Part shown: positions 1 through 64,000 of the stretch, in pieces
Layout: each line of letters begins with the position of its first letter
Numbering within the stretch: the first letter of the stretch is position 1
DNA from: Pseudofrankia sp. DC12
GTDB lineage: Bacteria > Actinomycetota > Actinomycetes > Frankiales > Frankiaceae
Assembly (NCBI RefSeq): GCF_000966285.1
Contig: NZ_KQ031391.1
Location: 1,095,238-1,159,237, forward strand
Reading direction: 5' to 3'
DNA length: 64,000 nucleotides
Program-made: the position numbers and the translations under genes
The notes under the pieces: generated by a model
The model's database searches: none
Seen by the model: the letters and a program-made list of their open reading frames with translations, nothing else
What the model was told of the DNA's origin: nothing

Positions 1-1278
1 CTCTCGTACGCCCGCGAGCTGCTGCGTGCCGGCCGGGCCTACCTGTGCTTCGCGACCAAGGACGAGCTGGCGGCGTCCGCCGAGCAGCAGCGCGCCGCGA
101 AGGTGCCGACCGGCTACTACGGCCGGTGGGCGCTGTGGCGGGAGGCGCCCGACGAGCAGGTCCGCGAGGCACTCGCGGCGGGCCGGCCCTACGTCGTCCG
201 GTTCCGCTCCCCCGGCGGCTTCGACCGGGTCACGTACACCGACCTGATCCGCGGCGAGATCACCGCGGACGCGAACCGCAACGACGTCGTCCTGCTGAAG
301 GCCTCGGACAGCCCGCTGCGGCTGCCGACCTACCACTTCGCGCACGCCGTCGACGACCACCTGATGCGGGTCACCCACGTCGTCCGCGGCGACGAGTGGC
401 TGTCGTCGGTGCCCCTGCACCTGCAGCTGTTCGACGCGTGCGGCTTCGAGCGGATCCCGTACGCGCATATCGCGCCGCTGCTGAAGCAGGACGGCTCAGG
501 CAAGCGGAAGCTCTCCAAGCGCAAGGACCCGGAGGCCTCCGTCGAGTACTACATCGCCGCAGGCTACCCGGCGGACGCCGTCCTCTACTACCTGCGCGGG
601 CTGATCAACGGCCGGCTGGCCGACCTGCCGATGGACCAGGCGCTCGCCGAGCCGCTGCGCCTGTCGGAGGCCGGGGTCTCGGGCGCACTGGTCGACCTGG
701 TCAAGCTGGAGGACATCGCGGCCGACCACATCGCGGCCCTCGCCGGCCAGACGATCGTGGACGACGTGCTCGCCTGGGCCGACGTCCACGACACGGAGCT
801 CGCGGCCGCGGTCCGCGCCGAGCCGCTGGTCGCGCTGCGTGCGCTGGACATCGAGCGGACCGGGGTGGCGAACCCGCGCAAGGACCTGCGCAAGTGGTCG
901 GACTTCCGTTCCGTCTATGGCTACTTCTTCGCGGCGCTGTTCGAGCCGGTCACCGACCCGGCCGACCCACGGCTCGGCGGCCTGCCGGCGGACGTGGTCC
1001 GCGCGCTGTGCGAGCACTTCCTGCGCGACTACCAGCCCGTCGACGACGGCGACGCCTGGTTCGACCAGATCCGCGCGGCCGCCGTGGCGAACCGGTTCGC
1101 CGCGAGCCCCAAGGAGTACAAGGCCGACAAGGACGCCTTCGTCGGCTCGACGAAGGAGGCCGCGCAGGTCTTCCGCGTCCTGCTGACCGGCTCGAACCGC
1201 AGCCCCGCGTTCCACCTCGTCACCCAGGCCCTCGGCGAGGCCGAGACCCGCCGCCGCATCGGCGCGGTCCTGGTCTGA
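1..1278 (+). CDS. gltX: Glutamyl-tRNA synthetase, 5' end cut by window edge
   Basis: Class I aminoacyl-tRNA synthetase that charges tRNA-Glu in the cytoplasm. The reading frame is open from base 1, so the start and the HIGH signature lie outside; 425 codons are visible. The KMSKS-type ATP loop reads KLSKR at 508-522, preceded by the typical segment LMRVTHVVRGDEWLSS. The C-terminal half is the helical anticodon-binding region and ends ETRRRIGAVLV. Its C-terminal motifs (KEYKADKDAFVG, LTGSNRSPAFHL) recall Firmicutes-type GluRS more than the housekeeping actinobacterial enzyme, from memory of both, so this may be a second or acquired copy. Function is secure; origin is inference. Confidence 0.93.
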   Translation, partial: LSYARELLRAGRAYLCFATKDELAASAEQQRAAKVPTGYYGRWALWREAPDEQVREALAAGRPYVVRFRSPGGFDRVTYTDLIRGEITADANRNDVVLLKASDSPLRLPTYHFAHAVDDHLMRVTHVVRGDEWLSSVPLHLQLFDACGFERIPYAHIAPLLKQDGSGKRKLSKRKDPEASVEYYIAAGYPADAVLYYLRGLINGRLADLPMDQALAEPLRLSEAGVSGALVDLVKLEDIAADHIAALAGQTIVDDVLAWADVHDTELAAAVRAEPLVALRALDIERTGVANPRKDLRKWSDFRSVYGYFFAALFEPVTDPADPRLGGLPADVVRALCEHFLRDYQPVDDGDAWFDQIRAAAVANRFAASPKEYKADKDAFVGSTKEAAQVFRVLLTGSNRSPAFHLVTQALGEAETRRRIGAVLV

Positions 1279-1311
1279 GGTGAGGGCCTCGGCGGGACCG
1301 GCCGACGTGGC

Positions 1312-1596
1312 CTACCCCCCGGCGATGGACGGGATCACTTGGATCTCCACGCCGGCGTGCAGCGGGGTGTCGGCGCCGGCGAGGCGGCGGCACTCCTCAC
1401 CGTCGACGAAGAGGTTGACGTAGCGGCGCAACGCGCCCCGCTCGTCGCGTAGCCGCCGTTCGAGCGCGGGGTGCCGCTCGGTCAGCAGGTCGAGTGCCAT
1501 CCCGAGCGTCGCGCCCGGCCTCAGCTCCAGGTCCAGGCGGCCGACGCCACCGGCGTGCGTGCGCAGCGCGCCCGGCAGGACCAACGTGACCCACAT
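1312..1596 (-). CDS. MoaD/ThiS-family ubiquitin-like sulfur carrier
   Basis: A 94-residue beta-grasp protein ending in IPSIAGG. The terminal Gly-Gly is the site that is adenylated and thiocarboxylated in MoaD, ThiS and related sulfur carriers. Hydrophobic strands near the start (WVTLVLPGALR) and before the tail (GVEIQVIPSIAGG) fit the fold. It lies 15 bases after the BNR-repeat gene on the same strand, so the two are probably cotranscribed. No moaE or thiG neighbour is present, so which pathway receives the sulfur is unknown; a role outside molybdopterin or thiamin is possible. Confidence 0.8.
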   Translation of the reverse strand: MWVTLVLPGALRTHAGGVGRLDLELRPGATLGMALDLLTERHPALERRLRDERGALRRYVNLFVDGEECRRLAGADTPLHAGVEIQVIPSIAGG

Positions 1597-1611
1597 CCGT
1601 CGCCCCGCTCT

Positions 1612-2709
1612 CTAGAGGACGGCGACGCGGAGGCAGGTGACGTCGGGCAGGTGGGCGGCGACGCGGCTCCAGCTGTCGCCCTCATCCCGGCTGGCGTACA
1701 CCTCGCCGGTGCGGGACCCGAAGTACACGCCGGTCCGGTCGGCGTCGTCGACGCACATCGCGTCGCGTAGCACGGCGGTCCAGAAGCCGTCGTCGGGCAG
1801 GCCTTCGGTGCAGGCCTCCCAACGGGCGCCCGCGTCCGTGGCGCGGTATACCGCGCAGCGCCCGGCCGGAGGAAACCGCTCCGCGTCCGCCTGCAGCGGG
1901 AAGTTGTACAGCACACCCTCGCGGCGCGGATGCGCGACCATCGCGAACCCGAAGTCGCTCGGCAGGCCGGCCGCGATCGAGACCCAGGTGTCGGCGCCGT
2001 CGTCGCTGCGGTAGACGCCGTGATGGTTCTGCGCGTAGAGCCGCTCCGGCCGCACCGGACAGGGCGTGACCTTGTGGACGCACTGCCCGAACTCGGGGTA
2101 CTGCATGCCCTCGGGCAGGAAGGGTGCCCGGATGCCGACGTTGGCCGCGGACCAGCTCGCCCCGCCGTCCGCCGTCCGGTAGACCCCACCGCCCGACATC
2201 GCGACGGTGATGCGCCTCGGGTCGGCCGGGTGCGGCACGACCGTGTGAATCGCCTGGCCGCCGAAGCCGGGCTGCCAGTCCGGCCGGTGCGGGTGGTCCC
2301 ACAGGGCACGGACCAGCTCGAAGCTGCGGCCGCCGTCGGTGGACCGGAACAACGCGGACGGCTCGGTGCCGGCGAAGACCAGACCGGGCTCCGCGCGCGG
2401 CCCAGGGGTGATCTGCCAGACACGCCGCAGCGAGGCGTCTGTACCGGGCGGAAACGCGACGGGGGCCGTGGCCGCCTCCTCCCAGCTCTCCCCGAGGTCA
2501 TCGCTGATCATCACGTTGGGACCGAACCACTCGCTCGAGACCCCGGCCAGCAGCCGCGGCACCTGGTGGCGGGTGTCGATGGCGACCGAGTACACCTCGG
2601 TCATCGAGAACCGCGGCCCGGTGACCTCCCAGCTCGCGCGCCCGTCCTGGCTGCGGGCCAGCCACAGGCCCTTGCGGGTACCAATCATGAGCAGTGCCGT
2701 CGCCGTCAT
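1612..2709 (-). CDS. BNR/sialidase-like beta-propeller protein
   Basis: A 365-residue protein made of repeated BNR/Asp-box units such as SDDLGESWE, STDGGRSFE, TADGGASWS and SDDGADTWV, which form the turns of a six- or seven-bladed propeller. The family includes exo-alpha-sialidases and photosystem-type assembly factors; the catalytic Arg triad of true sialidases cannot be confirmed here, so enzymatic activity is unproven. There is no signal peptide, suggesting a cytoplasmic protein. The start at 2709 is chosen because a GGGAGGT Shine-Dalgarno lies at 2713-2719; a longer frame begins at 2742 but lacks one. Likely operon with the MoaD-like gene downstream. Confidence 0.8.
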   Translation of the reverse strand: MTATALLMIGTRKGLWLARSQDGRASWEVTGPRFSMTEVYSVAIDTRHQVPRLLAGVSSEWFGPNVMISDDLGESWEEAATAPVAFPPGTDASLRRVWQITPGPRAEPGLVFAGTEPSALFRSTDGGRSFELVRALWDHPHRPDWQPGFGGQAIHTVVPHPADPRRITVAMSGGGVYRTADGGASWSAANVGIRAPFLPEGMQYPEFGQCVHKVTPCPVRPERLYAQNHHGVYRSDDGADTWVSIAAGLPSDFGFAMVAHPRREGVLYNFPLQADAERFPPAGRCAVYRATDAGARWEACTEGLPDDGFWTAVLRDAMCVDDADRTGVYFGSRTGEVYASRDEGDSWSRVAAHLPDVTCLRVAVL

Positions 2710-2922
2710 CCGACCTCCCGGACCGATCGAGCCGCCTACCAACCGGGCGCCACAGAACCGTACGGCGCCGCACTCACGACTCCAGACCGCCGCACCCCCG
2801 CAGACTCATCGCCATGGCCGGCCGACCGTCGGATACTGGATGAAATCGGGCCCCGAGCGACAGCTACGGCCGGTCGCCGGGCGGGCCGTCCGGGCCGTTC
2901 CGAGAGCCGCGAGGGGTTGTCC

Positions 2923-3748
2923 ATGCCGCCAGGTGGCAGTGCCGAGTCCGTGATCTTCTCCCGGCGGGACCTGGACTTCCTGCTGTACGAGTGGCTCGAC
3001 GTGACGGCGCTGACGGCGCTGACGGCGCGGGAACGGTTCGCCGAGCACGACCGGGAGACGTTCGACGCCCTCCTCGACCTCGCCGAGGAGGGCGCGACCG
3101 AACACTTCTACCCGCACCTGCGTCGCTCGGACCTGAACGAGCCGACCTTCGACGGCGAGCGCGTGCACCTGATCCCCGAAATCGCGGCGGCCGTCGACGC
3201 GCGGCACCACCAACACGCTGCTGAACTTCGGTGAGGGCCGGTACACCCCCAGGGCGGCGAGCCCGGCGCGGTCGGCTACCTGGTCGGCCAGCCGCACCAG
3301 GGCCTCTCCTACATGTTCCGCATGATGAACGAGGCCCGGTTCAAGGTCGGCGCGGGCGCGACGGCGCTCGGCTACACCGGCTACCTGAAGTCGCTGAAGT
3401 ACGCCAAGGAGCGCCCGCAGGGCCGCCAGCCGGCCGGCAAGGATGCCCGCGCCCCGCAGATCCCGATCAGGAGCACGCGGACGTGCGATCCAGATTCACG
3501 GCGGCTACGGCTGCGTCACGCTGGCGAACGCGAGCGTCTACCTGAGGCGGTCGGCCACGCCGTGATCGCCTGGCTGTGGCTGGAGCAGGCGCCTCGCCGC
3601 CGCAGGCAAGGACGGGCCGTTCTACGACGGCAAGCGCGTGGCCGCCCGCTACTTCTACCGCTACGAGCTGCCGAGGACCGCGCCCCAGCTCGACCTGCTC
3701 GCGAGCCTCGACCGCACGACGCTCGACACCGACCCGGCCTGGCTGTAG
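2923..3748 (+). pseudogene. Decayed acyl-CoA dehydrogenase (long FadE type)
   Basis: Remnant of a roughly 600-residue acyl-CoA dehydrogenase of the FadE/DmdC type. Frame 1 from ATG 2923 gives a recognisable N-terminus (FSRRDLDFLLYEWLDV to about 3200). A large internal deletion follows, then the mid-protein block GYLVGQPHQGLSYMFRMMNE with MMNEAR and the GYTGYL motif, interrupted by a stop at 3232 and a shift around 3470. The conserved IHGGYG motif near 3490 and the family C-terminus (GPFYDGKRVAARYFYRYELP, ending at 3748) appear in other frames. The missing middle held FAD and substrate residues, so no active enzyme can be made. Confidence 0.85.
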
Positions 3749-3873
3749 CCGCGCCGAGCCCGGAGCACCGTCCTGAACGGCCGGAACCTGGCGTAAGAAG
3801 GCCCGAAATCCCACCTGGCCGACCTGGAAAGTTCGCCAAGGCCGGCCCGAAGCGGCCCGGCTAGGTTGGCGCC

Positions 3874-4280
3874 GTGGACTGGTTGCGGCGGCCCGCCGGG
3901 CGGACCGGCGGCGGCAAGCCGCCCGTACACACCGTCGGCACGGACCCGGACTACCGGTTCAGCCTGGCCAACGAGCGCACCTTTCTGGCCTGGATCCGCA
4001 CCGCGCTGGCCCTGCTGGCCGGCGGGATCGCGGTCGTGCAGATCGTGCCGAGCTTCTCGATCGGCTGGGCCGTCACGTGCTTGGGATCGCGCTGATCCTG
4101 CTGGCGACCCTGATCGCCGCGACCAGCTACGCCCGCTGGGAGCGGCGCGAGCGCGCGATCCGCGAAGGCGGGCCGCTGCCCCCGTCCCTGCTCCCCCGCC
4201 TGGTCGGCCTGGGGATCGCCGCGGTCATGATCAGCGCTCTGGTGTTCATTTTGGTCGACGTGGCCCAGGGCCGCCGGTGA
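3874..4280 (+). pseudogene. DUF202 (YidH-like) membrane protein, frameshifted
   Basis: Two overlapping frames together make one DUF202 protein. GTG 3874 encodes the N-terminal part with the family motif [20 protein letters not shown] and first membrane helix, then runs into a stop at 4095. The rest ([20 protein letters not shown], plus a third helix IAAVMISALVFILVDV) continues from about 4077 in another frame to 4280. The shift falls at about 4070-4080 and is cured by a one-base change, so it is either a recent mutation or a sequence error. Function of DUF202 is unknown; three-helix inner-membrane proteins. Confidence 0.75.
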
Positions 4281-4615
4281 CCGACGCCGCGCGGCACCCG
4301 GCCGAGGCCCTCGACCCCGGGATGCAGAGCGAGCGCACCTATCTGGCCTGGCAGCGCACCGGCCTCGGGTTCGCCGCCAACGGCGCCCTGCTGGTGCACG
4401 CCGCCCTGGACGGCCGGACGGCGCTCGTCGTCCCCGGGCTGGTCGCGCTGGTCGTCACCGCCCTGCTCGTCGGCCGGGCCCAGGTGCGCTACCGCTCGAC
4501 CGTGGCTGTCGCCCGCCTCGGGCGCTCCCCCGCGGACCACCGCACCCTGGCCGTCACCGCGGCCCTGACTACCGCCCTGTGTCTCGCCGGACTCGTCGCG
4601 ATCCTGCTGGGCTGA
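4277..4615 (+). CDS. DUF202 family membrane protein
   Basis: A 112-residue small membrane protein with the DUF202 signature ERTYLAWQRTGLGFAANGAL followed by three hydrophobic segments (about residues 32-52, 55-70 and 92-110). GTG start at 4277 overlaps the stop of the preceding DUF202 frame (GTGA), so translation is coupled to it. Paired DUF202 genes of this kind are common in actinobacteria and may form a heteromeric membrane complex; the partner here is frameshifted. Biochemical role unknown. Confidence 0.8.
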   Translation: MTDAARHPAEALDPGMQSERTYLAWQRTGLGFAANGALLVHAALDGRTALVVPGLVALVVTALLVGRAQVRYRSTVAVARLGRSPADHRTLAVTAALTTALCLAGLVAILLG

Positions 4616-4635
4616 GCCAGGGGCCGGCCGCCGGG

Positions 4636-5163
4636 TCAGGCGGTGGGGGCCGGGCCGGGGCCGGCCAGCCAGGCGAGAACCGCGGTGCGGGTGAGGCGCC
4701 AGGTCGCCCCGATGTGACGAGCGGGAAGCTCGCCGGACTCGACCAGTGCCCGTACGTCGTCCACCGGGACGCGCAGCAGCTCCGCGGCCTCCTCAAGGGT
4801 CAGCACCTCGCTCACTGGCGCCGCGGGTGCGGGCGGCTCGGGCCCCGTGGCCTTGCTCATCCGCACCTTCGGCTCAGCGTCGTCGGCGTCCGGCTCGTCG
4901 GCGCTGGGACGCTTGCGCCACAGGTCACCCGGGCGGGGCGGCCGGGACGCTCCCTCACGCTTGCCGTGCGACTGGCTGGCCCCGTCCCGGCCGTGCGGGC
5001 GAAAGACGATCTCGTCACCCTCGATGTCGAGGTGGTCGGAGACGAGGGTGGCGAGCAGGTCGCGCTTGCTGACGCCGAAGCGTTCGGCGGCCTTGTCGAG
5101 CTTCTGCGCGAGCTTGTCCGGCATCCGGACGTAGACGGCCCTGGTCGGTTCGGAGGGAGTCAT
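4636..5163 (-). CDS. Two-domain DNA-binding protein (RHH-like plus excisionase-type HTH)
   Basis: A 175-residue protein. Residues about 8-45 (YVRMPDKLAQKLDKAAERFG) resemble a ribbon-helix-helix domain; a charged linker follows; residues about 118-165 (LTLEEAAELLRVPVDDVRAL then GELPARHIGATWRLTRTAV) match the excisionase/MerR-like helix-turn-helix that recognises short DNA sites. Start 5163 is supported by AGGAGG about eight bases upstream; the frame extends to 5205 without support. It is divergent from the siderophore-interacting gene, with a perfect palindrome between them, so it may control both directions. No target has been established. Confidence 0.7.
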   Translation of the reverse strand: MTPSEPTRAVYVRMPDKLAQKLDKAAERFGVSKRDLLATLVSDHLDIEGDEIVFRPHGRDGASQSHGKREGASRPPRPGDLWRKRPSADEPDADDAEPKVRMSKATGPEPPAPAAPVSEVLTLEEAAELLRVPVDDVRALVESGELPARHIGATWRLTRTAVLAWLAGPGPAPTA

Positions 5164-5236
5164 CCCGGCCTCCTGAGGTTCCCGTGCGGCGTGGCGGCCA
5201 CGCATTCGGGCAACCGCCGCACGGATCGGTTCGATC

Positions 5237-5257
5237 GCTAGCTATCGTATAGCTAGC
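5237..5257. promoter_or_regulatory. Palindrome between divergent genes (candidate operator)
   Basis: GCTAGCTAT and ATAGCTAGC are exact inverted repeats separated by CGT. The site is 74 bases upstream of the DNA-binding gene start and 29 bases upstream of the flavoprotein start. It is unusually A+T-rich for this genome. Probably bound by the neighbouring RHH/HTH protein or another dimeric repressor. It does not match the iron-box (IdeR/DtxR) consensus. Confidence 0.6.
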
Positions 5258-5285
5258 TAGCTTGCTCGGTACCTCCGGAGGAGTC

Positions 5286-6062
5286 ATGGACGCGACAACC
5301 CCCGCCCCGATGGCGCGGCCCCGCCGCTCGCCGCGCAACCCGCTGGCGCGGGTGCTGCACCGAGCGGAGGTGACGGCGGTCGAGCAGCTGGCCGCCCGGA
5401 CCCGCCGGATCACCCTGACCGGCGACGCCCTCGCCGGGCTGGACTGGACGCCCGGCCAGCACGTGAGCGTCGTGCTCGCCGACCCGTCGGCGCCCGGCTC
5501 CTGGCTGCGCAGCCCACGGGATCTCAAGCGCACCTACTCGGTGTGGGACTACACCCCCGACGGCCGGCTCGACCTGGCCGTCTACGATCATGGCGGCGAC
5601 GCCCCCGGTGCCCGGTGGGCCCGCGAGGCCACCGCCGGCCGGGGCGTCCTGGTCAAGGGCCCGGAGGGCCACCTGGTCGCCCAGCCCGAGGCGCCCTACC
5701 ACCTGTTCGCCGGGGATGACACGGCGGCGGTCGCCTTCGGCGCGATCCTGCGCGCCCTGCCCTCGACGGCGCCCGTCTTCGGCGCGATCGAGCACGACAC
5801 CAGGGACGACGCGCTGCCGCTGGCCCGCCGGGACGAGCTGACCTTCGTCTACCGCGCGGGCGAGCCCGCCGCCGACTCGCCCCGGCTGCCCGCCGCGCTC
5901 GCGGACCTGCCGCTGCCGGCCGAGCCCGGCGTCGCCTACCTGGCCGGCGAGGCCCGAGCGATCCAGAGCGCGCGGCGCCATCTGGTCGAGGAGCGCGGCT
6001 GGCCGCGCCGCAACGTCCTGACCCACCCGTTCTGGACGCCGGGACGCCGCGGCCTGGACTGA
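5286..6062 (+). CDS. Siderophore-interacting flavoprotein (ferric reductase)
   Basis: A 258-residue cytoplasmic FAD protein of the SIP/ViuB family, which reduces ferric siderophores using NAD(P)H or ferredoxin so that iron can be released. The FAD-binding motif RTYSVWDYTPDG lies at about residues 81-92, the beta-barrel Arg-Ile-Thr-Leu segment (RTRRITLTGDAL) near 40, and the C-terminal NAD(P)-binding-like part contains AYLAGEARAIQSARRHL, typical of the family. Start 5286 has a GGAGGAG Shine-Dalgarno directly upstream. No siderophore uptake or synthesis gene is adjacent. Confidence 0.88.
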   Translation: MDATTPAPMARPRRSPRNPLARVLHRAEVTAVEQLAARTRRITLTGDALAGLDWTPGQHVSVVLADPSAPGSWLRSPRDLKRTYSVWDYTPDGRLDLAVYDHGGDAPGARWAREATAGRGVLVKGPEGHLVAQPEAPYHLFAGDDTAAVAFGAILRALPSTAPVFGAIEHDTRDDALPLARRDELTFVYRAGEPAADSPRLPAALADLPLPAEPGVAYLAGEARAIQSARRHLVEERGWPRRNVLTHPFWTPGRRGLD

Positions 6063-6068
6063 CCCTGG

Positions 6069-6836
6069 CTAGCCGGGATAGGCGGTGATCAGGCGCAGTG
6101 CGCCGGTGAACTCGTGCTGGAGGCGCAGCGCGGCGTGGCGGCGATCCCAGGCGCCGGACACCAGGTCGGCGCGGAGCTGGGCCACGCCACGGGCGACGAT
6201 CTCGGGCCCGACGAAGACCCACGGGGACTGCGCTCGCCGGATCATCGGGTCGAGGAAGCATTCGGGCCGGCCCAGAAAGGCCTCGATGAAGCCGTCGCAA
6301 CAGTCGGCCGGCACCGGCACGGGCGTGACGACCGTCGTACCGCCGAGGGCCGCGACGATGCGCCCGATTGAGGGCATCCGACGGCGCTCGTAGGCGACCA
6401 GCTCGGGCACGTACTCGACGAGCCAGTTCCGGTCGAAGGCGTCGCCGTCGAAGGTGAGCAGGACAACCGGGCCGCGGCTGACCCGGCGCAGCTCGCTGAG
6501 GCCACGCTCCAGGTCGGCCCACTGGTGGACCGTGTTCGTCGCCATCGCCGCGGCGAACGCTCCGTCGCCGAACGGCAGCGCCTCGGCGACCGCGGCGACG
6601 ACCTGGGCGTGGCGGGTGTGCCGCTGCGCCCGCATCCGGGCCGACGGCTCGACCGCGACGACGCACCGGCCGACGGGCTCGTACGAGCCGGCACCGGCGC
6701 CGACGTTGACGACGGTGCACGCGTCACCCAGGGCGGCATGCGCGAACGCGGCGATGCGCGGGTCGGTGCGCCGGCGCTGCGCGTAGCCGCCGCCGTGGGT
6801 CTCGTAGTCGAAGTCGCCGGCCGTCGGGGCGGTCAC
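6069..6836 (-). CDS. Class I SAM-dependent methyltransferase
   Basis: A 255-residue methyltransferase. Motif I is VVNVGAGAGSYEP (glycine-rich SAM loop), followed by the acidic residue of VVAVEPSARM and the post-I region AEALPFGDGAFAAAMA, as in the ubiE/type-11 family. The GTG start at 6836 is chosen for its AGGAGG Shine-Dalgarno; the frame extends upstream to 6989 without support. Substrate unknown. It ends seven bases from the convergent flavoprotein gene. Confidence 0.82.
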   Translation of the reverse strand: MTAPTAGDFDYETHGGGYAQRRRTDPRIAAFAHAALGDACTVVNVGAGAGSYEPVGRCVVAVEPSARMRAQRHTRHAQVVAAVAEALPFGDGAFAAAMATNTVHQWADLERGLSELRRVSRGPVVLLTFDGDAFDRNWLVEYVPELVAYERRRMPSIGRIVAALGGTTVVTPVPVPADCCDGFIEAFLGRPECFLDPMIRRAQSPWVFVGPEIVARGVAQLRADLVSGAWDRRHAALRLQHEFTGALRLITAYPG

Positions 6837-7053
6837 GCGAGCCTCCTGAGCCGGCGTCGGCCACCGAGGAGCGCGACACCGGCCGGACCGACCCCGTCGG
6901 GCCCCGGTCCGGGTCTCCTGTCGCTCGCACTGGGCGGCGGGTGGTTGCGGGGCCTCCCAAGTCCACGACACCCGGCCCGCAACGTCCACGGAATTTCCGC
7001 TGGCCTGAGGTTCGGGACCCGATCGCGCCGCCAGTCGGGCCGCCGGCCGGCCG

Positions 7054-7608
7054 TCAGCCGGGCAGGGTCTCGCGGAGCCGGTCGTTGCGGGCCACGCGGG
7101 CGTCCAGCTCGTCGCGGAACGAGACCAGGCTCTTGATCTTCCGTTCGACCTGGTCGCGCAGGTTCAGGTACACGCCACGGGCCTCGTCGAGCAGGCGGAC
7201 CCGGTCCTCTGTGCTCGCCACAGCCCAGTCCTGCCGGACCCGGGCCAGCCGGTCCTCATGGCCGAGGATGTCGCGCACCTCGTCCAGGTTGAAGCCGAGC
7301 AGCTGCTGGAGCTCCCGGATGCGCCGGACCCGGGCCAGGTCGTCCGGGCCGTAGAGCCGGTTGCCGCCGCTGGTACGTCCCGAGGGGGTGAGCAGGCCAA
7401 TCTCCTCGTAGTAGCGCAGCGAGCGCACCGACACGCCCACCTCGCGGGACGCCAGCCCGATCGCCAGCAGCGTCGGCTCCGTGGCCGCGCCGGCGGGGCT
7501 CGTCGCGCCGTCGGCCGTTGCCGGGGCGTCAGCGCCGGGACTGCCGGCTAAGGCCGGGCCGCCGGCAGTGTCGCCGCGAGTGGCGGCGATCGTCCCACTG
7601 TCCGTCAT
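7054..7608 (-). CDS. MerR-family regulator
   Basis: A 184-residue regulator. After a 45-residue Ala/Gly-rich leader, the winged helix-turn-helix occupies about residues 50-118 (SREVGVSVRSLRYYEEIGLL, then RLYGPDDLARVRRIRELQQL). A C-terminal coiled-coil dimer helix follows. No cysteine cluster is present, so this is a drug- or organic-ligand sensor rather than a metal sensor. It lies 82 bases downstream of the efflux pump gene on the same strand and is the likely controller of the palindrome at the pump start. Confidence 0.88.
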   Translation of the reverse strand: MTDSGTIAATRGDTAGGPALAGSPGADAPATADGATSPAGAATEPTLLAIGLASREVGVSVRSLRYYEEIGLLTPSGRTSGGNRLYGPDDLARVRRIRELQQLLGFNLDEVRDILGHEDRLARVRQDWAVASTEDRVRLLDEARGVYLNLRDQVERKIKSLVSFRDELDARVARNDRLRETLPG

Positions 7609-7690
7609 GGCCTAAGTATTCCCATTGGACGGCCCTGGGCGCGCGCCGCGCGCCGCCCAGAGCCCCATGTCGGCCGGTTCCAGCCCGTCG

Positions 7691-9739
7691 TCAGGTCGCC
7701 CGGTTGCCGGCCGGCAGCCCGATCGCGCCGGTCGAGTCCGTCGCCTCGGTTGGGTCGACGCCGCCCACGCCACCGACGCCGCCGCCGCCGGCCACGCCAC
7801 CCACGCCGCCGCCGACGCCGGCCACGCCACCCACGCCGCCGCCGACGCCGGCCACGCCACCCACGCCGCCGCCGACGCCGGCCGCGCCGGCCGCGGCGGC
7901 CGCGGCGGCCGCGGCGGCCGCGGCGGCCGCGGCGGCCGCGGCGGCCAGGCCCGCGGCCGTCTCCGCGACGAGGGAGCGGTGCACGGGCTGCTCATTGCCG
8001 CCGCGCAGCCAGGAGACGACCGCCCCGATCACGCAGGCGAGCGCCGCGAACGCGAACGCGAGGTGCAGGCCGTCGCCGAACGGGCCGGAGATCAGGTGTG
8101 GAAAGAACTCCTGCCCGGTCAGGTAGCTGGCCTTGTCCGGCGGCAGGGTCGAGAGGGTCGACGAGCCGATCAGCTGCTGGATCGGGTTGTAGCCGAGGAA
8201 AGCGGCGAAGAGGCTGCCCACCGGCGGAATGCCGGCGATCTCGTGCGCCTTCGCGGCGGGCACCCCCTGGGCGGCCAGGCCCGAGAACAACGTGTGCGGC
8301 AGCGAGGCCGCGAGGCCCAGGCCGATCACCGTGAAGAAGACGCCGATCGAGAGCACCTGCGCGGAGTTCTGGAACGTGTTGAGCATGCCTGCACCGGCGC
8401 CACGCCGGTTCGGCGGCAGACCGTTCATCACGGCCGCGGTGTTCGGGGCGGCGAACAGGCCCATCGACATGCCGATGAGCATCAGGGCGAGCGCGAACCC
8501 GATGTAGTTGAAGTCGATCGGGATGACGTCGAAGATCCCGAAGCCGGCGGCGCTGACCAGCATGCCGACCGTCGCGAAGGGCCGGACGCCGTAGCGGTCG
8601 GACAGCCGGCCGGCGATCGGCCCGGAGATCAGGAAGCCGACCGTCATCGGAATCATGTAGATGCCCGCCCACAGGGGCGTCCGCTCGAAGCTGTAGCCGT
8701 GCAGCGGCAGCCAGATGCCCTGCAGCCAGATGATCAGCATGAACTGCAGGCCACCGCGGGCGAGCGCGCCCAGCAGACCGGCGATCACCCCCATCGTGAA
8801 GCCGCGCCTCTTGAACAGCTCCAGGGCGAACATCGGGTCGCTGACCCTGGTCTCGATGAAGCAGAACCCGGCCAGCACGACGACCCCGCCGATCATGGCG
8901 GTGAGCACCCACGGGTTCGTCCAGCCCATGGTGTGGCCGCCGTAGGGCTGCAGGCCGTAGACGATGCCGACCAGCACCGAGATGAGCCCGACCGCGAAGG
9001 TCAGGTTGCCCCACCAGTCGATCTTGGCTGGGGTGCGCACGCCGTTGTCCCGCAGCTTCACGTACGCCCAGACGGTGCCGAAGACCCCGAACGGCACGGA
9101 GACGATGAACACCAGGCGCCACTCGATCGGGGCCAGCAGACCGCCGATCAGCAGTCCCAGGAACGAGCCGGAGATCGCCGCGACGCCGTTGACGCCGATC
9201 GCGAAGCCACGCTCGTTCGCCGGGAACGCGTCCGCGATGATCGCGGACGAGTTCGCCATCAGCATCGCGCCGCCGACGCCCTGCACCACCCGGACGATGA
9301 TGATCCACAGCGCCGCCGCGTCACCGTGCATCCAGGTGACGGCCAGCAGGATCGACGCGGCCGTGAACACCGCGAACCCGAGGTTGTAACAGCGGACCCG
9401 GCCGAACATGTCGCCGACCCGGCCCAGGCTCACCACCAGCACCGACGTTACGAGCATGAAGCCCATCAGGATCCACAGGAAGTACGAGGTGTTGCCCGGG
9501 GCCAGCGGATCAATGCCGATCCCGCGGAAGATGTCCGGCAACGCGATCAGCAGGATCGACGCGTTGACCGTGGCCATCAGGATGCCGATGGTTGTGTTGA
9601 TCAGCACGGTCCACTTGTAGCCATCACCCCGGCCGCCCGCACCTCCCGGTGGCGACGCCGCGCTCCGTAGTCGTGACCCGGTCCCGTTCAGCGCTGTGCT
9701 CTCCGACGCCGTCACGACTCCCGACGCTACTACCTCCAT
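7691..9739 (-). CDS. DHA2-type MFS efflux transporter with repeat tail
   Basis: A 682-residue inner-membrane drug:H+ antiporter (EmrB/QacA type) with about 14 hydrophobic helices starting at WTVLINTTIGILMATVNASI. The motif A-like loop GRVGDMFGRVR and the motif C-like helix with AISGSFLGLLIGG are present. From about residue 597 the protein becomes a run of some 23 alanines and then glycine/valine repeats (GVGGGVGGVA three times), a tail not expected in the family and encoded by tandem DNA repeats. The ATG 9739 sits inside a palindrome, so a GTG at 9715 is an alternative start. Operon with merR. Confidence 0.88.
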   Translation of the reverse strand: MEVVASGVVTASESTALNGTGSRLRSAASPPGGAGGRGDGYKWTVLINTTIGILMATVNASILLIALPDIFRGIGIDPLAPGNTSYFLWILMGFMLVTSVLVVSLGRVGDMFGRVRCYNLGFAVFTAASILLAVTWMHGDAAALWIIIVRVVQGVGGAMLMANSSAIIADAFPANERGFAIGVNGVAAISGSFLGLLIGGLLAPIEWRLVFIVSVPFGVFGTVWAYVKLRDNGVRTPAKIDWWGNLTFAVGLISVLVGIVYGLQPYGGHTMGWTNPWVLTAMIGGVVVLAGFCFIETRVSDPMFALELFKRRGFTMGVIAGLLGALARGGLQFMLIIWLQGIWLPLHGYSFERTPLWAGIYMIPMTVGFLISGPIAGRLSDRYGVRPFATVGMLVSAAGFGIFDVIPIDFNYIGFALALMLIGMSMGLFAAPNTAAVMNGLPPNRRGAGAGMLNTFQNSAQVLSIGVFFTVIGLGLAASLPHTLFSGLAAQGVPAAKAHEIAGIPPVGSLFAAFLGYNPIQQLIGSSTLSTLPPDKASYLTGQEFFPHLISGPFGDGLHLAFAFAALACVIGAVVSWLRGGNEQPVHRSLVAETAAGLAAAAAAAAAAAAAAAAAAAGAAGVGGGVGGVAGVGGGVGGVAGVGGGVGGVAGGGGVGGVGGVDPTEATDSTGAIGLPAGNRAT
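7791..7880. repeat. Three exact 30-bp tandem repeats
   Basis: Copies at 7791-7820, 7821-7850 and 7851-7880 are identical. They encode the Gly/Val-rich tail of the efflux pump (ten residues per unit), so copy-number change keeps the frame. Confidence 0.9.
7891..7944. repeat. Six 9-bp tandem repeats encoding polyalanine
   Basis: The unit CCGCGGCGG is repeated six times without error. On the minus strand each unit is three alanine codons of the pump tail. The period is three codons, so slippage is frame-neutral. Confidence 0.9.
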
Positions 9740-9757
9740 CTCACGTCAACGTGAGAT
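9738..9757. promoter_or_regulatory. Candidate MerR operator at pump start
   Basis: ATCTCACGT and ACGTGAGAT are perfect inverted repeats separated by CA, overlapping the first two bases of the annotated start codon. The core CTCACGT-ACGTGAG resembles operators of actinobacterial MerR regulators such as the tipA promoter site (from memory). This suggests control of the pump by the MerR protein encoded downstream, and that translation may really begin later, for example at GTG 9715. Confidence 0.6.
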
Positions 9758-9833
9758 CTGGGCCGCCTTCTCCCTCACACTCGCGCCCCCGACCGACTCG
9801 ACCGTCCGGCCCGAGGCGCCGGTGCCGTATCAG

Positions 9834-9907
9834 GCTCGACCGCGGGCGCGCGACGGCAATGCCGCGCCGGGCTCGACCGCGGGCGCGCGACGGCAATGCC
9901 GCGCCGG
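9834..9907. repeat. 37-bp direct tandem repeat
   Basis: Bases 9834-9870 and 9871-9907 are identical; a third, degenerate copy starts at 9908 and a fourth short one near 9953 (GCTCGATCGC). Non-coding. Tandem duplication by slippage is the simplest origin. Confidence 0.85.
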
Positions 9908-10065
9908 GCTCGACCGCGCGACGCGCGGTGCACGGCGCCAGTACCGCGACGGGCTCGATCGCACGGCACTCCGCACCCGGCGCCAGTTCCGCCACCCTCG
10001 AGCACCGACCCCGCAGCCAGCCCGACCTCATCCCCCGCGCCCAGCCCCCAAACTGGTCAAATTCC

Positions 10066-10236
10066 CCTGCGCAGCCAGTGATCAAGGTGGCCTTCCGCCC
10101 CACCAGGACGCTTTGATCACTCGTTGCGCAGGCAAAACGACGTCGTATACCCCAATTTGTCGCCTTTTTTCCTGCGCAGTTCTCGATCAAGATGCCGCAG
10201 TTGCCCAGCCAGCCGGATGATCGGCGTCTGCGCAGG
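10066..10236. repeat. Pair of REP-like palindromic elements
   Basis: Element A has arms 10066-10087 and 10111-10132, each built of CCTGCGCA, a short variable part and GTGATCA, inverted around a 23-base loop with few mismatches. Element B (10171-10236) has the same plan: CCTGCGCAG then CGATCAAG at 10171-10192, and the inverted copy ending CTGCGCAGG at 10236. Four copies of one motif in two hairpins look like a dispersed intergenic repeat family (REP or small MITE). Confidence 0.7.
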
Positions 10237-10338
10237 CAAATCGGCGCCACGGATCGGCCGGGACCGCAACAGCGAGCCAGGCGCAGTCTGGGCAAGCCGG
10301 GAGACCGGCCGGTGTCCGGCGGTCAATGACGTACCGGC

Positions 10339-11283
10339 TTAGAAGGTCGCGGGAGGAGTCGCCAACAGGGCAGCTACCTGCGCGACGATCCAGCCGGGCC
10401 GGTGCTCCACATCCCGCCAGGTGACGCGCTGCAACCGCCAGTGGAGCCTGACCAGCGCGTTCTGTCGATCACGATCGCGATACGCGGGGGCAGGGGCCGA
10501 GTGATATCCGACGCCGTCAGCTTCCAGGCACACCCTGCGGGACGGCCAGGCCAGGTCGACTCGGGCCACGAACGCGCCCTCGTCGCTGAAAATCCGGTAC
10601 TGCAATTCCTCGGGCCGAAGGCCCGCATCTGCGACGATCAGGCGAACGTGGGTCTCGAGCGGCGATTCGGACCGCCTATCCACCTCCGCGAGCCAAGGAC
10701 GACGGCCGGCCGCGCCGCGCCGGCCGAACATCTGCGCGAGAACCGGCCCCATGTCAGGAACCCAGCCCGCTCGCAACCCGGCATCGAGTGCCGCCACCGC
10801 ATGCGCCCGGTCGAACGACAGCGCGAGGTCCGCGAGCGTCCGCGCCGGCGACGTCATGGGTATTCCAGCCAGGCTGTGAACGTCCCGGGCCTCGATCTCG
10901 CCGACATGGATGACGGCCCCCGAGAAAGGATCTCGCGTACCGCGGCGGCCGACCAACAGATGCACGGGCTCCGCGGGCCCGGCCAACGGAAGCGCGTCCA
11001 GGCCGGCAAGCCGGGCCGCCGTGACTCCGCAGACCACCGCGTCCGGCCGCCGGTGAATCACCGCGCGCGCCCGTCCCCGCACCGGATCGGCGCCGGGGAC
11101 CAGGTAGGTCGCCCGAGCCGCCCGCGCCCACGCGCCAGAGCGGACCAGCCACCTGAGCCGCCCCTCGCTGAGCCCGGCCTGCAATGCCTGCTGGCGGGTG
11201 ATCATTCCGTCCTGGCTGCGGGCCACCCGGAGGGACTCGGCCAGGGTCAGGTCCGCCTGTGGCCGGCGTTCTCGATCTGTCAC
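10339..11283 (-). CDS. AbiEi-like HTH plus DUF559/Vsr-type endonuclease-fold protein
   Basis: A 314-residue protein common in actinobacteria. The N-terminal 65 residues (GMITRQQALQAGLSEGRLRW, LVRSGAWARAARATYLVPG) match the winged-helix domain seen in AbiEi antitoxin-like proteins. The C-terminal part has a PD-(D/E)XK nuclease pattern: SPLETHVR, then RVDLAWPSRRVCLEADGVGY and the DRDRQN/LHWRLQRVTWRDV block of DUF559. No partner toxin is adjacent. The biological role of these proteins is not known; DNA repair or defence are both possible. The stop is close to the repeat-rich gap. Confidence 0.75.
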   Translation of the reverse strand: MTDRERRPQADLTLAESLRVARSQDGMITRQQALQAGLSEGRLRWLVRSGAWARAARATYLVPGADPVRGRARAVIHRRPDAVVCGVTAARLAGLDALPLAGPAEPVHLLVGRRGTRDPFSGAVIHVGEIEARDVHSLAGIPMTSPARTLADLALSFDRAHAVAALDAGLRAGWVPDMGPVLAQMFGRRGAAGRRPWLAEVDRRSESPLETHVRLIVADAGLRPEELQYRIFSDEGAFVARVDLAWPSRRVCLEADGVGYHSAPAPAYRDRDRQNALVRLHWRLQRVTWRDVEHRPGWIVAQVAALLATPPATF

Positions 11284-11599
11284 GGCCCCAAAGGCTGCGC
11301 GACCGAGCCAGGGCAGGCAAGCCAGTCACCGCGGCTGTGGACAAGCAGCGAGGCGGTGGAAAACGCCTCGGGCCCGACCGGCCGGGAGCACCCGGACACC
11401 GGTCCGACACCGGCGACATTCGCCGACGACCTGCGGACGCGGGGGCCTGAGAAACCGACGGGGCACGGTCAGTCCTGGGGACAAGCCTCGACGTCCACCG
11501 ACCTGGGGACACGCTCCGGCCCCGGCACAGCCCTCGGCTCGACGTTCGATCGACCCGAAGTGCGTCGACGCCAGATTTCTCTGCCCAAAGTCAGAGGAT
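11284..11599. other. 316-bp divergent promoter region
   Basis: Lies between the endonuclease-like gene (left) and the MarR-GNAT gene (right), both transcribed away from it. No coding frame was recognised. A 9-base match to the DnaA box (TTGTCCACA, minus strand) at 11336-11344 is isolated. Two TGGGGACA words near 11477 and 11505 are similar to it but imperfect. Confidence 0.6.
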
Positions 11600-12511
11600 A
11601 TGGAGGATGCGACGGCGGTGGTGCGGCGGTTCAACCGGGCGTACACGCAGCGGATCGGCGCGCTGGAGGAGTCGTTTCTCGGATTGGGGCTGCCGCTCGG
11701 GACCGCGCGGCTGCTGTTCGAGATCGGGTCGGGGCCCACGACGACGCAGAAGTTGCGGGCGCGCCTCGGTCTGGACTCGGGATATCTGAGCCGCCTGCTG
11801 CGCCGGCTGGAGGACGACAGGCTGATCGCCGTCAAGCCGGACCCGCAGGACCGCAGACGCCGGTGCGTCGGCGTGACCGAGGCTGGGCGGCGGCGCTGGC
11901 GGGAGCTGGAGGAGCGGTCCGAGGAGCGGTCCGAGGAGCGGTCCGAGGACCGTGCCCGCCGGCTGGTCGAGCCCCTCTCCGCGCGGCCGCGGGCCCGGCT
12001 GGCCGCGGCGCTGGCCGAGGCCGACCTGCTGGTCCGTGCGGCCACGGTGACGTTCGCCGCGGTCGACCCGGCCGGGCCGGTGGCTCAGGCCGCGGTCGGC
12101 CGCTACTTCGCCGAGATCGGCCGCCGGTTCGGCTTCGACGCGAGCGGAGAGCCCGAGAAGGACGCCGCCGACCTGGCCCGGCCGCGCGGGATTCTGCTGG
12201 TGGCCTGCGACGACGGCGAGCCGGTCGCCTGCGGCGGCGTGCGGGCTATCGCCGACGGTGTCGGCGAGGTGAAGCGCATGTGGGTCGACGACGCCTGGCG
12301 CGGGGCGGGCCTCGGCTCCCGGCTGCTGCTCGAGATCGAGGCCGCCGCCCGCGCGCTGGGCCACCGGTCCGCCCGCCTCGACACCAATGGGGCGCTCGTC
12401 GAGGCGATCGCGCTGTACGAGCGTTGCGGCTACCGCCGCACCGCCCGCTACAACGACAGCCCCTGGGCCACCCACTTCTTCGAGAAGGCCCTCGACCCGG
12501 CTGACGGGTGA
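11600..12511 (+). CDS. MarR-GNAT fusion regulator/acetyltransferase
   Basis: A 303-residue two-domain protein. Residues about 5-100 are a MarR winged helix (GPTTTQKLRARLGLDSGYLS recognition region, KPDPQDRRRRCVGVTEAGRR wing). Residues about 150-300 are a GNAT fold with the acetyl-CoA loop VDDAWRGAGLGSRLL and the terminal YERCGYRRTARYND. In between, EERS is repeated three times from a 12-bp DNA repeat at 11909-11944. MarR-GNAT fusions are known in actinobacteria; substrate here unknown. The ATG at 11600 follows AGAGG closely. A longer upstream frame lacks support. Confidence 0.88.
   Translation: MEDATAVVRRFNRAYTQRIGALEESFLGLGLPLGTARLLFEIGSGPTTTQKLRARLGLDSGYLSRLLRRLEDDRLIAVKPDPQDRRRRCVGVTEAGRRRWRELEERSEERSEERSEDRARRLVEPLSARPRARLAAALAEADLLVRAATVTFAAVDPAGPVAQAAVGRYFAEIGRRFGFDASGEPEKDAADLARPRGILLVACDDGEPVACGGVRAIADGVGEVKRMWVDDAWRGAGLGSRLLLEIEAAARALGHRSARLDTNGALVEAIALYERCGYRRTARYNDSPWATHFFEKALDPADG
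11909..11944. repeat. 12-bp tandem repeat, three copies, in-frame
   Basis: GAGGAGCGGTCC occurs three times in a row, giving (EERS)3 in the linker between the MarR and GNAT domains. Slippage would change linker length by four residues at a time. Confidence 0.9.
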
Positions 12512-12539
12512 GCCCCCGGCGCCGGATGACGGCCCGGCG

Positions 12540-13022
12540 TCACAGGCGGGTGAGGACGGCCTCGCACGAGCTGACGTCGACGCCGCGCTTGGGCTCGACG
12601 TCGAGGTTGCGGATGACGCCGTCCTCGATCACGGCCGCGTAGCGCTGGGAGCGGACGCCGAGGCCGGCCGCGGTCATGTCACCCGTGAGGCCCATGGCCT
12701 CGGCGAACTTCGCGCTGCCGTCGGCGACCATCACGATCTTGCCACCGACGCCCTGCGACGCGGCCCAGGCCTGCATCACCCAGGGGTCGTTCACCGAGAC
12801 GCAGGCGATCTTGTCGACGCCCTTCGACGCGAGCTCGTCCGCCTGGGCCACGAACCCCGGCAGGTGGATCCTCGAACAGCCGGGCGTGAACGCACCCGGA
12901 ACCGCGAACAGCACCACCTTGCCGGAGCCGAGCAGCTCGGCGCTGCGGACGGTCACCGGCCCCTCCTCGCCCATCAGCTGGACCTCGACATCCGGAACCT
13001 GATCGCCCACCGCGACCGACAT
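12540..13022 (-). CDS. Peroxiredoxin (Prx5/redoxin family)
   Basis: A 160-residue thiol peroxidase that reduces hydrogen peroxide and organic peroxides. The peroxidatic cysteine is Cys49 in VPGAFTPGCS, and the following SVNDPWVMQAW block is typical of the Prx5-like subgroup. A second cysteine near the C-terminus (DVSSCEAVLTRL) could act as resolving residue. Start 13022 has GGAGG at correct spacing; the frame extends to 13076 without support. Single gene, divergent from the SGNH fragment. Confidence 0.93.
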   Translation of the reverse strand: MSVAVGDQVPDVEVQLMGEEGPVTVRSAELLGSGKVVLFAVPGAFTPGCSRIHLPGFVAQADELASKGVDKIACVSVNDPWVMQAWAASQGVGGKIVMVADGSAKFAEAMGLTGDMTAAGLGVRSQRYAAVIEDGVIRNLDVEPKRGVDVSSCEAVLTRL

Positions 13023-13172
13023 GAGCCCGCCTCCAGTCCAGTCGAGGCACATCACCATCGACAGCCATCTCGCCAACGGTCCCGCAGGGCCGCGCTGAAC
13101 GCAGACTATGTGGGGAGGCAGACGGTAGCGCGGCGGCGGAACGTCGCTTCCGAGAATCGGAGCGTGTCCGGT

Positions 13173-13754
13173 ATGGGTGAGGTTGGCCGTGGCTTCAGCC
13201 TCAGGAGACGGCTGCGGAAGGCGTTACGGGTCACCGTGGGGGGACTCGCCGTCGCGGTCACCGCGGCGGCCTGCGGAGGCTCGGGCGCGGCGGGCGGCAA
13301 GACGTCCGCGGACCCGCGGACCCGGATCATGATCATCGGCGACTCGCTCACTCAGGGGACGGCCGGCGACTACACCTGGCGCTACCGGCTGGCCGCGCAT
13401 CTGTCGCTCTCGGCGCCCGGCCGGGTCGACTTCGTCGGCACCCGCGACGACGTGCACGACAACGTCTCCGACACGGCCGGCTCACACGCGTACCTCGACC
13501 CGATGTTCGACAGGCAGCACTCGTCCGTCTGGGGCGACTCGCTCTACCTGGAGAACCCCAAGGTCGAGGGTGTGCTGAAGCAGGTTCCGGCCGACGTGGT
13601 CCTGCTCGGCGGGAACGACCTGGAGTTCCGGACGAACGCGCCGCAGACGGTCGCCAAGATCAAACAGTTCCTCGACAACGCCCGCAAGGCCAGCCCGAGG
13701 CTCACCTTCGTGCTCGGCCACGTAGGGCCAGCCGGGGCCCGCGGCTGGCCCTAG
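13173..13754 (+). pseudogene. SGNH/GDSL hydrolase lipoprotein, C-terminally truncated
   Basis: A 193-residue remainder of a secreted SGNH hydrolase. The N-terminus has a Tat/Sec-like signal with lipobox (VTAAACGG), then the catalytic block I IIGDSLTQG and block III LLGGNDLEF. The block V Asp-x-x-His that completes the triad should follow, but the frame ends FVLGHVGPAGARGWP at 13754, exactly in a perfect hairpin. The family is normally longer, so the 3' part is missing. ATG 13173 has GGAG ten bases upstream; GTG 13164 is an alternative. Whether the product is stable is unknown. Confidence 0.7.
13723..13753. terminator. Perfect 12-bp hairpin between convergent genes
   Basis: TAGGGCCAGCCG and CGGCTGGCCCTA are exact inverted repeats around a seven-base loop. 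It spans the last codons of the SGNH fragment and the stop region of the convergent gene, so it could terminate transcription from both sides. No U-tract, as usual for high-G+C actinobacteria. Confidence 0.65.
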
Positions 13755-14419
13755 GAACGCGGCTCCACGTACGGGTGGACGTAGAAGCCATCGTAGAACG
13801 GGGTGAACCAGGCGCTGATCGGGTCCGCGGCCCGGGAGCCGCCGAGCCCGGGGGCCTCGTCGAAAAGGCGCAGGTGCGCGTCGTTCTCGAAGGCCTGCTC
13901 CTCGAAGAACTGGTAGCGCGCCCGTGGGTCGTCGTCGAGCCCGTAACGGTCGAGCAGGCTCGCCGCCTCCTCGACGACCAGGTAGAGGGCCAGCTGCTCC
14001 GCGAGGCAGGCGATCGGGATCCAGTCCGGCTCGGCCAGCCGGCCGGTGACGCTGACCGTCGCGACCAGCAGCTTCTTGGCGAACTCGACCGTGTAGTGAT
14101 GGCCGTATGCCGGCGGCAGCCGCAGCAGCGGCCCGTCCACCAGGAGGTCGGACGCGACGCGCGTGCTGGTGGACAGCAGCGCGGCGATGTCCGCGCACAG
14201 GTCGTCGACGAACGTCGTACACGCCGTGACCAGCGCGCCGGCGGCGACCACGGAGTGGTCGCCCTCGGTGCCAGGCTCCGGCTCCCGGGAGGTCCGGGGA
14301 CCGGCGGCGTCCAACACGAACGTGTCGACGTCGAAGGCCCGCAGCGAGCGCGCCGCCCGCCGCATGTGCGCCGCCGCGTCCGCGCGCGCCTCGACGTCCA
14401 CCCGCCCACGCCGCCCCAC
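13751..14419 (-). CDS. Hypothetical protein
   Basis: A 222-residue acidic, mostly helical protein that I do not recognise. It contains LLVDGPLLRLPPAYGHHYTV and AWFTPFYDGFYVHPYVEPRS at the end, with no signal peptide or membrane helix. GTG 14419 is favoured because GAGGAG lies just upstream; the frame reaches 14521. It overlaps the hairpin shared with the SGNH fragment. Coding character is good (strong third-position G+C). Confidence 0.65.
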   Translation of the reverse strand: MGRRGRVDVEARADAAAHMRRAARSLRAFDVDTFVLDAAGPRTSREPEPGTEGDHSVVAAGALVTACTTFVDDLCADIAALLSTSTRVASDLLVDGPLLRLPPAYGHHYTVEFAKKLLVATVSVTGRLAEPDWIPIACLAEQLALYLVVEEAASLLDRYGLDDDPRARYQFFEEQAFENDAHLRLFDEAPGLGGSRAADPISAWFTPFYDGFYVHPYVEPRS

Positions 14420-14597
14420 TGTGATCTCCTCATCTCGCGCCGGGCGCCTGCCGCGCCCGCTCGAACCCGGCGCCAACCATAGCGATTCGGGCGAATCGCC
14501 GGCCAGTGCGAGCCCGCCCATCGGCTCCGGCCGAGGCGTCGCATCCCGCCGGTCCCGGCCCGCGGGCAGCGCGGATGCCGGGCCGGCGGAGACGCTG

Positions 14598-16757
14598 CTA
14601 CTTCAGCAGTGGGTCGCGGGGCAGGCCGAGGATGCGTTCGGCGATCTGGTTGCGGGTGATCTCGGAGGTACCGCCGGCGATCGTCATCGCGCGCCAGGAC
14701 AGCGCCGAGCGGGCCGCCATCGCGCCGGGGCCCTCCAGGAACGCGGCGTCCGGCCCGGCGAACGCGAGCGCGAGGTAGGCGGCGTCGCCGATGTGCTCCG
14801 CCAGGGCCAGCTTGGTGATGTTGCCCTCGGGGCCCGGCTCGCCGCCGGCGACGGCGCGTACCGCGGAACGCAGGTTGAGCTGGCGCAGCGCCAGCCCCGT
14901 GGCGAGGCAGCGGCCCACCCACTCGGCCGCGCCGGGGAACGCGTCGGGCTGGGCCTTGTAGAGTTCGATGGGGTCGCCGGGCGCGGGGGCGCCGACCCCG
15001 CCACCGATGCTGACCCGCTCGTTGCCGAGGGTGGCGCGGGCGACCTTCCAGCCGTGGTTCGGCTCGCCGACGACGTCCGCCTCCGGCACGAACACGTCGG
15101 TCAGGAAGACCTCGTTGAAGCCGCTGTCGCCGGTGGTCTGGCGCAATGGGCGGACCTCGACGCCGGGGGCGTTCATGTCGATGATCATGACCGTGACTCC
15201 GGCGTGCTTCGCGGCGGCGAAGTCGGTGCGCACGGTGGCCAGGCCGCGCCGGCAGTACTGGGCCCCGCTGGTCCAGACCTTCTGGCCGTTGACGACCCAG
15301 CCGCCGTCCGCCCTCTCGGCGCGGGTGCGCACGGCGGCCGCGTCGGAGCCGGCGGCCGGCTCGGAGAACAGCTGGCACCAGATCTCCTCCCGGGTCAGCG
15401 CCTTGCGGACGTACCGGGAGATCTGGTCGGGGGTGCCGTGCTGGACGAGGGTGAGGATGTTCCAGCTGGTGATGCCGTAGTCCGGGCGCCGCACGCCGGC
15501 CGCGGCGAACTCCTCGCCGATGACGAGCTGCAGGCCGGCCGGCGCCTCGATGCCCCACGGCTTCGGCCAGTGCGGCTGGACGTAGCCGGTGTCGATGAGC
15601 CGTTCGAGCTGCTCCTGCTCGGGCAGGGCGGCGAGCTCCTGGGCCAGCGCGCGGACCCCGGCGCGGGCGGCCTCGACCTCATCCGGCAGGTCCAGCGACG
15701 CGGCCCGGGCGGCGCCGGCGGCGGACAGCCTCGTGAGGTCGGCCGCGGCGGCCTGGGCGCCGAGCACCGCGGTCAGGGTCGTCGCGCGGCGCAGCAGCAG
15801 GTGGGCGTCGTGCTCCCAGGTGAAGCCGATGCCGCCGTGGACCTGGGTGCTGAGCGAGGCGTTGCCGGCGTACGCGGGCAGCGCGAGGGCCGCGGCGCTC
15901 GCGGCGGCCAGCGACAGCTCGTCGGCGCTCGCGCCGTCGGTGGCGGCGCGGGCCGCGTCCCAGACGGCGGCGGTGGCGAGCTCCGCGGCGACCAGCATGT
16001 TCGCCAGGTGGTGCTTGATGGCCTGGAACGAGCCGATCGGCCGGCCGAACTGCTCGCGGACCTTGGCGTACGCGGTCGCGGCCTCGGCAGCCTCCAGCGC
16101 GCCGCCGACGGCCTCGGCGCCGTAGATCACCCGGGTCAGCGCGACCGCAACGGGCGCGGCGCCGGGAAGAACCTCCGCGGGCGTGACCCCGTCGAGCGTC
16201 AGGCGAGCGGACCGGCGGCCCGGGTCGAGCGCCTGCGGGACGGTGACCGTCAGGCCGGTGGCGGTGGCCGGCACGACGACGACGTCGTCCCCCGCGACCA
16301 GGACGAACAGCGAGGCGAGCCCACCGCCGAGGACCACTCCGCCGTCGCCGGAGACCTTCCCGTCAGCCAGGGCCAGCTCGCCGAGCAGGCCGACGGCACC
16401 GACGGTGTCTCCGGCGGCGAGGCCGGGCAGCAGGCTGGCCTGCTGGTCCGGCGAGCCGGCGGCCGCGAGAACGGCGGAGGCGGCGACGGTCGGCACGAAC
16501 GGCCCCGGCGCGACGGCGCGGCCGAGCTCCTCGACCACCACCACCAGCTCGTTCAGCCCGGCTCCGCCGCCACCGTGCTCCTCCGCCAGGTGGACGCCAA
16601 GCAGCCCCAGGTCGGCGAACGGCTTCCAGAAGGCGGGCAGGCCTTCCTCGTCCGCTTCGAGTAACGCCCGACCCGCGGCGCGTGCCTCGTGCGACGTGAG
16701 GAACGCCCGCGTCGTGCGGGCCAGCTCGCGATGCTCCTCACTGATGGCGATCGCCAT
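14598..16757 (-). CDS. Two-domain acyl-CoA dehydrogenase (FadE34-like)
   Basis: A 719-residue protein holding two acyl-CoA dehydrogenase units in tandem. The N-terminal unit (to about residue 335) ends with STQVHGGIGFTWEHDAHLLL; the C-terminal unit contains CQLFSEPAAGSDAAAVRTRA, WVVNGQKVWTSGA and the terminal AGGTSEITRNQIAERILGLP. The length and plan match mycobacterial FadE34 (about 711 residues), which acts in side-chain oxidation of steroids or bile acids. The fused form replaces the usual heterotetramer of two FadE subunits. GGGAGGT precedes ATG 16757 and a palindrome lies just upstream. Actual substrate is inferred. Confidence 0.88.
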   Translation of the reverse strand: MAIAISEEHRELARTTRAFLTSHEARAAGRALLEADEEGLPAFWKPFADLGLLGVHLAEEHGGGGAGLNELVVVVEELGRAVAPGPFVPTVAASAVLAAAGSPDQQASLLPGLAAGDTVGAVGLLGELALADGKVSGDGGVVLGGGLASLFVLVAGDDVVVVPATATGLTVTVPQALDPGRRSARLTLDGVTPAEVLPGAAPVAVALTRVIYGAEAVGGALEAAEAATAYAKVREQFGRPIGSFQAIKHHLANMLVAAELATAAVWDAARAATDGASADELSLAAASAAALALPAYAGNASLSTQVHGGIGFTWEHDAHLLLRRATTLTAVLGAQAAAADLTRLSAAGAARAASLDLPDEVEAARAGVRALAQELAALPEQEQLERLIDTGYVQPHWPKPWGIEAPAGLQLVIGEEFAAAGVRRPDYGITSWNILTLVQHGTPDQISRYVRKALTREEIWCQLFSEPAAGSDAAAVRTRAERADGGWVVNGQKVWTSGAQYCRRGLATVRTDFAAAKHAGVTVMIIDMNAPGVEVRPLRQTTGDSGFNEVFLTDVFVPEADVVGEPNHGWKVARATLGNERVSIGGGVGAPAPGDPIELYKAQPDAFPGAAEWVGRCLATGLALRQLNLRSAVRAVAGGEPGPEGNITKLALAEHIGDAAYLALAFAGPDAAFLEGPGAMAARSALSWRAMTIAGGTSEITRNQIAERILGLPRDPLLK

Positions 16758-16780
16758 GACCAGACCTCCCGGCTTGTCGA

Positions 16781-16799
16781 GCTAGAACATAGTTCTAGC
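16781..16799. promoter_or_regulatory. Palindrome upstream of FadE34-like gene
   Basis: GCTAGAAC and GTTCTAGC are perfect inverted repeats separated by ATA, 24 bases before the start codon of the dehydrogenase. It resembles the KstR box (TnnAACnnGTTnnA) of steroid-catabolism genes but has a three-base instead of two-base centre, so it is more likely a related TetR-type operator. Candidate regulator not identified in the window. Confidence 0.6.
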
Positions 16800-16817
16800 C
16801 GGTGGCTCGGCGCTCGC

Positions 16818-17843
16818 TCATTCGCCGACCAGCTGCCAGGTGGGCGGCTCGCCGTCGAGCTCGCGCAGGACGCCGCGCTTCTGCAGTGCGCGCAGGTGGG
16901 CCATACCCTCGGCCAGCGCGGCGCGCTTCATGAATCCCTCGACCTCGTGCCACGGGCGTGACCAGGTCATCCGCTGGCAGATCTCCCAGGCCGTGACCGC
17001 CCCGCCACGGATCGCCGTCACGATCTCACGGAACCGCTGCTCGTGATGGGCGCGCAGCTCCGCGAGCCGCCGGGACAGGTCCGGGATGCGGAACTCGTGA
17101 GCCGGCAGCACCTCGTCGGCCGGGTACTGCTCGACCTTGTCCAGCGAGCGCAGGAAGTCACCGAGCGGGTCGGCGCTCTCGGCCGCGGCGAACGGGATGT
17201 TCGGCGTGATCCGGGGCAGCACGTGGTCGCCGGCGAGCAGCAGCCGGTGGGCCGGCTCCCAGAAGCACAGGTGGCCGGGCGAGTGGCCGGGTGTCCAGAT
17301 GGCGCGCAGGTCCCAGCCGGGGACGTCCGGGCGGTCGCCGTCCTCGATCAGCACGTCCGGCAGCGCGGGCTTGGCGCCGGCGGACCCGGGCGGCAGCGCC
17401 GCGGTCATCTTGGCGATGTCGGCGGCGGGGACGCCGCCTCGGACCAGCAGCCGGTTCATGCCGGCGACCAGGTCCGCCGGCTCACTGGTGAAGAACCGCA
17501 ACGCCGCCGCGTCGGCCGGGTGCAGCGCGACCCAGGCGCCGGACTCGGTACGCACCCGGTCGGCCAGGCCGTAGTGGTCGTGGTGCATGTGGGTCGCCAG
17601 GACTCCGCGGATGTCGCTGACCTGGTAGCCAGCGAGCGCGAGGCCGGCGCTGAGGGCGTCGTAGGCCTCCTCGGTGTCCCAGCCGGCGTCGACGATGTAG
17701 CCGCCGTTATCGGCCTCGAACAGGTAGACGAAGACGTGGCGCAGGCCGGCGGACGGCAGCGGCACCGGGATGCTCCACAGCCCCGGCCGCAGCCGTTCGA
17801 CCGGCGGCAGCTCCACACTGGGCGGCTGGGTCAGCGAGGTCAT
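16818..17843 (-). CDS. MBL-fold metallo-hydrolase
   Basis: A 341-residue metallo-beta-lactamase-fold hydrolase. The zinc motif THMHHDHYG is at residues 84-92; further ligands are in TPGHSPGH and LLLAGDHVLP, with EVLPAHEFRI near the end of the fold. A C-terminal winged-helix-like region of about 80 residues (RFREIVTAIRGGAVTAWEIC) is typical of the LACTB2-like subgroup. Substrate unknown; thioesters or lactones are plausible beside acyl-CoA genes. GGAGGG precedes ATG 17843. Same strand as the FadE34-like gene, 60 bases apart, with the palindrome between. Confidence 0.85.
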   Translation of the reverse strand: MTSLTQPPSVELPPVERLRPGLWSIPVPLPSAGLRHVFVYLFEADNGGYIVDAGWDTEEAYDALSAGLALAGYQVSDIRGVLATHMHHDHYGLADRVRTESGAWVALHPADAAALRFFTSEPADLVAGMNRLLVRGGVPAADIAKMTAALPPGSAGAKPALPDVLIEDGDRPDVPGWDLRAIWTPGHSPGHLCFWEPAHRLLLAGDHVLPRITPNIPFAAAESADPLGDFLRSLDKVEQYPADEVLPAHEFRIPDLSRRLAELRAHHEQRFREIVTAIRGGAVTAWEICQRMTWSRPWHEVEGFMKRAALAEGMAHLRALQKRGVLRELDGEPPTWQLVGE

Positions 17844-18170
17844 CCGGCCCTCCGGGCGGTCACGGCGGACCGGCCGCCTGGTCCCGGCTCGCCCCCGAGC
17901 CGCGCACTGGCTCCGGCGCTCCCGCGCCGGCGGGCGCCCGTTGGTCGAGCGCCCCGGCCGGTTGATTGTTGATCATTGACAACCAAATTTCACCGTACTC
18001 TCGCGAAATCCACGGAGGCCTGGGAACCGGAGTGTCATCCTCCACAACTTGGCCAGGCCACACCTGGGCATAGCGGGGCGTACTGGGCCAACGGTTGCGG
18101 CCGGTGGCCGGCCGGCGGTACGACAGGAACGGCACTTGTCCGGCCCGCCCAACCCCAGCCGAGGAGGGGA
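17844..18170. other. 327-bp divergent promoter region
   Basis: Between the MBL gene (left) and the enoyl-CoA-hydratase stub/thioesterase (right). The segment 17960-17996 is strikingly A+T-rich and contains TTGTTGATCATTGACAA, probably promoter or operator sequence for one or both directions. No gene recognised. Confidence 0.55.
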
Positions 18171-18281
18171 ATGTCCGACGGAGTGCTCGTCGAGGCCGGT
18201 GGCGGGATCATGACGATCACGTTGCGCCGGCCGCGAGCGAACAACGCGATCACCCGGGCGCTCAGCGAGGCCGCGCCATGA
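18171..18281 (+). pseudogene. Enoyl-CoA hydratase stub, coupled to thioesterase
   Basis: Only 36 residues remain. VLVEAGGGIMTITLRRPRAN is the characteristic N-terminal strand of crotonases, followed by a stop at 18279-18281. A good Shine-Dalgarno (GAGGAGGGG) precedes ATG 18171, and the stop overlaps the thioesterase start (ATGA). The remaining 220 or so residues, including the oxyanion-hole loop, are deleted. It may now act only to load ribosomes for the thioesterase. Confidence 0.7.
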
Positions 18282-19156
18282 CGACGACAGAGCCCACTCC
18301 CCCGGCGCCGGCCGCCGCGCCGGCCACGCGGACGGCATACTTCCAGGCCGTCGGCGACGGCACGTACCTGCCGAACGACGTCGCCGCGGGGGTGTGGGCC
18401 GCGAATTCGATCAGCGGCCGCATCCTGGGCGGGCTGGTCGCACACGTCGTCGAACGGGAGCAGTCGCGCCCGGGCTACCGGCTGGCGCGGCTGAACTGCG
18501 ACATGTTCCGCACGCTCCCGTTCGCGCCGGTCTCGCTCACGACGCAGACAGTCCGCGACGGCGGACGGATTCGCGTCGTGGACGTGCTGCTCGCGCATGA
18601 CGGGAACCTGTTCGGCCGGGCGACGGCGGTGTTCCTGCGGCCGGGGGCCAACCCGCCGGGCGAGATCTGGCAGCCCGAGCGCGGCGTGTGGCACACGCCC
18701 GACCCCACCGCCCCGACACCACGGCCGCAGCAGCTCAACCCCCGGATCGACGGCCGGCCGATGCTGCCCGACGTGGTGGCGCCGGACACCCCGCTCGGCC
18801 CGGTCCGCGTCGTCCAGCGCGGGGGGATGTGGGTGCGCGAGCTGAGCGCGATCGTCGAGGGCCGGCCGATGACCGGGCTGGTCCGGGCCGCGATGGTGGC
18901 CGACCTGACCAGCCCGATGACCCACAAGGGCACCGGCGGCATCCAGCACATCAACACCGACTGGACGCTGACGCTGGTCCGCGAGCCCGTCGGGGAGTTC
19001 CTCGGGGTGCTCGCCGAGGACCAGTTCGGCGTCGACGGCATCTCCTTCGGCCGGGCCACGATCCACGACGCCGCCGGGCTGCTCGGCTCCTGCACCATCA
19101 CCGCCCTCGCGAACCCGGGACGCGCCGACCCGAACCGTTTCCCCCGCAACAGCTGA
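18278..19156 (+). CDS. Acyl-CoA thioesterase-like (double hotdog) protein
   Basis: A 292-residue protein of the TesB-like/acyl-CoA thioesterase family. N-terminal hotdog about residues 20-130 (GRILGGLVAHVVEREQ, RLNCDMFRTLPFAPVSLTTQ), C-terminal hotdog from about 185 (MTGLVRAAMVADLTSPMTHK, HINTDWTLTLVREPVGEFLG, FGRATIHDAAGLLGSC). It would hydrolyse an acyl-CoA or serve as a dehydratase-like fold; the substrate is not predictable. Start overlaps the stop of the crotonase stub, so expression depends on translation of that remnant. Confidence 0.78.
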   Translation: MTTTEPTPPAPAAAPATRTAYFQAVGDGTYLPNDVAAGVWAANSISGRILGGLVAHVVEREQSRPGYRLARLNCDMFRTLPFAPVSLTTQTVRDGGRIRVVDVLLAHDGNLFGRATAVFLRPGANPPGEIWQPERGVWHTPDPTAPTPRPQQLNPRIDGRPMLPDVVAPDTPLGPVRVVQRGGMWVRELSAIVEGRPMTGLVRAAMVADLTSPMTHKGTGGIQHINTDWTLTLVREPVGEFLGVLAEDQFGVDGISFGRATIHDAAGLLGSCTITALANPGRADPNRFPRNS

Positions 19157-19430
19157 CGGGCCGGCCGGCTCGCGCCAAGGCCTCCGCTCGAACCCGGCGC
19201 GACCGAGACGCCAGGGCGGCCGGACAAGTGAAAGCCAGAAGTTGGGCGGGTAGCTGCCATGATCGCGGTCGCTGCTCCGACACTGTCCTAACTCGGGCCA
19301 GGCCGACCGGGGCGGGGCTCACCCACCTCCTCGCTGTCCTACCTCGTGGTCGTCCGCACGGGTCCTCTAACGACCACCAGGTCTGACTGGGCTTCTCCGC
19401 CGGACCTACCTTGCCGGGAGCGGGCACCAG

Positions 19431-19943
19431 CTAGGTCGACGCGGCTCCGCCCATCGGCGCTCGGGCGTCTTTCAGGAGCAGAAAAAGGTGCAGCGGATGG
19501 GCCGGGGACGGTTCGAACCCCAGGTGCAGGTAGAACCGTTTTGCCTGCTCGTGCAGCGCGTGGACCAGCAGCGCTCGGACGCCGACGATCTCAGCCGCCG
19601 CGACAGTACGGCTGATCGCGTCCCGCAACAGGTGGGAGCCCAGCCCGCGGCCCTGCTCCTTGAGGTCGACGGCGAGCCGTCCCAGCAAGATAACCGGGAT
19701 GGGATCAGGCATACCCCGACCGATTCTGCGGCTGGCCTCCTGTCGCTGGACCGCGCCGGTGACCAGGGCGTAGTAACCCACCACACGTCCGTCACGGCAG
19801 GTGACGAAACAGCGAGAGACGCCCGCCGCCTGATTGCCCAGGGCGCGTTGGCGTAGCCATTCGTTCAGCGAGTGCTCACCGCTGTCGAAGGTCGCCAGGT
19901 CGTCGGAGGCGGCGATGGGCCTGGGAGCCGAAGAGCCGCTCAC
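19431..19943 (-). CDS. GNAT-type toxin of a DUF1778 toxin-antitoxin pair
   Basis: A 170-residue GNAT acetyltransferase resembling TacT/AtaT toxins, which acetylate the amino group of charged tRNA and stop translation. Acetyl-CoA loop: DLKEQGRGLGSHLLRDAI; substrate-side features: FDSGEHSLNEWLRQRAL near the N-terminus and KRFYLHLGFEPSPAHPLHLF near the C-terminus, both standard for this toxin group. GTG 19943 overlaps the antitoxin stop (GTGA), fixing the start and coupling the two. Role is by family; toxicity is untested here. Confidence 0.88.
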   Translation of the reverse strand: MSGSSAPRPIAASDDLATFDSGEHSLNEWLRQRALGNQAAGVSRCFVTCRDGRVVGYYALVTGAVQRQEASRRIGRGMPDPIPVILLGRLAVDLKEQGRGLGSHLLRDAISRTVAAAEIVGVRALLVHALHEQAKRFYLHLGFEPSPAHPLHLFLLLKDARAPMGGAAST

Positions 19944-20266
19944 TCGAAGAGTGACTCCTCGGCGAACAGGCGTTCCAGCCGCGGTTTGCTGACCACCGGG
20001 CGGTCGAGGACGGAGAGGAACTCGGCCCACGCCTCGTCCCCGAGCGTGAACAGGCGCTGGTCGGCCAGGACATCCTTCGCCCTGGCGACGGCCGCGGCCA
20101 CGGTGAACTCGGTAACCGTCGTCCCCTCGGCCTCGGCCGCCGCGCGGATCAGCGCAGCCTGTTCCTCGGCCAAGCGCACAGCGATTCGGGAACTCTTGAC
20201 CGCCGCCACACCCCAAGCGTGTGCCTGGTCGGCGTACAGGTCAAACGGCTGCACCAGCGCGGACAT
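19940..20266 (-). CDS. DUF1778 ribbon-helix-helix antitoxin
   Basis: A 108-residue antitoxin. The N-terminal RHH (SSRIAVRLAEEQAALIRAAA, then GTTVTEFTVAAAVARAKDVL) binds DNA; the C-terminal tail (LDRPVVSKPRLERLFAEESL) is the toxin-binding part. DUF1778 proteins neutralise GNAT toxins and repress their own operon. GGGGGTGG precedes ATG 20266. A shorter product starting near VKSSRI is possible. Stop overlaps the toxin start. Confidence 0.88.
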   Translation of the reverse strand: MSALVQPFDLYADQAHAWGVAAVKSSRIAVRLAEEQAALIRAAAEAEGTTVTEFTVAAAVARAKDVLADQRLFTLGDEAWAEFLSVLDRPVVSKPRLERLFAEESLFE

Positions 20267-20333
20267 CGTCCCACCCCCTTCGCGACTGGTGATGGCTAAG
20301 ACAGTACCCGACCCGGCAGGATGACCGGGACCC

Positions 20334-22076
20334 CTAGCCGGTCATGGGGATTCCCGCGATCAGGTCGGGAAGTTGGGCGAGGGCGGCTTCGGTGACGGTG
20401 GAACGGTCGCGGGTGCGAAGCTCGGCGATGCCCTCGGCGGCGCGGCGGCCGAGGACGACCTGGAACGGGGCACCGATGAGGTCGGCGTCGGCGAACTTGA
20501 CGCCGGCGGACGCGCCGGCCCGGTCGTCGACGAGCACGTCGAGGCCGGCCGCGGCGAGCGCGTCGGCGACCGACCGGACCAGCTCCTCGTCGATCTTGCG
20601 GCCGAGCGGGATCACCTGCACGTCATAGGGCGCCAGCTCGGCCGGCCAGCGGATGCCGTGCTCGTCGTGATGCTGCTCGATCACGACGGACATCAGCCGG
20701 CTGATCCCGATGCCGTAGCAGCCCATCAGCGCCGGGCGCTCCACGCCGGCCGCGTCGAGGAAGGTGGCCCCCAGGGGCACCGAGTACTTGGTGCCGAGCT
20801 GGAAGATGTGCCCTATCTCCACGGCTCGCTCAAGCGTCAGGGGCCCGGAGCCGTCCGGCGAGGGGTCACCGGCGCGGACGTTGACCACGTCGGCGAACAG
20901 GTCCACCTCGAAGTCTCGGCCCAGATCGGCGCCGGTGAGATGGTAGTCGGGCTCGTTCGCGCCGATGGTCCAGTCCCGCCCGGCCGCGACGTGATGGTCC
21001 GCGAGGATCCGGCCGACCCGGGACGCGAGGCCATGGGGGCCGGCATACCCGCGTACCAGGCCGGGGTGGGCCGCGAAGTCGGCCGCGTCCAGCAGGGCCG
21101 GCGTCGCACCGAGCACCCGGGCCAGCTTGAGCTCGTTGACCTCCCGGTCTCCCGGGCACAGCACCGCCACGACCTCACTGCCCTCGGCCGCGGGAACCTT
21201 GTACAGCAGGCATTTCAGAACCTGGCGCCGCGACGTCCCCAGCAAGGCGGCGACGTCCTCGACGCTCTGCGCGCCAGGCGTGTGCACCCGGGCCAGGGGC
21301 TGAGTGCCAGGCCCGGCCGGTGCCGGCTGGGCCGCCGAGGCCGTCTCCAGGTTGGCCGCATACGTGCCGGCCGGGGCGAATGCGACGAGGTCCTCGCCGA
21401 CCTGCGTCGGCGCCATGAACTCCTGGTTGCGGCCACCGCCCATCTCGCCGGCCTGCGCCTCGACGGCCCGGAACCGCAGGCCGCAGCGGGTGAAGACCCG
21501 TTCGTAGGCGGCGTACATCTCCTGGTAGGTCTCGCGCAGCGATTCCTCGTCGGCGTGGAAGGTGTAGGCGTCCTTCATCACGAAGTCCCGGGAACGGATC
21601 AGCCCGGATCGGGGCCGCAGCTCGTCCCGGTATTTCGTCTGGATCTGGAAGAGGCGCAGCGGCAGGTCTCGGTGGCCGCCGAGCTCGTTCGCGACCAGGC
21701 TGGTGACCAGCTCCTCGTGCGTCGGGCCAAGGCAGAACTCGGTGCCCTTCCGGTCGACGACCCGGAACATCAGGTCGCCGTAGTCGCCCCACCGGCCGCT
21801 GCGTTCCCACAGATCGCGCGGCATCAGCGCCGGCATGAGCAGCTCCCGGCAGCCGGCCGCGGCCATCTCCTGCCGGACGATCGCCTCGATCCGGCGCAGC
21901 ACCCGCAGCCCGAGCGGCAGGTAGCTATAGACCCCGGACGCGGCCTTGCGGACATAGCCGCCGCGCACCAGCAGGCGGTGGTTGGCGGTCTCCGCCTCCG
22001 CCGGGTCCTCGCGCAGGGTGCGGACGAAGGTGCACGAAAGGAGGTCAACGCGGGAAATGGAAGCCTGAACAGGCAT
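20334..22076 (-). CDS. proS: Prolyl-tRNA synthetase with editing domain
   Basis: A 580-residue class II synthetase that charges tRNA-Pro. Motif 1 region (RLLVRGGYVRKAASGVYSYL), motif 2 (FQIQTKYRDELRPRSGLIRS with FVMKDAYTF) and motif 3 (ALMGCYGIGISRLMSVVIEQ) are clear. Between motifs 2 and 3 is the INS/YbaK-like editing insertion (about residues 230-400) that clears mischarged Ala; the C-terminal part is the anticodon domain. This is the long bacterial ProS. The start is ambiguous: ATG 22076 has GGAG nine bases upstream, ATG 22091 has nothing clear. Downstream lies the DUF1778/GNAT pair. Confidence 0.93.
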   Translation of the reverse strand: MPVQASISRVDLLSCTFVRTLREDPAEAETANHRLLVRGGYVRKAASGVYSYLPLGLRVLRRIEAIVRQEMAAAGCRELLMPALMPRDLWERSGRWGDYGDLMFRVVDRKGTEFCLGPTHEELVTSLVANELGGHRDLPLRLFQIQTKYRDELRPRSGLIRSRDFVMKDAYTFHADEESLRETYQEMYAAYERVFTRCGLRFRAVEAQAGEMGGGRNQEFMAPTQVGEDLVAFAPAGTYAANLETASAAQPAPAGPGTQPLARVHTPGAQSVEDVAALLGTSRRQVLKCLLYKVPAAEGSEVVAVLCPGDREVNELKLARVLGATPALLDAADFAAHPGLVRGYAGPHGLASRVGRILADHHVAAGRDWTIGANEPDYHLTGADLGRDFEVDLFADVVNVRAGDPSPDGSGPLTLERAVEIGHIFQLGTKYSVPLGATFLDAAGVERPALMGCYGIGISRLMSVVIEQHHDEHGIRWPAELAPYDVQVIPLGRKIDEELVRSVADALAAAGLDVLVDDRAGASAGVKFADADLIGAPFQVVLGRRAAEGIAELRTRDRSTVTEAALAQLPDLIAGIPMTG

Positions 22077-22091
22077 GGGAGGAGACTCCAT

Positions 22092-23125
22092 CGTTGCGGT
22101 GAGGCGTCATCGACGGACGACGCTTCGAGGGTGGCCACCGGACTGCGCGCGTCGTCACCCGACGCGTCGCCAGACGTCGCCGCCGGGCCACCCACGCAGG
22201 ACGGCCCGGCTACAGCGGTCGGCGCTCCACCCTGACAACCCGCACTGAAGATCTCCTCGGCTGAGCCTTCGTACCTGGGCTCCGTCGGCACACGACCATG
22301 TGCCGACGAGGCAACGGCTCAACGGTACCGGTCAAGGCTGCGATGGCGTGCGCCTGCTGCCGGTCCGGCCCGAATGCGACGACGGCGGGGGCGGCCAAGA
22401 TGATGATCGGGCCGGCCGGTCTGGGGCGTACTGGCCGCTTGAATGCACCAGCCCTGGCCGCAGAGACCGGCCATTCCAGGGGGACGCCCGCGTCAATTGC
22501 GTGAAGGAGGGCCAGATGGGGCTCGACGCCCACCCACTGTTCATCCCACCCTATTCTGTCGACGCACTGCGCCGCCCGCGCCGAAATCCGCTCCATCGGA
22601 GCCTGGCCCACCTGTACACCCCTGTACACCGGGATCTGGGAATCATCCGGTCGCGGCCAGCCCGAAGGCCGATGGACGACCGGCGAACAGCGCCACCATC
22701 CAGTCGATCCGGCGACTCCCGAAGGCGGCTCCATCCCGGACCGGTGCGCCACGGATCACGCGGCCACCAGCGGCAGCGACCCAGTTGGGCCTCCTGACCG
22801 ACCGCCGGCCCGCCAGCCCGCCAGCCATGGCCGCGCGGAGCCCGTTCACCTGCTGCTGAAAGATGGCCACCAGCGTCCGCAGCCGGGCATGATCTCGCCC
22901 AAGGCATCACCCAGCTGAGCCTGAACTGCTGATCCTCCACGGTGTAGCCCACCAGCGTCCGCCATCGACTGCCGGCTCCGCCACTGTCTGACCCAATAGC
23001 GCCCGAGATCGCGCAACGGGACGGATCATGACTGGGCCAGAGCCGGCCACCGGGGCTCGCCAGCGCTGGTGCCGCAAGAATGAGGTGTGACGTAGGCGCT
23101 CCTGGCTCGCAGAACTGGCGCGGGT
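22092..23125. other. 1-kb stretch without a confident gene
   Basis: Contains a 10-bp perfect hairpin (22283-22308, loop CGACCA) and an 8-bp one (22182-22210) upstream of proS. A minus-strand frame ending at 22210 (with MERISARAAQCVDRIGWDEQ, possible start near 22599) has plausible composition but no recognised family. A second minus-strand frame around 22643-22900 (ARLRTLVAIFQQQVNGLRAA) looks faintly like a transposase helix. Both show weaker third-position G+C than the neighbours, suggesting decayed or foreign sequence. Confidence 0.5.
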
Positions 23126-23150
23126 GGTTAATGGGCGCTAACCTGGCGGC

Positions 23151-23168
<18 letters not shown>
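23126..23168. promoter_or_regulatory. Two palindromes at the carboxylase operon start
   Basis: Site 1 (23126-23143) is GGTTAATGGGCGCTAACC with exact GGTTA/TAACC ends. Site 2 (23153-23168) is GTTAGCGGCCACTAAC, an almost perfect palindrome. They are 27 bases apart start to start and share GTTA-n8-TAAC. Such TetR-type sites control the orthologous leucine-catabolism operon in mycobacteria (regulator BkaR), by context only. Site 2 overlaps the annotated start codon of the beta subunit. Confidence 0.65.
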
Positions 23169-24800
<1,632 letters not shown>

Positions 24801-24820
24801 CAGGAGGAGAAACGCACTCG

Positions 24821-26911
24821 ATGTTCGACACCGTGCTCGTCGCGAACCGCGGGGAGATCGCCGTCCGGGTCATCCGGACGCTGCGGGAGCTGGGCATCCG
24901 GTCGGTCGCGGTCTACTCGGACGCGGACGCCGGTGCCCGGCATGTGCGTGAGGCGGACGTCGCGGTCCGCATCGGCCCGGCGCCCGCCCGCGAGTCGTAC
25001 CTGAACACGACCGCCGTGCTCGCCGCCGCCTGGGCGACGGGCGCGCAGGCGATCCATCCCGGGTATGGCTTCCTGTCGGAGAACGCGGCCTTCGCCGCGG
25101 CCTGCGCCGAGCAGGGGATCGTCTTCGTCGGGCCGCCGGCGCACGCCGTCGAGGTGATGGGCGACAAGATCACCGCCAAGAAGGCCATGGTGGCGGCCGG
25201 CGTCCCGGTCGTGCCCGGCCGGGCCGAGCCGGGCTTGGACGCGGCGGCGCTCACGGAGGCGGCCGAGGAGATCGGCTTCCCCGTGCTGCTCAAGCCGTCC
25301 GCCGGCGGCGGTGGCAAGGGCATGCGCGTCGTGCGCGCGGCGGCCGAGATGGCCGACGCGGTGGCGTCGGCCCGCCGGGAGGCGGCGAACGCGTTCGGCG
25401 ACGACACGCTGTTCCTGGAGCGCTACGTCGACAGCCCGCGCCACATCGAGGTCCAGGTCCTGGCCGACGCCCATGGGAACGTCATCCACCTCGGTGAGCG
25501 CGAGTGCTCCCTGCAGCGACGCCACCAGAAGATCATCGAGGAGGCGCCGTCGGCGCTGCTCACGGCGCTGCCCGACGGCGCGGCCGTGCGGGAGCGGATC
25601 GGCCAGGCCGCCGTGACCGCGGCGGCCGCGGTCGGCTACGTCGGCGCCGGGACCGTCGAGTTCATCGTCGCGGGCGACGAGCCGGAGACCTTCTACTTCC
25701 TGGAGATGAACACCCGCCTGCAGGTGGAACACCCGGTGACCGAGCTCGTCACCGGCATCGACCTGGTCGCCGAGCAGCTGCGCGTCGCGGCCGGCGAGCC
25801 GCTGCGGATAGGCCAGCAGGACGTGACACTGACCGGGCACGCGGTCGAGTCCCGCGTCTACGCCGAGGACCCGGGCCGCGGCTTCCTGCCGACGGGCGGC
25901 GAGATCCTCGTCCTGACCGAGCCGGCGGGCGAGGGGGTCCGGGTCGACTCGGGTGTCACCGTCGGCACAGTCGTCGGCTCGGACTACGATCCGATGCTGT
26001 CGAAGGTGATCGCCTGGGCGCCCGAGCGGGCCGGCGCGCTGCGCCGTCTCGACGCGGCCCTCGCACACACGGTGCTGCTCGGCGTCACCACCAACATCGG
26101 CTTCCTGCGGACGCTGCTCGCGAACCAGGATGTCCGGGCCGGCCGGCTGGACACCGGCCTGGTCGAGCGCCATCTCGCCGAGCTGACCGCCCTCCCGCCC
26201 GTGGCGCAGAGCGCCGAGGCACCGGGCGCCGTGGCGGACGCGGGCGCGGCCGGCGGCGGGGCCGGGCCGACGGCCGACGCGCTCGCCGTCTACGCGCTGG
26301 CCCAGCTGCTGCGGCTGGAGCCGGCCGGCCCGGTGACCGACCCATGGGACGTGCCGTCCGGCTGGCGGGTCGGCGAGGACAGCTGGCTGCGCTGGACCCT
26401 CGACCTCGGCGGCGGCAGCCGGCCCAGCGTCGAGGTACGCGGCACGCCCGCGGCGGCCTCGGTGCGGATCGACGGGCGGGCGCCGGTCGCCGCGGCCGCC
26501 CGGCCGGTCGCCGGCGCCTCCACCGCGGGCACCGAACTGCTCGTCACCCTCGACGGCGTCACGTCGCGCTGGCGGCTCGCCGAGGGTGTGGGCGGCGCGC
26601 TGTGGGTCGGCGCCGGCGGCGCGGCCTGGCCGCTCGGCGAGTGGGTCCGCGAGCCGGGCACGGTCGCGGCGGCGGCCGGCGACGGGCAGGCGCGCAGCCC
26701 GATGCCCGGCACGGTCATCGCGGTCGACGTCGCGGCCGGGGACTCCGTCGCCGCCGGTCAGCGGCTCGTGGTCGTCGAGGCGATGAAGATGGAGCACGCG
26801 ATCACGGCACCGGTCGCCGGACTGGTGAAGGACGTGCTGGTCGCCGTCGGCGCCCGGGTCGCCCTGGACGCGCTGCTCGCCGTCGTCGAGCCGGTCGCCG
26901 ACGGAGCCTGA
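24821..26911 (+). CDS. Acyl-CoA carboxylase alpha subunit (biotin carboxylase plus BCCP)
   Basis: A 696-residue subunit that carboxylates its own biotin. Biotin carboxylase domain residues 1-450: [23 protein letters not shown]-grasp glycine loop [12 protein letters not shown], and the catalytic-site [19 protein letters not shown] linker/BT-like domain follows, then the biotinyl domain with EAMKMEH at the end; the biotinylated lysine is K656. The Shine-Dalgarno AGGAGGAG precedes ATG 24821. With the beta subunit it would carboxylate 3-methylcrotonyl-CoA in leucine breakdown. Confidence 0.94.
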
Positions 26912-26972
26912 CCGCCCAGAACAGTGGGCCCCACCCGAGGAGCACTGCCGGAAAGCACGAAGGAGCGGACCG

Positions 26973-28124
26973 ATGCCTGACACCCGGCTCACGGGCGAGC
27001 AGGAGGCGCTGCGCAGGACCGTCGAGGATTTCGCTCGGGAGGTCGTCGCGCCGGTCGCCGCCCATCACGATGAGACGAAGACGTTCCCCTACGCGGTGAT
27101 CGACCAGATGGCCGACCTCGGGCTGTTCGGGCTGCCCTTCCCCGAGGAGTGGGGCGGCCAGGGCGGCGACTACTTCCTGCTGTGCCTGGCGATCGAGGAG
27201 CTGGCCCGGGCCGACTCGTCGGTCGCGATCACGCTGGAGGCCGGGGTCGGGCTCGGCGCGATGCCGATCTACCGGTTCGGCACCGAGGAGCAGCGCAAGG
27301 AGTGGCTGCCGCTGCTGGCCAGCGGCAAGGCGCTCGGCGCGTTCGGGCTGACCGAGCCGGGCGCCGGCTCCGACGCGGGCGGGACCCGGACCACAGCCAG
27401 GCTCGACGGCGACGAGTGGGTGATCAACGGCTCGAAGGCGTTCATCACGAACTCGGGCACCTACATCACCAGGGTCGTCACCGTCACCGCCGTCACGGGC
27501 CGTTCCGCGGCCGGCAAGCCGGAGATCTCCACGATCATCGTCCCGGTGCCGACGCCTGGCTTCACCGCCGAGCCGCCGTACTCGAAGGTCGGCTGGCACG
27601 CGTCGGACACCCACCCGCTGTCCTTCGCCGACGTGCGGGTGCCGGCGGCGAACCTGCTCGGCGAGAAGGGCCGCGGCTACGCGAACTTCCTGCGCATCCT
27701 GGACGAGGGCCGGATCGCGATCTCGGCGCTGTCGGTCGGCCTCGCGCAGGCGTGCGTCGACGAGTCGGTGAAGTACGCCAAGGAGCGCGAGGCGTTCGGC
27801 GTCCCGATCGGGAAGCACCAGGCGATCCAGTTCAAGATCGCCGAGATGGAGACGCGGGTGCACGTCGCCCGGACCGCCTACTACGACGCCGCCGCCCGGA
27901 TGCTAGCCGGTCTGCCGTTCAAGAAGGAGGCCGCGATCGCCAAGCTGTTCTCCTCCGAGGCCGCGGTGACGAACGCCCGCGAGGCGACGCAGATCTTCGG
28001 CGGCTACGGCTTCATGAACGAGTACCCGGTGGCCCGGCACTGGCGGGACGCCAAGATCCTGGAGATCGGCGAGGGCACCTCCGAGGTCCAGAAGATGCTC
28101 ATCGCCCGCCACCTCGGGCTCTGA
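26973..28124 (+). CDS. Acyl-CoA dehydrogenase (FadE19/isovaleryl-CoA type)
   Basis: A 383-residue FAD-dependent dehydrogenase. Motifs: GAFGLTEPGAGSDAGGTRTT (FAD loop), WVINGSKAFITNSG, IFGGYGFMNEYPVARHWRDA, and the C-terminal ILEIGEGTSEVQKML, which carries the catalytic glutamate region. Third gene of the operon (61 bases after the alpha subunit). The gene order beta-alpha-dehydrogenase matches branched-chain amino-acid catabolism, where isovaleryl-CoA or 2-methylbutyryl-CoA is oxidised just before the carboxylase step. Exact substrate inferred. Confidence 0.92.
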   Translation: MPDTRLTGEQEALRRTVEDFAREVVAPVAAHHDETKTFPYAVIDQMADLGLFGLPFPEEWGGQGGDYFLLCLAIEELARADSSVAITLEAGVGLGAMPIYRFGTEEQRKEWLPLLASGKALGAFGLTEPGAGSDAGGTRTTARLDGDEWVINGSKAFITNSGTYITRVVTVTAVTGRSAAGKPEISTIIVPVPTPGFTAEPPYSKVGWHASDTHPLSFADVRVPAANLLGEKGRGYANFLRILDEGRIAISALSVGLAQACVDESVKYAKEREAFGVPIGKHQAIQFKIAEMETRVHVARTAYYDAAARMLAGLPFKKEAAIAKLFSSEAAVTNAREATQIFGGYGFMNEYPVARHWRDAKILEIGEGTSEVQKMLIARHLGL

Positions 28125-28137
28125 CCCGGCCGGGCGG

Positions 28138-28690
28138 TCAGGCCGCCGCCACGCTGACGCGGCCCCGGCCGTCCCGCTTCGCCTGGTAAAGGGAGGGCCG
28201 CGTCGGCGAGGTCGACGAGCTGCGCGGCCGAGCGGTCAGGCCCCGGCACGGCCGATACCGCGCCGACGCTCACGGTGACGATGGCCTCCTGGTGCCCGCG
28301 GTGAGGGTGGCCGTCAGGAACCGCTCCGCCAGCGCGAAGTCGCCGAGGACCACCGCCTCGACGGCCGCGCGGCGGAAGAGCGCACCCATCCGGCGCCGCT
28401 CGTCGACGGCGTGCACCGCGTCGGCGGCCACCCGCAGGTACTGCTGCGCCGCGGCGGCGACGAACTCGGGACGCCGGGCCAGGTGCCTGGCCAGCGCCAG
28501 CTCGGTGTCGCGCCGTACCTGCCCGCTGATGCCACCGCCGCCAGCGACGTCTTGCCCACCCCGGGCACGCCGCTGAGCAGCACCCCGCTGCACCGGCCGG
28601 CCATCACGTCGGTGAACGCCTGGCGTAGTTCGCCGATCTCCGCGTCCCGCCCGACGAGGCGCGACGGCGTCAGCGGCCGCGCCGGGACGT
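28138..28690 (-). pseudogene. Decayed AAA-type ATPase/GGDEF protein
   Basis: Minus-strand fragments of one multidomain signalling protein. The 5' part (near 28690) reads RPLTPSRLVGRDAEIGELRQ, then the Walker A loop GVLLSGVPGVGKTSLAA, typical of AAA_16 regulators. A frameshift leads to a TPR-like helical piece (FVAAAAQQYLRVAADAVHAV), and further shifts to a GGDEF end (TVSVGAVSAVPGPDRSAAQL, then LYQAKRDGRGRVSVAAA to 28138). Most of the protein, including the GGDEF active loop, is missing. The neighbouring sortase is also broken. Confidence 0.75.
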
Positions 28691-28723
28691 CACACCCGCC
28701 GGGACGTCACACCCGCCGGGACG
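28681..28723. repeat. 17-bp direct repeat
   Basis: GCCGGGACGTCACACCC occurs at 28681-28697 and 28698-28714, followed by a nine-base partial third copy. It lies at the 5' edge of the AAA-GGDEF remnant. Confidence 0.85.
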
Positions 28724-28744
28724 GGCCACCCGGCCGCCGCGCGG

Positions 28745-29414
28745 GACGGCTCGATCACCTTGGGCGGCTGCTTCTCATCGCGCTGGGCTGCTTCGGTGCC
28801 GTCCTGCGCGGCTCCTCCCCGCAGACCGGTGCTCCGTCAGGCCCTGGGCCGCCCGACCGGCCACCACCGGTCCGACCCGGGAGATCGCACCCGGCACAGG
28901 GCAACCAGGGCTAGCCCGTTCGATCCCGGTAGCCCTGAGCATCCCGGCCATCGGCCTTGACGCACCGCTGACCCAACTCGGGCTGAACGCCGACCGGACG
29001 GTACAGGTACCCGACAACGCCCAAGAACCGGGCTGGTTCCGGCTCGGACCGTCGCCCGGCGAAGTGGGCTCGGCGGTCATCCTGGGACACGTCGACTCGC
29101 GACAGGGCCCGGCCGTCTTCTTCCGGCTGCGATCCCTGCAGGCCGGCGACCAGGTCACGGTGACCCGCGCAGACTGCACGGTCGCCCGGTTCCTCGTCGA
29201 CGCCGTGGCGACCTATCCGAAGACACAGTTCCCGGCTCGCCAGGTATACGGCTCGCACGGCTACAGCGCCCTGCAACTCGTCACCTACGGCGGCGATTTC
29301 GACCCCAAAGCACGAAGCTACCGATCCAACGTCGTCGTCTACACCTCCCTCGCCGGTACTCCTCCGGCCTCCCACCAGACGAATGAGCCCGATGGCACAG
29401 CGGGGCGAGCGTGA
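28745..29414 (+). pseudogene. Class E/F-type sortase, inactivated
   Basis: Sortase remnant. The N-terminal membrane helix (GRLLLIALGCFGAVL) and Pro-rich stalk are in one frame; from about 28870 the catalytic domain continues in another (VALSIPAIGLDAPLTQLGLN, then SAVILGHVDSRQGPAVFFRL). The catalytic His is in LGHVDS and the Arg region is SYRSNVVVYTS, but the catalytic cysteine of the TCGGDFD motif is tyrosine (LVTYGGDFD, around 29286). So it is both frameshifted and catalytically dead. It would have anchored or pilin-linked surface proteins. Confidence 0.78.
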
Positions 29415-29477
29415 CCGCACCGGAACCCGAGAACACTGCTTCGCCGAGCCACACCTAGTTATCCGTAAGTGACGCAC

Positions 29478-29722
29478 GCAGGGCTGCCAGGTCTGGGTCG
29501 CGTCCAAGCTGGCCGCCGGGCCGCGCGAGCTGCTGGTCGAGGAGCAGGACCTGGTCGCCCGGCGCATCGGATTCGACGAGTGGGCCGAGCTTCTCGCCTC
29601 CGGCGACCATCCAGGACGTGAACACGCTCGCGGCCTGGGCCCTGCTGTGCGCGCGTCCTCCCAGGGGGCTCACCCTGCCCGACACCGCGCGCTTCGGCGG
29701 ATCGGCCGACATTCGCCGTTAG
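29478..29722 (+). pseudogene. Fragment of unrecognised gene
   Basis: Two frames join to give a protein-like sequence: VWVASKLAAGPRELLVEEQD and RIGFDEWAELLA, then after a shift near 29600 NTLAAWALLCARPPRGLTLP and DTARFGGSADIRR with a stop at 29720-29722. Composition and codon use are coding-like. No family recognised. The whole span 28.1-29.7 kb is therefore broken genes. Confidence 0.4.
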
Positions 29723-29732
29723 CCTGCGGATC

Positions 29733-30053
29733 GTGCGAGTGCGCCGTATCGACGTCCGGGACGTCGGCTGGGAGATCGACCAGCCGTCGTACCGCGTCCA
29801 ATTCTGGACCCGTCCGGCGCACTCGAACGCCGCGCCCACCGCCACCGAGTTCGAGATCACCGACACCGACGTCACTGACGTGCTCGGCTGGGCCCACCGC
29901 ACCGCCGGCGACCGAACCTTCGCCCTCTACGCCGTCTGCGACCTGGGCGGCACCAAAGGCCTGGTCAGGCTCTCCGGGGAGGATCCGACCCGCTCCACCA
30001 CCCCGCAGGCCACCTGGCCCGTCCCGGCCGACTCCAACCACTGGGGCCGGTAG
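29733..30053 (+). CDS. Small conserved actinobacterial protein
   Basis: A 106-residue acidic protein, GTG start at 29733. Pattern RVRRIDVRDVGWEIDQPSYR, then DVLGWAHRTAGDRTFALYAV and GLVRLSGEDPT, which matches small hypothetical proteins seen in many Streptomyces-like genomes (from memory). No membrane helix or known domain. It starts 11 bases after the preceding remnant stops. Confidence 0.6.
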   Translation: MRVRRIDVRDVGWEIDQPSYRVQFWTRPAHSNAAPTATEFEITDTDVTDVLGWAHRTAGDRTFALYAVCDLGGTKGLVRLSGEDPTRSTTPQATWPVPADSNHWGR

Positions 30054-30090
30054 GCCGCCGACCGGCGGGAAGGCCGCTGCACCCGCCGAC

Positions 30091-30492
30091 CTACGACGGT
30101 TCGATGGCGAGGACGCCTGGAAGATCCGCGAACCGCGCCTTCGCGTCGCTGCTCACGATCACCCGGTCGGTCTCGGCGGCATGAGACGCGATGATCAGAT
30201 CGTGCGCCCCCCGCGGTCGCCCGCTTCTGCGGGCCCAGGCGAGCAGGCGGGCGTGATGCACCGCCGTGCTCTCCGTGTAGGCCAGCACTTCCAGGTTCGG
30301 CATCATCGCCGCCAAGGTTCGAGCCCGGTCCGTGGCACGCGGCGCGGTGCTGGCCAGTTCGATACCCACGCGATACTCCGCCAGAGTGACGCCCGCGATG
30401 GCGATCTCGTCGTCGTCCAGGGCCGCACGATCGATGACTCGGCGTTCGTAATCAATCAGGAGATTTGTGTCCAGGATCAGGCGTCTGCCCAC
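30091..30492 (-). CDS. VapC-type PIN-domain toxin
   Basis: A 133-residue PIN ribonuclease. Acidic residues in LDTNLLIDYE, GVTLAEYRVG, GAHDLIIASHA and SSDAKARFADLPGV form the Mg2+ site. VapC toxins cut specific RNAs, often tRNA or 23S rRNA. The GTG start at 30492 lies inside the antitoxin gene (16-base overlap), so the two are translationally linked. Target RNA not predictable. Confidence 0.9.
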   Translation of the reverse strand: MGRRLILDTNLLIDYERRVIDRAALDDDEIAIAGVTLAEYRVGIELASTAPRATDRARTLAAMMPNLEVLAYTESTAVHHARLLAWARRSGRPRGAHDLIIASHAAETDRVIVSSDAKARFADLPGVLAIEPS

Positions 30493-30725
30493 GGGTCACC
30501 CTCATACGGCCTGAGCAGGGCGATCGCGGCGGCGATGCTCTCCTGGAACGCGTCGTCCGGCGGCGTCGTACCAGCCAGCGCGGCGTCCAGGTCCGCGCCG
30601 GTCCGACGACGCGCCGGCCCGATCTCGGCGATCCGACGGTTCCCGCGCGTGATCGTGATGGTCTCGCCGGCCTCGACCGCATCCAGCAGGTCCGAGAACC
30701 GCCGCGATGCCTCGGTCGCCGTCAT
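30477..30725 (-). CDS. Phd/YefM-type antitoxin
   Basis: An 82-residue antitoxin partner of the VapC toxin. The N-terminal fold (MTATEASRRFSDLLDAVEAG, then ETITITRGNRRIAEIGPARR) is standard Phd/YefM DNA-binding; the acidic tail (PYEGDPWADA) would fit the toxin. Start 30725 has GAGG five bases upstream; ATG 30734 is an alternative, and the long frame to 31049 is not supported. A 7-3-7 palindrome upstream is the probable autorepression operator. Confidence 0.87.
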   Translation of the reverse strand: MTATEASRRFSDLLDAVEAGETITITRGNRRIAEIGPARRRTGADLDAALAGTTPPDDAFQESIAAAIALLRPYEGDPWADA

Positions 30726-30746
30726 GGTCCTCATGAGGGCCAGTGT

Positions 30747-30763
30747 AATCTGACAATCAGATT
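30747..30763. promoter_or_regulatory. Palindromic operator of the Phd/VapC pair
   Basis: AATCTGA and TCAGATT are perfect inverted repeats around CAA, 21 bases upstream of the antitoxin start. A+T-rich in a G+C-rich context. Expected binding site for the Phd-type antitoxin or the Phd-VapC complex. Confidence 0.7.
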
Positions 30764-31079
30764 CGACGCCTGCACCGCCCGCACCGCCCGGATCGTGGAG
30801 CAGGGCACGCAGGGCCGCAACATGATCAGGCGGCACCTGCGGCAACAGGACGTATTCGCCCCACAGGACAGGGCCCACCGGCTCCGACGTGGTCCCGCGT
30901 GGCAGCCCAGCCGTGCACCTGATCCGCCATCGCGGTCCTCGTCCGGCGCGGCCCCAGCATCCGTCCAGCCCAGCCACAGCGATCCCTCCGCTCCATCGCA
31001 AGCGAGCCCTACCCAGCCAGGGCTGCTCGGTCGGACACTGACGACTCAACCACTGTCCGAGCAGACAGTATCAGGCCGG

Positions 31080-32057
31080 TCATCCCCGTCCAAAGCGATC
31101 TGCGTGCCTGAGACAGAGCCCGGTCGTCGCCAGAGCCTGTGGCTGGTTCTCAGGGGTGCGCGGAGGCGGGTGGCGGCCCGCGGTGTCGGCGGTGAGGGCG
31201 ATGGTGGCGGTACGCAGGGCGGCGCCGACGTGGGCGGCCTCGGCGCCGGTGAGGTCGGCGTCGAACCCGCGCAGCGAGAGGATCAGCGCCACCTCGCCAT
31301 GGGCGTCGAAGGCGGCGGCCGAGAGCGAGTCGACCCGGTAGGTGGCCGCCGGGTCGAGCTCGCCGGCAACGAAGTCGGCCGGGTGCGGGAGGTGGGCGGC
31401 GAGCTCACACAGCAGCGCGGGTAGCTGGGCCCGCAGGTTGGCCGCGGCGGCCGCGCCCACCTGGCGGCGGATGCGCTCGTCGAGGGAGGCCGCGAGCTCC
31501 ACGGAGTACCCGCGGGCGCGGATGACGGGGAGGATCTCGCGGTACTGCGCGCGGTCGGCGGCGTCCTGCGCGCCGCGGTCCAGCCAGGCATCGACGACGG
31601 CGTCGGGCTGCCAGGCCATGAATGTGGCGCCGAGCGGCGGGTGGAACGGGATGCGGTCGCCGACCCGCAGTGTCGCGACCGGGCGCGGGCCGTGTGGGTC
31701 GACGACGAGGTGCGCGACGGTCGCGTACTCGACGGCCGGGACGAGCGCGACGACGGACAGGCCGAGCCGGCGGTGCAGGTCGGCCATCAGGGCACGCCCG
31801 GCGGACAGCGCGTCGGTTCCCGCGGCGGCGGCCTGGCCGGCGGCGATCAGGCCGGGTCCCAGCGCGTAGGTGCGCCGGGTCGGGTGGCGGCGCAGCCAGC
31901 CGGCGCGCTCCAGGGCGGCGAGCGTCGGGTAGCAGGTCGCGGGCGTCGCGTCGAGCCGCCGGGCGATCTCCGATTGACTCAGGCCGCCGGCCGCGCCGGC
32001 GAGCATCTCGACGACCGCGACGACCCGGTCGGTCTGCGGCGACGGGCGGGACGACAT
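31080..32057 (-). CDS. IclR-family regulator
   Basis: A 325-residue regulator. N-terminal winged helix (about residues 8-70): VVAVVEMLAGAAGGLSQSEI, ARRLDATPATCYPTLAALER, LGPGLIAAG. The C-terminal effector domain has the PFHPPLGATFMAWQ segment where IclR proteins bind small carboxylates or aromatics. ATG 32057 is used; the frame opens to 32156. It is divergent from the amidohydrolase operon with an IclR-like palindrome between, so it very likely controls that operon and itself. There is an 80-residue C-terminal extension rich in Ala and Pro. Confidence 0.87.
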   Translation of the reverse strand: MSSRPSPQTDRVVAVVEMLAGAAGGLSQSEIARRLDATPATCYPTLAALERAGWLRRHPTRRTYALGPGLIAAGQAAAAGTDALSAGRALMADLHRRLGLSVVALVPAVEYATVAHLVVDPHGPRPVATLRVGDRIPFHPPLGATFMAWQPDAVVDAWLDRGAQDAADRAQYREILPVIRARGYSVELAASLDERIRRQVGAAAAANLRAQLPALLCELAAHLPHPADFVAGELDPAATYRVDSLSAAAFDAHGEVALILSLRGFDADLTGAEAAHVGAALRTATIALTADTAGRHPPPRTPENQPQALATTGLCLRHADRFGRG

Positions 32058-32080
32058 GCGCCGCACTCTAGTCGCACGAT

Positions 32081-32095
32081 TTTGCATAGTGCAAA
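32081..32095. promoter_or_regulatory. Candidate IclR operator
   Basis: TTTGCA and TGCAAA are perfect inverted repeats separated by TAG. A related half site (TTTATGCAAGG) follows at about 32108 and a TTGACA-like hexamer at 32098-32103. It lies between the divergent iclR and amidohydrolase genes, 24 bases from the iclR start. IclR operators are typically 15-bp palindromes like this. Confidence 0.65.
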
Positions 32096-32191
32096 CATTG
32101 ACACGCTTTATGCAAGGAGGTTCCCTGATCGGGCGGCGGACAGGGCCCGCCGTCACGCCGATGCGGCCGGCCGAGCCGGAGGGACATCCCC

Positions 32192-33487
32192 ATGCCCAAC
32201 CCCGAAAGCGCGCATGACACCAGCGCGTACGTCGTCATCTCGTCCGACAGCCACGCGGGATTACCCACCGAGCAGTACCGGGACTATCTGGAGAAGGAGT
32301 TCCACCCGGCATTCGACGAGTTCCTCGCCGGCCGCCCGGCCGCGGTCGAGGAGATCCGCCGCAGGGGCGTGACCGACGAGAAGTTCGCGCGGAAATGGTT
32401 CACCGAGAACGCCGAAGGCCTGGAGGGCGGCTGGGAGGCGGGGCGGCGCAACAAGGAGATGGACGCCGACGGTATCTGCGCCGAGATCATCTTCCCGGAC
32501 GCGGACGCCGTGGAAAGCCGTACCTGCGCGCCGTTCGGCACCGGGCTTGGGCTTTCCGGTGACCTCGACCCGGCGCTCGGCCTCGCGGGTGCCCGGGCGC
32601 ACAACCGCTGGCTCGCCGAGCTGTGCGCCGGCTCGCCGCAGCGCCGTCGCGGGGTCGCGCTGGTGCAGATCACGGCCCCGCTGGACGACGTGCTGGCCGA
32701 GATCCGCCGGGCCCACGAATCGGGACTGCGGGCCGTGATGATCCCGGCGATGTGGATGAGCCAGGAGCCGTACCACGACCGGCGCTACGACCCGGTCTGG
32801 GCGCTGTGCCAGGACCTGGAGATGCCGGTGCTGACCCATTCCGGCCCGGCGGACAAGGAGAGCTACGGCGACCACCTGGGCATCTACGTCACCGAGGTGA
32901 CCTGGTGGCCGGCCCGCCCGATGTGGTTCCTGCTCTGGTCGGGCGTGTTCGAACGATTCCCCCGGCTGCGGTTCGGCGTCGCCGAGGCGGGCTGCTGGTG
33001 GGTGGCGAACCTGCTGTGGTTCTGGGACCGGCTGTACCTCGGTTCGAAGGGTGCGGAGAAGCTCGGCTCGCTCGGCGACCTGACGATGGCCCCGAGCGAC
33101 TGTTTCGACCGGAACATCTTCATCTGCTCGTCGAACACCAAGCGGCGCGAGATCGGGATGCGCTACGAGATCGGCGTCGACAACATGCTCTGGGGAAACG
33201 ACTTCCCGCACCCCGAGGGCACCTGGCCACGGTCGCGCGAATGGCTGAAGAAGACCTTCCACGACGTGCCGGTCGACGAGACCCGCCGGATGCTCGGCGC
33301 GGCCGCGGCCGAGGTCTTCGGGTTTGACCTCGACGAGCTGCGGCCCATCGCCGACCGGCTCGCGGTCACCCCGGAGAGCCTCGGCCAGACCGACGACGCG
33401 GCCAATATCGCCAGCTGGGCTCGCGCGAAAGCCGCGGGCCGGCACTGGCTGACCGGCGACGACCTGCCGATGGGGGTCGCCGAATGA
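32192..33487 (+). CDS. Amidohydrolase-2 family metal hydrolase or decarboxylase
   Basis: A 431-residue TIM-barrel enzyme of the amidohydrolase-2 group (ACMSD/gamma-resorcylate decarboxylase relatives). Metal-site motifs: SSDSHAGL near the N-terminus, LTHSGPA in the middle, and WGNDFPHPEGTWP near the C-terminus. First gene of a three-gene operon behind an IclR regulator. The second gene is its paralogue, so a heteromeric enzyme or two successive steps are possible. Substrate unknown; a carboxylated aromatic or cyclic acid fits the family and regulator. Confidence 0.82.
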   Translation: MPNPESAHDTSAYVVISSDSHAGLPTEQYRDYLEKEFHPAFDEFLAGRPAAVEEIRRRGVTDEKFARKWFTENAEGLEGGWEAGRRNKEMDADGICAEIIFPDADAVESRTCAPFGTGLGLSGDLDPALGLAGARAHNRWLAELCAGSPQRRRGVALVQITAPLDDVLAEIRRAHESGLRAVMIPAMWMSQEPYHDRRYDPVWALCQDLEMPVLTHSGPADKESYGDHLGIYVTEVTWWPARPMWFLLWSGVFERFPRLRFGVAEAGCWWVANLLWFWDRLYLGSKGAEKLGSLGDLTMAPSDCFDRNIFICSSNTKRREIGMRYEIGVDNMLWGNDFPHPEGTWPRSREWLKKTFHDVPVDETRRMLGAAAAEVFGFDLDELRPIADRLAVTPESLGQTDDAANIASWARAKAAGRHWLTGDDLPMGVAE

Positions 33488-34740
33488 GTGGGACGCGGCT
33501 CGCGCCCGACGACCGGTACGTCGTCATCTCCGCCGACTGCCACGGGGGCGGCAGCATTCTCGGCTACCGCCCGTACCTGGAGAAGCGCTTCCTCGACGAC
33601 TTCGACGCCTGGGCCCGCGACTACGTCAACCCGTACTCGGACCTCGAAGGCGACCTCGGCCCGCGAAACTGGGACTCGTCCCGGCGGCTGGCCGACCTGG
33701 AGGCCGACGGCATCGTCGCCGAGGTGATCTACCCCAACACGGTGCCGCCGTTCTACCCGAACAGCTCCCTGGTCGAGCAGCCGCCGGCGCCGAACTCCGG
33801 CGACCTGGACCGGCGCTGGGCCGGCCTGCGCGCCCACAACCGGTGGATGGCCGACTTCTGCGCCGCCGCCCCGGGCCGGCGCGCCGGGATCGCGCAGATC
33901 ATGCTGCACGACGTGGCCGCGGCCGTCGCCGAGGTGCGGTGGGCCAAGGAGAACGGGCTGACCGGCGGGGTGCTGCTGCCGGGGGCGCCGCCCGGGTCGG
34001 GGGTGCCGGCGCTCTACGACCCCGAGTACTACGAGCCGCTGTGGGCGGTCTGCGCCGAGCTGGACCTGCCGGTCAACCACCACGCCGGATCGGCCGCGCC
34101 GCCGGCCGGCGAACGCGCCGAGGACAAGGTGATTCTCCTGCTGGAGGTCACCTGGTGGGCGCACCGGGCCTTCTCACACCTGCTGGTCGGCGGGGTGCTC
34201 GAGCGCCACCCCGGGCTGCGGCTGATCCTGGCCGAGCAGGGCACCGCGTGGATCCCGGCCGAGCTGGCCCGGCTCGACTACTTCTTCGACCGGATGGGCA
34301 CCGACCGGTCCGGCTCGCAGGAGGCCGTCTGGGGCCAGGAGCTCGTCGGCCGGATGTCGTGCACGCCGAGTGAGTACTTCGCCCGGCAGGTGTCGATCGG
34401 CGCGAGCTTCATCCGGGGCCACGAGATGCCGGCCGCGAGCCAGGTCGGCTTCGGCAAGATCATGTGGGGCAGCGACTACCCACACCGGGAGGGCAGCCAC
34501 CCGTTCTCGCGGGAGGCGCTGCGGGCCGCGTTCGCCGGCGTCGACCCGGTCGACGTCGAGCGGATGCTCGCGACGAACGCCGCCGCCGCGTACGGCTTCG
34601 ACCTCGACGCGCTGCGGCCGGTCGCCGACCGGTGCGGCCCGACCGTCGCCGAGATCGCCGAGCCGCTGAAACCCGCGTCCCTGCCGGCCGAGGCCGAGCA
34701 GTGTCCGGCCCTGATCGGCTACGGCACCCCCGCCAACTGA
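33484..34740 (+). CDS. Second amidohydrolase-2 family enzyme
   Basis: A 418-residue paralogue of the preceding gene. It keeps the same landmarks in the same order: SADCHGGG, VNHHAGSA, WGSDYPHREGSHPF and the tail FDLDALRPVADR (compare FDLDELRPIADR upstream). The start overlaps the upstream stop (ATGA), so the pair is co-translated in fixed ratio. Differences in the active-site loop (HHAG against HSGP) suggest distinct substrates or division of labour. Family and metal dependence by similarity; reaction unknown. Confidence 0.82.
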   Translation: MSGTRLAPDDRYVVISADCHGGGSILGYRPYLEKRFLDDFDAWARDYVNPYSDLEGDLGPRNWDSSRRLADLEADGIVAEVIYPNTVPPFYPNSSLVEQPPAPNSGDLDRRWAGLRAHNRWMADFCAAAPGRRAGIAQIMLHDVAAAVAEVRWAKENGLTGGVLLPGAPPGSGVPALYDPEYYEPLWAVCAELDLPVNHHAGSAAPPAGERAEDKVILLLEVTWWAHRAFSHLLVGGVLERHPGLRLILAEQGTAWIPAELARLDYFFDRMGTDRSGSQEAVWGQELVGRMSCTPSEYFARQVSIGASFIRGHEMPAASQVGFGKIMWGSDYPHREGSHPFSREALRAAFAGVDPVDVERMLATNAAAAYGFDLDALRPVADRCGPTVAEIAEPLKPASLPAEAEQCPALIGYGTPAN

Positions 34741-34799
34741 TCCACCCCGTCCGTGACGACCAGGTCCCAGGACGATCGCGATCCCCAGGAGGAGACGCC

Positions 34800-35597
34800 G
34801 TGGCCACCCGCATCCGATATGGCGCCCGCACCCCCGAGCAGCTGCGCAACCGCGAGGTCGAGGCGACCTCCGTCGGCACCTGGGCGACCTCGCTGGTCGC
34901 GATCTACGAGACCGACCCCGCGCTCGTCGCGGCCGTCTTACCCCCTCCGCTGGTGGCGTCCGTGCCGGAGCACGTCCGGGTCACGATCGCGCGGGTCGAC
35001 ATCCGCGACCTGCCGCCGTTCGGCGCCGGCACGTTCGCCGTCGGCGCCGGCCACGACGGGATCACCGGCGACTACGCGCTGACGATGCCGATGTCCACCG
35101 AACAGTCCGTCATCGGCGGCCGGGAGACGTTCGGCGAACCCAAGAAGATCGCCGGCGTCCGCCTGGACCTTGACGGCGAGCTCGCCGTCGGCACGCGGCT
35201 GACCGGCTCGTTCGCCCGGCTCGGCGTCACCTATGTCGAGATCGACGGGAGGCTCGTCGAGGCGCTGCCGCTGCCCGCCGACCGGGTGCGCACCAGCTTC
35301 TATCTGAAGTTCCAGCCCGCCCCGGACGGCAAGGGCTTCGACGACGACCCCGGCCTGGTGCACGTCCAGCGCCGGGAGAAGACCCGCGCGCTGTTCAGGG
35401 TCGACGGCGAGGTCATCCTGCGAGAGTCCCGGTTCGACCCGGTCGCGGACCTGCCGGTCCGTCGCCTCGTCGGGATCGAGATCGCCGAGCGGTCCAGCGT
35501 CCAGACCGGCGCGATCGTGCGCCGCCTGCCACAGGAGGACGTCATCCCGTTCGCGCACCAGCGTTACGACAACCTGTCCCCCGTCGGCGAGGAGTAG
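34800..35597 (+). CDS. Acetoacetate-decarboxylase-like protein
   Basis: A 265-residue protein of the ADC superfamily, GTG start with AGGAGG upstream. The segment GGRETFGEPKKIAG contains the lysine position that forms the Schiff base in acetoacetate decarboxylase. ADC-like proteins also catalyse aldol or hydration reactions. As third gene of the amidohydrolase operon it could decarboxylate or rearrange a beta-keto acid made by those enzymes. The role in the pathway is inferred. Confidence 0.78.
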   Translation: MATRIRYGARTPEQLRNREVEATSVGTWATSLVAIYETDPALVAAVLPPPLVASVPEHVRVTIARVDIRDLPPFGAGTFAVGAGHDGITGDYALTMPMSTEQSVIGGRETFGEPKKIAGVRLDLDGELAVGTRLTGSFARLGVTYVEIDGRLVEALPLPADRVRTSFYLKFQPAPDGKGFDDDPGLVHVQRREKTRALFRVDGEVILRESRFDPVADLPVRRLVGIEIAERSSVQTGAIVRRLPQEDVIPFAHQRYDNLSPVGEE

Positions 35598-35912
35598 GTT
35601 GCCCCACCTGGCCCGATGCTCTGCGACTTTGGCCCGGTACGCCCGGGTCACCGGGCGTTCGCCGACAGGCAGGCACCGACCGGCGGGGGTGGGTGGGCAC
35701 GTCGCGCCGGAGCAGCAAGCACCGCCGGGCTGAACACAGCCATACCTGATCCTCAGCCATGCCACCGCTGACCGACGGGCCGGGATTCTCATGCGCCCCG
35801 GCCCCGGCGCCGGCCCGGCCCCCGATGCCGCTGTGGTCCGCGGTCGCCCGTAGGCCCTGATGCCACCCGCCCGAGCGCCGGACCGGGCTGGCAGCCTGGC
35901 AGGATCGGCGCC
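35598..35912. other. 315-bp gap, no gene seen
   Basis: Holds a terminator-like hairpin just after the operon (listed separately). The remainder shows no coding frame with a recognisable product. It leads into the PIG-L gene. Confidence 0.6.
35640..35657 (+). terminator. Hairpin after amidohydrolase operon
   Basis: CGCCCGG and CCGGGCG form a 7-bp stem with a four-base loop, 43 bases after the ADC-like stop. No U-tract. Plausible actinobacterial terminator. Confidence 0.45.
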
Positions 35913-36782
35913 ATGGCGACGGTGGTCGCGTTCCACGCGCACCCGGACGACGAGGCGCTGTGGACCGGGGGAACGCTGGCCCTGCTGGCCACGGCGGGCC
36001 ACCGGGTCGTCATCGTGGTCGCGACGGACGGGGACATGGGCGATGGGCCGGCGGCCGGGGCTCGGCTCGCCGAGCTTTCCGCGAGCGCCGCGGCGCTGGG
36101 GGTCGCCCAGGTCGAGTATCTCGGCTACGCCGACAGTGGGCACGGGGCTTTGCTCTACCCGGACCCGGTCGGCCGGCGGCGGTTCGCCCGGGCCGATCTC
36201 GACGAGGCGGCCGGGAGGCTGGCCGCCGTGCTGCGGGCCGAGGCGGCTGACGTGCTGGTCAGCTATGACGCCCGCGGCGGCTACGGCCACCGTGACCATG
36301 TCCGCGTCCACGAGGTCGGCGCCCGCGCGGCCGAACTCGCTGGTGGCGTGCGGGTGCTGGAGGCGACCCTCCCCCGCGAGACCGTGGACCGGGGCGTCCG
36401 CCTCGCCCGGCTTCTCGCGTCCCTGCGGCCGAGTCGTCCGCACGGCCCCGCGTCGGGTCAGCAGCCGGGCGATCGGCCGGCCGGCGACCTGGACCGGGCC
36501 TACTCGCCGAACCCGCCGATGTTCACGCCCCGCCGGGAGATCGCGTACCGGGTCGACGTCGGCCGGTTCGCCCGGCGGAAGCGGGCGGCGCTCGCCGCCC
36601 ACGGCTCCCAGCTGCGCGGCCGTTCCGCGCCCGCCAGGCTGCGCCGCCTGGCCGTCCGCCTGCCTGTGGCACTGTTCGCGCTGCTCGGTGGCCACGAGTA
36701 CTTCAACGACCCGCTCGCCGGGCCTGGCGCGGCGTTCCTCGACGTCTTCCCGCCGGTCGACGGGGCCTCGCCGCCCCGGTGA
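35913..36782 (+). CDS. PIG-L/LmbE-family N-deacetylase
   Basis: A 289-residue zinc deacetylase of the MshB/LmbE type. The metal motif AHPDDEA is at residues 9-15 and the second ligand region is GYGHRDHVRVHEVG. Family members remove acetyl groups from N-acetylglucosaminyl compounds (mycothiol, teicoplanin-type antibiotics, GPI). The C-terminal half (RRKRAALAAHGSQLR, GGHEYFND) fits the mycothiol S-conjugate amidase-like branch, but the exact substrate is not fixed. ATG 35913 chosen by homology-like N-terminus MATVVAFHAHPDDE. Confidence 0.87.
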   Translation: MATVVAFHAHPDDEALWTGGTLALLATAGHRVVIVVATDGDMGDGPAAGARLAELSASAAALGVAQVEYLGYADSGHGALLYPDPVGRRRFARADLDEAAGRLAAVLRAEAADVLVSYDARGGYGHRDHVRVHEVGARAAELAGGVRVLEATLPRETVDRGVRLARLLASLRPSRPHGPASGQQPGDRPAGDLDRAYSPNPPMFTPRREIAYRVDVGRFARRKRAALAAHGSQLRGRSAPARLRRLAVRLPVALFALLGGHEYFNDPLAGPGAAFLDVFPPVDGASPPR

Positions 36783-36831
36783 CCCCCGCGCCGCGACCCG
36801 GCCTGTCGGTGCTCGGACCTACCGTGGACGT

Positions 36832-37095
36832 ATGTGCAGGAACATCACTGAGCTACGAGGGCTGGAACCGCCGGCGACCGACGAGGAGATCGCCGCGGCC
36901 GCGCTGCAGTTCGTCCGCAAGGTCAGCGGGTTGCGGCAGCCTCCGCCTGGGGCCGCCGAGGCCTTCGAGACGGCGGCGGCCGAGGTCGCGGCCTCGGTCC
37001 ACCGGCTGTTGGAGGCACTGCCGGCCCGCCGTCAGCCGCCGGCCACGGTCCCGCCGCTGCGTCGCCCCGAGGTCCGCGCCCGCCTCGGACGCTGA
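36832..37095 (+). CDS. DUF2277 family protein
   Basis: An 87-residue protein with the DUF2277 signature at the extreme N-terminus (MCRNITELRGLEPPATDEEI) and ALQFVRKVSGLRQPP. Conserved Cys2 and the short length match the family. Function unknown. ATG 36832 fits because the family always starts MCRNI. Confidence 0.88.
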   Translation: MCRNITELRGLEPPATDEEIAAAALQFVRKVSGLRQPPPGAAEAFETAAAEVAASVHRLLEALPARRQPPATVPPLRRPEVRARLGR

Positions 37096-37264
37096 CGGCA
37101 CACGGAACGGCGCCGGAAGGCGGACGCTGACGCGTGCCGCGGGCGATCGCGGGGCCAGAATGGGGCTCCCAGATCGTCGATCCCCTCTCCCGCCACGCCG
37201 GCGGCAAGATCCGCGAAGTGGACCTCCACGCCCGTTTCGGGGCCGTGGTCAGCAAGCCAGCCGG

Positions 37265-38221
37265 TCAGCGGGCGGGCCGGCGTAGGACCGTGAGCCGGCC
37301 GCGCGGCCCGCGACAGCCAGTCGGTGCCAGTGCTGGCGTCGGCGCCAGCGTCGCCTCGTCGGGCAGTCGGCTGGTGCTCGTGGCCAGGACAGAGCCGGCG
37401 AGGATCAGCGCGAAGCCGGCGCCGATGGTCCAGGTCAGCGGCTCCCCGAGAATGACCGCGCCGGCCGCCACCGCGACAGCCGGGTTCACGTAGGTGATCA
37501 CGACCGAGCGGGCGCTGCCGGCCTCGCGGATCAGCGCGAAGAACAGCACGAACGCCGTCGCGGTGCACACCAGCCCGAGACCGGCCAGCGCGCCGAGGAC
37601 CCGCCCGCTGGGCATGGCGTGCGGCCAGGTCGCGATCGCCGGGCCTACGTAGACCAGCGCCGCGAGCGACACGCAGGCGGCGGTCATCGGCAGCGGCGGC
37701 ACGTCGCCGAGCTTCCGGGCGGCGATCATGGGGGCGACCGTGTAGCAGACCGCGCAGATCAGCACCTCGGCGACCGGCCAGACACCGACATGGCTGATGC
37801 CAGGGACGGCGAGCACGGTCACGCCGCCGGTCCCGACCGCGAGGCCCAGCCAGCGCGCCGGGGTGACCCGCTCCGCGCCACCCGCGAACCGGCTCAGCAC
37901 CACCGCGACGACGGGCGTCGCCGCGATCAGCAGGCCCGTCAGCGAGCTGGACAGCCGCCGCTCGGCGTCCGAGAGCAGAATCCACGGCCCGACGATCTCG
38001 ATGCAGGCGAACGCGACGATCGGCTTCCAGTGCCGGCGCACCTGCGCCAGCCCGGGCCGGTCGCGCAGCGCCACCGGCAGCAGCACCAACGCTCCGACGG
38101 CCGTGCGCGCCAGCACGATCACCGGCCCCGACACGTCCTGCACCGCGACCTTGATCAGAAGATACGGAATTCCCCAGATCACACTCATCGCGGCGAACAG
38201 CAACCACCCTCGCCGGCTCAC
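37265..38221 (-). CDS. EamA-type (DMT) transporter
   Basis: A 318-residue membrane protein with ten predicted helices in two EamA repeats, beginning WLLFAAMSVIWGIPYLLIKV and, in the second half, SVVITYVNPAVAVAAGAVIL with LGEPLT. Drug/metabolite exporters of this family carry amino acids or other small metabolites. GTG start overlaps the CGNR regulator stop (GTGA), so both are one operon. The last 45 residues are Arg/Pro-rich and probably cytoplasmic. Confidence 0.88.
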   Translation of the reverse strand: MSRRGWLLFAAMSVIWGIPYLLIKVAVQDVSGPVIVLARTAVGALVLLPVALRDRPGLAQVRRHWKPIVAFACIEIVGPWILLSDAERRLSSSLTGLLIAATPVVAVVLSRFAGGAERVTPARWLGLAVGTGGVTVLAVPGISHVGVWPVAEVLICAVCYTVAPMIAARKLGDVPPLPMTAACVSLAALVYVGPAIATWPHAMPSGRVLGALAGLGLVCTATAFVLFFALIREAGSARSVVITYVNPAVAVAAGAVILGEPLTWTIGAGFALILAGSVLATSTSRLPDEATLAPTPALAPTGCRGPRGRLTVLRRPAR

Positions 38222-38775
38222 TGGCTGCCTCCGGGCACCTTCTGGGTCGAGCGGCGGGCGCGGTACGCGGCGACGGCCTCGCGGTTGCCGCAGGTGGTGG
38301 AGCAGAAGCGGCGGGAGCGGTTGCGGGAGAGGTCGATGACCAGGCCGTCGCAGCCGTCGGCGGCGCAGACGGCCAGCCGGGACAGCTCGTCGGCGCGGAT
38401 CAGGTCGACCATCGCCATCGCGGTCTCGACCATGATCCGTTCGGCGAACGGCGCGTCGGGGGAGATCGCGTGGACGTGCCAGTCGAAGCCGCCGTGGCGG
38501 ACGAGCAGCGGGACGGCGTGGGCGGCGGCGAGCAGGCGGTTGACCAGTTCGGCGGCGTCGTCGCGGTCACTGGTGAGCAGCCGGCGCAGGTCGGCGCGCA
38601 GCGCCCGGACGGCCGCGAGCTCGACCTCGTCGTCGTCCCGGCGGCCCGTGTAGTGGAACTCGTCGAAGAAGTCGTCCAGCTGTCCGACCGTCTCCAGGGT
38701 GTCCGGATGCTCGGCCGAGTTGACCAGCCACACCGCCGCAAGCAGCGACGCCTCGGTGTCATGAGCGAACAGCAT
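38218..38775 (-). CDS. ABATE/CGNR zinc-finger regulator
   Basis: A 185-residue putative stress-type transcription factor. The N-terminal ABATE domain (WLVNSAEHPDTLETVGQLDD) is followed by a C-terminal CGNR zinc finger: LAVCAADGCDGLVIDLSRN, then RRFCSTTCGNREAVAAYRAR. Four cysteines bind zinc. Translationally coupled to the EamA transporter and divergent from a second EamA gene; the short A+T-rich gap (38776-38830, with TTGACATATTACA) is its likely target. Confidence 0.87.
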   Translation of the reverse strand: MLFAHDTEASLLAAVWLVNSAEHPDTLETVGQLDDFFDEFHYTGRRDDDEVELAAVRALRADLRRLLTSDRDDAAELVNRLLAAAHAVPLLVRHGGFDWHVHAISPDAPFAERIMVETAMAMVDLIRADELSRLAVCAADGCDGLVIDLSRNRSRRFCSTTCGNREAVAAYRARRSTQKVPGGSQ

Positions 38776-38830
38776 GTTGACATATTACACTTCCGCCCCA
38801 TACCGTCATGAGCCACGGGGTCCTTGACAC

Positions 38831-40006
38831 ATGACACAAAGGCGGCGGCGCGTGGGTAGCGAGACGGGTACGGCCCAGGGCTCGGGCGGAGCCCGGGCGG
38901 CGAGGGTGGCCGGCGGGCCGGCTGCCGGGACGGCGTTGGCGCTGGTGGCGGCCGGGTCGTTCGGGCTTTCCGGGGCGCTCGCCCGCGGGCTGCTGGACTC
39001 CGGCTGGACCGCCGGAGCCGCCGTCCTGGCCAGGGTGACGCTCGCGGCACTGGCGCTGCTGGGGCCGGCCCTGGTCGCGCTGCGGCGGCGCTGGTGGCTG
39101 CTGCGGCGCAACGTCGGCCTGATCATCGCCTACGGGCTCATCGCCATCGCCGGCTGCCAGCTCTGCTACTTCAACGCCGTCATGCACATGGAGGTCTCCG
39201 CGGCACTGCTGCTGGAGTACACCTCGCCGGTGGCCGTGGTGCTGTGGCTGTGGGCCCGGCGGGGCCAGCGGCCGGGGTCGCGCACCGTCCTGGGCGCCGT
39301 GCTGTGCGCGCTCGGACTGGTGGGGGTTCTCGACCTGGTCGCCGGCCTGCAGGTGAGCTTCATCGGCGTGCTGTGGGCGGCCGGAGCGATGGTCGGCGCG
39401 GCGATCTACTTCGTCCTGTCGGCGGCGGACGACACCGGGCTGCCGCCGATCGTGCTGGCCGCCGGCGCTCTGGTCGTGGGCGCTCTCGGTCTGCTCGCGG
39501 CCGGGGTTGTCGGCATCGTGCCGATGGCGATGTCGACGGGGCCGGTCAGGTATCAGAACCTGACGATGCCGTGGTGGCTGCCGGTCGCGCTTCTCGGGCT
39601 GGTGACCTGCGCGCTGCCCTACTGGGCCGGGATCGCCGCCAGCCGGCTGCTCGGGCCCCGCCTGGCCTCGTTCGTCTCCCTTTTCGAGGTGCTCTCCGCG
39701 CTCGTGTTCGCCTGGCTGCTGCTCGGCGAGCTGCCACGACCAGTCCAGCTGGTCGGCGGCCTGCTCGTCCTGGCCGGCATCATGACCGTCCGCTCCGGCG
39801 AGTCGGCCATCGCGGCCGGCGAGGGACCGGAGGCCGTCGCCACGGCGGCCGGCCTCGGTGGGCACCCGCGTCACGACTGGCGCCGGGCAGCCCGCGTCCG
39901 GGCCACCCGGCGCGCGGCCGCGCGGGCTCGGCGGGTCCAGGCCAGCCCGGTTCGCGGGCCGGCTGAGACGACGGCCGCGGCGGTCAGCCGAAGTCAGCCG
40001 GGCTGA
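38831..40006 (+). CDS. Second EamA-type transporter
   Basis: A 391-residue DMT exporter, ten helices (ALALVAAGSFGLSGALARGL at the start; VSLFEVLSALVFAWLLLGEL in the second repeat). An extra 75-residue Ala/Arg-rich tail follows the last helix. Start ATG 38831 is 55 bases from the divergent CGNR regulator. The 3' end overlaps the convergent VOC gene by 23 bases. Substrate unknown. Confidence 0.86.
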   Translation: MTQRRRRVGSETGTAQGSGGARAARVAGGPAAGTALALVAAGSFGLSGALARGLLDSGWTAGAAVLARVTLAALALLGPALVALRRRWWLLRRNVGLIIAYGLIAIAGCQLCYFNAVMHMEVSAALLLEYTSPVAVVLWLWARRGQRPGSRTVLGAVLCALGLVGVLDLVAGLQVSFIGVLWAAGAMVGAAIYFVLSAADDTGLPPIVLAAGALVVGALGLLAAGVVGIVPMAMSTGPVRYQNLTMPWWLPVALLGLVTCALPYWAGIAASRLLGPRLASFVSLFEVLSALVFAWLLLGELPRPVQLVGGLLVLAGIMTVRSGESAIAAGEGPEAVATAAGLGGHPRHDWRRAARVRATRRAAARARRVQASPVRGPAETTAAAVSRSQPG

Positions 40007-40412
40007 ACGCCTTGGGCTCCACCAGCACCAGCCAGTTGCCGGAGACATCGCGGATGACGGCCTCGACCCCGTAGGGACGGTCGGCCGGCTCCTGGACGAA
40101 CTCGACGCCCTTGGCGCTCAGTTCCTCGTAGGTCTTGCGGCAGTCGTCGACCTTGAGGCCGAGGCCGCCGAGCTGGCCCTTGCCGAGCTGGCGGCGGTAG
40201 AAGTCGGCGGCCTCCGCGTCGAGCGGCGGGCCGGGGATCATCAGGGTGATCGTCAGCTCCGGCTGGCTCGGGTGGCCGACCTCCAGCCAGCGGAAGCCCT
40301 CACCCATGGTCACGTCGGTGCGGACCTCGAAGCCGAGCGCGTCGACGTAGAAGTCGCGAGCCTTCTCCTGGTCGAGGCAGTAGCTGGTCACCAGCGAGAT
40401 GTTTGTGATCAT
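39984..40412 (-). CDS. VOC-family (glyoxalase/bleomycin-resistance-like) protein
   Basis: A 142-residue metal-binding fold protein with two beta-alpha-beta-beta-beta modules. It begins NISLVTSYCLDQEKARDFYV, has the second-module GLGLKVDDCRKTYEELSAKG and ends VIRDVSGNWLVLVEP with the glutamate ligand. Encoded 65 bases after an araC-type gene on the same strand; this AraC/VOC pairing is common and suggests the VOC protein modifies or binds the signal. Substrate unknown. Confidence 0.87.
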   Translation of the reverse strand: MITNISLVTSYCLDQEKARDFYVDALGFEVRTDVTMGEGFRWLEVGHPSQPELTITLMIPGPPLDAEAADFYRRQLGKGQLGGLGLKVDDCRKTYEELSAKGVEFVQEPADRPYGVEAVIRDVSGNWLVLVEPKAFSPADFG

Positions 40413-40477
40413 GAACTCAGCCTAGGGCAGCCGGTCCGGCTCGGGCTTCTCCGAGATTGCGCATGTCCCGAGGCCGA

Positions 40478-40951
40478 TCACCGGTCGGCACGGCCGGTCG
40501 CGCCGCCGGCGGGATCGCTGCCGCCGGCGGTGCCGCGCAGGTCCATCGAGCCGCGCATGAACAGGAAGCAGCCGGGAACATGCGGGGCGCCGCGGGCGGC
40601 CCAGCGGTCCCGGTAGGCCGTCGGGCTCTCGCCGACAAGCTGCGTGAAGCGCGCGGAGAACGAGCCAAGGCTCGCGAAACCGACCATCATGCAGCTCTCG
40701 GTGATGGTCAGGTTGGCGTGGCGCAACAGGTCCTGGGCCCGCTCGATCCGGCGACGGGTCAGGTAACGGATCGGCGTCTCGTCGTAGGTGGCCTCGAAGC
40801 AGCGGACCAGGTGGTACTTCGACACGGCCGCGACCCTGGCCAGCTCGTCGAGGTCCAGCGGCTCCCGGTAGTGCCGGTCGATGTGGTCCCGGACCCGCCG
40901 CAGGTGTGGCAACAGTTCCAACGGCACCACCCGGGTCCCGGTCGTCACCAT
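40478..40951 (-). CDS. AraC-family regulator
   Basis: A 157-residue short AraC protein that is mostly DNA-binding domain: first helix-turn-helix DLDELARVAAVSKYHLVRCF, second SCMMVGFASLGSFSARFTQL with GESPTAYRDRW. No sensor domain, so it may act with the VOC protein downstream. Start 40951 has AGGAGA upstream; the frame to 41149 is unsupported. Confidence 0.88.
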   Translation of the reverse strand: MVTTGTRVVPLELLPHLRRVRDHIDRHYREPLDLDELARVAAVSKYHLVRCFEATYDETPIRYLTRRRIERAQDLLRHANLTITESCMMVGFASLGSFSARFTQLVGESPTAYRDRWAARGAPHVPGCFLFMRGSMDLRGTAGGSDPAGGATGRADR

Positions 40952-40997
40952 CGCTCGTTCTCCTGTCCTTGGTTCCGGTCTCACGCGGCCAGCGACG

Positions 40998-41612
40998 TCA
41001 GTCCGGGGAGCCGAACTCACGGACGGCCCGGTCGATGCGGCGGTCCGGGACGATCCAGCTGAGGGCGACGAGGACGTAGCAGCCAATGGCGATCGCGACA
41101 CCGAGCTCGTGCGGGGTGCTGACGAACTGCGCGGACAGGATGCCGGCAAGGTAGAACAACGGTGACAGCTTGCCCTTGAGATCCCGGCCGACAGCCTGCC
41201 TGAGCTGGGACTCAGCCCCTTGGCCGCGGATGATCACTTGTTGCAGGACGAAATAGGCGATCGCCGCGAAAAGCAGGTTCACCCCGTAGATGACGACCGG
41301 GGTGCGGGCGTAGTCTGTCTCGTCCATCCAGGCGGTGGTGAACGGGAAGAGCGAGAGCCAGAACAGCAGCCCGAGGTTTGCCCACAGGACCCCGCCAGCG
41401 ACCTGGCGGACCAGCTGGAACATGTGGTGATGGTTGTTCCAGTAGATGCCGACGTAGACGAAGCTGAGCACATAGCTGAGCAGGGCCTTGCCTGCGGTGT
41501 GCCGAAGGTCGGCGAACGTGTCCCCCTCGGGAACCTTCAGCTCCAGGACCATGATCGTGATGATGATGGCCAGGACGCCGTCGCTGAAGGCCTCCAGCCG
41601 GCTGGTCCTCAC
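40998..41612 (-). CDS. TMEM175-family (DUF1211) potassium channel-like protein
   Basis: A 204-residue membrane protein of the bacterial TMEM175 family. The signature RLEAFSDGVLAIIITIMVLE (R...FSDG) forms the pore-lining first helix; about five more helices follow, including YVLSFVYVGIYWNNHHHMFQ. Family members are K+-selective channels lacking the classical selectivity filter. Single-domain, so a homotetramer is expected. Confidence 0.9.
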   Translation of the reverse strand: MRTSRLEAFSDGVLAIIITIMVLELKVPEGDTFADLRHTAGKALLSYVLSFVYVGIYWNNHHHMFQLVRQVAGGVLWANLGLLFWLSLFPFTTAWMDETDYARTPVVIYGVNLLFAAIAYFVLQQVIIRGQGAESQLRQAVGRDLKGKLSPLFYLAGILSAQFVSTPHELGVAIAIGCYVLVALSWIVPDRRIDRAVREFGSPD

Positions 41613-41725
41613 CGGGCGCCCGCCTCAGCGCCGTCGATCTCCGGGCCCGTCGCCGCGCCGCTCCCAGGTGTCCGCATATCGCTATGAGAGCATCCCGCGC
41701 GGACCGGCCCTGGCCCAGGCCCTGT

Positions 41726-42463
41726 TCAGGACCGCTTGTTCGCCCAGCCACCGGTCGCCGCGTGGACGCGGGCGGTCGCGGCGACGACCGCGATCAGCAG
41801 GGCGACCGCGATCAGCAGCTCCCATCGGCCGTGGCCGTGCTCGATCACCATCGCGCCGGTCAGCGCTCCGACGAACAGGCACCCGACCGACACGACTCGC
41901 CGGCCGATCTGGCGGTTCCCACTCCCGTTGGCGGCGGTGTCCGCCAGGATGCCGGTGATCGTCCGGGTCATCACGGTCGTCGTCAGGCCGGGCACGGCCA
42001 ACGTCAGGACGGTCGCGTTCTGAAGACCCATGCCGACAGCGAGCAGGCTGATCATCGCCGTCGCGGCGCCATCCGAGTAGGGACGGGCCAGGGTGACATC
42101 GAGGACGAACGCGAGCACGACCAGTACCGTCTGTCCGCTGACCGCGACGAACAGCTGGTGGCCTCGGTGCCCGCCGTGGAGGTGCGCGATCCGGCCGCCC
42201 GCCAGCGCACCCACCACGAACGCGCTGATCGCGAGCAGTGAGGCCCACCAGACGAACTCGCGTGACCCGCCCAGCGAGAATGCGAGAAAGACGACGTTGC
42301 CCGTCATGTTCGCGACGAAGACATGCCGAAGCTCCAGATAGCTGAACGCATCGACCAGTCCGGTCACGAAGGTCAGCACGACCAGCAGCGCCGGAAGCGG
42401 CCCGGACGGGTCGTCGCGCGCCGGCACGATGGTGCGCCAGGCATCCAGCAGGTTCTCTCGCAT
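41726..42463 (-). CDS. YoaK/DUF1275 membrane protein
   Basis: A 245-residue integral membrane protein with about six helices. LTFVTGLVDAFSYLELRHVF, VANMTGNVVFLAF and the later GLQNATVLTLAVPGLTTTVM with TRTITGILAD are family hallmarks. Function unknown; transporter-like. GGAGGTGG precedes ATG 42463. Confidence 0.88.
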   Translation of the reverse strand: MRENLLDAWRTIVPARDDPSGPLPALLVVLTFVTGLVDAFSYLELRHVFVANMTGNVVFLAFSLGGSREFVWWASLLAISAFVVGALAGGRIAHLHGGHRGHQLFVAVSGQTVLVVLAFVLDVTLARPYSDGAATAMISLLAVGMGLQNATVLTLAVPGLTTTVMTRTITGILADTAANGSGNRQIGRRVVSVGCLFVGALTGAMVIEHGHGRWELLIAVALLIAVVAATARVHAATGGWANKRS

Positions 42464-42579
42464 CCGGCCACCTCCGGCGAGGCCCGCCCCCGGGCGCCCG
42501 ATTCCCACAACGAGAGCACGGATCCGGCCCGTCGACCCGTCGGGCCGGCCTCCTGGCGGCGCGGCCGCGACCGCTCCGA

Positions 42580-42990
42580 TCAGCCGGGGAGGGCCGCGTC
42601 GAGCAACGTCTCGGCGGCCGCGCGGGCGTCGGCCACGACGGTGGGGTCACGGTCCATCCGGCGGAGAGGCTGGCGCCGTCGTAGAGCAGGTGCAGCCTTC
42701 GTCCCAGCGTGGTGGGATCGGGTGCGCCGGCGGCGGTAGCCAGGTCGACGAACAACGCCCGAATCCAGCCGCGGAAGGCGGTGGCGTCGTCGTCGATCGT
42801 GCCGGTGGGAGGTGCCGCGGCGCTGGCGGCGACGAAGGCGCAGCCCCGGTGGCCGGGTTCGGCGAACATCGCACCCTGGGCCTCGAGCACGGCGAGAACC
42901 TTCTCCCGCGGCTCGTCGACCAGCCCCATGCGCCCGGCCTGCTCGCCGCCTTCCGGCCGCGGACCAGCGGACCTCCGTAGACCGACATCC
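42580..42990 (-). pseudogene. TetR-family regulator remnant
   Basis: C-terminal half of a TetR protein: EPREKVLAVLEAQGAMFAEP, GHRGCAFVAASAAAP, FRGWIRALFVDLATAAGAPD and LGRRLHLLYDGASLSAGW. A shift near 42660 is needed to reach the natural end MDRDPTVVADARAAAETLLD with stop at 42580. The helix-turn-helix half is gone; upstream sequence is short and unrecognisable before the next gene. It cannot bind DNA. Confidence 0.7.
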
Positions 42991-43053
42991 GGCGCCCGGC
43001 GGATGCGAGGATCAGGCCTCGCCATCGCTGTCGAGCCGTGCCGGAGGTTCGGA

Positions 43054-43920
43054 ATGAAAGTCTTAGCAAGCGGGCTGCGTTTCCCCGAAGGACCGATCGC
43101 CCTCGCCGACGGTTCGGTCCTCGTGGTGGAGATCGAGGGTGGTGCGCTGACCCGCGTCGCGGCGGACGGCACGGTCACGCCGATCCACTGCGGCGGCGGC
43201 CCCAACGGAGCCGCCGCCGGTCCCGACGGAGCGATCTACGTCTGCAACGACGGTGGGCTGGCGTTCACCACCGAGGACGGCATCCGTTTCCCCGTCGACC
43301 ACGCCGAGGGTAACGCGGGCGGCTACGTCCAGCGGGTCGACCTCGAGACCGGCGACGTCGAGGTCGTGTTCACCCACGTGGCGGGAAGCCGTATCGGAAA
43401 CCTCAACGACATCGTTTTCGACGCCGCCGGATCCTGCTATCTCGTCGATACCACGCACGGCGCCATCTATTACGCCGACCCTATCGACGGCACAATCGAG
43501 GTCGTCGCGGAAGGCCTTTCCTACCCGAACGGCATGGGTCTTTCTCCCGACGGTACGAGGCTTTACGTCTCCGAGACCTATTCGGGGCGAGTGCTCGCCT
43601 GGGACGTGACCGCGCCGGGCGTTCTCGCCGCGAGGGCCGAGCTGTACTCCACCGGCGGCGAGCACCACTGGGACGGCCTCGCGATCGACGGAGCCGGCAA
43701 CGTGTGCGTGGCGAACCTCGGGAAGTCGGGCGTCACGGTCATCAGCCCCGAGGGCCAGGTGCTACGCGAGTTCGCCACCCCGGAGCACGACCCGTTCGTG
43801 ACGAACATCTGTTTCGGCGGCCCCGAAGGCGACACGGCGTTCCTCTGCTCGGCGGGCCGCGGCATTCTGTACTCCTTCCCGTGGCCCTGGCCGGGCCTGC
43901 CGTTGCACTTCGCCTGCTGA
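43054..43920 (+). CDS. SMP-30/gluconolactonase-like beta-propeller hydrolase
   Basis: A 288-residue six-bladed propeller. FPEGPIALADGSVLVVEIEG, the metal-site NLNDIVFDAAGSCYLVDTTH, YPNGMGLSPDGTRLYVSETY and HHWDGLAIDGAGNVCVANLG carry the Glu/Asn/Asp calcium ligands of SMP-30 lactonases. Likely hydrolyses sugar or other lactones in the cytoplasm. Start ATG 43054 follows CCGGAGG. Codon use is less extreme around 43380-43530 but in frame. Confidence 0.88.
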   Translation: MKVLASGLRFPEGPIALADGSVLVVEIEGGALTRVAADGTVTPIHCGGGPNGAAAGPDGAIYVCNDGGLAFTTEDGIRFPVDHAEGNAGGYVQRVDLETGDVEVVFTHVAGSRIGNLNDIVFDAAGSCYLVDTTHGAIYYADPIDGTIEVVAEGLSYPNGMGLSPDGTRLYVSETYSGRVLAWDVTAPGVLAARAELYSTGGEHHWDGLAIDGAGNVCVANLGKSGVTVISPEGQVLREFATPEHDPFVTNICFGGPEGDTAFLCSAGRGILYSFPWPWPGLPLHFAC

Positions 43921-43946
43921 GCCCCAACCGTCCCGCCCGGCCCGCA

Positions 43947-43969
43947 CGGCACCCCCGCGGGCGGTGCCG
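43947..43969 (+). terminator. Hairpin after SMP-30 gene
   Basis: CGGCACC and GGTGCCG form a 7-bp stem around a nine-base loop, 26 bases after the stop. Terminator-like without U-tract. Confidence 0.45.
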
Positions 43970-44080
43970 CGACGCGCAGACCGAGCCGCCCCGGCGCAGC
44001 GGCCCGGCTGACGGACGGTCATCGCGTCCTGGGTCGCAGCTACTTGACAGGGTGATCCGCCAGCCGCCAGGATCGAATGT

Positions 44081-44461
44081 ATGTTCGATCTCCTCAGCTC
44101 CCACCTGGGAACCCGGCCTCGCGCCCACGTCCGCGTCGTCCGCGAAGGCCGGCTCGTGCCGTACCAGCGGATCCCGGCGCGGATCGACACCGGCTCGCAA
44201 CCGCCGGCCGCGTCGGCGCCGGCCAGCCTGCCCCCGAGCGTGGCGCGGCTGGCGGCCCGGACGAGGCTGTCCGCCGAGCTGCTCGCCGCCATCCTCGCGG
44301 TCGACGGGCGGGCCCGCGCGACTCTCGACGACATGGAGCGCGCGGACGCGCTCGCGGACGTGCTGCTGGCCCGGCGCCGGCAGCGCGCCGGGCGGCAGCG
44401 CACCGAGGGGTCTGCCACGGCCGGCCAGCCGAGCAACGGGATCGCCGCCGCGCACAGCTGA
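44081..44461 (+). CDS. Hypothetical protein
   Basis: A 126-residue basic protein, ATG 44081, no recognised domain. It has a helical core SVARLAARTRLSAELLAAIL followed by DDMERADALADVLLARRRQR, and a low-complexity tail. The second half resembles a small helical bundle. Codon use is strongly G/C at third positions, supporting coding. No clear Shine-Dalgarno. Confidence 0.5.
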   Translation: MFDLLSSHLGTRPRAHVRVVREGRLVPYQRIPARIDTGSQPPAASAPASLPPSVARLAARTRLSAELLAAILAVDGRARATLDDMERADALADVLLARRRQRAGRQRTEGSATAGQPSNGIAAAHS

Positions 44462-44548
44462 AACAGCACGTGTACCCCCGGCCCTCGAAGGGAACAAAAG
44501 GAGAGCACCGGATAGGCCGATCACCTGCTCCGCGTAAAGAGGAGAGTC

Positions 44549-44716
44549 GTGGGACGGCTGTGTCGAAAGCTTTCACTACGACCCGTCGCCCTTTCCACAA
44601 CTGCCTGCATCGCGTTCTTCGCCCTGCTGGCACCGGCCGTCACGCGGTGGCCGTCCGCGTCAGTTCTCACTACTGCCGCCTCGCCCGACGTTCGACCGGT
44701 CCCCGCGTCCCCATGA
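44549..44716 (+). CDS. Short exported peptide or secretion-signal remnant
   Basis: A 55-residue frame with a strong Shine-Dalgarno (AGAGGAGAG) before GTG 44549. The product starts GRLCRKLSLRPVAL and continues TTACIAFFALLAPAV, which is a typical signal or membrane-anchor sequence, then a short Ala/Pro tail and stop at 44714-44716. Either a genuine tiny secreted peptide or the N-terminal leftover of a larger exported protein. Confidence 0.4.
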   Translation: MGRLCRKLSLRPVALSTTACIAFFALLAPAVTRWPSASVLTTAASPDVRPVPASP

Positions 44717-45107
44717 TCGCTGCTTCGGCTCTCCGATGGTTGCAACCGGGCCTGTTTCGCGGCCACGGGAGGACCGAAACAGCGATCAACGCGGCGGCTG
44801 ACCTTGGCGGTCGACGTACTGCTCTCCCGAGCGATGGAGGACCGCCGTCCGCATCGCGGCCATGTAGGTAGTCCTCGAAGGTGGGGCGCCGGTCTCTGTG
44901 GCGTGACCACAGCACCGCCGCCACCGGCCCGGCAGGTGCCAGTGCGAGCCGTCGCATCCGTCGGCCCAGCCGACGGACCGCCGCGAACAGTTCCCGGAGG
45001 GCCTGCCACGGGTGTCCCAGGGCCACGATCGCCAGCATGACGGCCACCCCACCGCGGCTCATCCCCGCGAAGTCGTCCGCCTCGGACCGCGGCTTCTTCT
45101 TCGTCAC
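44670..45107 (-). CDS. Hypothetical membrane-associated protein
   Basis: GTG 45107 opens a 145-residue minus-strand frame: TKKKPRSEADDFAGMSRGGV, then AVMLAIVALGHPWQALRELF and a basic helix region VRRLGRRMRRLALAPAGPVA. One amphipathic or membrane helix is visible; the last 50 residues look random and may be out of the real gene. No family recognised and no good Shine-Dalgarno. Tentative. Confidence 0.3.
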   Translation of the reverse strand: MTKKKPRSEADDFAGMSRGGVAVMLAIVALGHPWQALRELFAAVRRLGRRMRRLALAPAGPVAAVLWSRHRDRRPTFEDYLHGRDADGGPPSLGRAVRRPPRSAAALIAVSVLPWPRNRPGCNHRRAEAAIMGTRGPVERRARRQ

Positions 45108-45760
45108 GACGCCAACCCGAACGGGATGTACGGAGATCAGTCCTCGTGGGTCATGAAGGTCTTCCCCGTCGGTACGCGGGATCAGTAGTCCGTGCGCCTG
45201 ACGGCGCACCCTGGTCGGGTGAAGACTGTCTGTGGATCTGTGGATCGTCCGGCTGACGTCGTATCGCCTTGGCGAGACCTTCGTCGGCTCGCCCTCTCCG
45301 TCAGACCGCTGCAGCCAGCCGCGCCCGTCGAGCAGGCATCGACGGCGGGCTCGGCGCAGCAGACGCCGGCTTCGGCCCAGCCCGTCGCCCGCCGTCATCA
45401 TTGCCTCGTGCTGGGGGATGCCGGCGAAGCGCTTGCGCAGCAACTCCTGCGAGTTGGGCCAGGTCGAGTCAACCAGAGCTCGGCCTCGGTCTACGCGACC
45501 GTCCCGCGCTCGCCGCCTTCACCCGCTCGTGGTCGTGAATCGGGCCTGGCCAGAGCCATGAAAGGGCGCAACTGGCGTTCATGCCCGCGCCGGCCCGCCA
45601 AGGCCGGCAGGACGGCGGTGGCAGTGTCGCGAGAACCACCGTTGGCGCCGGTCTCGGTCCTCAGCCTGGCTGGAACCTCACGTGAACCGTGCACGTTCCT
45701 TCACGCGAGCGGTGGACCGTCCGTCCGCTGAGCAAGCACCGTGACGATCGGGAGGCCGCT
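45108..45760. other. 650-bp stretch without a recognised gene
   Basis: Frames on both strands are open in places, but none gave a recognisable product or good start. Third-position bias is weak. It may be decayed coding sequence. It ends with the Shine-Dalgarno of the sucrase/ferredoxin-like gene at 45750-45755. Confidence 0.5.
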
Positions 45761-46750
45761 GTGACCGTCACCGTCTCCAGCCCTGCGATCTCCTACCGCT
45801 GCGCGCCGTGGACGTTGGCCCAGGGAGTCGACCCCGTCGGGTCAGCGCTCACCTGCGACACGTTCGTTCTCATCGAGACGCCCCCGCCGTGGCCTCAGGA
45901 CATCGGAGAGATCCCGATCTTCGCGGAGCTGTCCAAGCGGGGGCTGCGCTCGACCCGCCTGCTGGCCGTGCGTCCGCCGGACGAAGGCCCGGCCCTCGGC
46001 TCCAGCATGGACGGCTCCGGGGCCGTCGGCGCTTCCACCGGTGCCGCCCAGGTGGCGGTGACGATCTGGCGGCGAGCCGAGACCAGCCGTTTCACCGGTA
46101 CCGACCACCTCATCCCGGCCGAGCGGCTCGTCGACGAGGTCGCCCGGCTGGCCACGGCGCCCATCGAGAACGGCCGCCCGGCGGGCCAGGGACAGCCGGC
46201 GCCGCCGGAGGTGCTGCTGTGCGGGCACGGTTCGCGCGACGTCTGCTGCGGACGGCTCGGCACCCGGCTCGCGCTCGACGCGGGCGGAACCTGGTCGGGA
46301 GTCCGGGTCCGGCGCTGCAGCCACACCGGCGGCCACCGGTACGCGCCGACCGGCTTCACCCTGCCCGACGGCCTGGCCTGGGGATTCCTCGACGCGGCCG
46401 TACTCGACTCCGTGGTGCGCCGGTCCGGTCCGCCGCCGGTACGCGGCAGCTACCGGGGTACGACCGCGCTCGACCAGTGGGGCCAGGTCGCCGAACGCGA
46501 GCTGTTCGACCGCTTCGGCTGGGCCTGGCTGGAGCACCGGCTGACGTCGGCCAGCAGCGACGTCGCGGCCGACCGCCGCTCCGCCACCGTCCATCTCGGT
46601 TGGGACGGGCCCACCGGCACCGGCTCGGCGATCGCCACCGTCGCGGTCACTCGCGACGTCCCCGTCCTCGTCTGCGGCGAGCCCCCCGAGACCGCCCGCA
46701 AGACCTCCCCCGAGCTGGGCCTCACCAGCCTGCGCCTCACCACGGGCTAG
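45761..46750 (+). CDS. Sucrase/ferredoxin-like (thioredoxin-fold) protein
   Basis: A 329-residue protein of the sucrase/ferredoxin-like family (relatives of 2Fe-2S thioredoxin-like ferredoxins). The cysteine-rich motif LLCGHGSRDVCCGRLGTRLA is followed by RRCSHTGGHRYAPTGFTLPD, the family signature with likely metal or cluster ligands. GTG 45761 has GGGAGG upstream; a longer frame begins at 45689. Biological role unclear; probably redox. Confidence 0.85.
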   Translation: MTVTVSSPAISYRCAPWTLAQGVDPVGSALTCDTFVLIETPPPWPQDIGEIPIFAELSKRGLRSTRLLAVRPPDEGPALGSSMDGSGAVGASTGAAQVAVTIWRRAETSRFTGTDHLIPAERLVDEVARLATAPIENGRPAGQGQPAPPEVLLCGHGSRDVCCGRLGTRLALDAGGTWSGVRVRRCSHTGGHRYAPTGFTLPDGLAWGFLDAAVLDSVVRRSGPPPVRGSYRGTTALDQWGQVAERELFDRFGWAWLEHRLTSASSDVAADRRSATVHLGWDGPTGTGSAIATVAVTRDVPVLVCGEPPETARKTSPELGLTSLRLTTG

Positions 46751-46916
46751 CGCTGCGTCCCGGCCGGCCTCCATCGAGCCTCGGGACGCCAGTTGGGCCC
46801 GTCCGGACGCGAGCGCTCGTTCACGCATTCGCCGTGGCGCCGGCCCGGCCCGAATCGGCAACCCCGACGTAGGACCAGCCCTCTCGTGCCAGCGGGCGGG
46901 AGCCGGGCTGCTCGGG

Positions 46917-47245
46917 TCAGGCAGTGGCCTTGCGGAAGGCCGTCACCCATGGGGTCAGGTAGTCCTCGGCTGCGTTGACGTCGGCCGGGACTGGTAGCTG
47001 CAGGCGGACGTCGGTGACCGGCCTCGACCAGCGCCGGCAGGCCGTCGATGGCCGCCGTCAGGTCAGGCGTCCCGTCGGTTCCGGGGACGTTCGGGAGCTT
47101 GCCGGCGACGCCGAGCTCCAGTGGGACGCGGCCGAGCGCGGCGGCGGTGTCGCACCTCCGCGGGATGGTCTCCAGCAGCGCGTCGGCCCGGTCCGAGGCC
47201 GGCCCCAGGGCGCCACTTCCCGACCCATCGACGAGCACGCTGACG
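46917..47245 (-). pseudogene. C-terminal remnant of LLM-class (F420-dependent) oxidoreductase
   Basis: Minus-strand piece: LELGVAGKLPNVPGTDGTPD, then AIDGLPALVEAG, and after a frameshift near 47020 VTDVRLQLPVPADVNAAEDY with LTPWVTAFRKATA and a stop at 46917. This is the usual end of luciferase-like F420-dependent oxidoreductases. The barrel upstream is missing. It abuts another broken gene. Confidence 0.6.
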
Positions 47246-47286
47246 GACGACAGGCGCTGGAATCGACCGACGACGAACTTTTCGCG

Positions 47287-47715
47287 TCACTCTCCGAAGC
47301 CGGCCCGATTCGCGGGCCCACAGGTCGCGCCGACGATCACCCTGGGTGACCGCGAAGGTGAGCGGGCGAGTTGAGGAGCGGCTGACGTCTTCCCTCCAGG
47401 CGAGCTCCGCGACCGAGTTCTGCCGGGTGGCACGGTCGCGCTCGCCGATGCGCGGGACGACCTCGATCGCGCCGCGGCCTCGGGCGGCGAGCGCCCCCGC
47501 GATCGCGGCCAGCTCCTCGGGGCGGGCGTGGGCCCCCGGCACCGGGCGGCCGTCGGGAACCGTGGCAGGAAAGTGCGGGACGTGGAGAAGCCCAGCGCAC
47601 CCGCGTCGATCGCCGTTCCGACGACGGCGGCCATCGCGGCCAGGTAGTCGTCGCCGGCCGGGGCGTCGTCGAGGCTGCGCTCGCCCACGACGTAGTGAAG
47701 TAAGTAAGTCCTCAT
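47287..47715 (-). pseudogene. N-acyl-D-amino-acid deacylase (amidohydrolase-3) fragment
   Basis: Internal segment of a D-aminoacylase-like enzyme: LLHYVVGERSLDDAPAGDDY, VVGTAIDAGALGFSTSRTFL, then after a shift PGAHARPEELAAIAGALAAR, and RPLTFAVTQGD. Both ends are absent and at least one frameshift lies near 47560. The join with the LLM remnant at about 47250 suggests a deletion that fused two neighbours. Confidence 0.65.
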
Positions 47716-47916
47716 TTCACTGACGAGCCTAAGATCGTGGATCCGCGCGCGTCAAGCGACCGACATTGATGTCGAGATCAGCGCGGCGGCGGGCGGGGCG
47801 GTTGCCAAAACTCTCATGATCGGGTGAGTAAGATAGCGTACGTTCATTCACCTGGCGACTGTGCCCCGCATCCGGAGGAGCTCCGTGTCGGGAGAACCAC
47901 CGCTACTGGAGGACCA

Positions 47917-48618
47917 ATGGCCGACCAGCCGACCGTGGAGCGGACGGCGGCGTCCGACGGCGCGAGCGCGGCCGCCGAGGCGAGGCCGCGGCCGCGACGG
48001 CTGACAGCCGAGGCCCGCAAGAGCTCTATTCTGAAGGCCGCCCGGCAGGCGTTCGTCGAGACCGGTGACATGAACGGGACGACCATCAAGCAGATCGCCG
48101 AACGCGGCGGTATCAGCGAAGGTGTGATCTACCGGCACTTCGAGAGCAAGGACCAGCTGTTCTACGAGGCGGTCTTCGAGCCGCTGCGCCAGGCGGTGGA
48201 CGAGCTCGTCGCAGCCACCGATGTGGTCGACCTCGACGAGCCACTCACCCCGGAACGCCAGCTGGAGGCGCTCAACGGCCTGTACCGCCGGCTCATCGCC
48301 ACCCTGGAGGAGATCCTCCCGCTGCTCGGGCTGGTGCTGTTCGGCGACCCGAAGGTGGCCCGCCGCTTCTACCGCAAGCACTTCACCGTCGCGATGGACC
48401 GGCTGGCCGAGGCCTGGCGTGAGGTCGAGGACAGGTACGGCTTCGAGTTCGAGTCGCCGGACATCTCCGCCCGGGCCGTCATGGGCATCGCGCTGGTGCT
48501 CGCGCTGGAAACCCGGCACAACGACCTGTTCAACAAGGACCGGGCCGTCACCCTGGTCTCGCGGAGCACGGTGAAGGGCTTTTTCCCGGCCCTTGAGCCG
48601 ACCCGGCGCCGTCGCTAA
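47917..48618 (+). CDS. TetR-family regulator
   Basis: A 233-residue repressor. Helix-turn-helix at about residues 35-80: RKSSILKAARQAFVETGDMN, TTIKQIAERGGISEGVIYRH, FESKDQLFYEAV. The C-terminal ligand domain contains EILPLLGLVLFGDPKVARRF. The first 30 residues are Ala-rich and disordered. ATG 47917 has GGAGG; the frame opens at 47824. Target unknown; upstream sequence has A+T-rich GAGTAAGATAGCGTACG. Confidence 0.9.
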   Translation: MADQPTVERTAASDGASAAAEARPRPRRLTAEARKSSILKAARQAFVETGDMNGTTIKQIAERGGISEGVIYRHFESKDQLFYEAVFEPLRQAVDELVAATDVVDLDEPLTPERQLEALNGLYRRLIATLEEILPLLGLVLFGDPKVARRFYRKHFTVAMDRLAEAWREVEDRYGFEFESPDISARAVMGIALVLALETRHNDLFNKDRAVTLVSRSTVKGFFPALEPTRRRR

Positions 48619-48826
48619 CCCACGCCGGCGGGACGACGGGTAAAGGACCGCCGCCAATGGCGTGATCCTGATCCCGTTTCCCCAGCGCGGCGAGGTCGCG
48701 CCGGAAAGGTCGCGAACGTGCTCAGGCAATTCGGTTATCCCGCCACCGGGGCAATCGGGCCGCCGGCCGGGCACCGACGCCGGGTAGCTGGCCTGGCGGG
48801 TTCCGGCTGACCGCCGGCGAGGCCGG

Positions 48827-49459
48827 TCAGCCGTCGGCCCGTGCCGTCGGGCGGGCGCGCAGGTGCAGGCGCTCGCCCTGCGGGCCGAAGAGGCTGAGGA
48901 TCTCGACCGGGCGTTCGGTCGGGTTCGCGAAGGCGTGCGGCAGGTGGGTGTCGAACTCGGCGGCCTCGCCCGGGCCAAGCATGAGGTCGTGCTCACCGAG
49001 CAGCAGGCGCAGCCGGCCGGAGAGCACATAGAGCCACTCGTAGCCCTCGTGGACCTGCGGTTGCGGCTCGCTCGCGGGCCAGTGGGCCGGGATGAGCATC
49101 TTGTACGCCTGCAGCCCGCCGGGGCGGCGGGTCAGCGGCAGGAACGTCATGCCGTTGCGCTGGAACGGGCGCGGATGGATGCGCGGGTCCGCGGTCGGCG
49201 GGTGGCCGACCAGCTCGTCGAGCGGCACCTGATGTGCCCGGGCCAGCGGCAGCAACAGCTCCAGGGTGAGCCGGCGCTGCCCGGACTCCAGCCGCGACAG
49301 CGTGCTGACGGAGATCCCGGTCGCCTGGGACAGCTGCGGCAACGTCACCTCACGCTCGTGCCGCAGCGCCCGCAGCCGCGGGCCCACCGCCGCCAGCACG
49401 TCGTCGAACGCGGGCTCGTCCGCGGGCTCAGGCGTGTCGCCCAGTCGCTGGTCCACCAT
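48827..49459 (-). CDS. XRE-cupin regulator
   Basis: A 210-residue two-domain regulator. The XRE helix-turn-helix (RALRHEREVTLPQLSQATGI, SVSTLSRLESGQRRLTLELL) is followed by a C-terminal cupin sensor (HEGYEWLYVLSGRLRLLLGE, GPGEAAEFDTHLPHAFANP) with His/Glu metal-binding positions. ATG 49459 is chosen because a palindrome lies nine bases upstream. It is divergent from a methyltransferase remnant, a common pairing. Likely self-repressing. Confidence 0.9.
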   Translation of the reverse strand: MVDQRLGDTPEPADEPAFDDVLAAVGPRLRALRHEREVTLPQLSQATGISVSTLSRLESGQRRLTLELLLPLARAHQVPLDELVGHPPTADPRIHPRPFQRNGMTFLPLTRRPGGLQAYKMLIPAHWPASEPQPQVHEGYEWLYVLSGRLRLLLGEHDLMLGPGEAAEFDTHLPHAFANPTERPVEILSLFGPQGERLHLRARPTARADG

Positions 49460-49467
49460 GCAGCCAG

Positions 49468-49484
49468 TTTGCCATTCTGGCAAA
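49468..49484. promoter_or_regulatory. Operator of the XRE-cupin gene
   Basis: TTTGCCA and TGGCAAA are perfect inverted repeats around TTC, nine bases upstream of the regulator start. TGGCAAA-type palindromes are typical for XRE-cupin proteins (from memory). Probably shared with the divergent methyltransferase remnant. Confidence 0.72.
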
Positions 49485-49594
49485 GATATTTGTCAACCCG
49501 GCCGCGCTGGCGCACAGTCGCGCCCAGTGGTCGAGGCGAGGGGTCCACGGCCTCGCGACAACAGGCGGGCCCGCGGCTCGCACAGGAGGCAGGC

Positions 49595-49961
49595 ATTGCC
49601 GATCGAGACAGCTGACGAGCCGCGGGGTGGCGAGCTCGCCACCGGGCCCCACACCATGGGGGATCCGATCGACGCGACCGCCCAGGTCACGCCCGACGCC
49701 GGCCGCCAGGACCTCGTCTTCGGCCCGGACGCCTGGGACGCTCGGCACCGGGTCCATGCCGAGGCGCACCCGGCTGGGGACCAGCCCAGCCCGGTGCTGG
49801 CCGAGCAGGTCGCAAGCCTGCCGGCCGGGACCGTCCTCGACGCGGGGGCGGGCACCGGCGCGGACGCCTGCTGGCTGGCCGGCCGCGGCTGCAAGGCTTC
49901 CCAGCACCCGGCACCTGAGCAGGCGCACAAACCGGACGATCCAGACCCCGGCCGGGACTAG
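49595..49961 (+). pseudogene. Truncated SAM-dependent methyltransferase
   Basis: Only the N-terminal third survives: FGPDAWDARHRVHAEAHPAG and the SAM loop GTVLDAGAGTGADACWLAGR, then the sequence turns into unrelated Pro/Asp-rich residues and stops at 49961. Possible starts are TTG 49595 or ATG 49656. The divergent XRE-cupin gene would have controlled it. No methyl transfer possible. Confidence 0.68.
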
Positions 49962-50827
49962 AAGCTTCTCGTGACCGCTCGGACCGCCAGCCGCCCGTCG
50001 GCGCCCGCATCGCGGACCTCGACGGTCGTCATCCCGCCATGGGCCGTCGCCGTCGCCACCGCGGGCCCGATTCGGACCGGCCGCAGATAACGCAACGTAA
50101 TCGACGCAAGCGGAACGCTCGGGTTCAGGGAGAGCGCCGCCTGCTCGACGGCGAGCGCGATCAGCCCGCCGTTGACGGTGTTCGACGAGTTCAGTCCGTG
50201 CACGGTCCGGTGGACGGCCGCGACACCGGGCTCCCTGACCTGGCAGCCGGCGTGCTCGGCGAGGCTCGTCAGCAGCGGCGGGCGCGGCGGCGCCTCGTCC
50301 GGGTCCTCCCAGACGATCGGCGGCATCACGAGCGACGGGTCGCCCGCGGCCATGAACGCCGCCGCCGCAACGCCGACCAGCTCACCCGCCTCATCGGTGA
50401 ACTCCGCGCCGATGACGACAACCGACCGACCAGTCTTGATGACTCGTCCGGTCGCGTTGATCTGGCTGCTCGGGCGCGGCGGGACGGTCAGCTGCACGTC
50501 CAGGTCGAGGGTGACGGGCACCCGCGGCGCGAGCTCGCCGACCGCGAGCCGCCCGCCGATGACATCCGCCCAGACCACGAGCGGAGCGAGCTGGACGGTG
50601 GTCGTCCCCGGTACGCACATTCCGGGCGAGACCGGGCAGGAGCCGCGCAGCTCGTCGCCGGCCCGGCGCGTCGCCATCATGATCGGGCCGAGGGTGTGTC
50701 CGTCCCGCGCGCTGTGGCGGACCTGGCGGGCGTTGGGAATGCCCGGCACGTCAACTGTCTCGATCTCAAGCGACGGAATCGCCCCAGGCCCGGGGATGCC
50801 GTCGAGGACCTCGCCTGACTCGCTCAA
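49958..50827 (-). CDS. PaaI-type double-hotdog thioesterase-like protein
   Basis: A 289-residue protein with two hotdog domains (RQVRHSARDGHTLGPIMMAT, then LNSSNTVNGGLIALAVEQAA and LRYLRPVRIGPAVATATAHG). Similar proteins hydrolyse acyl-CoA. The start is unclear: TTG 50827 overlaps the stop (TTGA) of a 10-codon frame that begins at ATG 50856 with an excellent Shine-Dalgarno GGGGAG. Either that short frame is a leader coupled to the thioesterase, or a frameshift has split the true N-terminus. GTG 50923 is another option. Confidence 0.72.
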   Translation of the reverse strand: MSESGEVLDGIPGPGAIPSLEIETVDVPGIPNARQVRHSARDGHTLGPIMMATRRAGDELRGSCPVSPGMCVPGTTTVQLAPLVVWADVIGGRLAVGELAPRVPVTLDLDVQLTVPPRPSSQINATGRVIKTGRSVVVIGAEFTDEAGELVGVAAAAFMAAGDPSLVMPPIVWEDPDEAPPRPPLLTSLAEHAGCQVREPGVAAVHRTVHGLNSSNTVNGGLIALAVEQAALSLNPSVPLASITLRYLRPVRIGPAVATATAHGGMTTVEVRDAGADGRLAVRAVTRSF

Positions 50828-51024
50828 GACTTGCCCAGCAGGTAGTGGACCGACATATTGATCTCCCCTGAGCCTGGTGACGCCAATGGAGAGGCTGACC
50901 ACGACGCGGGACCACGATGACACTGCGTGGCGAGGCCGCTGGCGAGCCGCGCTCGGGCCGGGTCCGCGGCCGGCCGAAGGGCCGAGACGCCGCGAGCTCT
51001 GGTACCCGACACGCTCTGCTCATT

Positions 51025-51040
51025 TTAACGTCGACGTCAA
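51025..51040. promoter_or_regulatory. Candidate TetR operator between thioesterase and tetR
   Basis: TTAACGTCGACGTCAA is a near-perfect 16-base palindrome (one mismatched pair). It lies in the divergent promoter region of the thioesterase-like gene and the tetR gene. A close relative occurs at 52206-52221. Three CACCGGT words follow at 51049-51077. Confidence 0.62.
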
Positions 51041-51109
51041 TGACAATCCACCGGTAGACTCACCGGTAAACACCGGTGTCGATCGGAGGGCCATTCGTGG
51101 AAGGCTGCC

Positions 51110-51805
51110 GTGGCGTCCACGGATAATGTGTCCCCGCCCGCGCCGGTGCCCGGTGCCAGGCCGGAGGGGCGAGCGAAGGCGAGCGGACCGCGTTCCCGCA
51201 AGGGTGCCGCGACCAGGGCCCGCCTGGTGCACGCGGCGAAGGCCGTCTTCGAGGAGGACGGTTTTCTGGACGCCCGGATCTCCGACATAGCCGAGCGCGC
51301 CGGAATGTCACACGGCTCGTTCTACCATTACTTCGACTCGAAGGAGCAGGTCTTCCGCGAGGTCGCCATGGCGGTCGGCGACCTTCTCCAGCAGCCGATG
51401 TACACCTCTGTGTTCAACGGGCCACGCGCCGGCACTCCCGCCGAGACGATCCGGCACTTGGCCACGCAGTTCCTGGCGAGCTACCGGGACGAGGCCCGGA
51501 TCATCGGCGTCATCGAGATGGTCTCGAGATACGACCCGGAACTGACGAGTATCCGGTTCGAATATCAGGAGGCGGATCGTATCCGCGCCGCCCGGGCTGT
51601 CCGCCGGATGCAACAGCAGGGCTGGGCCGACCCGAGCATCATCCCCGAGGTGGCGCTGGCGGCGATGAGCGCGATGATGAACCGCTTCGCCGAGATGTGG
51701 TTTGTACAGAAGCTGTTCGAGTTCGATTTCGACGACGGTGTGGAACAACTCGTCCGCCTTTGCCTGAACGCGCTCCAGCTGGCGGAGCCGGCGGCGGACG
51801 CTTAG
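51110..51805 (+). CDS. TetR-family regulator
   Basis: A 231-residue repressor. Helix-turn-helix about residues 30-78: RARLVHAAKAVFEEDGFLDA, RISDIAERAGMSHGSFYHYF, DSKEQVFREV. The ligand domain runs to residue 225. GTG 51110 has GGAAGG upstream. Divergent from the thioesterase-like gene. Both this promoter and that of the zinc-ribbon gene carry the TTrAC-GTCAA palindrome, so it is the prime candidate to bind both. Confidence 0.9.
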   Translation: MASTDNVSPPAPVPGARPEGRAKASGPRSRKGAATRARLVHAAKAVFEEDGFLDARISDIAERAGMSHGSFYHYFDSKEQVFREVAMAVGDLLQQPMYTSVFNGPRAGTPAETIRHLATQFLASYRDEARIIGVIEMVSRYDPELTSIRFEYQEADRIRAARAVRRMQQQGWADPSIIPEVALAAMSAMMNRFAEMWFVQKLFEFDFDDGVEQLVRLCLNALQLAEPAADA

Positions 51806-51895
51806 CGCCCGCCAACCGGGTGCCGGACGTTCAGCCGGGCCCATGTCCCTGAGGACGTGACCCCTTGGCCCAGCCCAGGAACAGCAGGCGCTCGC

Positions 51896-52144
51896 TCAGT
51901 CCGAGGACGGGAGCGGCCTCGCCTGGGCGAGGGACATGGGCTCGCCGTGACACACCGGCTCGGCGGCGCCGGCCTTGGCGACGAGAACCTGGGCCTCGCA
52001 CACGGCGCAGGTGTAGCGCTTACCCAGCGCGGCCGGGCCGCCCGGACGCAGCTCGAGGGTCGACTCGGCGGTGACCCGGACGACGACCGCCTCCACGCCA
52101 GTCGCCTCGTCCTTCAGCCGGGCGCCGGCCTTCAGGGCTGCCAT
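51896..52144 (-). CDS. Zinc-ribbon/rubredoxin-like small protein
   Basis: An 82-residue protein with CAVCEAQVLVAKAGAAEPVC and CHGEPM at the C-terminal half; the CxxC plus later Cys-His pair resembles a small zinc ribbon or desulforedoxin-like site. GGGAGGACG precedes ATG 52144. Small proteins of this kind accompany catabolic genes in actinobacteria. Function unknown. Confidence 0.72.
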   Translation of the reverse strand: MAALKAGARLKDEATGVEAVVVRVTAESTLELRPGGPAALGKRYTCAVCEAQVLVAKAGAAEPVCHGEPMSLAQARPLPSSD

Positions 52145-52205
52145 GTCGTCCTCCCGTCGTCGGGTGTTCACCACGTGGGCCGTGGCCCTCCCACGCTAGA
52201 TGGAT

Positions 52206-52221
52206 TTGACACCGACGTCAA
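52206..52221. promoter_or_regulatory. Second TTGAC-GTCAA palindrome
   Basis: TTGACACCGACGTCAA: TTGAC and GTCAA are exact inverted repeats with a six-base centre. It is 62 bases upstream of the zinc-ribbon gene start. It matches the site at 51025-51040 in 13 of 16 bases, pointing to one regulator. Confidence 0.6.
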
Positions 52222-52339
52222 CATTGAGTTTCGCCGGGAGGCACCTGCCGCCCAGCGCCGATCAGGTCGGGGCGCTCAGCGGCAGTGGCCTCACCCGCCT
52301 GGGAGGCGACGGGCCCCGGCCCACGCTACCGACTGGCCG

Positions 52340-52975
52340 TCAGTCCGCGGAGGTTTTCTTCCAGGCCGCGAGAACATCGTCGGTGCCGACGATCGTGGCG
52401 CACAACGACAGCGAGTTGCGCAGCACCAGGTCGGTGTACTCGGTGGGCACGCCGGCGATCGCGTCCCGGGCCACGACAACCTGGTAGCCGAGGTTCACCG
52501 AGTCGAAGACGGCCGCCGGGATGGCGACGTTCGACGAGACCCCGACGATCACCACGGTCTTCGCGCCCAGGTTGGTCAGCAGCGCGTCGACGTCTGTCCC
52601 CGCGATCGGCGAGACGCCGTGCAGCCGCACCGAGACCAGGTCCGAGGGCTGCTGGCCGATCTCGTCGAGGACCTCGACCGCCGGCGTGCCGAGCAGCTGC
52701 GTGACCGGAGCCTTGTCGGTGCCGAGGAACAGCAGGGCATTGGTGCTGGAACCGCGGCCGTCCGGCCGGCGCGCCGCCACCGCGTGCAGCACGCCGACAC
52801 CGGCGGCCCGGGCGCCGGCGGCCAGCCGGGCCACGTTGGCGATCATCCCCGACTCGCGGGCGACCTCGGCGAGGACCGGAAGCGAGCTGGGCGTGCCGAT
52901 GACACCGTTCTGGCATTCCTGCGTGAGCAGGACGGTGTGCGCAGGGCTCAGTAACTCGGCGAGATCTACCGCCAT
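52340..52975 (-). CDS. Isochorismatase-fold protein lacking the standard triad
   Basis: A 211-residue protein of the cysteine hydrolase fold. The usual DxQN start of the fold reads LLTQECQNGVIG, and the nucleophile loop normally GVxTNVC reads GVSSNVAIPAA, so the catalytic cysteine position is alanine. HGVSPIAGTDVDALLTNLGA is otherwise normal. It belongs to a non-classical subgroup and may be a binding protein or use a different mechanism. GAGG precedes ATG 52975. It lies in a row with SDR and TetR genes. Confidence 0.78.
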   Translation of the reverse strand: MAVDLAELLSPAHTVLLTQECQNGVIGTPSSLPVLAEVARESGMIANVARLAAGARAAGVGVLHAVAARRPDGRGSSTNALLFLGTDKAPVTQLLGTPAVEVLDEIGQQPSDLVSVRLHGVSPIAGTDVDALLTNLGAKTVVIVGVSSNVAIPAAVFDSVNLGYQVVVARDAIAGVPTEYTDLVLRNSLSLCATIVGTDDVLAAWKKTSAD

Positions 52976-53029
52976 CGGACCTCTTCTCCCAGCCACCGTC
53001 CGGCTCGCGCTCGTCCGGACCAGCGCCCG

Positions 53030-53953
53030 TCAGGACTGAGGAAACCGCATCCCGCGGCCACGAGTCTCGAAGACGTCCTGGGCCAGCACCCCGCCGAGCC
53101 TGGTCGGGTCCCAGCGCTTGCCGCCGGCCGAGATGACCTTGCGCTCGGTCCAGCCCCGCATCCAGATGATCCTGTCCTCGATCACCCGGATGACCTGGCC
53201 GGTCACATGGTCGGCCTCGTCACTGGCGAGCCACGCGACCAGCGGGGAGCTGTTCGCCGGGTCCATCGGGTGGTACTCGCCCTCGGCGAGCTCGTCCGGC
53301 TCGAACGCCGGGCCCATGCCCGGGATCGTGGCGGTGATCCGGGTGAGCCCCGATGGGCCCACCGCGTTCACCGTCACGCCGGAGCGCAGCAGCTCCAGCG
53401 CGAGCGTCTGGGTGACGGCGACGATCGCCGCCTTGGCCGCCGCGTAGCTCGACTGGCCGAAGTTGCCCCCGAGGCCCGCCCCGGAGGTGGTGTTGATGAT
53501 CCGGCCGCCGGCCGGGCCGCCTTTGGCCTTTGCCGCGGCGCGCCAGTATTTGGCGGCGTGCTGGCAGGTCGCCCAGGTGCCGCGCAGGTGGACCCGGATG
53601 ACCGCGTCGAAGTCGTCCACCGGCATGTTCCAGATCACCGAGTCACGCACGATCCCGGCGTTGTTCACCAGGACGTCGAGCTTGCCGAAGACGTCCACCG
53701 CCCGGGCGATCAGCTCGCCGCACTGGTCGAAGTCGCCGACGTCGGAGTAGTCGGCGACCGCGATGCCGCCGCGATTCTCGATGAGCGCGACGGTCTCGTC
53801 GGCCGCGCGGCCCTGGCCCTCGCCGCGCAGCGTGCCGCCCAGGTCGTTGACGACGACCTTCGCGCCCTGCTTCGCCAGTTCAAGGGCGTGGCCCCGGCCG
53901 ATGCCGTGCCCGGCCCCGGTGACGATCGCGACCTTGCCGTCGAGCAGCCCCAT
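53030..53953 (-). CDS. Short-chain dehydrogenase/reductase
   Basis: A 307-residue classical-type SDR. Cofactor loop TGAGHGIG, structural LVNNAGIVRD, catalytic Ser and YxxxK in NTTSGAGLGGNFGQSSYAAA with the following AK. The length and the tail (GQVIRVIEDRIIWMRGWTER) match the hydroxyacyl-CoA dehydrogenase-like branch related to multifunctional enzyme type 2. ATG 53953 has GAGGTG upstream. Probable beta-oxidation or alcohol-oxidation step. Confidence 0.88.
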   Translation of the reverse strand: MGLLDGKVAIVTGAGHGIGRGHALELAKQGAKVVVNDLGGTLRGEGQGRAADETVALIENRGGIAVADYSDVGDFDQCGELIARAVDVFGKLDVLVNNAGIVRDSVIWNMPVDDFDAVIRVHLRGTWATCQHAAKYWRAAAKAKGGPAGGRIINTTSGAGLGGNFGQSSYAAAKAAIVAVTQTLALELLRSGVTVNAVGPSGLTRITATIPGMGPAFEPDELAEGEYHPMDPANSSPLVAWLASDEADHVTGQVIRVIEDRIIWMRGWTERKVISAGGKRWDPTRLGGVLAQDVFETRGRGMRFPQS

Positions 53954-54077
53954 GCCCAGCACCTCGGTTTCGCTCCACTACTGACCAGACGAACTGCGCA
54001 CCACAACTGCCTGGCGCGACGGCGCCGGACGACCGCGCGCAGGTGCGGCCACCTTCAGCTGCGGCTACCTTCAGCAA

Positions 54078-54353
54078 TCAGATTGTATAAAATATCATAA
54101 GACTGTCTCGGGCGCCGCGGAACGCCCGACGACGGCCGCGCGAGGCCCGCCCCGCGTTCAGGCCCGCCCCGCGTTCAGGCCCGGCCGAACGCGCCGGCCG
54201 CGCGCAGCCGTCCGCGCCCAGGTCGGCCAGGCGCGTGGTCAGCGCCCCGGGGCCGAGCATCGACACGTCGACGATGCGCACCCCGGCCAGCAGAGTGGTC
54301 GCGGACGGCCGGGAAGCAGTCTCGTCGGGCATGAGCGGCACCTCGATGGTCAT
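54078..54353 (-). pseudogene. CoA-transferase family III, N-terminal remnant
   Basis: After ATG 54353, LLAGVRIVDVSMLGPGALTT and RLADLGAD are the standard start of CaiB/BaiF CoA-transferases. The sequence then becomes Arg/Gly-rich and unrelated. About 90% of the gene is missing, including the catalytic aspartate. It is upstream of the SDR on the same strand. Confidence 0.65.
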
Positions 54354-54410
54354 CAGCGGTTCGGCAGTGTCGGCGTCGGAACGATGCGACCCGAGCGACG
54401 ATCCGATATT

Positions 54411-54425
54411 GGATACGTTATCCAC
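54411..54425. promoter_or_regulatory. Palindrome between CoA-transferase remnant and Hsp70-like gene
   Basis: TGGATA and TATCCA are perfect inverted repeats around CGT. It is 58 bases upstream of the remnant start. It would be an operator of the vanished CoA-transferase gene. Regulator unknown. Confidence 0.5.
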
Positions 54426-54673
54426 TCCCCGTCGAGACGCCCTTCCTGGGCCGGCGGACGCCCCCAACGGGTGGTCCTCGTGACACAGAGCAGCGGGACA
54501 CGCCGTGGTACCCGGTGCCGTGTGGTAGTCATGACCACACCGCCGTTCCACCCCGCGCCGGGGCCTTACGGCGACCGGGGCACACGGGTGCGCGCCCTCG
54601 CCACCCCCTGGGGTGCCCCACACTCGATGTCGTTCCTCGACAGGGACGGAACTGCCGAGAGGACGGGCGAAGA

Positions 54674-55750
54674 ATGGCGCGCGAGTGGCTCTTAGCCGTC
54701 GATCTGGGGACCACCTGGACCAAGGCCGCCTACACGACCGCGGACAGTACTGACCCGGTCCTCGTCCGGGTACCGGCGACCCAGCTGGCCTGGTTCCCGA
54801 CGGCGGTGGCCCGCTCGTCGGACGGGCGCTGGCTGGTCGGCGACGCGGCCCAGGCCCGCCGGACCAGCCGGCCCGACTGGTGCTGGAGCGAGGTCAAGCG
54901 GGAGCTGGGCCAGCACGAGCCCCGGATGCTGGGCGGACACCCGTTCGGCCCGGTCGAGGCCGTCACCCAGCCGTTGCTGTACGCGGCTCGACAGGCTCGC
55001 CGTCAGGCCGGGCGGGGGTTCGACCGGCTCACCCTCTCGGCGCCGGTCATCTTCTCGGACGAGCAGCGCGCGGTGCTGGTCGAGGCCGGTGAGAACGCGG
55101 GGTTCGCCCCGGACACCATCACAATCGTCGACGAGGGCGCGGCGGCCGCCCGGTCCGTGCTCGGCCCGCGGCCCGAGGACGGCACCTGGGTGGTGGCCGA
55201 CATCGGCGGCGGAACCTTCGACGCTGCCCTCGTGACGGCCGACCGCGGAGTGGCCGCCGTGATCGACCAGGTCGGCGACGACCGGGCGGGCGCCCACGCC
55301 ATCGACACGGCGATCGTCGCGCGGCTGCGCGAGCGATACCAGATCGACGACGGCGACGGCGAGGCCGGCCGGCGGCGGGCCGGCTACCTGCGCGACGCCG
55401 CCCGGATGCTGCGAGAGCAGCTGGCCGAGCAGCGGTCGGCGGACGTCTTCCTGCCCGATCTGCTGCTGGAGCTCACCCTCACGCCGGCGCAGCTCGGGGA
55501 GCTGGTCGAGCCCGTGCTCGCGCCGGCCATCGAGCACTGCGCGGCGATGCTCGCCCGCAACGACCTGGGCTGGGAGAAGATCAACGCTCTGGTGCTCAGC
55601 GGCGGCGCCTCCCGGGACCCGGCGGTCCGCGCGCGGTTGGCGCCGCTCGCCGCCCTGCGCGACGCCGCCAACCCGGAGCTGGCCGTCGTCCTCGGTCTGA
55701 CCGTCCCGGCCGAGGCGCCCAGCCGTACCATCCTGTCGCTCAGGTACTGA
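54674..55750 (+). CDS. Hsp70-like ATPase without substrate domain
   Basis: A 358-residue protein with the actin/Hsp70 ATPase fold: phosphate-1 loop VDLGTTWTKAAY, connect region, phosphate-2 VVADIGGGTFDAALV and adenosine motif LVLSGGASRDPAVRARL. It ends there, so the peptide-binding domain and lid of DnaK are absent. Such stand-alone ATPase proteins are frequent in actinobacteria. ATG 54674 is chosen by the N-terminal motif. Partner unknown. Confidence 0.87.
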   Translation: MAREWLLAVDLGTTWTKAAYTTADSTDPVLVRVPATQLAWFPTAVARSSDGRWLVGDAAQARRTSRPDWCWSEVKRELGQHEPRMLGGHPFGPVEAVTQPLLYAARQARRQAGRGFDRLTLSAPVIFSDEQRAVLVEAGENAGFAPDTITIVDEGAAAARSVLGPRPEDGTWVVADIGGGTFDAALVTADRGVAAVIDQVGDDRAGAHAIDTAIVARLRERYQIDDGDGEAGRRRAGYLRDAARMLREQLAEQRSADVFLPDLLLELTLTPAQLGELVEPVLAPAIEHCAAMLARNDLGWEKINALVLSGGASRDPAVRARLAPLAALRDAANPELAVVLGLTVPAEAPSRTILSLRY

Positions 55751-55887
55751 CCGTCCGGCCGGCGGCAAGGCGGCGGGGGCGGCGTGTCAGGGCCGGGGGC
55801 GGGCGGGGCGGGCGGCGTGTCACGGGCGCAGGACGCCGACGAGGAGCCGGACGGCGGCCTGGATGCGCCCCCGGGTCCGGGGCCGGC

Positions 55888-56130
55888 CAGTCGGCACGGC
55901 CCATCACCCAGCTGAACACCGAGGTACCGGTGCTCGCCCAGCGGGCCAAGGCCGAAGGCGTCGAGGAGATCCGCTCCGCCGCGGACCTGGTCCCGCTGCT
56001 CTTCCCGCACACCACCTACAAGAGCTACCCGGAGTCGAACCAGTCAGTACCTGAGTCATCAGGTCGGACCGGACGCGCGTTCCCTGGGGATCGTGCCGAG
56101 GTCGACTCGGCAGATCGCGGCGGGAGGTAA
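55888..56130 (+). pseudogene. Acyl-ligase-like gene fragment
   Basis: VLAQRAKAEGVEEIRSAADL, VPLLFPHTTYKSYPES matches, from memory, the start of AMP-dependent acyl-ligase-like proteins (phenylacetate-CoA ligase relatives). No start codon in a sensible place; sequence degenerates after SYPES and stops at 56130. A small remnant. Confidence 0.45.
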
Positions 56131-56233
56131 AGACTTCCGCCAGATACCCCCAGGGAGGTACCGAGGCGCCAGCATTACGGGTAGTGTTGATCCAATTACC
56201 CATCCGCCACCGAACCGAAGACGAGGTGACCTC

Positions 56234-56608
56234 GTGACCGACCTTCAGCCGTCCGTCTCCGCCATGACCGAGCTTTCCACCAGTCAGGCGCCGGCAGCCG
56301 GCACAGCCGAGGCCGACTCCGTCGAGGCCTGGCCCGTCCGCCGGACACCCCACTGGCGCAAGCACCCGGTCACTCGCGTCACGGCGGCCGTCGTGAGCGC
56401 CTTCTTCTTCGCGCTGACCGTGCTGCCGGTGTACTCGGTGATCGCCCACGGGAAGAACCCGATCTGGCTCGCTTACGCCGTCGTCGCGGCCGTCTCCTGT
56501 TACCTGTGCATCGCCGACGTCGTCCGGCAGGACACGCGCACCCCCGACGACGAGGAAGAGGCCAGCCGCCGCTTCCACGCCATCACCCGCGACTTCGACC
56601 GCCCGTAA
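56234..56608 (+). CDS. Small two-helix membrane protein
   Basis: A 124-residue protein, GTG 56234 with GAGGTG upstream. Two hydrophobic helices (VTAAVVSAFFFALTVLPVYS and WLAYAVVAAVSCYLCIADVV) flanked by a 45-residue acidic, Ser/Thr/Ala-rich N-terminus and an acidic C-terminus (PDDEEEASRRFHAITRDF). No family recognised. Codon use is typical of the genome. Confidence 0.7.
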   Translation: MTDLQPSVSAMTELSTSQAPAAGTAEADSVEAWPVRRTPHWRKHPVTRVTAAVVSAFFFALTVLPVYSVIAHGKNPIWLAYAVVAAVSCYLCIADVVRQDTRTPDDEEEASRRFHAITRDFDRP

Positions 56609-56689
56609 CCGCCCCTGGGCGCGGCGCCGACGGCGCGAATCCCGAGGCCCGCGCGTTACCTGGAACGCCAGGCCACACCCGCGGGCACC

Positions 56690-57086
56690 GCGGGCTGGTG
56701 CGATGCGCCGTGCGAGTGGGCTCCCCGCCATGACCCTGAGTTCTTCGGCCGGTCCGGCGAGAGCGACGACGTCGAAGGCGGCGGAAGCCCTCGCGGCCGG
56801 CCGACGTCACCAGGATCGTGGCGGGCCCGTACAGCGCCCTGATCTCGGCCACCCCGGCGTCGATCTGCTCACGGCTCGTCACGTCACACGTGACCGGGTG
56901 CGCCACGCCACCCGCCGCGACGATCTCGTCCACAACCGCCTTGGCGTTGCCCGGGTCCAGGTCGAAGACACCGACCTTCGCGCCGTCAGCGGCCAGGCGC
57001 ACGGCGCAGCCACGCCCGCTGCCCGAGCCACCACCAGTGACGATCGCGACCTTGCCGGCCAGGCTGTCGCTTGCTGCCGCGGTCAT
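56690..57086 (-). pseudogene. Short-chain dehydrogenase, truncated
   Basis: N-terminal Rossmann half of an SDR from ATG 57086: VAIVTGGGSGSGRGCAVRLA, DLDPGNAKAVVDEIV, CDVTSREQIDAGVAEIR and ILVTSAGREGF (NAG-like motif). A frameshift near 56790 leads to AAFDVVALAGPAEELRV in another frame, after which similarity ends. The YxxxK catalytic part is lost. It follows the TauD gene in the leftward block. Confidence 0.72.
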
Positions 57087-57154
57087 CTGCGCGCGGTTCC
57101 CTTCGGTCGGCAACGGTTCACATGCCGAGTCTGTTTCACGGCGGCGCGGGCCAG

Positions 57155-57988
57155 TCAGGCCACCGCTTCCTCGCCGACGAGGGTGGTGCGGTGCATGAGC
57201 CGGCGAGACAGAGCGGTGTAGGGCTGTGCTCGGTGCAGGATGCCCGTGTTGTCCCAGATGACGAGGTCGCCCGGCGTCCAGTGGTGGCGCAGGGAGAAGC
57301 GCGGCTGGGTGGCCCAGCCGAGGAGCCGGTCGAGCAGCGCGCGGCTCTCGTCCTCCGGCCAGCCGACGAGGTGGTCGGCCGTCGCCCCGACCAGCAGCGA
57401 CTTGCGCCCGTTGCGCCGGGTCCAGACCAGCGGGTGCTCCCGCGAGGGAACCTTCTCCCAGCTGGCACGCACCTTGGCCGACGCGTCCGGGTGGGCCAGC
57501 CGCTGGGTGGCCGCGAAGCTGTGGACCACGCGCAGCTCGGCGTACCGGGCCTTGTCCTCGGCGGACAGCGAGTCGTAGGCGGCGTAGAGGTTGGCGAACT
57601 CGGTGTCGCCGCCTTCGGTCGCGACCTCCAACGCGGTCAGCAGGGTCGCCTTCTGCGGCACCAGGTCGTTCGCGCCGTCGATGTGCCAGTAGAAGGTGCC
57701 CGTCCGATAGGCCGCCAGGGCGCTCTGGGCGGGGTCGAGGGAGATCGCCGAGACCTCCGGGAACTCCTCCTCGCCGCCCATCGGAGCGACGACCACCTCA
57801 CCGAGCAGCCGGCTGAGCGCGACGAGGTCGGCGTCGCCGATGTGCGCCTCGCGGTAGATGACGACGCCGTGCTCGTCGAGGTACCTGAGGGTGTCGGCGG
57901 CGACGGCCGGGTCCGCCAGCTGGTGGCCGGCAAGGCCCGTGACCGCGACGCCTACCTCGGCGCTGATCGGGCTGACGGTGACGGACAT
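57155..57988 (-). CDS. TauD/TfdA-family 2-oxoglutarate dioxygenase
   Basis: A 277-residue Fe(II)/2-oxoglutarate-dependent dioxygenase. Iron ligands: His102 and Asp104 in FYWHIDGAN, distal His252 in TGILHRAQPY; Arg267 (SRRLMHRTTL) would bind 2-oxoglutarate. The substrate in TauD/TfdA is a sulfonate or aryloxy acid; here unknown, but the neighbours suggest an organic pollutant- or plant-derived acid. Leftward block with CMD-like and Rieske genes. Confidence 0.9.
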   Translation of the reverse strand: MSVTVSPISAEVGVAVTGLAGHQLADPAVAADTLRYLDEHGVVIYREAHIGDADLVALSRLLGEVVVAPMGGEEEFPEVSAISLDPAQSALAAYRTGTFYWHIDGANDLVPQKATLLTALEVATEGGDTEFANLYAAYDSLSAEDKARYAELRVVHSFAATQRLAHPDASAKVRASWEKVPSREHPLVWTRRNGRKSLLVGATADHLVGWPEDESRALLDRLLGWATQPRFSLRHHWTPGDLVIWDNTGILHRAQPYTALSRRLMHRTTLVGEEAVA

Positions 57989-58027
57989 CGGAGGCTCCCG
58001 TCGGATCGGGGCGCGGGGCGCGCCCGC

Positions 58028-58624
58028 TCAGGCTGTCGGCGACTGGCGGCGGGCGACGGCCTCGCGCATGTCGTCGTCGATCTCGATGTCGAACGAACGG
58101 ATCATGTAGGCGAGCGTCTCGTAGGCGCCAACCGTGAAGATCACGTCCAGGATCTGCTTGACCTCAAGCTCCTTGACCAGAACCGCCCAGGTCTCGTCGC
58201 CGATCTTGCCATCACCGACCAGCTCGTCCACCGCGCGCAGCATCGCCGCGTCCAGCGGGTCCCACAACGGCGCGTCCGGCCCGAGCGCGATCCGCTGGAT
58301 CTCCTCATCCGAAAGGCCCGCGTCGCGGGCGATGAAGGTGTGCTGCAACCACTCATAGCCCGCCTGGCGCTGCGCGGCGACCCGCAACACGATCAGCTCC
58401 CGCTGCCGGCCGGTCAGCGTGCTCGTCGACAGGATGTGCCCGTTGAACGTGAAAAACGCCTGCGAAAGGGTCGTGTGGTACGCGAACACCCCAAGCGTGT
58501 TCAACGCCTTCGAGCGACCCTCCGGCGACAGCCTCGCCGGGGTACCCGGCGGCTCCAGCGCGGCCAGCACCTGCCGCATCTCCTTCGGCCACTGCTTGAG
58601 CGGAAGCGGCTCGATGCGTGCCAT
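58028..58624 (-). CDS. Carboxymuconolactone-decarboxylase-like protein
   Basis: A 198-residue helical protein of the CMD/AhpD fold: GVFAYHTTLSQAFFTFNGHI, LTGRQRELIVLRVAAQRQAG and YEWLQHTFIARDAGLSDEEI. The CxxC thiol motif of AhpD peroxidases is absent (AQRQAGYEWLQH), so it is of the CMD-like, non-peroxidase kind. The start ATG 58624 has GGGGACG. Beside TauD and Rieske genes, it may perform a decarboxylation/isomerisation step. Confidence 0.86.
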   Translation of the reverse strand: MARIEPLPLKQWPKEMRQVLAALEPPGTPARLSPEGRSKALNTLGVFAYHTTLSQAFFTFNGHILSTSTLTGRQRELIVLRVAAQRQAGYEWLQHTFIARDAGLSDEEIQRIALGPDAPLWDPLDAAMLRAVDELVGDGKIGDETWAVLVKELEVKQILDVIFTVGAYETLAYMIRSFDIEIDDDMREAVARRQSPTA

Positions 58625-58946
58625 GCGACGTCCCCTTTGCCATGATCGGTGGACAGCGGCGCCGTGTGCGGCGGTCTGGGCGGTTTGTGAGGCGACCGGT
58701 CAGTCCAGTCTTTCGCGCTCCCGCGTCGACGTGCCATCGATCGGCCAGGTCACCCACATGCCAATGCCGGCGGTTCCGCGTCGACGGGGCTGGTCTACGC
58801 GGAACCGCCGGCACCGGTCGGGCCGGTTGCTTGACCCGGGCGGCCGGACGTCGGTGGCGGCGCCGGGTCGGGGGCCAGCCCACCCGGCGACGTCCACAGC
58901 GACGCGGCCAGCACCGGCCCACAGGGGCCAGTGGTCGACTCGGACG
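58625..58946. other. 322-bp gap with long hairpin
   Basis: No gene recognised. The only strong structure is a 17-bp perfect inverted repeat (58765-58813). It separates the Rieske/small-protein unit from the CMD/TauD unit, both leftward. Confidence 0.65.
58765..58813. terminator. 17-bp perfect inverted repeat
   Basis: TGCCGGCGGTTCCGCGT at 58765-58781 and its exact complement at 58797-58813 enclose a 15-base loop. Very stable hairpin without U-tract, 134 bases downstream of the small-protein stop. Candidate transcription terminator, or a REP-like palindrome. Confidence 0.6.
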
Positions 58947-59273
58947 TCAGACCGCGGGAGCGAAGACGTTCGAGATGTGCGCGGCGCCGGCGTCCGGCAC
59001 CCGCGGCTGGTGCCAGGCCTCGACCGAGAACGAGACGCTGCACAGCGAGTAGTAGACGAGCAGCAGGTTGTACGCATCCTCGGGCAGCTCCTCCAGCGGG
59101 AACCTGTTCAGGTACGCGATCGCGTCCTGGATCCGCGGGAGAGCGGCGTCGTAGAACGCCTGCAGGTCGTCCATCTTGGCCGCGTAGCGCTTCGCGAACC
59201 GCTCGTCCTCCGTCGGGAGGGCCCAGTCGGCGAAGGGCTCCAGATCCGCGAAGTCCGCGGGCAGGGTAGCCAC
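58947..59273 (-). CDS. Small protein paired with Rieske oxygenase
   Basis: A 108-residue acidic protein starting MATLPADFADLEPFADWALP, with helical RYAAKMDDLQAFYDAALPRI and a tail ending VFAPAV. Not a recognised family. It follows the Rieske gene by 28 bases on the same strand, so an accessory or coupling role is likely; the size is too small for a classical beta subunit (about 180 residues). Coding character is strong. Confidence 0.75.
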   Translation of the reverse strand: MATLPADFADLEPFADWALPTEDERFAKRYAAKMDDLQAFYDAALPRIQDAIAYLNRFPLEELPEDAYNLLLVYYSLCSVSFSVEAWHQPRVPDAGAAHISNVFAPAV

Positions 59274-59301
59274 GGGTGTCTCCCCTCTTTGAGCGGGCGG
59301 G

Positions 59302-60585
59302 TCAGACCAGCGCCGGCGACGGCGTGGCGCCGGGGGTGCTCTTCACGAACTCCGCGCAGAAGGCGCGCGCGGTCTGGTGCAGGTGACGCAGCAGGATCTC
59401 CTGGTCGTTCAGCGGGAACTCGCTGACCGCCCGGGACTCCAGCATGGTCTGGGTCGCCTCGAGGGTGTTCGCGTCCTGCAGGCCGTACTCCTTGAACGTC
59501 GCGGCCGCCATCTCCTGGCGGAGCCGCTCAAGGGCGTCCTTCGGCGGCGCGAAGTACAGCGCGGCCTCGAAGGTGTGCGAGTTCACCGACGTCGGCCAGT
59601 AGTGGTACGTGAGGTACCAGCCCGGCTCCCAGACCAGAATCATGAAGTTCGGGAAGAAGACGAACGAGTCGACGCCCCACGCCTTGTGCCGGGCCGGGTT
59701 CAGGCCGGGCGGCAGCGTGATGTCGAACGGCTTGTCCCACGGGCCGAACAGGCCGGTGCGCAGCTCCCGCTCGATCGGCTTGACCATCCTCGGGTCCTTC
59801 GGCGGGGACATGCCGCCCCAGCTGGAGACCATCGAGTGCGGGCCGTCGATCTTGTAGTACAGCGCCTCGTAGCCGTACTGCTGCAGCTTGCGGGACTCCT
59901 CCGCCGTCGCCTGGCGGTTGTGCAGCACCGGCGCGTGGTAGAACTCCGCGAACGCGTCGATGAACAGCTTCCAGTTGGCGCCGATCTCGGACTTGTACTT
60001 GAAGACCGAGGTCATCTCGCCCCACGGGTAGCCGACGAGGTCGGCGGCCAGCGGCCCGAGGTAGTCGGCAAGGGACTGGGTGCCGTCCTTGTCGAAGTTG
60101 ATGAAGATGAAGCCTTCCCAGATGTCCAGGCGGACGTCGGCGAGGCTGTACTTCGCCTTGTCCAGGTCGAAGAACTCCGACTCCTGCTGGACGAAGGTGC
60201 AGGCGCCGCCGAGGTCGTAACGCCAGGCGTGGTACTTGCAGATGAACTGCCGCGCCGTGCCCGAGGTCTCCTCGCGCGGGTAGTCCTGCCAGACCAGCTT
60301 GTTGCCACGGTGCCGGCAGACGTTGTGGAACGCCTTGATGCCGTCAGCGGTCCGCACGATGATCACCGAGGACCGGGCGGCGTCGATCTCCTTGGTGAAG
60401 TAGCTGCCCACCTTGGGGAGCCGCTCGACCCTGCCGACGTTCAGCCACGTCTTTCCGAAGACCGCCTTGCGCTCGAGCTCGTAGTGCTCGGGCGAGATCG
60501 AGTCCTCGTAGGAGGCATCCGCCGTGCTCAGGCCGGGATAGTGCGCCGTCCAGCTGCCCTCAGCTGGCTTCGGGAAGTGAGCCAT
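59302..60585 (-). CDS. Rieske-type aromatic-ring-hydroxylating oxygenase, alpha subunit
   Basis: A 427-residue oxygenase. Rieske [2Fe-2S] ligands: Cys90-x-His92 (VCRHRGN) and Cys116-x2-His119 (ICKYHAW). Mononuclear iron region: NWKLFIDAFAEFYHAPVLH (His217, His222 with the following acidic residue). The first conserved lead EVYELE-like start and RNVCRHRGN fit the family. Electron donors are not encoded next door, unless the CoxS/CoxM-type proteins serve. Overlapping palindromes lie just upstream. Confidence 0.9.
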   Translation of the reverse strand: MAHFPKPAEGSWTAHYPGLSTADASYEDSISPEHYELERKAVFGKTWLNVGRVERLPKVGSYFTKEIDAARSSVIIVRTADGIKAFHNVCRHRGNKLVWQDYPREETSGTARQFICKYHAWRYDLGGACTFVQQESEFFDLDKAKYSLADVRLDIWEGFIFINFDKDGTQSLADYLGPLAADLVGYPWGEMTSVFKYKSEIGANWKLFIDAFAEFYHAPVLHNRQATAEESRKLQQYGYEALYYKIDGPHSMVSSWGGMSPPKDPRMVKPIERELRTGLFGPWDKPFDITLPPGLNPARHKAWGVDSFVFFPNFMILVWEPGWYLTYHYWPTSVNSHTFEAALYFAPPKDALERLRQEMAAATFKEYGLQDANTLEATQTMLESRAVSEFPLNDQEILLRHLHQTARAFCAEFVKSTPGATPSPALV

Positions 60586-60628
60586 GTTGTGCGGTTCCTT
60601 TCCGTACCCGGACAGAGGCCCATGATAG

Positions 60629-60661
60629 CAATCCTCTCTAGGATTGAGAAGAACGTTCTCA
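60629..60661. promoter_or_regulatory. Overlapping palindromes upstream of Rieske gene
   Basis: CAATCCT and AGGATTG are perfect inverted repeats around CTCT (60629-60646). A second, TGAGAA and TTCTCA around GAACG (60645-60661), follows and contains the core AGAACGTTCT. Located 44 bases upstream of the Rieske start. Candidate operator and promoter for the Rieske unit. Confidence 0.62.
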
Positions 60662-60862
60662 CCTGACGAGTGTCGGACTCAAGCGAAGCCACGGAGTGCC
60701 GCGGCACCGGGACGCAGAACACACAGGACGCCGGCCACGGGCCGGGGGTGGGAGCTGGCCACAGGCCCGGCCCCACACCGCCACGGTCGGCTGCCGACAG
60801 GCATGGCCCAACGTCGACGGACCGGTAGGGCGCCCGCCGACGGTTGGCCTGCTCGCCGTCGG

Positions 60863-61342
60863 CTAAGCCGGCGCGGTCGCCGTCGCGGCCTGGCGCACGG
60901 CGGCGATGATGCCCTGGTAGCCGGTGCAGCGGCAGAAGTTGCCGGAGAGGCCCTCGCGGATCTGCTCGTCGGTCGGGGCCGGGCTGTCCCGCAGCAGCGC
61001 CGTGATCGAGACGACGAAGCCCGGGGTGCAGAAGCCGCACTGCAGGCCGTGGCAGTCACGCATCGCCGCCTGCACCGGGGAAAGCGTCCCGTCGGGGGCG
61101 GCGATGCCCTCCACGGTCGTCACGTCGAGCCCGTCGGTCTGGACGGCGAACATGAGGCACGAGCGGACGGCGGCGCCCTCGACCAGGACCGTGCAGGCAC
61201 CGCAGGCGCCATGCTCGCAGCCGAGATGGGTGCCCGTCAGGCCGCAGCGCTCGCGCAGGAAGTCGGCCAGGGTCATCCGGGGCTCGGCGAGGTTCTCGAC
61301 CGCCTGGCCGTTGACCGTGAGGCGGACCGGCAGCTCAGCCAT
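60863..61342 (-). CDS. CoxS-type [2Fe-2S] subunit of a molybdenum hydroxylase
   Basis: A 159-residue iron-sulfur protein carrying two [2Fe-2S] clusters. Cluster ligands: Cys42, 47, 50 (LGCEHGACGACTVLVEG) and Cys62; then Cys102, 105 (LQCGFCTPGFV) and Cys137, 139 (NFCRCTGYQGI). This is the small subunit of xanthine dehydrogenase/CO dehydrogenase-type enzymes. It overlaps the FAD subunit gene by eight bases. The large molybdopterin subunit is not found in the window. Confidence 0.93.
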   Translation of the reverse strand: MAELPVRLTVNGQAVENLAEPRMTLADFLRERCGLTGTHLGCEHGACGACTVLVEGAAVRSCLMFAVQTDGLDVTTVEGIAAPDGTLSPVQAAMRDCHGLQCGFCTPGFVVSITALLRDSPAPTDEQIREGLSGNFCRCTGYQGIIAAVRQAATATAPA

Positions 61343-62243
61343 GGACGGCTCCTCCGGCTCCGGCGGCCGCGCCGGCAGCCTCCTTGATCGCCGACGTCCA
61401 GGCCCGGGCGGCCATCGTCGCGCCGACCCGGGTCCGGTAGGCAGCCGAGCCTTGCAGATCGGCGGGGACGTCGTCCAGCTCGCTCATCGCGAGCGCCCCG
61501 AGCTCCGCCGCGTCCAGCGCGTCGACCCGCTGCCCGACGGCGGCCAGTTCGGCCCCCGCGGCACGCAACGGCACCGAGGCCATCCCCAGCAGGCCGATCG
61601 CGGCGCGCGCGACCCGGTCGTCGCCGTCCAGCTCGACCGCGACGGCGGCGCCGGCGATGGCGAAGTCACCCGACCGGCGGGCGAACTCCTCGACCGCGAA
61701 ACCAGCCCGGCCGGCCCGCACCGGGAACCGCACGGCGACGAGCATCTCGTCCGGTTCGAGCGCGGTGCTCCACAGGCCGGTGAAGAACTCGGCCCCTGGG
61801 ATCGTGCGCTCACCGCCCGCCGCCGAGGCGGCGATCATCTCCGCGTCGAGGGTGAGCACGACGGTCGGGTACTCCCCGGCCGGGTCGGCGTGCGCGACCG
61901 AGCCGCAGAGCGTGCCGCGGTTGCGGATCTGGAAGTGCCCGATGAGCGGCGTCGCCCGGGTCAGCAGCGGAACGGCACTCGCCACCGCCGCGTCGCGCCC
62001 CACCGCCGCCTCTGTCTCGCCGGCGCCGACCCGCAGCCAGCCGTCCGCCACGGTGATCCCCCGCAGCTCGGGCAGGCGCGCGATGTCGATCAGATGGTCG
62101 AAGTAGGCGAGGCGCAGTGCCAGCATCGGCACCAGGCTCTGCCCCCCGGCCAGCAGCTTGGCCTCATCGCCGAGCTCGGCGAGCAGCGCGAGCGCCGCCT
62201 CGACGGTCTCCGGTCGGTGGTACTCGAACGACGCCGACTTCAT
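61335..62243 (-). CDS. CoxM-type FAD-binding subunit of a molybdenum hydroxylase
   Basis: A 302-residue FAD subunit. FAD motif KLLAGGQSLVPMLALRLAYF at about residues 29-48 and QIRNRGTLCGSVAHADPAGE near 105-124 are diagnostic. Start 62243 is seven bases after the P450 stop on the same strand. Together with CoxS it would pass electrons from a missing molybdenum subunit, or act as a separate electron chain. Role in this operon is inferred. Confidence 0.93.
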   Translation of the reverse strand: MKSASFEYHRPETVEAALALLAELGDEAKLLAGGQSLVPMLALRLAYFDHLIDIARLPELRGITVADGWLRVGAGETEAAVGRDAAVASAVPLLTRATPLIGHFQIRNRGTLCGSVAHADPAGEYPTVVLTLDAEMIAASAAGGERTIPGAEFFTGLWSTALEPDEMLVAVRFPVRAGRAGFAVEEFARRSGDFAIAGAAVAVELDGDDRVARAAIGLLGMASVPLRAAGAELAAVGQRVDALDAAELGALAMSELDDVPADLQGSAAYRTRVGATMAARAWTSAIKEAAGAAAGAGGAVHG

Positions 62244-62249
62244 CGCGGC

Positions 62250-63443
62250 TCAGCCGATCGTGATGGGAAGGGATTCCCAGCCGCGGACGGTCGACGTCGA
62301 GGCCAGGTTGGCGTTGTCCCAGTCCACGTCCCAGCTGGGGAAGTGCTTGAGGATCTCCTCCAGCGCGACGCGGCCCTCGAGGCGGGCCAGCGCGGCGCCG
62401 AGGCAGTAGTGGCCGCCGAGCCCGAAGGTCAGCTGCTGGCCGATCTGGCGGCGGATGTCGAAGGTGTTCGGGTCTGGGTAACGAGCCGGGTCCCGGTTCG
62501 CGGCCGCGACGATGAACAGGATCGCCGAGCCCGCGGGGACCTGCTGGCCGTGGAACTCGACGTCGGTGGTGACGTAGCGGCCGATCGCGTGGCCGGGCGG
62601 CTCGAACCGAAGCAGCTCCTCGATCGCGTTCGGGATCAGCGACGGGTCGGCGACCAGCTCGGCGCGGGCCTCGGGGAACTTCGCGAGCGTCGAGGCCGCC
62701 CAGCCGATCAGCCGGCCCGTGGTCTCGTTGCCGGCGCCGGCGACGACGGTGACGTAGGTCAGGATCTCGTCGCGGGTGAGCGTCCGGGTGACGCCGTTCT
62801 CGTCGGTGAACTCGGCTCTCAGCAGCTCGGTCATCAGGTCGTCCGACGGGTGCTCGCGCCGCCAGTCGATGTACTCGCCGAAGACCTCGCCCGACAGCAG
62901 GGCGCCCTCGGAGAGATCCATCTGTCCGCCCTCCTCGGTGCGCAGCCGGTCGTTGCCGGCGTCGCGGATCCCCGCCTGGTCGGCCTCGGGAATGCCGAGC
63001 AGCATGCCGATGACGCGCATCGGGAACTCGATGGTGAAGGCCTTGCACATGTCGAACTGTTTTTCGCCGATCAGCGGATCGAGCGTGCGGACACAGAAAT
63101 CACGGACCTGCTGTTCGATCCCGAGGACCCGCTTCGGCGTGAAGACGCGGGACAGCAGCTTGCGGTGGATGTCGTGGGCCGGCGGGTCCTCGAAGATGAG
63201 GGTCCCGGGCGGCAGCTCCATGCCGGACTTGATGATTTCCAGGATGCCGCCCTTGGCGGACGAGAAGGTCCGCCAGTCCGGCAGGCCGCGCTCGATGTCG
63301 GAGAACCGGGTGACCGCGAAGAAGTCGTACTGCTCGTTGTAGTAGAGCGGGACCTCCTCGCGAAGCCGCTGGAAGATCGGGTACGGGTCCGCGGCGTAGG
63401 CCTGGGTGTAGGGATCCCAGGCAATCGCGGTGTCGGTCGTCAC
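62250..63443 (-). CDS. Cytochrome P450
   Basis: A 397-residue soluble bacterial P450. Heme-binding FGLGGHYCLGAALARLEG has the axial Cys347; the I-helix is VVAGAGNETTGRLIGWAAST; the EELLRFEPPG block carries the Glu/Arg region. Substrate not predictable, but steroid or terpenoid hydroxylation is common for this actinobacterial type. Same operon as CoxM and CoxS (spacings of 6 and -8 bases). No ferredoxin gene adjacent. Confidence 0.93.
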   Translation of the reverse strand: MTTDTAIAWDPYTQAYAADPYPIFQRLREEVPLYYNEQYDFFAVTRFSDIERGLPDWRTFSSAKGGILEIIKSGMELPPGTLIFEDPPAHDIHRKLLSRVFTPKRVLGIEQQVRDFCVRTLDPLIGEKQFDMCKAFTIEFPMRVIGMLLGIPEADQAGIRDAGNDRLRTEEGGQMDLSEGALLSGEVFGEYIDWRREHPSDDLMTELLRAEFTDENGVTRTLTRDEILTYVTVVAGAGNETTGRLIGWAASTLAKFPEARAELVADPSLIPNAIEELLRFEPPGHAIGRYVTTDVEFHGQQVPAGSAILFIVAAANRDPARYPDPNTFDIRRQIGQQLTFGLGGHYCLGAALARLEGRVALEEILKHFPSWDVDWDNANLASTSTVRGWESLPITIG

Positions 63444-63532
63444 TGGTGTGCCCTTCCGCGGCTCGGTGCGACGATTTCTGGGTCGGTACGGCGGCGGGCG
63501 GGACCGCCGGAACAGGAACTGGGCGCTCCGTG

Positions 63533-64000
63533 TCAGCTCTGGGCCGCGCGGACCACCAGCCAGATGAGCAGGGCGAGCACCACCGCGCCGATCACCAGCA
63601 GCGCTCGCTTCAGCAGCGGCCAGGCGACGACGCCGAGCAGGTTGACCGGAGCGCCCGCCACCGGCGCGACGACGACCGGCCGCCCGGGCGGCGGCTGCGC
63701 CGCGCTCGAAGCCGCCTGGGCCGCGGGAGCCTGGACCGCCGCGACCGGGGCCACTGGAGCCGACGGGCCGGCCGGTTCGGGCGTGGCCTTCGCGCGGACC
63801 GGCGCCGCGGGGGGCGCCGCGACCGGCGCCGCGACGCTCGCCGGGGCGGCAGCCGGAACCTCGGGCGCCGAAGCCTCTTCCACGGGCCGAGCCGCGGCGG
63901 CCGTGGTCTCGGCACCAGGCGCTTCGGCGGCCGGCGCATCGACCACTGGCTGTTCGACGGCCGGAGTTTCAGCTACGGGCGCCTCAGCCACGGCCGGTGC
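63533..64000 (-). CDS. Ala/Pro-rich membrane-anchored protein, cut by edge (CoxG-like?)
   Basis: The frame is open to base 64000, so the start is probably outside. The visible part is a long Ala/Pro/Val-rich linker ending in GVVAWPLLKRALLVIGAVVL and ALLIWLVV, one C-terminal membrane helix. CoxG-type proteins of the CO dehydrogenase family end with such a linker and anchor, and CoxM/CoxS lie just downstream, so this could be CoxG with its SRPBCC domain off the edge. Inference only. Confidence 0.5.
   Translation of the reverse strand, partial: APAVAEAPVAETPAVEQPVVDAPAAEAPGAETTAAAARPVEEASAPEVPAAAPASVAAPVAAPPAAPVRAKATPEPAGPSAPVAPVAAVQAPAAQAASSAAQPPPGRPVVVAPVAGAPVNLLGVVAWPLLKRALLVIGAVVLALLIWLVVRAAQS

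What the first reader, a model, noticed from the sequence alone, without database searches (positions are those of the whole stretch)
32057..35597. IclR-controlled module of two amidohydrolases and an ADC-like enzyme
Two co-translated paralogous amidohydrolase-2 proteins (ATGA overlap, shared FDLD-LRP tail but different active-site loops) plus an acetoacetate-decarboxylase-like protein sit behind a divergent IclR gene with a clear operator. The combination suggests a pathway that hydrolyses or decarboxylates a ring acid and then a beta-keto acid. I know no described pathway with this exact set.
Basis: partly seen in the sequence, partly recalled or inferred. Interest (0 to 1): 0.72.

Follow-up and report, generated by a model that had tools for sequence, protein, structure and literature searches.

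The report
Paired amidohydrolase-fold oxygenase operon, IclR-controlled
Two neighbouring genes that would be labelled "amidohydrolase" most likely encode oxygen-using metal enzymes, and with a decarboxylase-like partner they form an unstudied oxidative gene set found in many actinobacteria.

Summary
In detail: iclR (31080-32057, minus) diverges from AHA (32192-33487), AHB (33484-34740, ATGA overlap) and an ADC-family gene (34800-35597). The interpretation changes. Both "amidohydrolases" carry the seven-residue ligand set of amidohydrolase-related dinuclear oxygenases (PtmU3, AibH2), identical in 61 of 61 aligned AHA/AHB rows. PtmU3 and DitZ are their best PDB matches. They are predicted oxygenases, not hydrolases or decarboxylases. 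AHB lies on the same strand within 1.9 kb of AHA in 80 of 80 named loci fetched by AHA alone; in a 296-genome sample orthologues of both occur in the same 24 genomes, always close. ADC (71 of 80) and an SDR missing from this operon (70 of 80) complete the module. In 8 sister operons a KshA-type Rieske oxygenase is present and AHB absent. The IclR site TYGCATANTGCRA occurs in 14 of 14 iclR intergenic regions from two genera and nowhere in 1.43 Mb of 75 loci outside the genus. Best reading: oxidative catabolism of an acid by C-H hydroxylation, SDR oxidation and decarboxylation. Substrate and chemistry are unproven.

The parts
31080..32057 (-). iclR: IclR-type regulator (325 aa, start ATG at 32057), divergent
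   Evidence: HTH_IclR 37.5 bits, cut-off 22; IclR_C below cut-off; 7 of 7 other genomes of the genus; 33-38% identical divergent homologue in 6 of 6 loci of a second genus
32081..32095 (.). palindromic operator TTTGCATAGTGCAAA (core TYGCATANTGCRA at 32082-32094); second half site at 32109-32115
   Evidence: core present in 14 of 14 iclR intergenic regions (8 Pseudofrankia-clade genomes, 6 of a second genus) and 0 times in 1.43 Mb of 75 loci outside the genus; two exact copies in 6.88 Mb
32192..33487 (+). AHA: PF04909 protein, predicted dinuclear-metal oxygenase; ligands D19 H21 H216 E265 D337 H340 E342
33484..34740 (+). AHB: PF04909 paralogue, predicted dinuclear-metal oxygenase; ligands D18 H20 H200 E251 D331 H334 E336; ATGA overlap with AHA
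34800..35597 (+). ADC-like protein (PF06314, 265 aa, GTG start); candidate Schiff-base lysine in GEPKK (K115/K116)

Best explanation
The operon encodes an IclR-regulated oxidative catabolic unit. AHA and AHB are amidohydrolase-fold oxygenases, each with a dinuclear (Fe/Fe or Mn/Fe) site, which use O2 and electrons from a general cellular donor to hydroxylate C-H bonds of an organic acid or its CoA ester. An SDR (in the operon in most relatives, unlinked here) oxidises the new alcohol to a ketone. The ADC-like lysine enzyme then cleaves the beta-keto acid through a Schiff base, releasing CO2. The second oxygenase acts at another position or step, the place filled by a KshA-type Rieske oxygenase in sister operons. 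Shown by sequence: the genes, invariant ligand sets, strict pairing of orthologues, module composition, shared operator. Inferred: oxygenase activity, metal, electron donor, order of steps, IclR binding and its sign, substrate class (polycyclic or terpenoid-like acid is only a lean).
For: The ligand positions of AibH2/PtmU3 (passages; LynB7 equivalents) are present in both proteins, in 61 of 61 rows at identical columns. PtmU3 and DitZ are the top PDB profile hits (AHA 3.5e-32 and 7.5e-24; AHB 4.9e-39 and 9.3e-33; next best 4e-14 and 4e-17). Foldseek ranks 1-11 for AHB and 1-6 for AHA are PtmU3, DitZ, SfbO, TruffO or AibH1H2 chains. In the tree AHA (100/99) and AHB (100/97) are clades within a 65-row group holding PtmU3, DitZ and SfbO, apart from LigW (100/98). 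AHB within 1.9 kb and on the same strand as AHA in 80 of 80 loci: 66 side by side, 14 with ADC and/or SDR between; 24 of 24 genomes. ADC in 71 of 80, SDR in 70 of 80 by tblastn plus one called ORF in L167. In 8 of 8 sister operons fetched a Rieske/KshA_C oxygenase is present and AHB absent. CoA genes beside some modules: AMP ligase (L110), type III CoA-transferase (L172), enoyl-CoA hydratase (L077).
Against: No ferredoxin or reductase gene was found in the unit: a motif scan within 6 kb in 97 type I loci (some the same genome twice) gave one real-looking Rieske protein, about 3 kb away in L074; the other 43 loci with a hit show Cys-rich stretches in ORFs on the opposite strand. The four AROs of PMC10811679 were found through such genes. 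Ligands alone do not prove O2 chemistry: 10 further paralogues of this genome carry a full set ending in Glu or Asp. Fold similarity hardly separates oxygenases from decarboxylases (query TM-scores 0.52-0.67 among the top 50 for both kinds). The ADC-like protein lacks acidic residues of solved ADCs in two stretches. The SDR is not linked in this genus. No substrate evidence exists.
Confidence: 0.6

Rival explanations
1. One reading: AHA and AHB are ordinary metal-dependent PF04909 hydrolases or non-oxidative decarboxylases acting on a ring acid, followed by ADC.
For: Characterised PF04909 enzymes more commonly hold one zinc and are non-redox (passage in PMC10401708); gamma-resorcylate, 5-carboxyvanillate and 2,3-dihydroxybenzoate decarboxylases also match; an MFS transporter lies beside two modules of the second genus (L169, L171).
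Against: Own-genome paralogues without the oxygenase pattern (6 of 18 aligned) all have His at the fourth ligand position and neither His nor acid at the sixth and seventh; AHA and AHB have Glu, His, Glu there. Decarboxylases score far lower than PtmU3.
Confidence: 0.17
2. AibH1H2-like heteromer: AHA and AHB form one heteromeric oxygenase in which only one subunit is catalytic.
For: ATGA coupling, strict pairing of orthologues, precedent of 28%-identical AibH1 and AibH2 in an alpha2alpha'2 complex (passages); AHA and AHB of this genome are 38-39% identical.
Against: Both subunits keep every ligand including the acidic one that mononuclear AibH1 lacks. Type II AHA homologues and lone AHB-like proteins exist without the other. 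Complex formation could not be tested.
Confidence: 0.3
3. The ADC-like protein is not a decarboxylase but another Schiff-base enzyme (aldolase or dehydratase type), so the pathway ends in C-C cleavage or dehydration.
For: Far below the NCBIfam ADC cut-off (38.5 against 150 bits); acidic residues of solved ADCs in two aligned stretches are replaced. That non-decarboxylating ADC-fold enzymes exist is recalled (MppR); the one search made for this gave nothing of use.
Against: The lysine pair in GEPKK is invariant in 19 of 19 type I rows and in the 5 type II rows aligned, so carbonyl chemistry is likely; decarboxylation is the commonest activity known to me for the fold (recalled).
Confidence: 0.35

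Closest known systems
PtmU3 (platensimycin/platencin nonheme diiron monooxygenase, PDB 6omp)
   Same: Same fold family; first or second PDB match of both proteins; the metal ligands and a Glu equivalent to E313. Acts on diterpenoid-CoA intermediates (passage).
   Different: Single protein in a biosynthetic cluster; 22% (AHA) and 26% (AHB) identity in the fold alignments; separate branch in the tree; no ADC or SDR module known to me.
DitZ of Rhodococcus rhodochrous (PDB 8uyr)
   Same: First or second PDB match; acidic residue at the E342 position in the printed alignment.
   Different: Falls in another clade with own-genome paralogues L188, L190, L191; no paper on it appeared in the listings, so its reaction is unknown to me.
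AibH1H2 2-aminoisobutyrate hydroxylase
   Same: Two adjacent paralogous PF04909 subunits; dinuclear ligand set in AibH2 (passages).
   Different: AibH1 is mononuclear and lacks the acidic residue; the aib cluster has ferredoxin and reductase genes; here both subunits are complete and no redox gene was found in the unit.
LynB7/BarH oxidative decarboxylase
   Same: PtmU3-like enzyme shown to decarboxylate oxidatively with Fe2+ and O2 (passages), a precedent for coupling O2 chemistry to CO2 loss.
   Different: Single protein in a polyketide-peptide cluster.
KshA-type Rieske oxygenase operons (type II, L078-L084, L174)
   Same: AHA homologue plus SDR in 8 of 8, ADC in 7 of 8.
   Different: Rieske/KshA_C oxygenase present and AHB absent; MaoC-region, ChsH2-like, thiolase-like or AMP-ligase genes near L078 or L079.

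Membership tests
Amidohydrolase-related dinuclear oxygenases (AROs) | PF04909 domain | tested here: met
   77.0 and 106.3 bits, cut-off 26.4
Amidohydrolase-related dinuclear oxygenases (AROs) | six metal ligands of AibH2 plus acidic seventh | tested here: met
   DHHEDHE in 61 of 61 rows; reference residues
Amidohydrolase-related dinuclear oxygenases (AROs) | groups with proven AROs, away from mononuclear members | tested here: met
   PDB rows were partial stretches on long branches, the program warned of long branches meeting, and the root is a midpoint, so the exact place is unsure
Amidohydrolase-related dinuclear oxygenases (AROs) | Rieske ferredoxin or reductase gene in the unit (the discovery criterion of PMC10811679, not a feature of every member: the nine-gene lynB list names none) | tested here: not met
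Amidohydrolase-related dinuclear oxygenases (AROs) | bound dinuclear Fe or Mn/Fe site and O2-dependent hydroxylation | not testable with these tools
   needs purified protein; I therefore call the proteins ARO-like, predicted
AibH1H2-type heteromer | partner subunit mononuclear, acidic residue missing | tested here: not met
   both subunits complete
AibH1H2-type heteromer | physical alpha2alpha'2 complex | not testable with these tools
   only single chains could be folded
Mononuclear PF04909 decarboxylase/hydrolase | no second-metal ligands (His and acid after the D..H motif) | tested here: not met
   H340/E342 and H334/E336 present in all rows
Acetoacetate decarboxylase | PF06314 fold family and Schiff-base lysine | tested here: met
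   the role of the lysine is recalled
Acetoacetate decarboxylase | NCBIfam PRK02265 cut-off | tested here: not met
   38.5 bits, cut-off 150
Acetoacetate decarboxylase | acidic active-site partners (Glu61 and Glu76 of the clostridial enzyme, recalled) | tested here: inconclusive
   Glu positions of 3bgt in the YEF and SES stretches are not acidic in the profile; which Glu is which was not verified
IclR regulator | HTH_IclR domain | tested here: met
   37.5 bits, cut-off 22
IclR regulator | IclR_C effector domain | tested here: not met
   20.2 bits, cut-off 24; divergent C-terminal part

The most novel reading that the evidence does not exclude
AHA and AHB form a two-centre oxygenase in which both amidohydrolase-fold subunits hold a catalytic dinuclear site. 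It drives an undescribed O2-dependent chain-shortening route (hydroxylate, oxidise, decarboxylate) widespread in Streptomyces and other actinobacteria, in which a dinuclear oxygenase (AHB) and a KshA-type Rieske oxygenase replace one another between sister operons.
Probability: 0.25. Interest if true: 0.78.

Novelty: new variant of a known kind. Interest (0 to 1): 0.6.

Why it matters
Amidohydrolase-fold oxygenases are a young enzyme class with very few described members. One published search found new ones through Rieske neighbours; type I units have none in the operon, so that route would miss them. A second published search went by ligands (555 proteins; passage) and may hold relatives of AHA or AHB; I could not check. 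This module offers a strictly conserved pair with two complete metal sites, a named set of partner enzymes, a regulator with a defined operator, and a natural swap with a Rieske oxygenase, which makes the pathway testable in laboratory Streptomyces. It also warns that many proteins annotated "amidohydrolase family" may be oxygenases: 12 of the 20 PF04909 proteins of this genome that could be aligned (24 hits in all) have the seven-ligand pattern.

Tried and rejected
Rejected: hydrolase/decarboxylase reading (ligands, tree). Rejected: strict AibH1H2 analogue (both sites complete). Rejected: the regex Rieske hits next to Streptomyces-type modules (42 loci with 69-115-aa Cys-rich ORFs and L124 with a 393-aa ORF, all on the opposite strand). 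Rejected: the unlinked SDR being under the same operator (no site near G000:6035596). It remains the candidate partner: it is 72% identical to the SDR that lies divergently beside AHA-AHB in L104. Led nowhere: literature on DitZ and on ADC-fold relatives; papers joining ADC, amidohydrolase and SDR, IclR or Frankia (empty); with Rieske/steroid/operon, 7 listings, none holding both ADC and amidohydrolase by the printed counts.

Identity limits of 57% (AHA) and 53% (AHB) were set after seeing the gap in the lists; below them, G064 (51%), G208 and G255 (43-44%) have AHB-like genes without an AHA orthologue. Type II: 8 of the 9 loci seen were fetched (that of G007:C732 was not). L069-L075 and L089-L093 partly come from the same genomes. 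SDR of L167 was missed by tblastn but is a called ORF. Three of 20 paralogue loci gave no scored ORF and one of 24 hits was not fetched. The control pattern is given only for up to one mismatch, not for exact matches. Neighbour names other than those scanned are by eye or by tblastn.
Full report
What is there. The window lies in a 6.88-Mb single-contig genome of the Pseudofrankia clade: relatives with 88-96% identical AHA are Frankia sp. AgB1.9, Frankia nepalensis, Pseudofrankia asymbiotica, Pseudofrankia sp. BMG5.36 and a Frankia MAG. iclR (31080-32057, minus) faces AHA (32192-33487), AHB (33484-34740) and an ADC-family gene (34800-35597). Pfam gives HTH_IclR, Amidohydro_2 twice and ADC above cut-offs. 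NCBIfam has no match to AHA or AHB at E 0.001, and the ADC-like protein stays far below the curated ADC cut-off.

Conservation. The order iclR<>AHA-AHB-ADC is the same in 7 of 7 other genomes of the genus. A scan of named genomes with an AHA profile kept the best 80 of 529 confirmed stretches. AHB lies on the same strand within 1.9 kb of AHA in 80 of 80 (66 side by side, 14 with module genes between), ADC in 71 and an SDR in 70 (71 with L167; one, L104, on the opposite strand). Orders: ADC-SDR-AHA-AHB 54, AHB-ADC-SDR-AHA 10, iclR-AHA-AHB-ADC 5, others 11. 48 of the 80 titles read Streptomyces; the rest include Catenulispora, Streptacidiphilus, Frankiales and Acidimicrobia-type MAGs. In an even sample of 296 genomes of the class, AHA orthologues (57% identity or more) occur in 24 genomes and AHB orthologues (53% or more) in the same 24, on one contig and strand and at most 1.8 kb apart. 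In the six g10 genomes of that sample with both, the unit is iclR<>SDR-ADC-AHB-AHA (6 of 6); two further g10 genomes have only a 43-44% AHB-like gene.

Operator. The core TYGCATANTGCRA occurs once in each of 14 iclR intergenic regions: 8 genomes of the genus before AHA, 6 of g10 before the SDR gene. It is absent from 1.43 Mb of 75 named loci outside the genus. Not all copies are perfect palindromes. In the whole genome two exact copies exist: this one, and one at 6060968 beside a truncated IclR-like reading frame with a P450 and an acyl-CoA-ligase-like gene. With one mismatch allowed there are 15 matches against 13 for the reversed control pattern, so weaker sites mean nothing. IclR binding and its sign are inferred.

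What the amidohydrolases are. AibH2 binds its metals with Asp25, His27, His211, Glu265, Asp337 and His340; an acid at 342 (Glu313 in PtmU3) is kept only in dinuclear members and is missing in mononuclear AibH1 (passages of PMC7782822). AHA has D19 H21 H216 E265 D337 H340 E342; AHB has D18 H20 H200 E251 D331 H334 E336. All are invariant in 31 AHA and 30 AHB rows, at the same columns in a joint alignment (61 of 61). Of 18 other PF04909 proteins of this genome aligned, 6 have the same string, 4 have Asp last, 2 have Thr last and 6 have other patterns; so the pattern marks an enzyme class that is common here and is not unique to the pair. PDB profile searches rank PtmU3 and DitZ first for both. 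AlphaFold models (pLDDT 77.5 for AHA with weak loops, 88.2 for AHB) have PtmU3, DitZ, TruffO/SfbO and AibH1H2 chains as their best Foldseek hits, but decarboxylases follow closely and TM-scores do not separate them. A 68-row tree makes AHA (100/99), AHB (100/97) and type II (100/100) single clades. The 51-row group of these with AHB-like paralogues (100/99) sits apart from PtmU3, DitZ and SfbO, yet on their side of the split from LigW (100/98). PDB rows were partial, branches long and the program warned of long branches meeting, so only the coarse split is used.

Partner genes and chemistry. The ADC-like protein keeps the GEPKK lysines in 19 of 19 rows and in 5 type II rows, but acidic residues of solved ADCs in two stretches are not kept. 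Six SDRs aligned have the Gly-rich and YxxxK motifs. The SDR is absent from the operon in this genus; all 8 genus genomes have a 49-52% identical SDR elsewhere, and the copy of this genome is 72% identical to one lying divergently beside AHA-AHB in L104. In 8 sister operons (L078-L084, L174; AHA homologue 44-49% identical) there are SDR (8 of 8), ADC (7 of 8) and a Rieske/KshA_C oxygenase (8 of 8 by tblastn; two scanned with Pfam), with no AHB. In the other loci searched with that Rieske protein only L074 gave a weak hit (31%), about 3 kb from the module. The simplest reading is that AHB does an oxygenase's work; a rival is that the Rieske protein feeds electrons to AHA. Some type I units have CoA-related neighbours: an AMP ligase by L110, a CoA-transferase by L172 and an enoyl-CoA hydratase by L077. 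ChsH2-like and thiolase-like genes lie near L078 and L079. With PtmU3 acting on diterpenoid-CoA (passage), this leans towards polycyclic or terpenoid-like acids, but no substrate is shown. The proposed sequence is hydroxylation (AHA and/or AHB), oxidation (SDR), Schiff-base decarboxylation (ADC-like). LynB7 shows that enzymes of this class can couple O2 chemistry to CO2 loss (passages).

Known or new. The class name comes from PMC10811679 (parts 1 and 2 of 3 of the text read), which found members through Rieske neighbours. Type I units have none in the operon. PMC10401708, PMC7782822, PMC10127204 and PMC12141560 were read as passages. No paper on this gene set came up in searches of an open-access library; most subscription journals are not covered. 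I file it as a new variant of a known kind: predicted ARO-like pair, both sites complete, with ADC and SDR partners.

Weight. Presence and pairing of the module: near certain. Oxygenase class for both proteins: about 0.75. Heteromer of any kind: about 0.5, of which 0.3 is the version with one catalytic subunit. Hydroxylate-oxidise-decarboxylate order: about 0.35. Substrate: unknown.

Noticed in passing
window 30091-31049, minus strand: PIN-domain protein (PF01850) and, just upstream, an ORF with a Phd/YefM antitoxin match barely over cut-off (30.4 against 29.8): a likely toxin-antitoxin pair next to iclR. The PIN protein is also near the module in two relatives, L069 and L070 (68-69%).
   Followed up: partly
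G000:C1:6060968 (L215:8969): Second exact copy of the IclR operator, beside a truncated IclR-like reading frame, an acyl-CoA-ligase-like gene (by eye) and a divergent P450; a one-mismatch copy lies 159 bases away.
   Followed up: partly
L078-L084, L174: Sister operons with KshA-type Rieske oxygenase, ADC, AHA homologue and SDR (L078 without ADC); near some of them AMP-ligase, thiolase-like, ChsH2-like and branched-chain ABC transporter genes: another set for which I know no description.
   Followed up: partly
whole genome G000: 24 PF04909 hits; 12 of the 20 proteins aligned carry the seven-ligand dinuclear pattern, so this genome may hold a dozen amidohydrolase-fold oxygenases.
   Followed up: partly
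L169 and L171 (genus g10): A TauD/TfdA-type dioxygenase, an MFS transporter and a second AHB-like gene flank the module, hinting at uptake and oxidation of an acid.
   Followed up: no
L115:12511-14247 and like places: In many Streptomyces loci a VIT1-like membrane protein (by eye) and a fatty-acid-hydroxylase-type gene (PF04116, scanned in L115) follow AHB; gene clusters seen in 32 and 41 of 82 loci.
   Followed up: no
window 57155-63443: Rieske-like, CoxS/CoxM-like and P450-like genes in one stretch (by eye from gene calls), a possible second oxidative cluster in the window.
   Followed up: no
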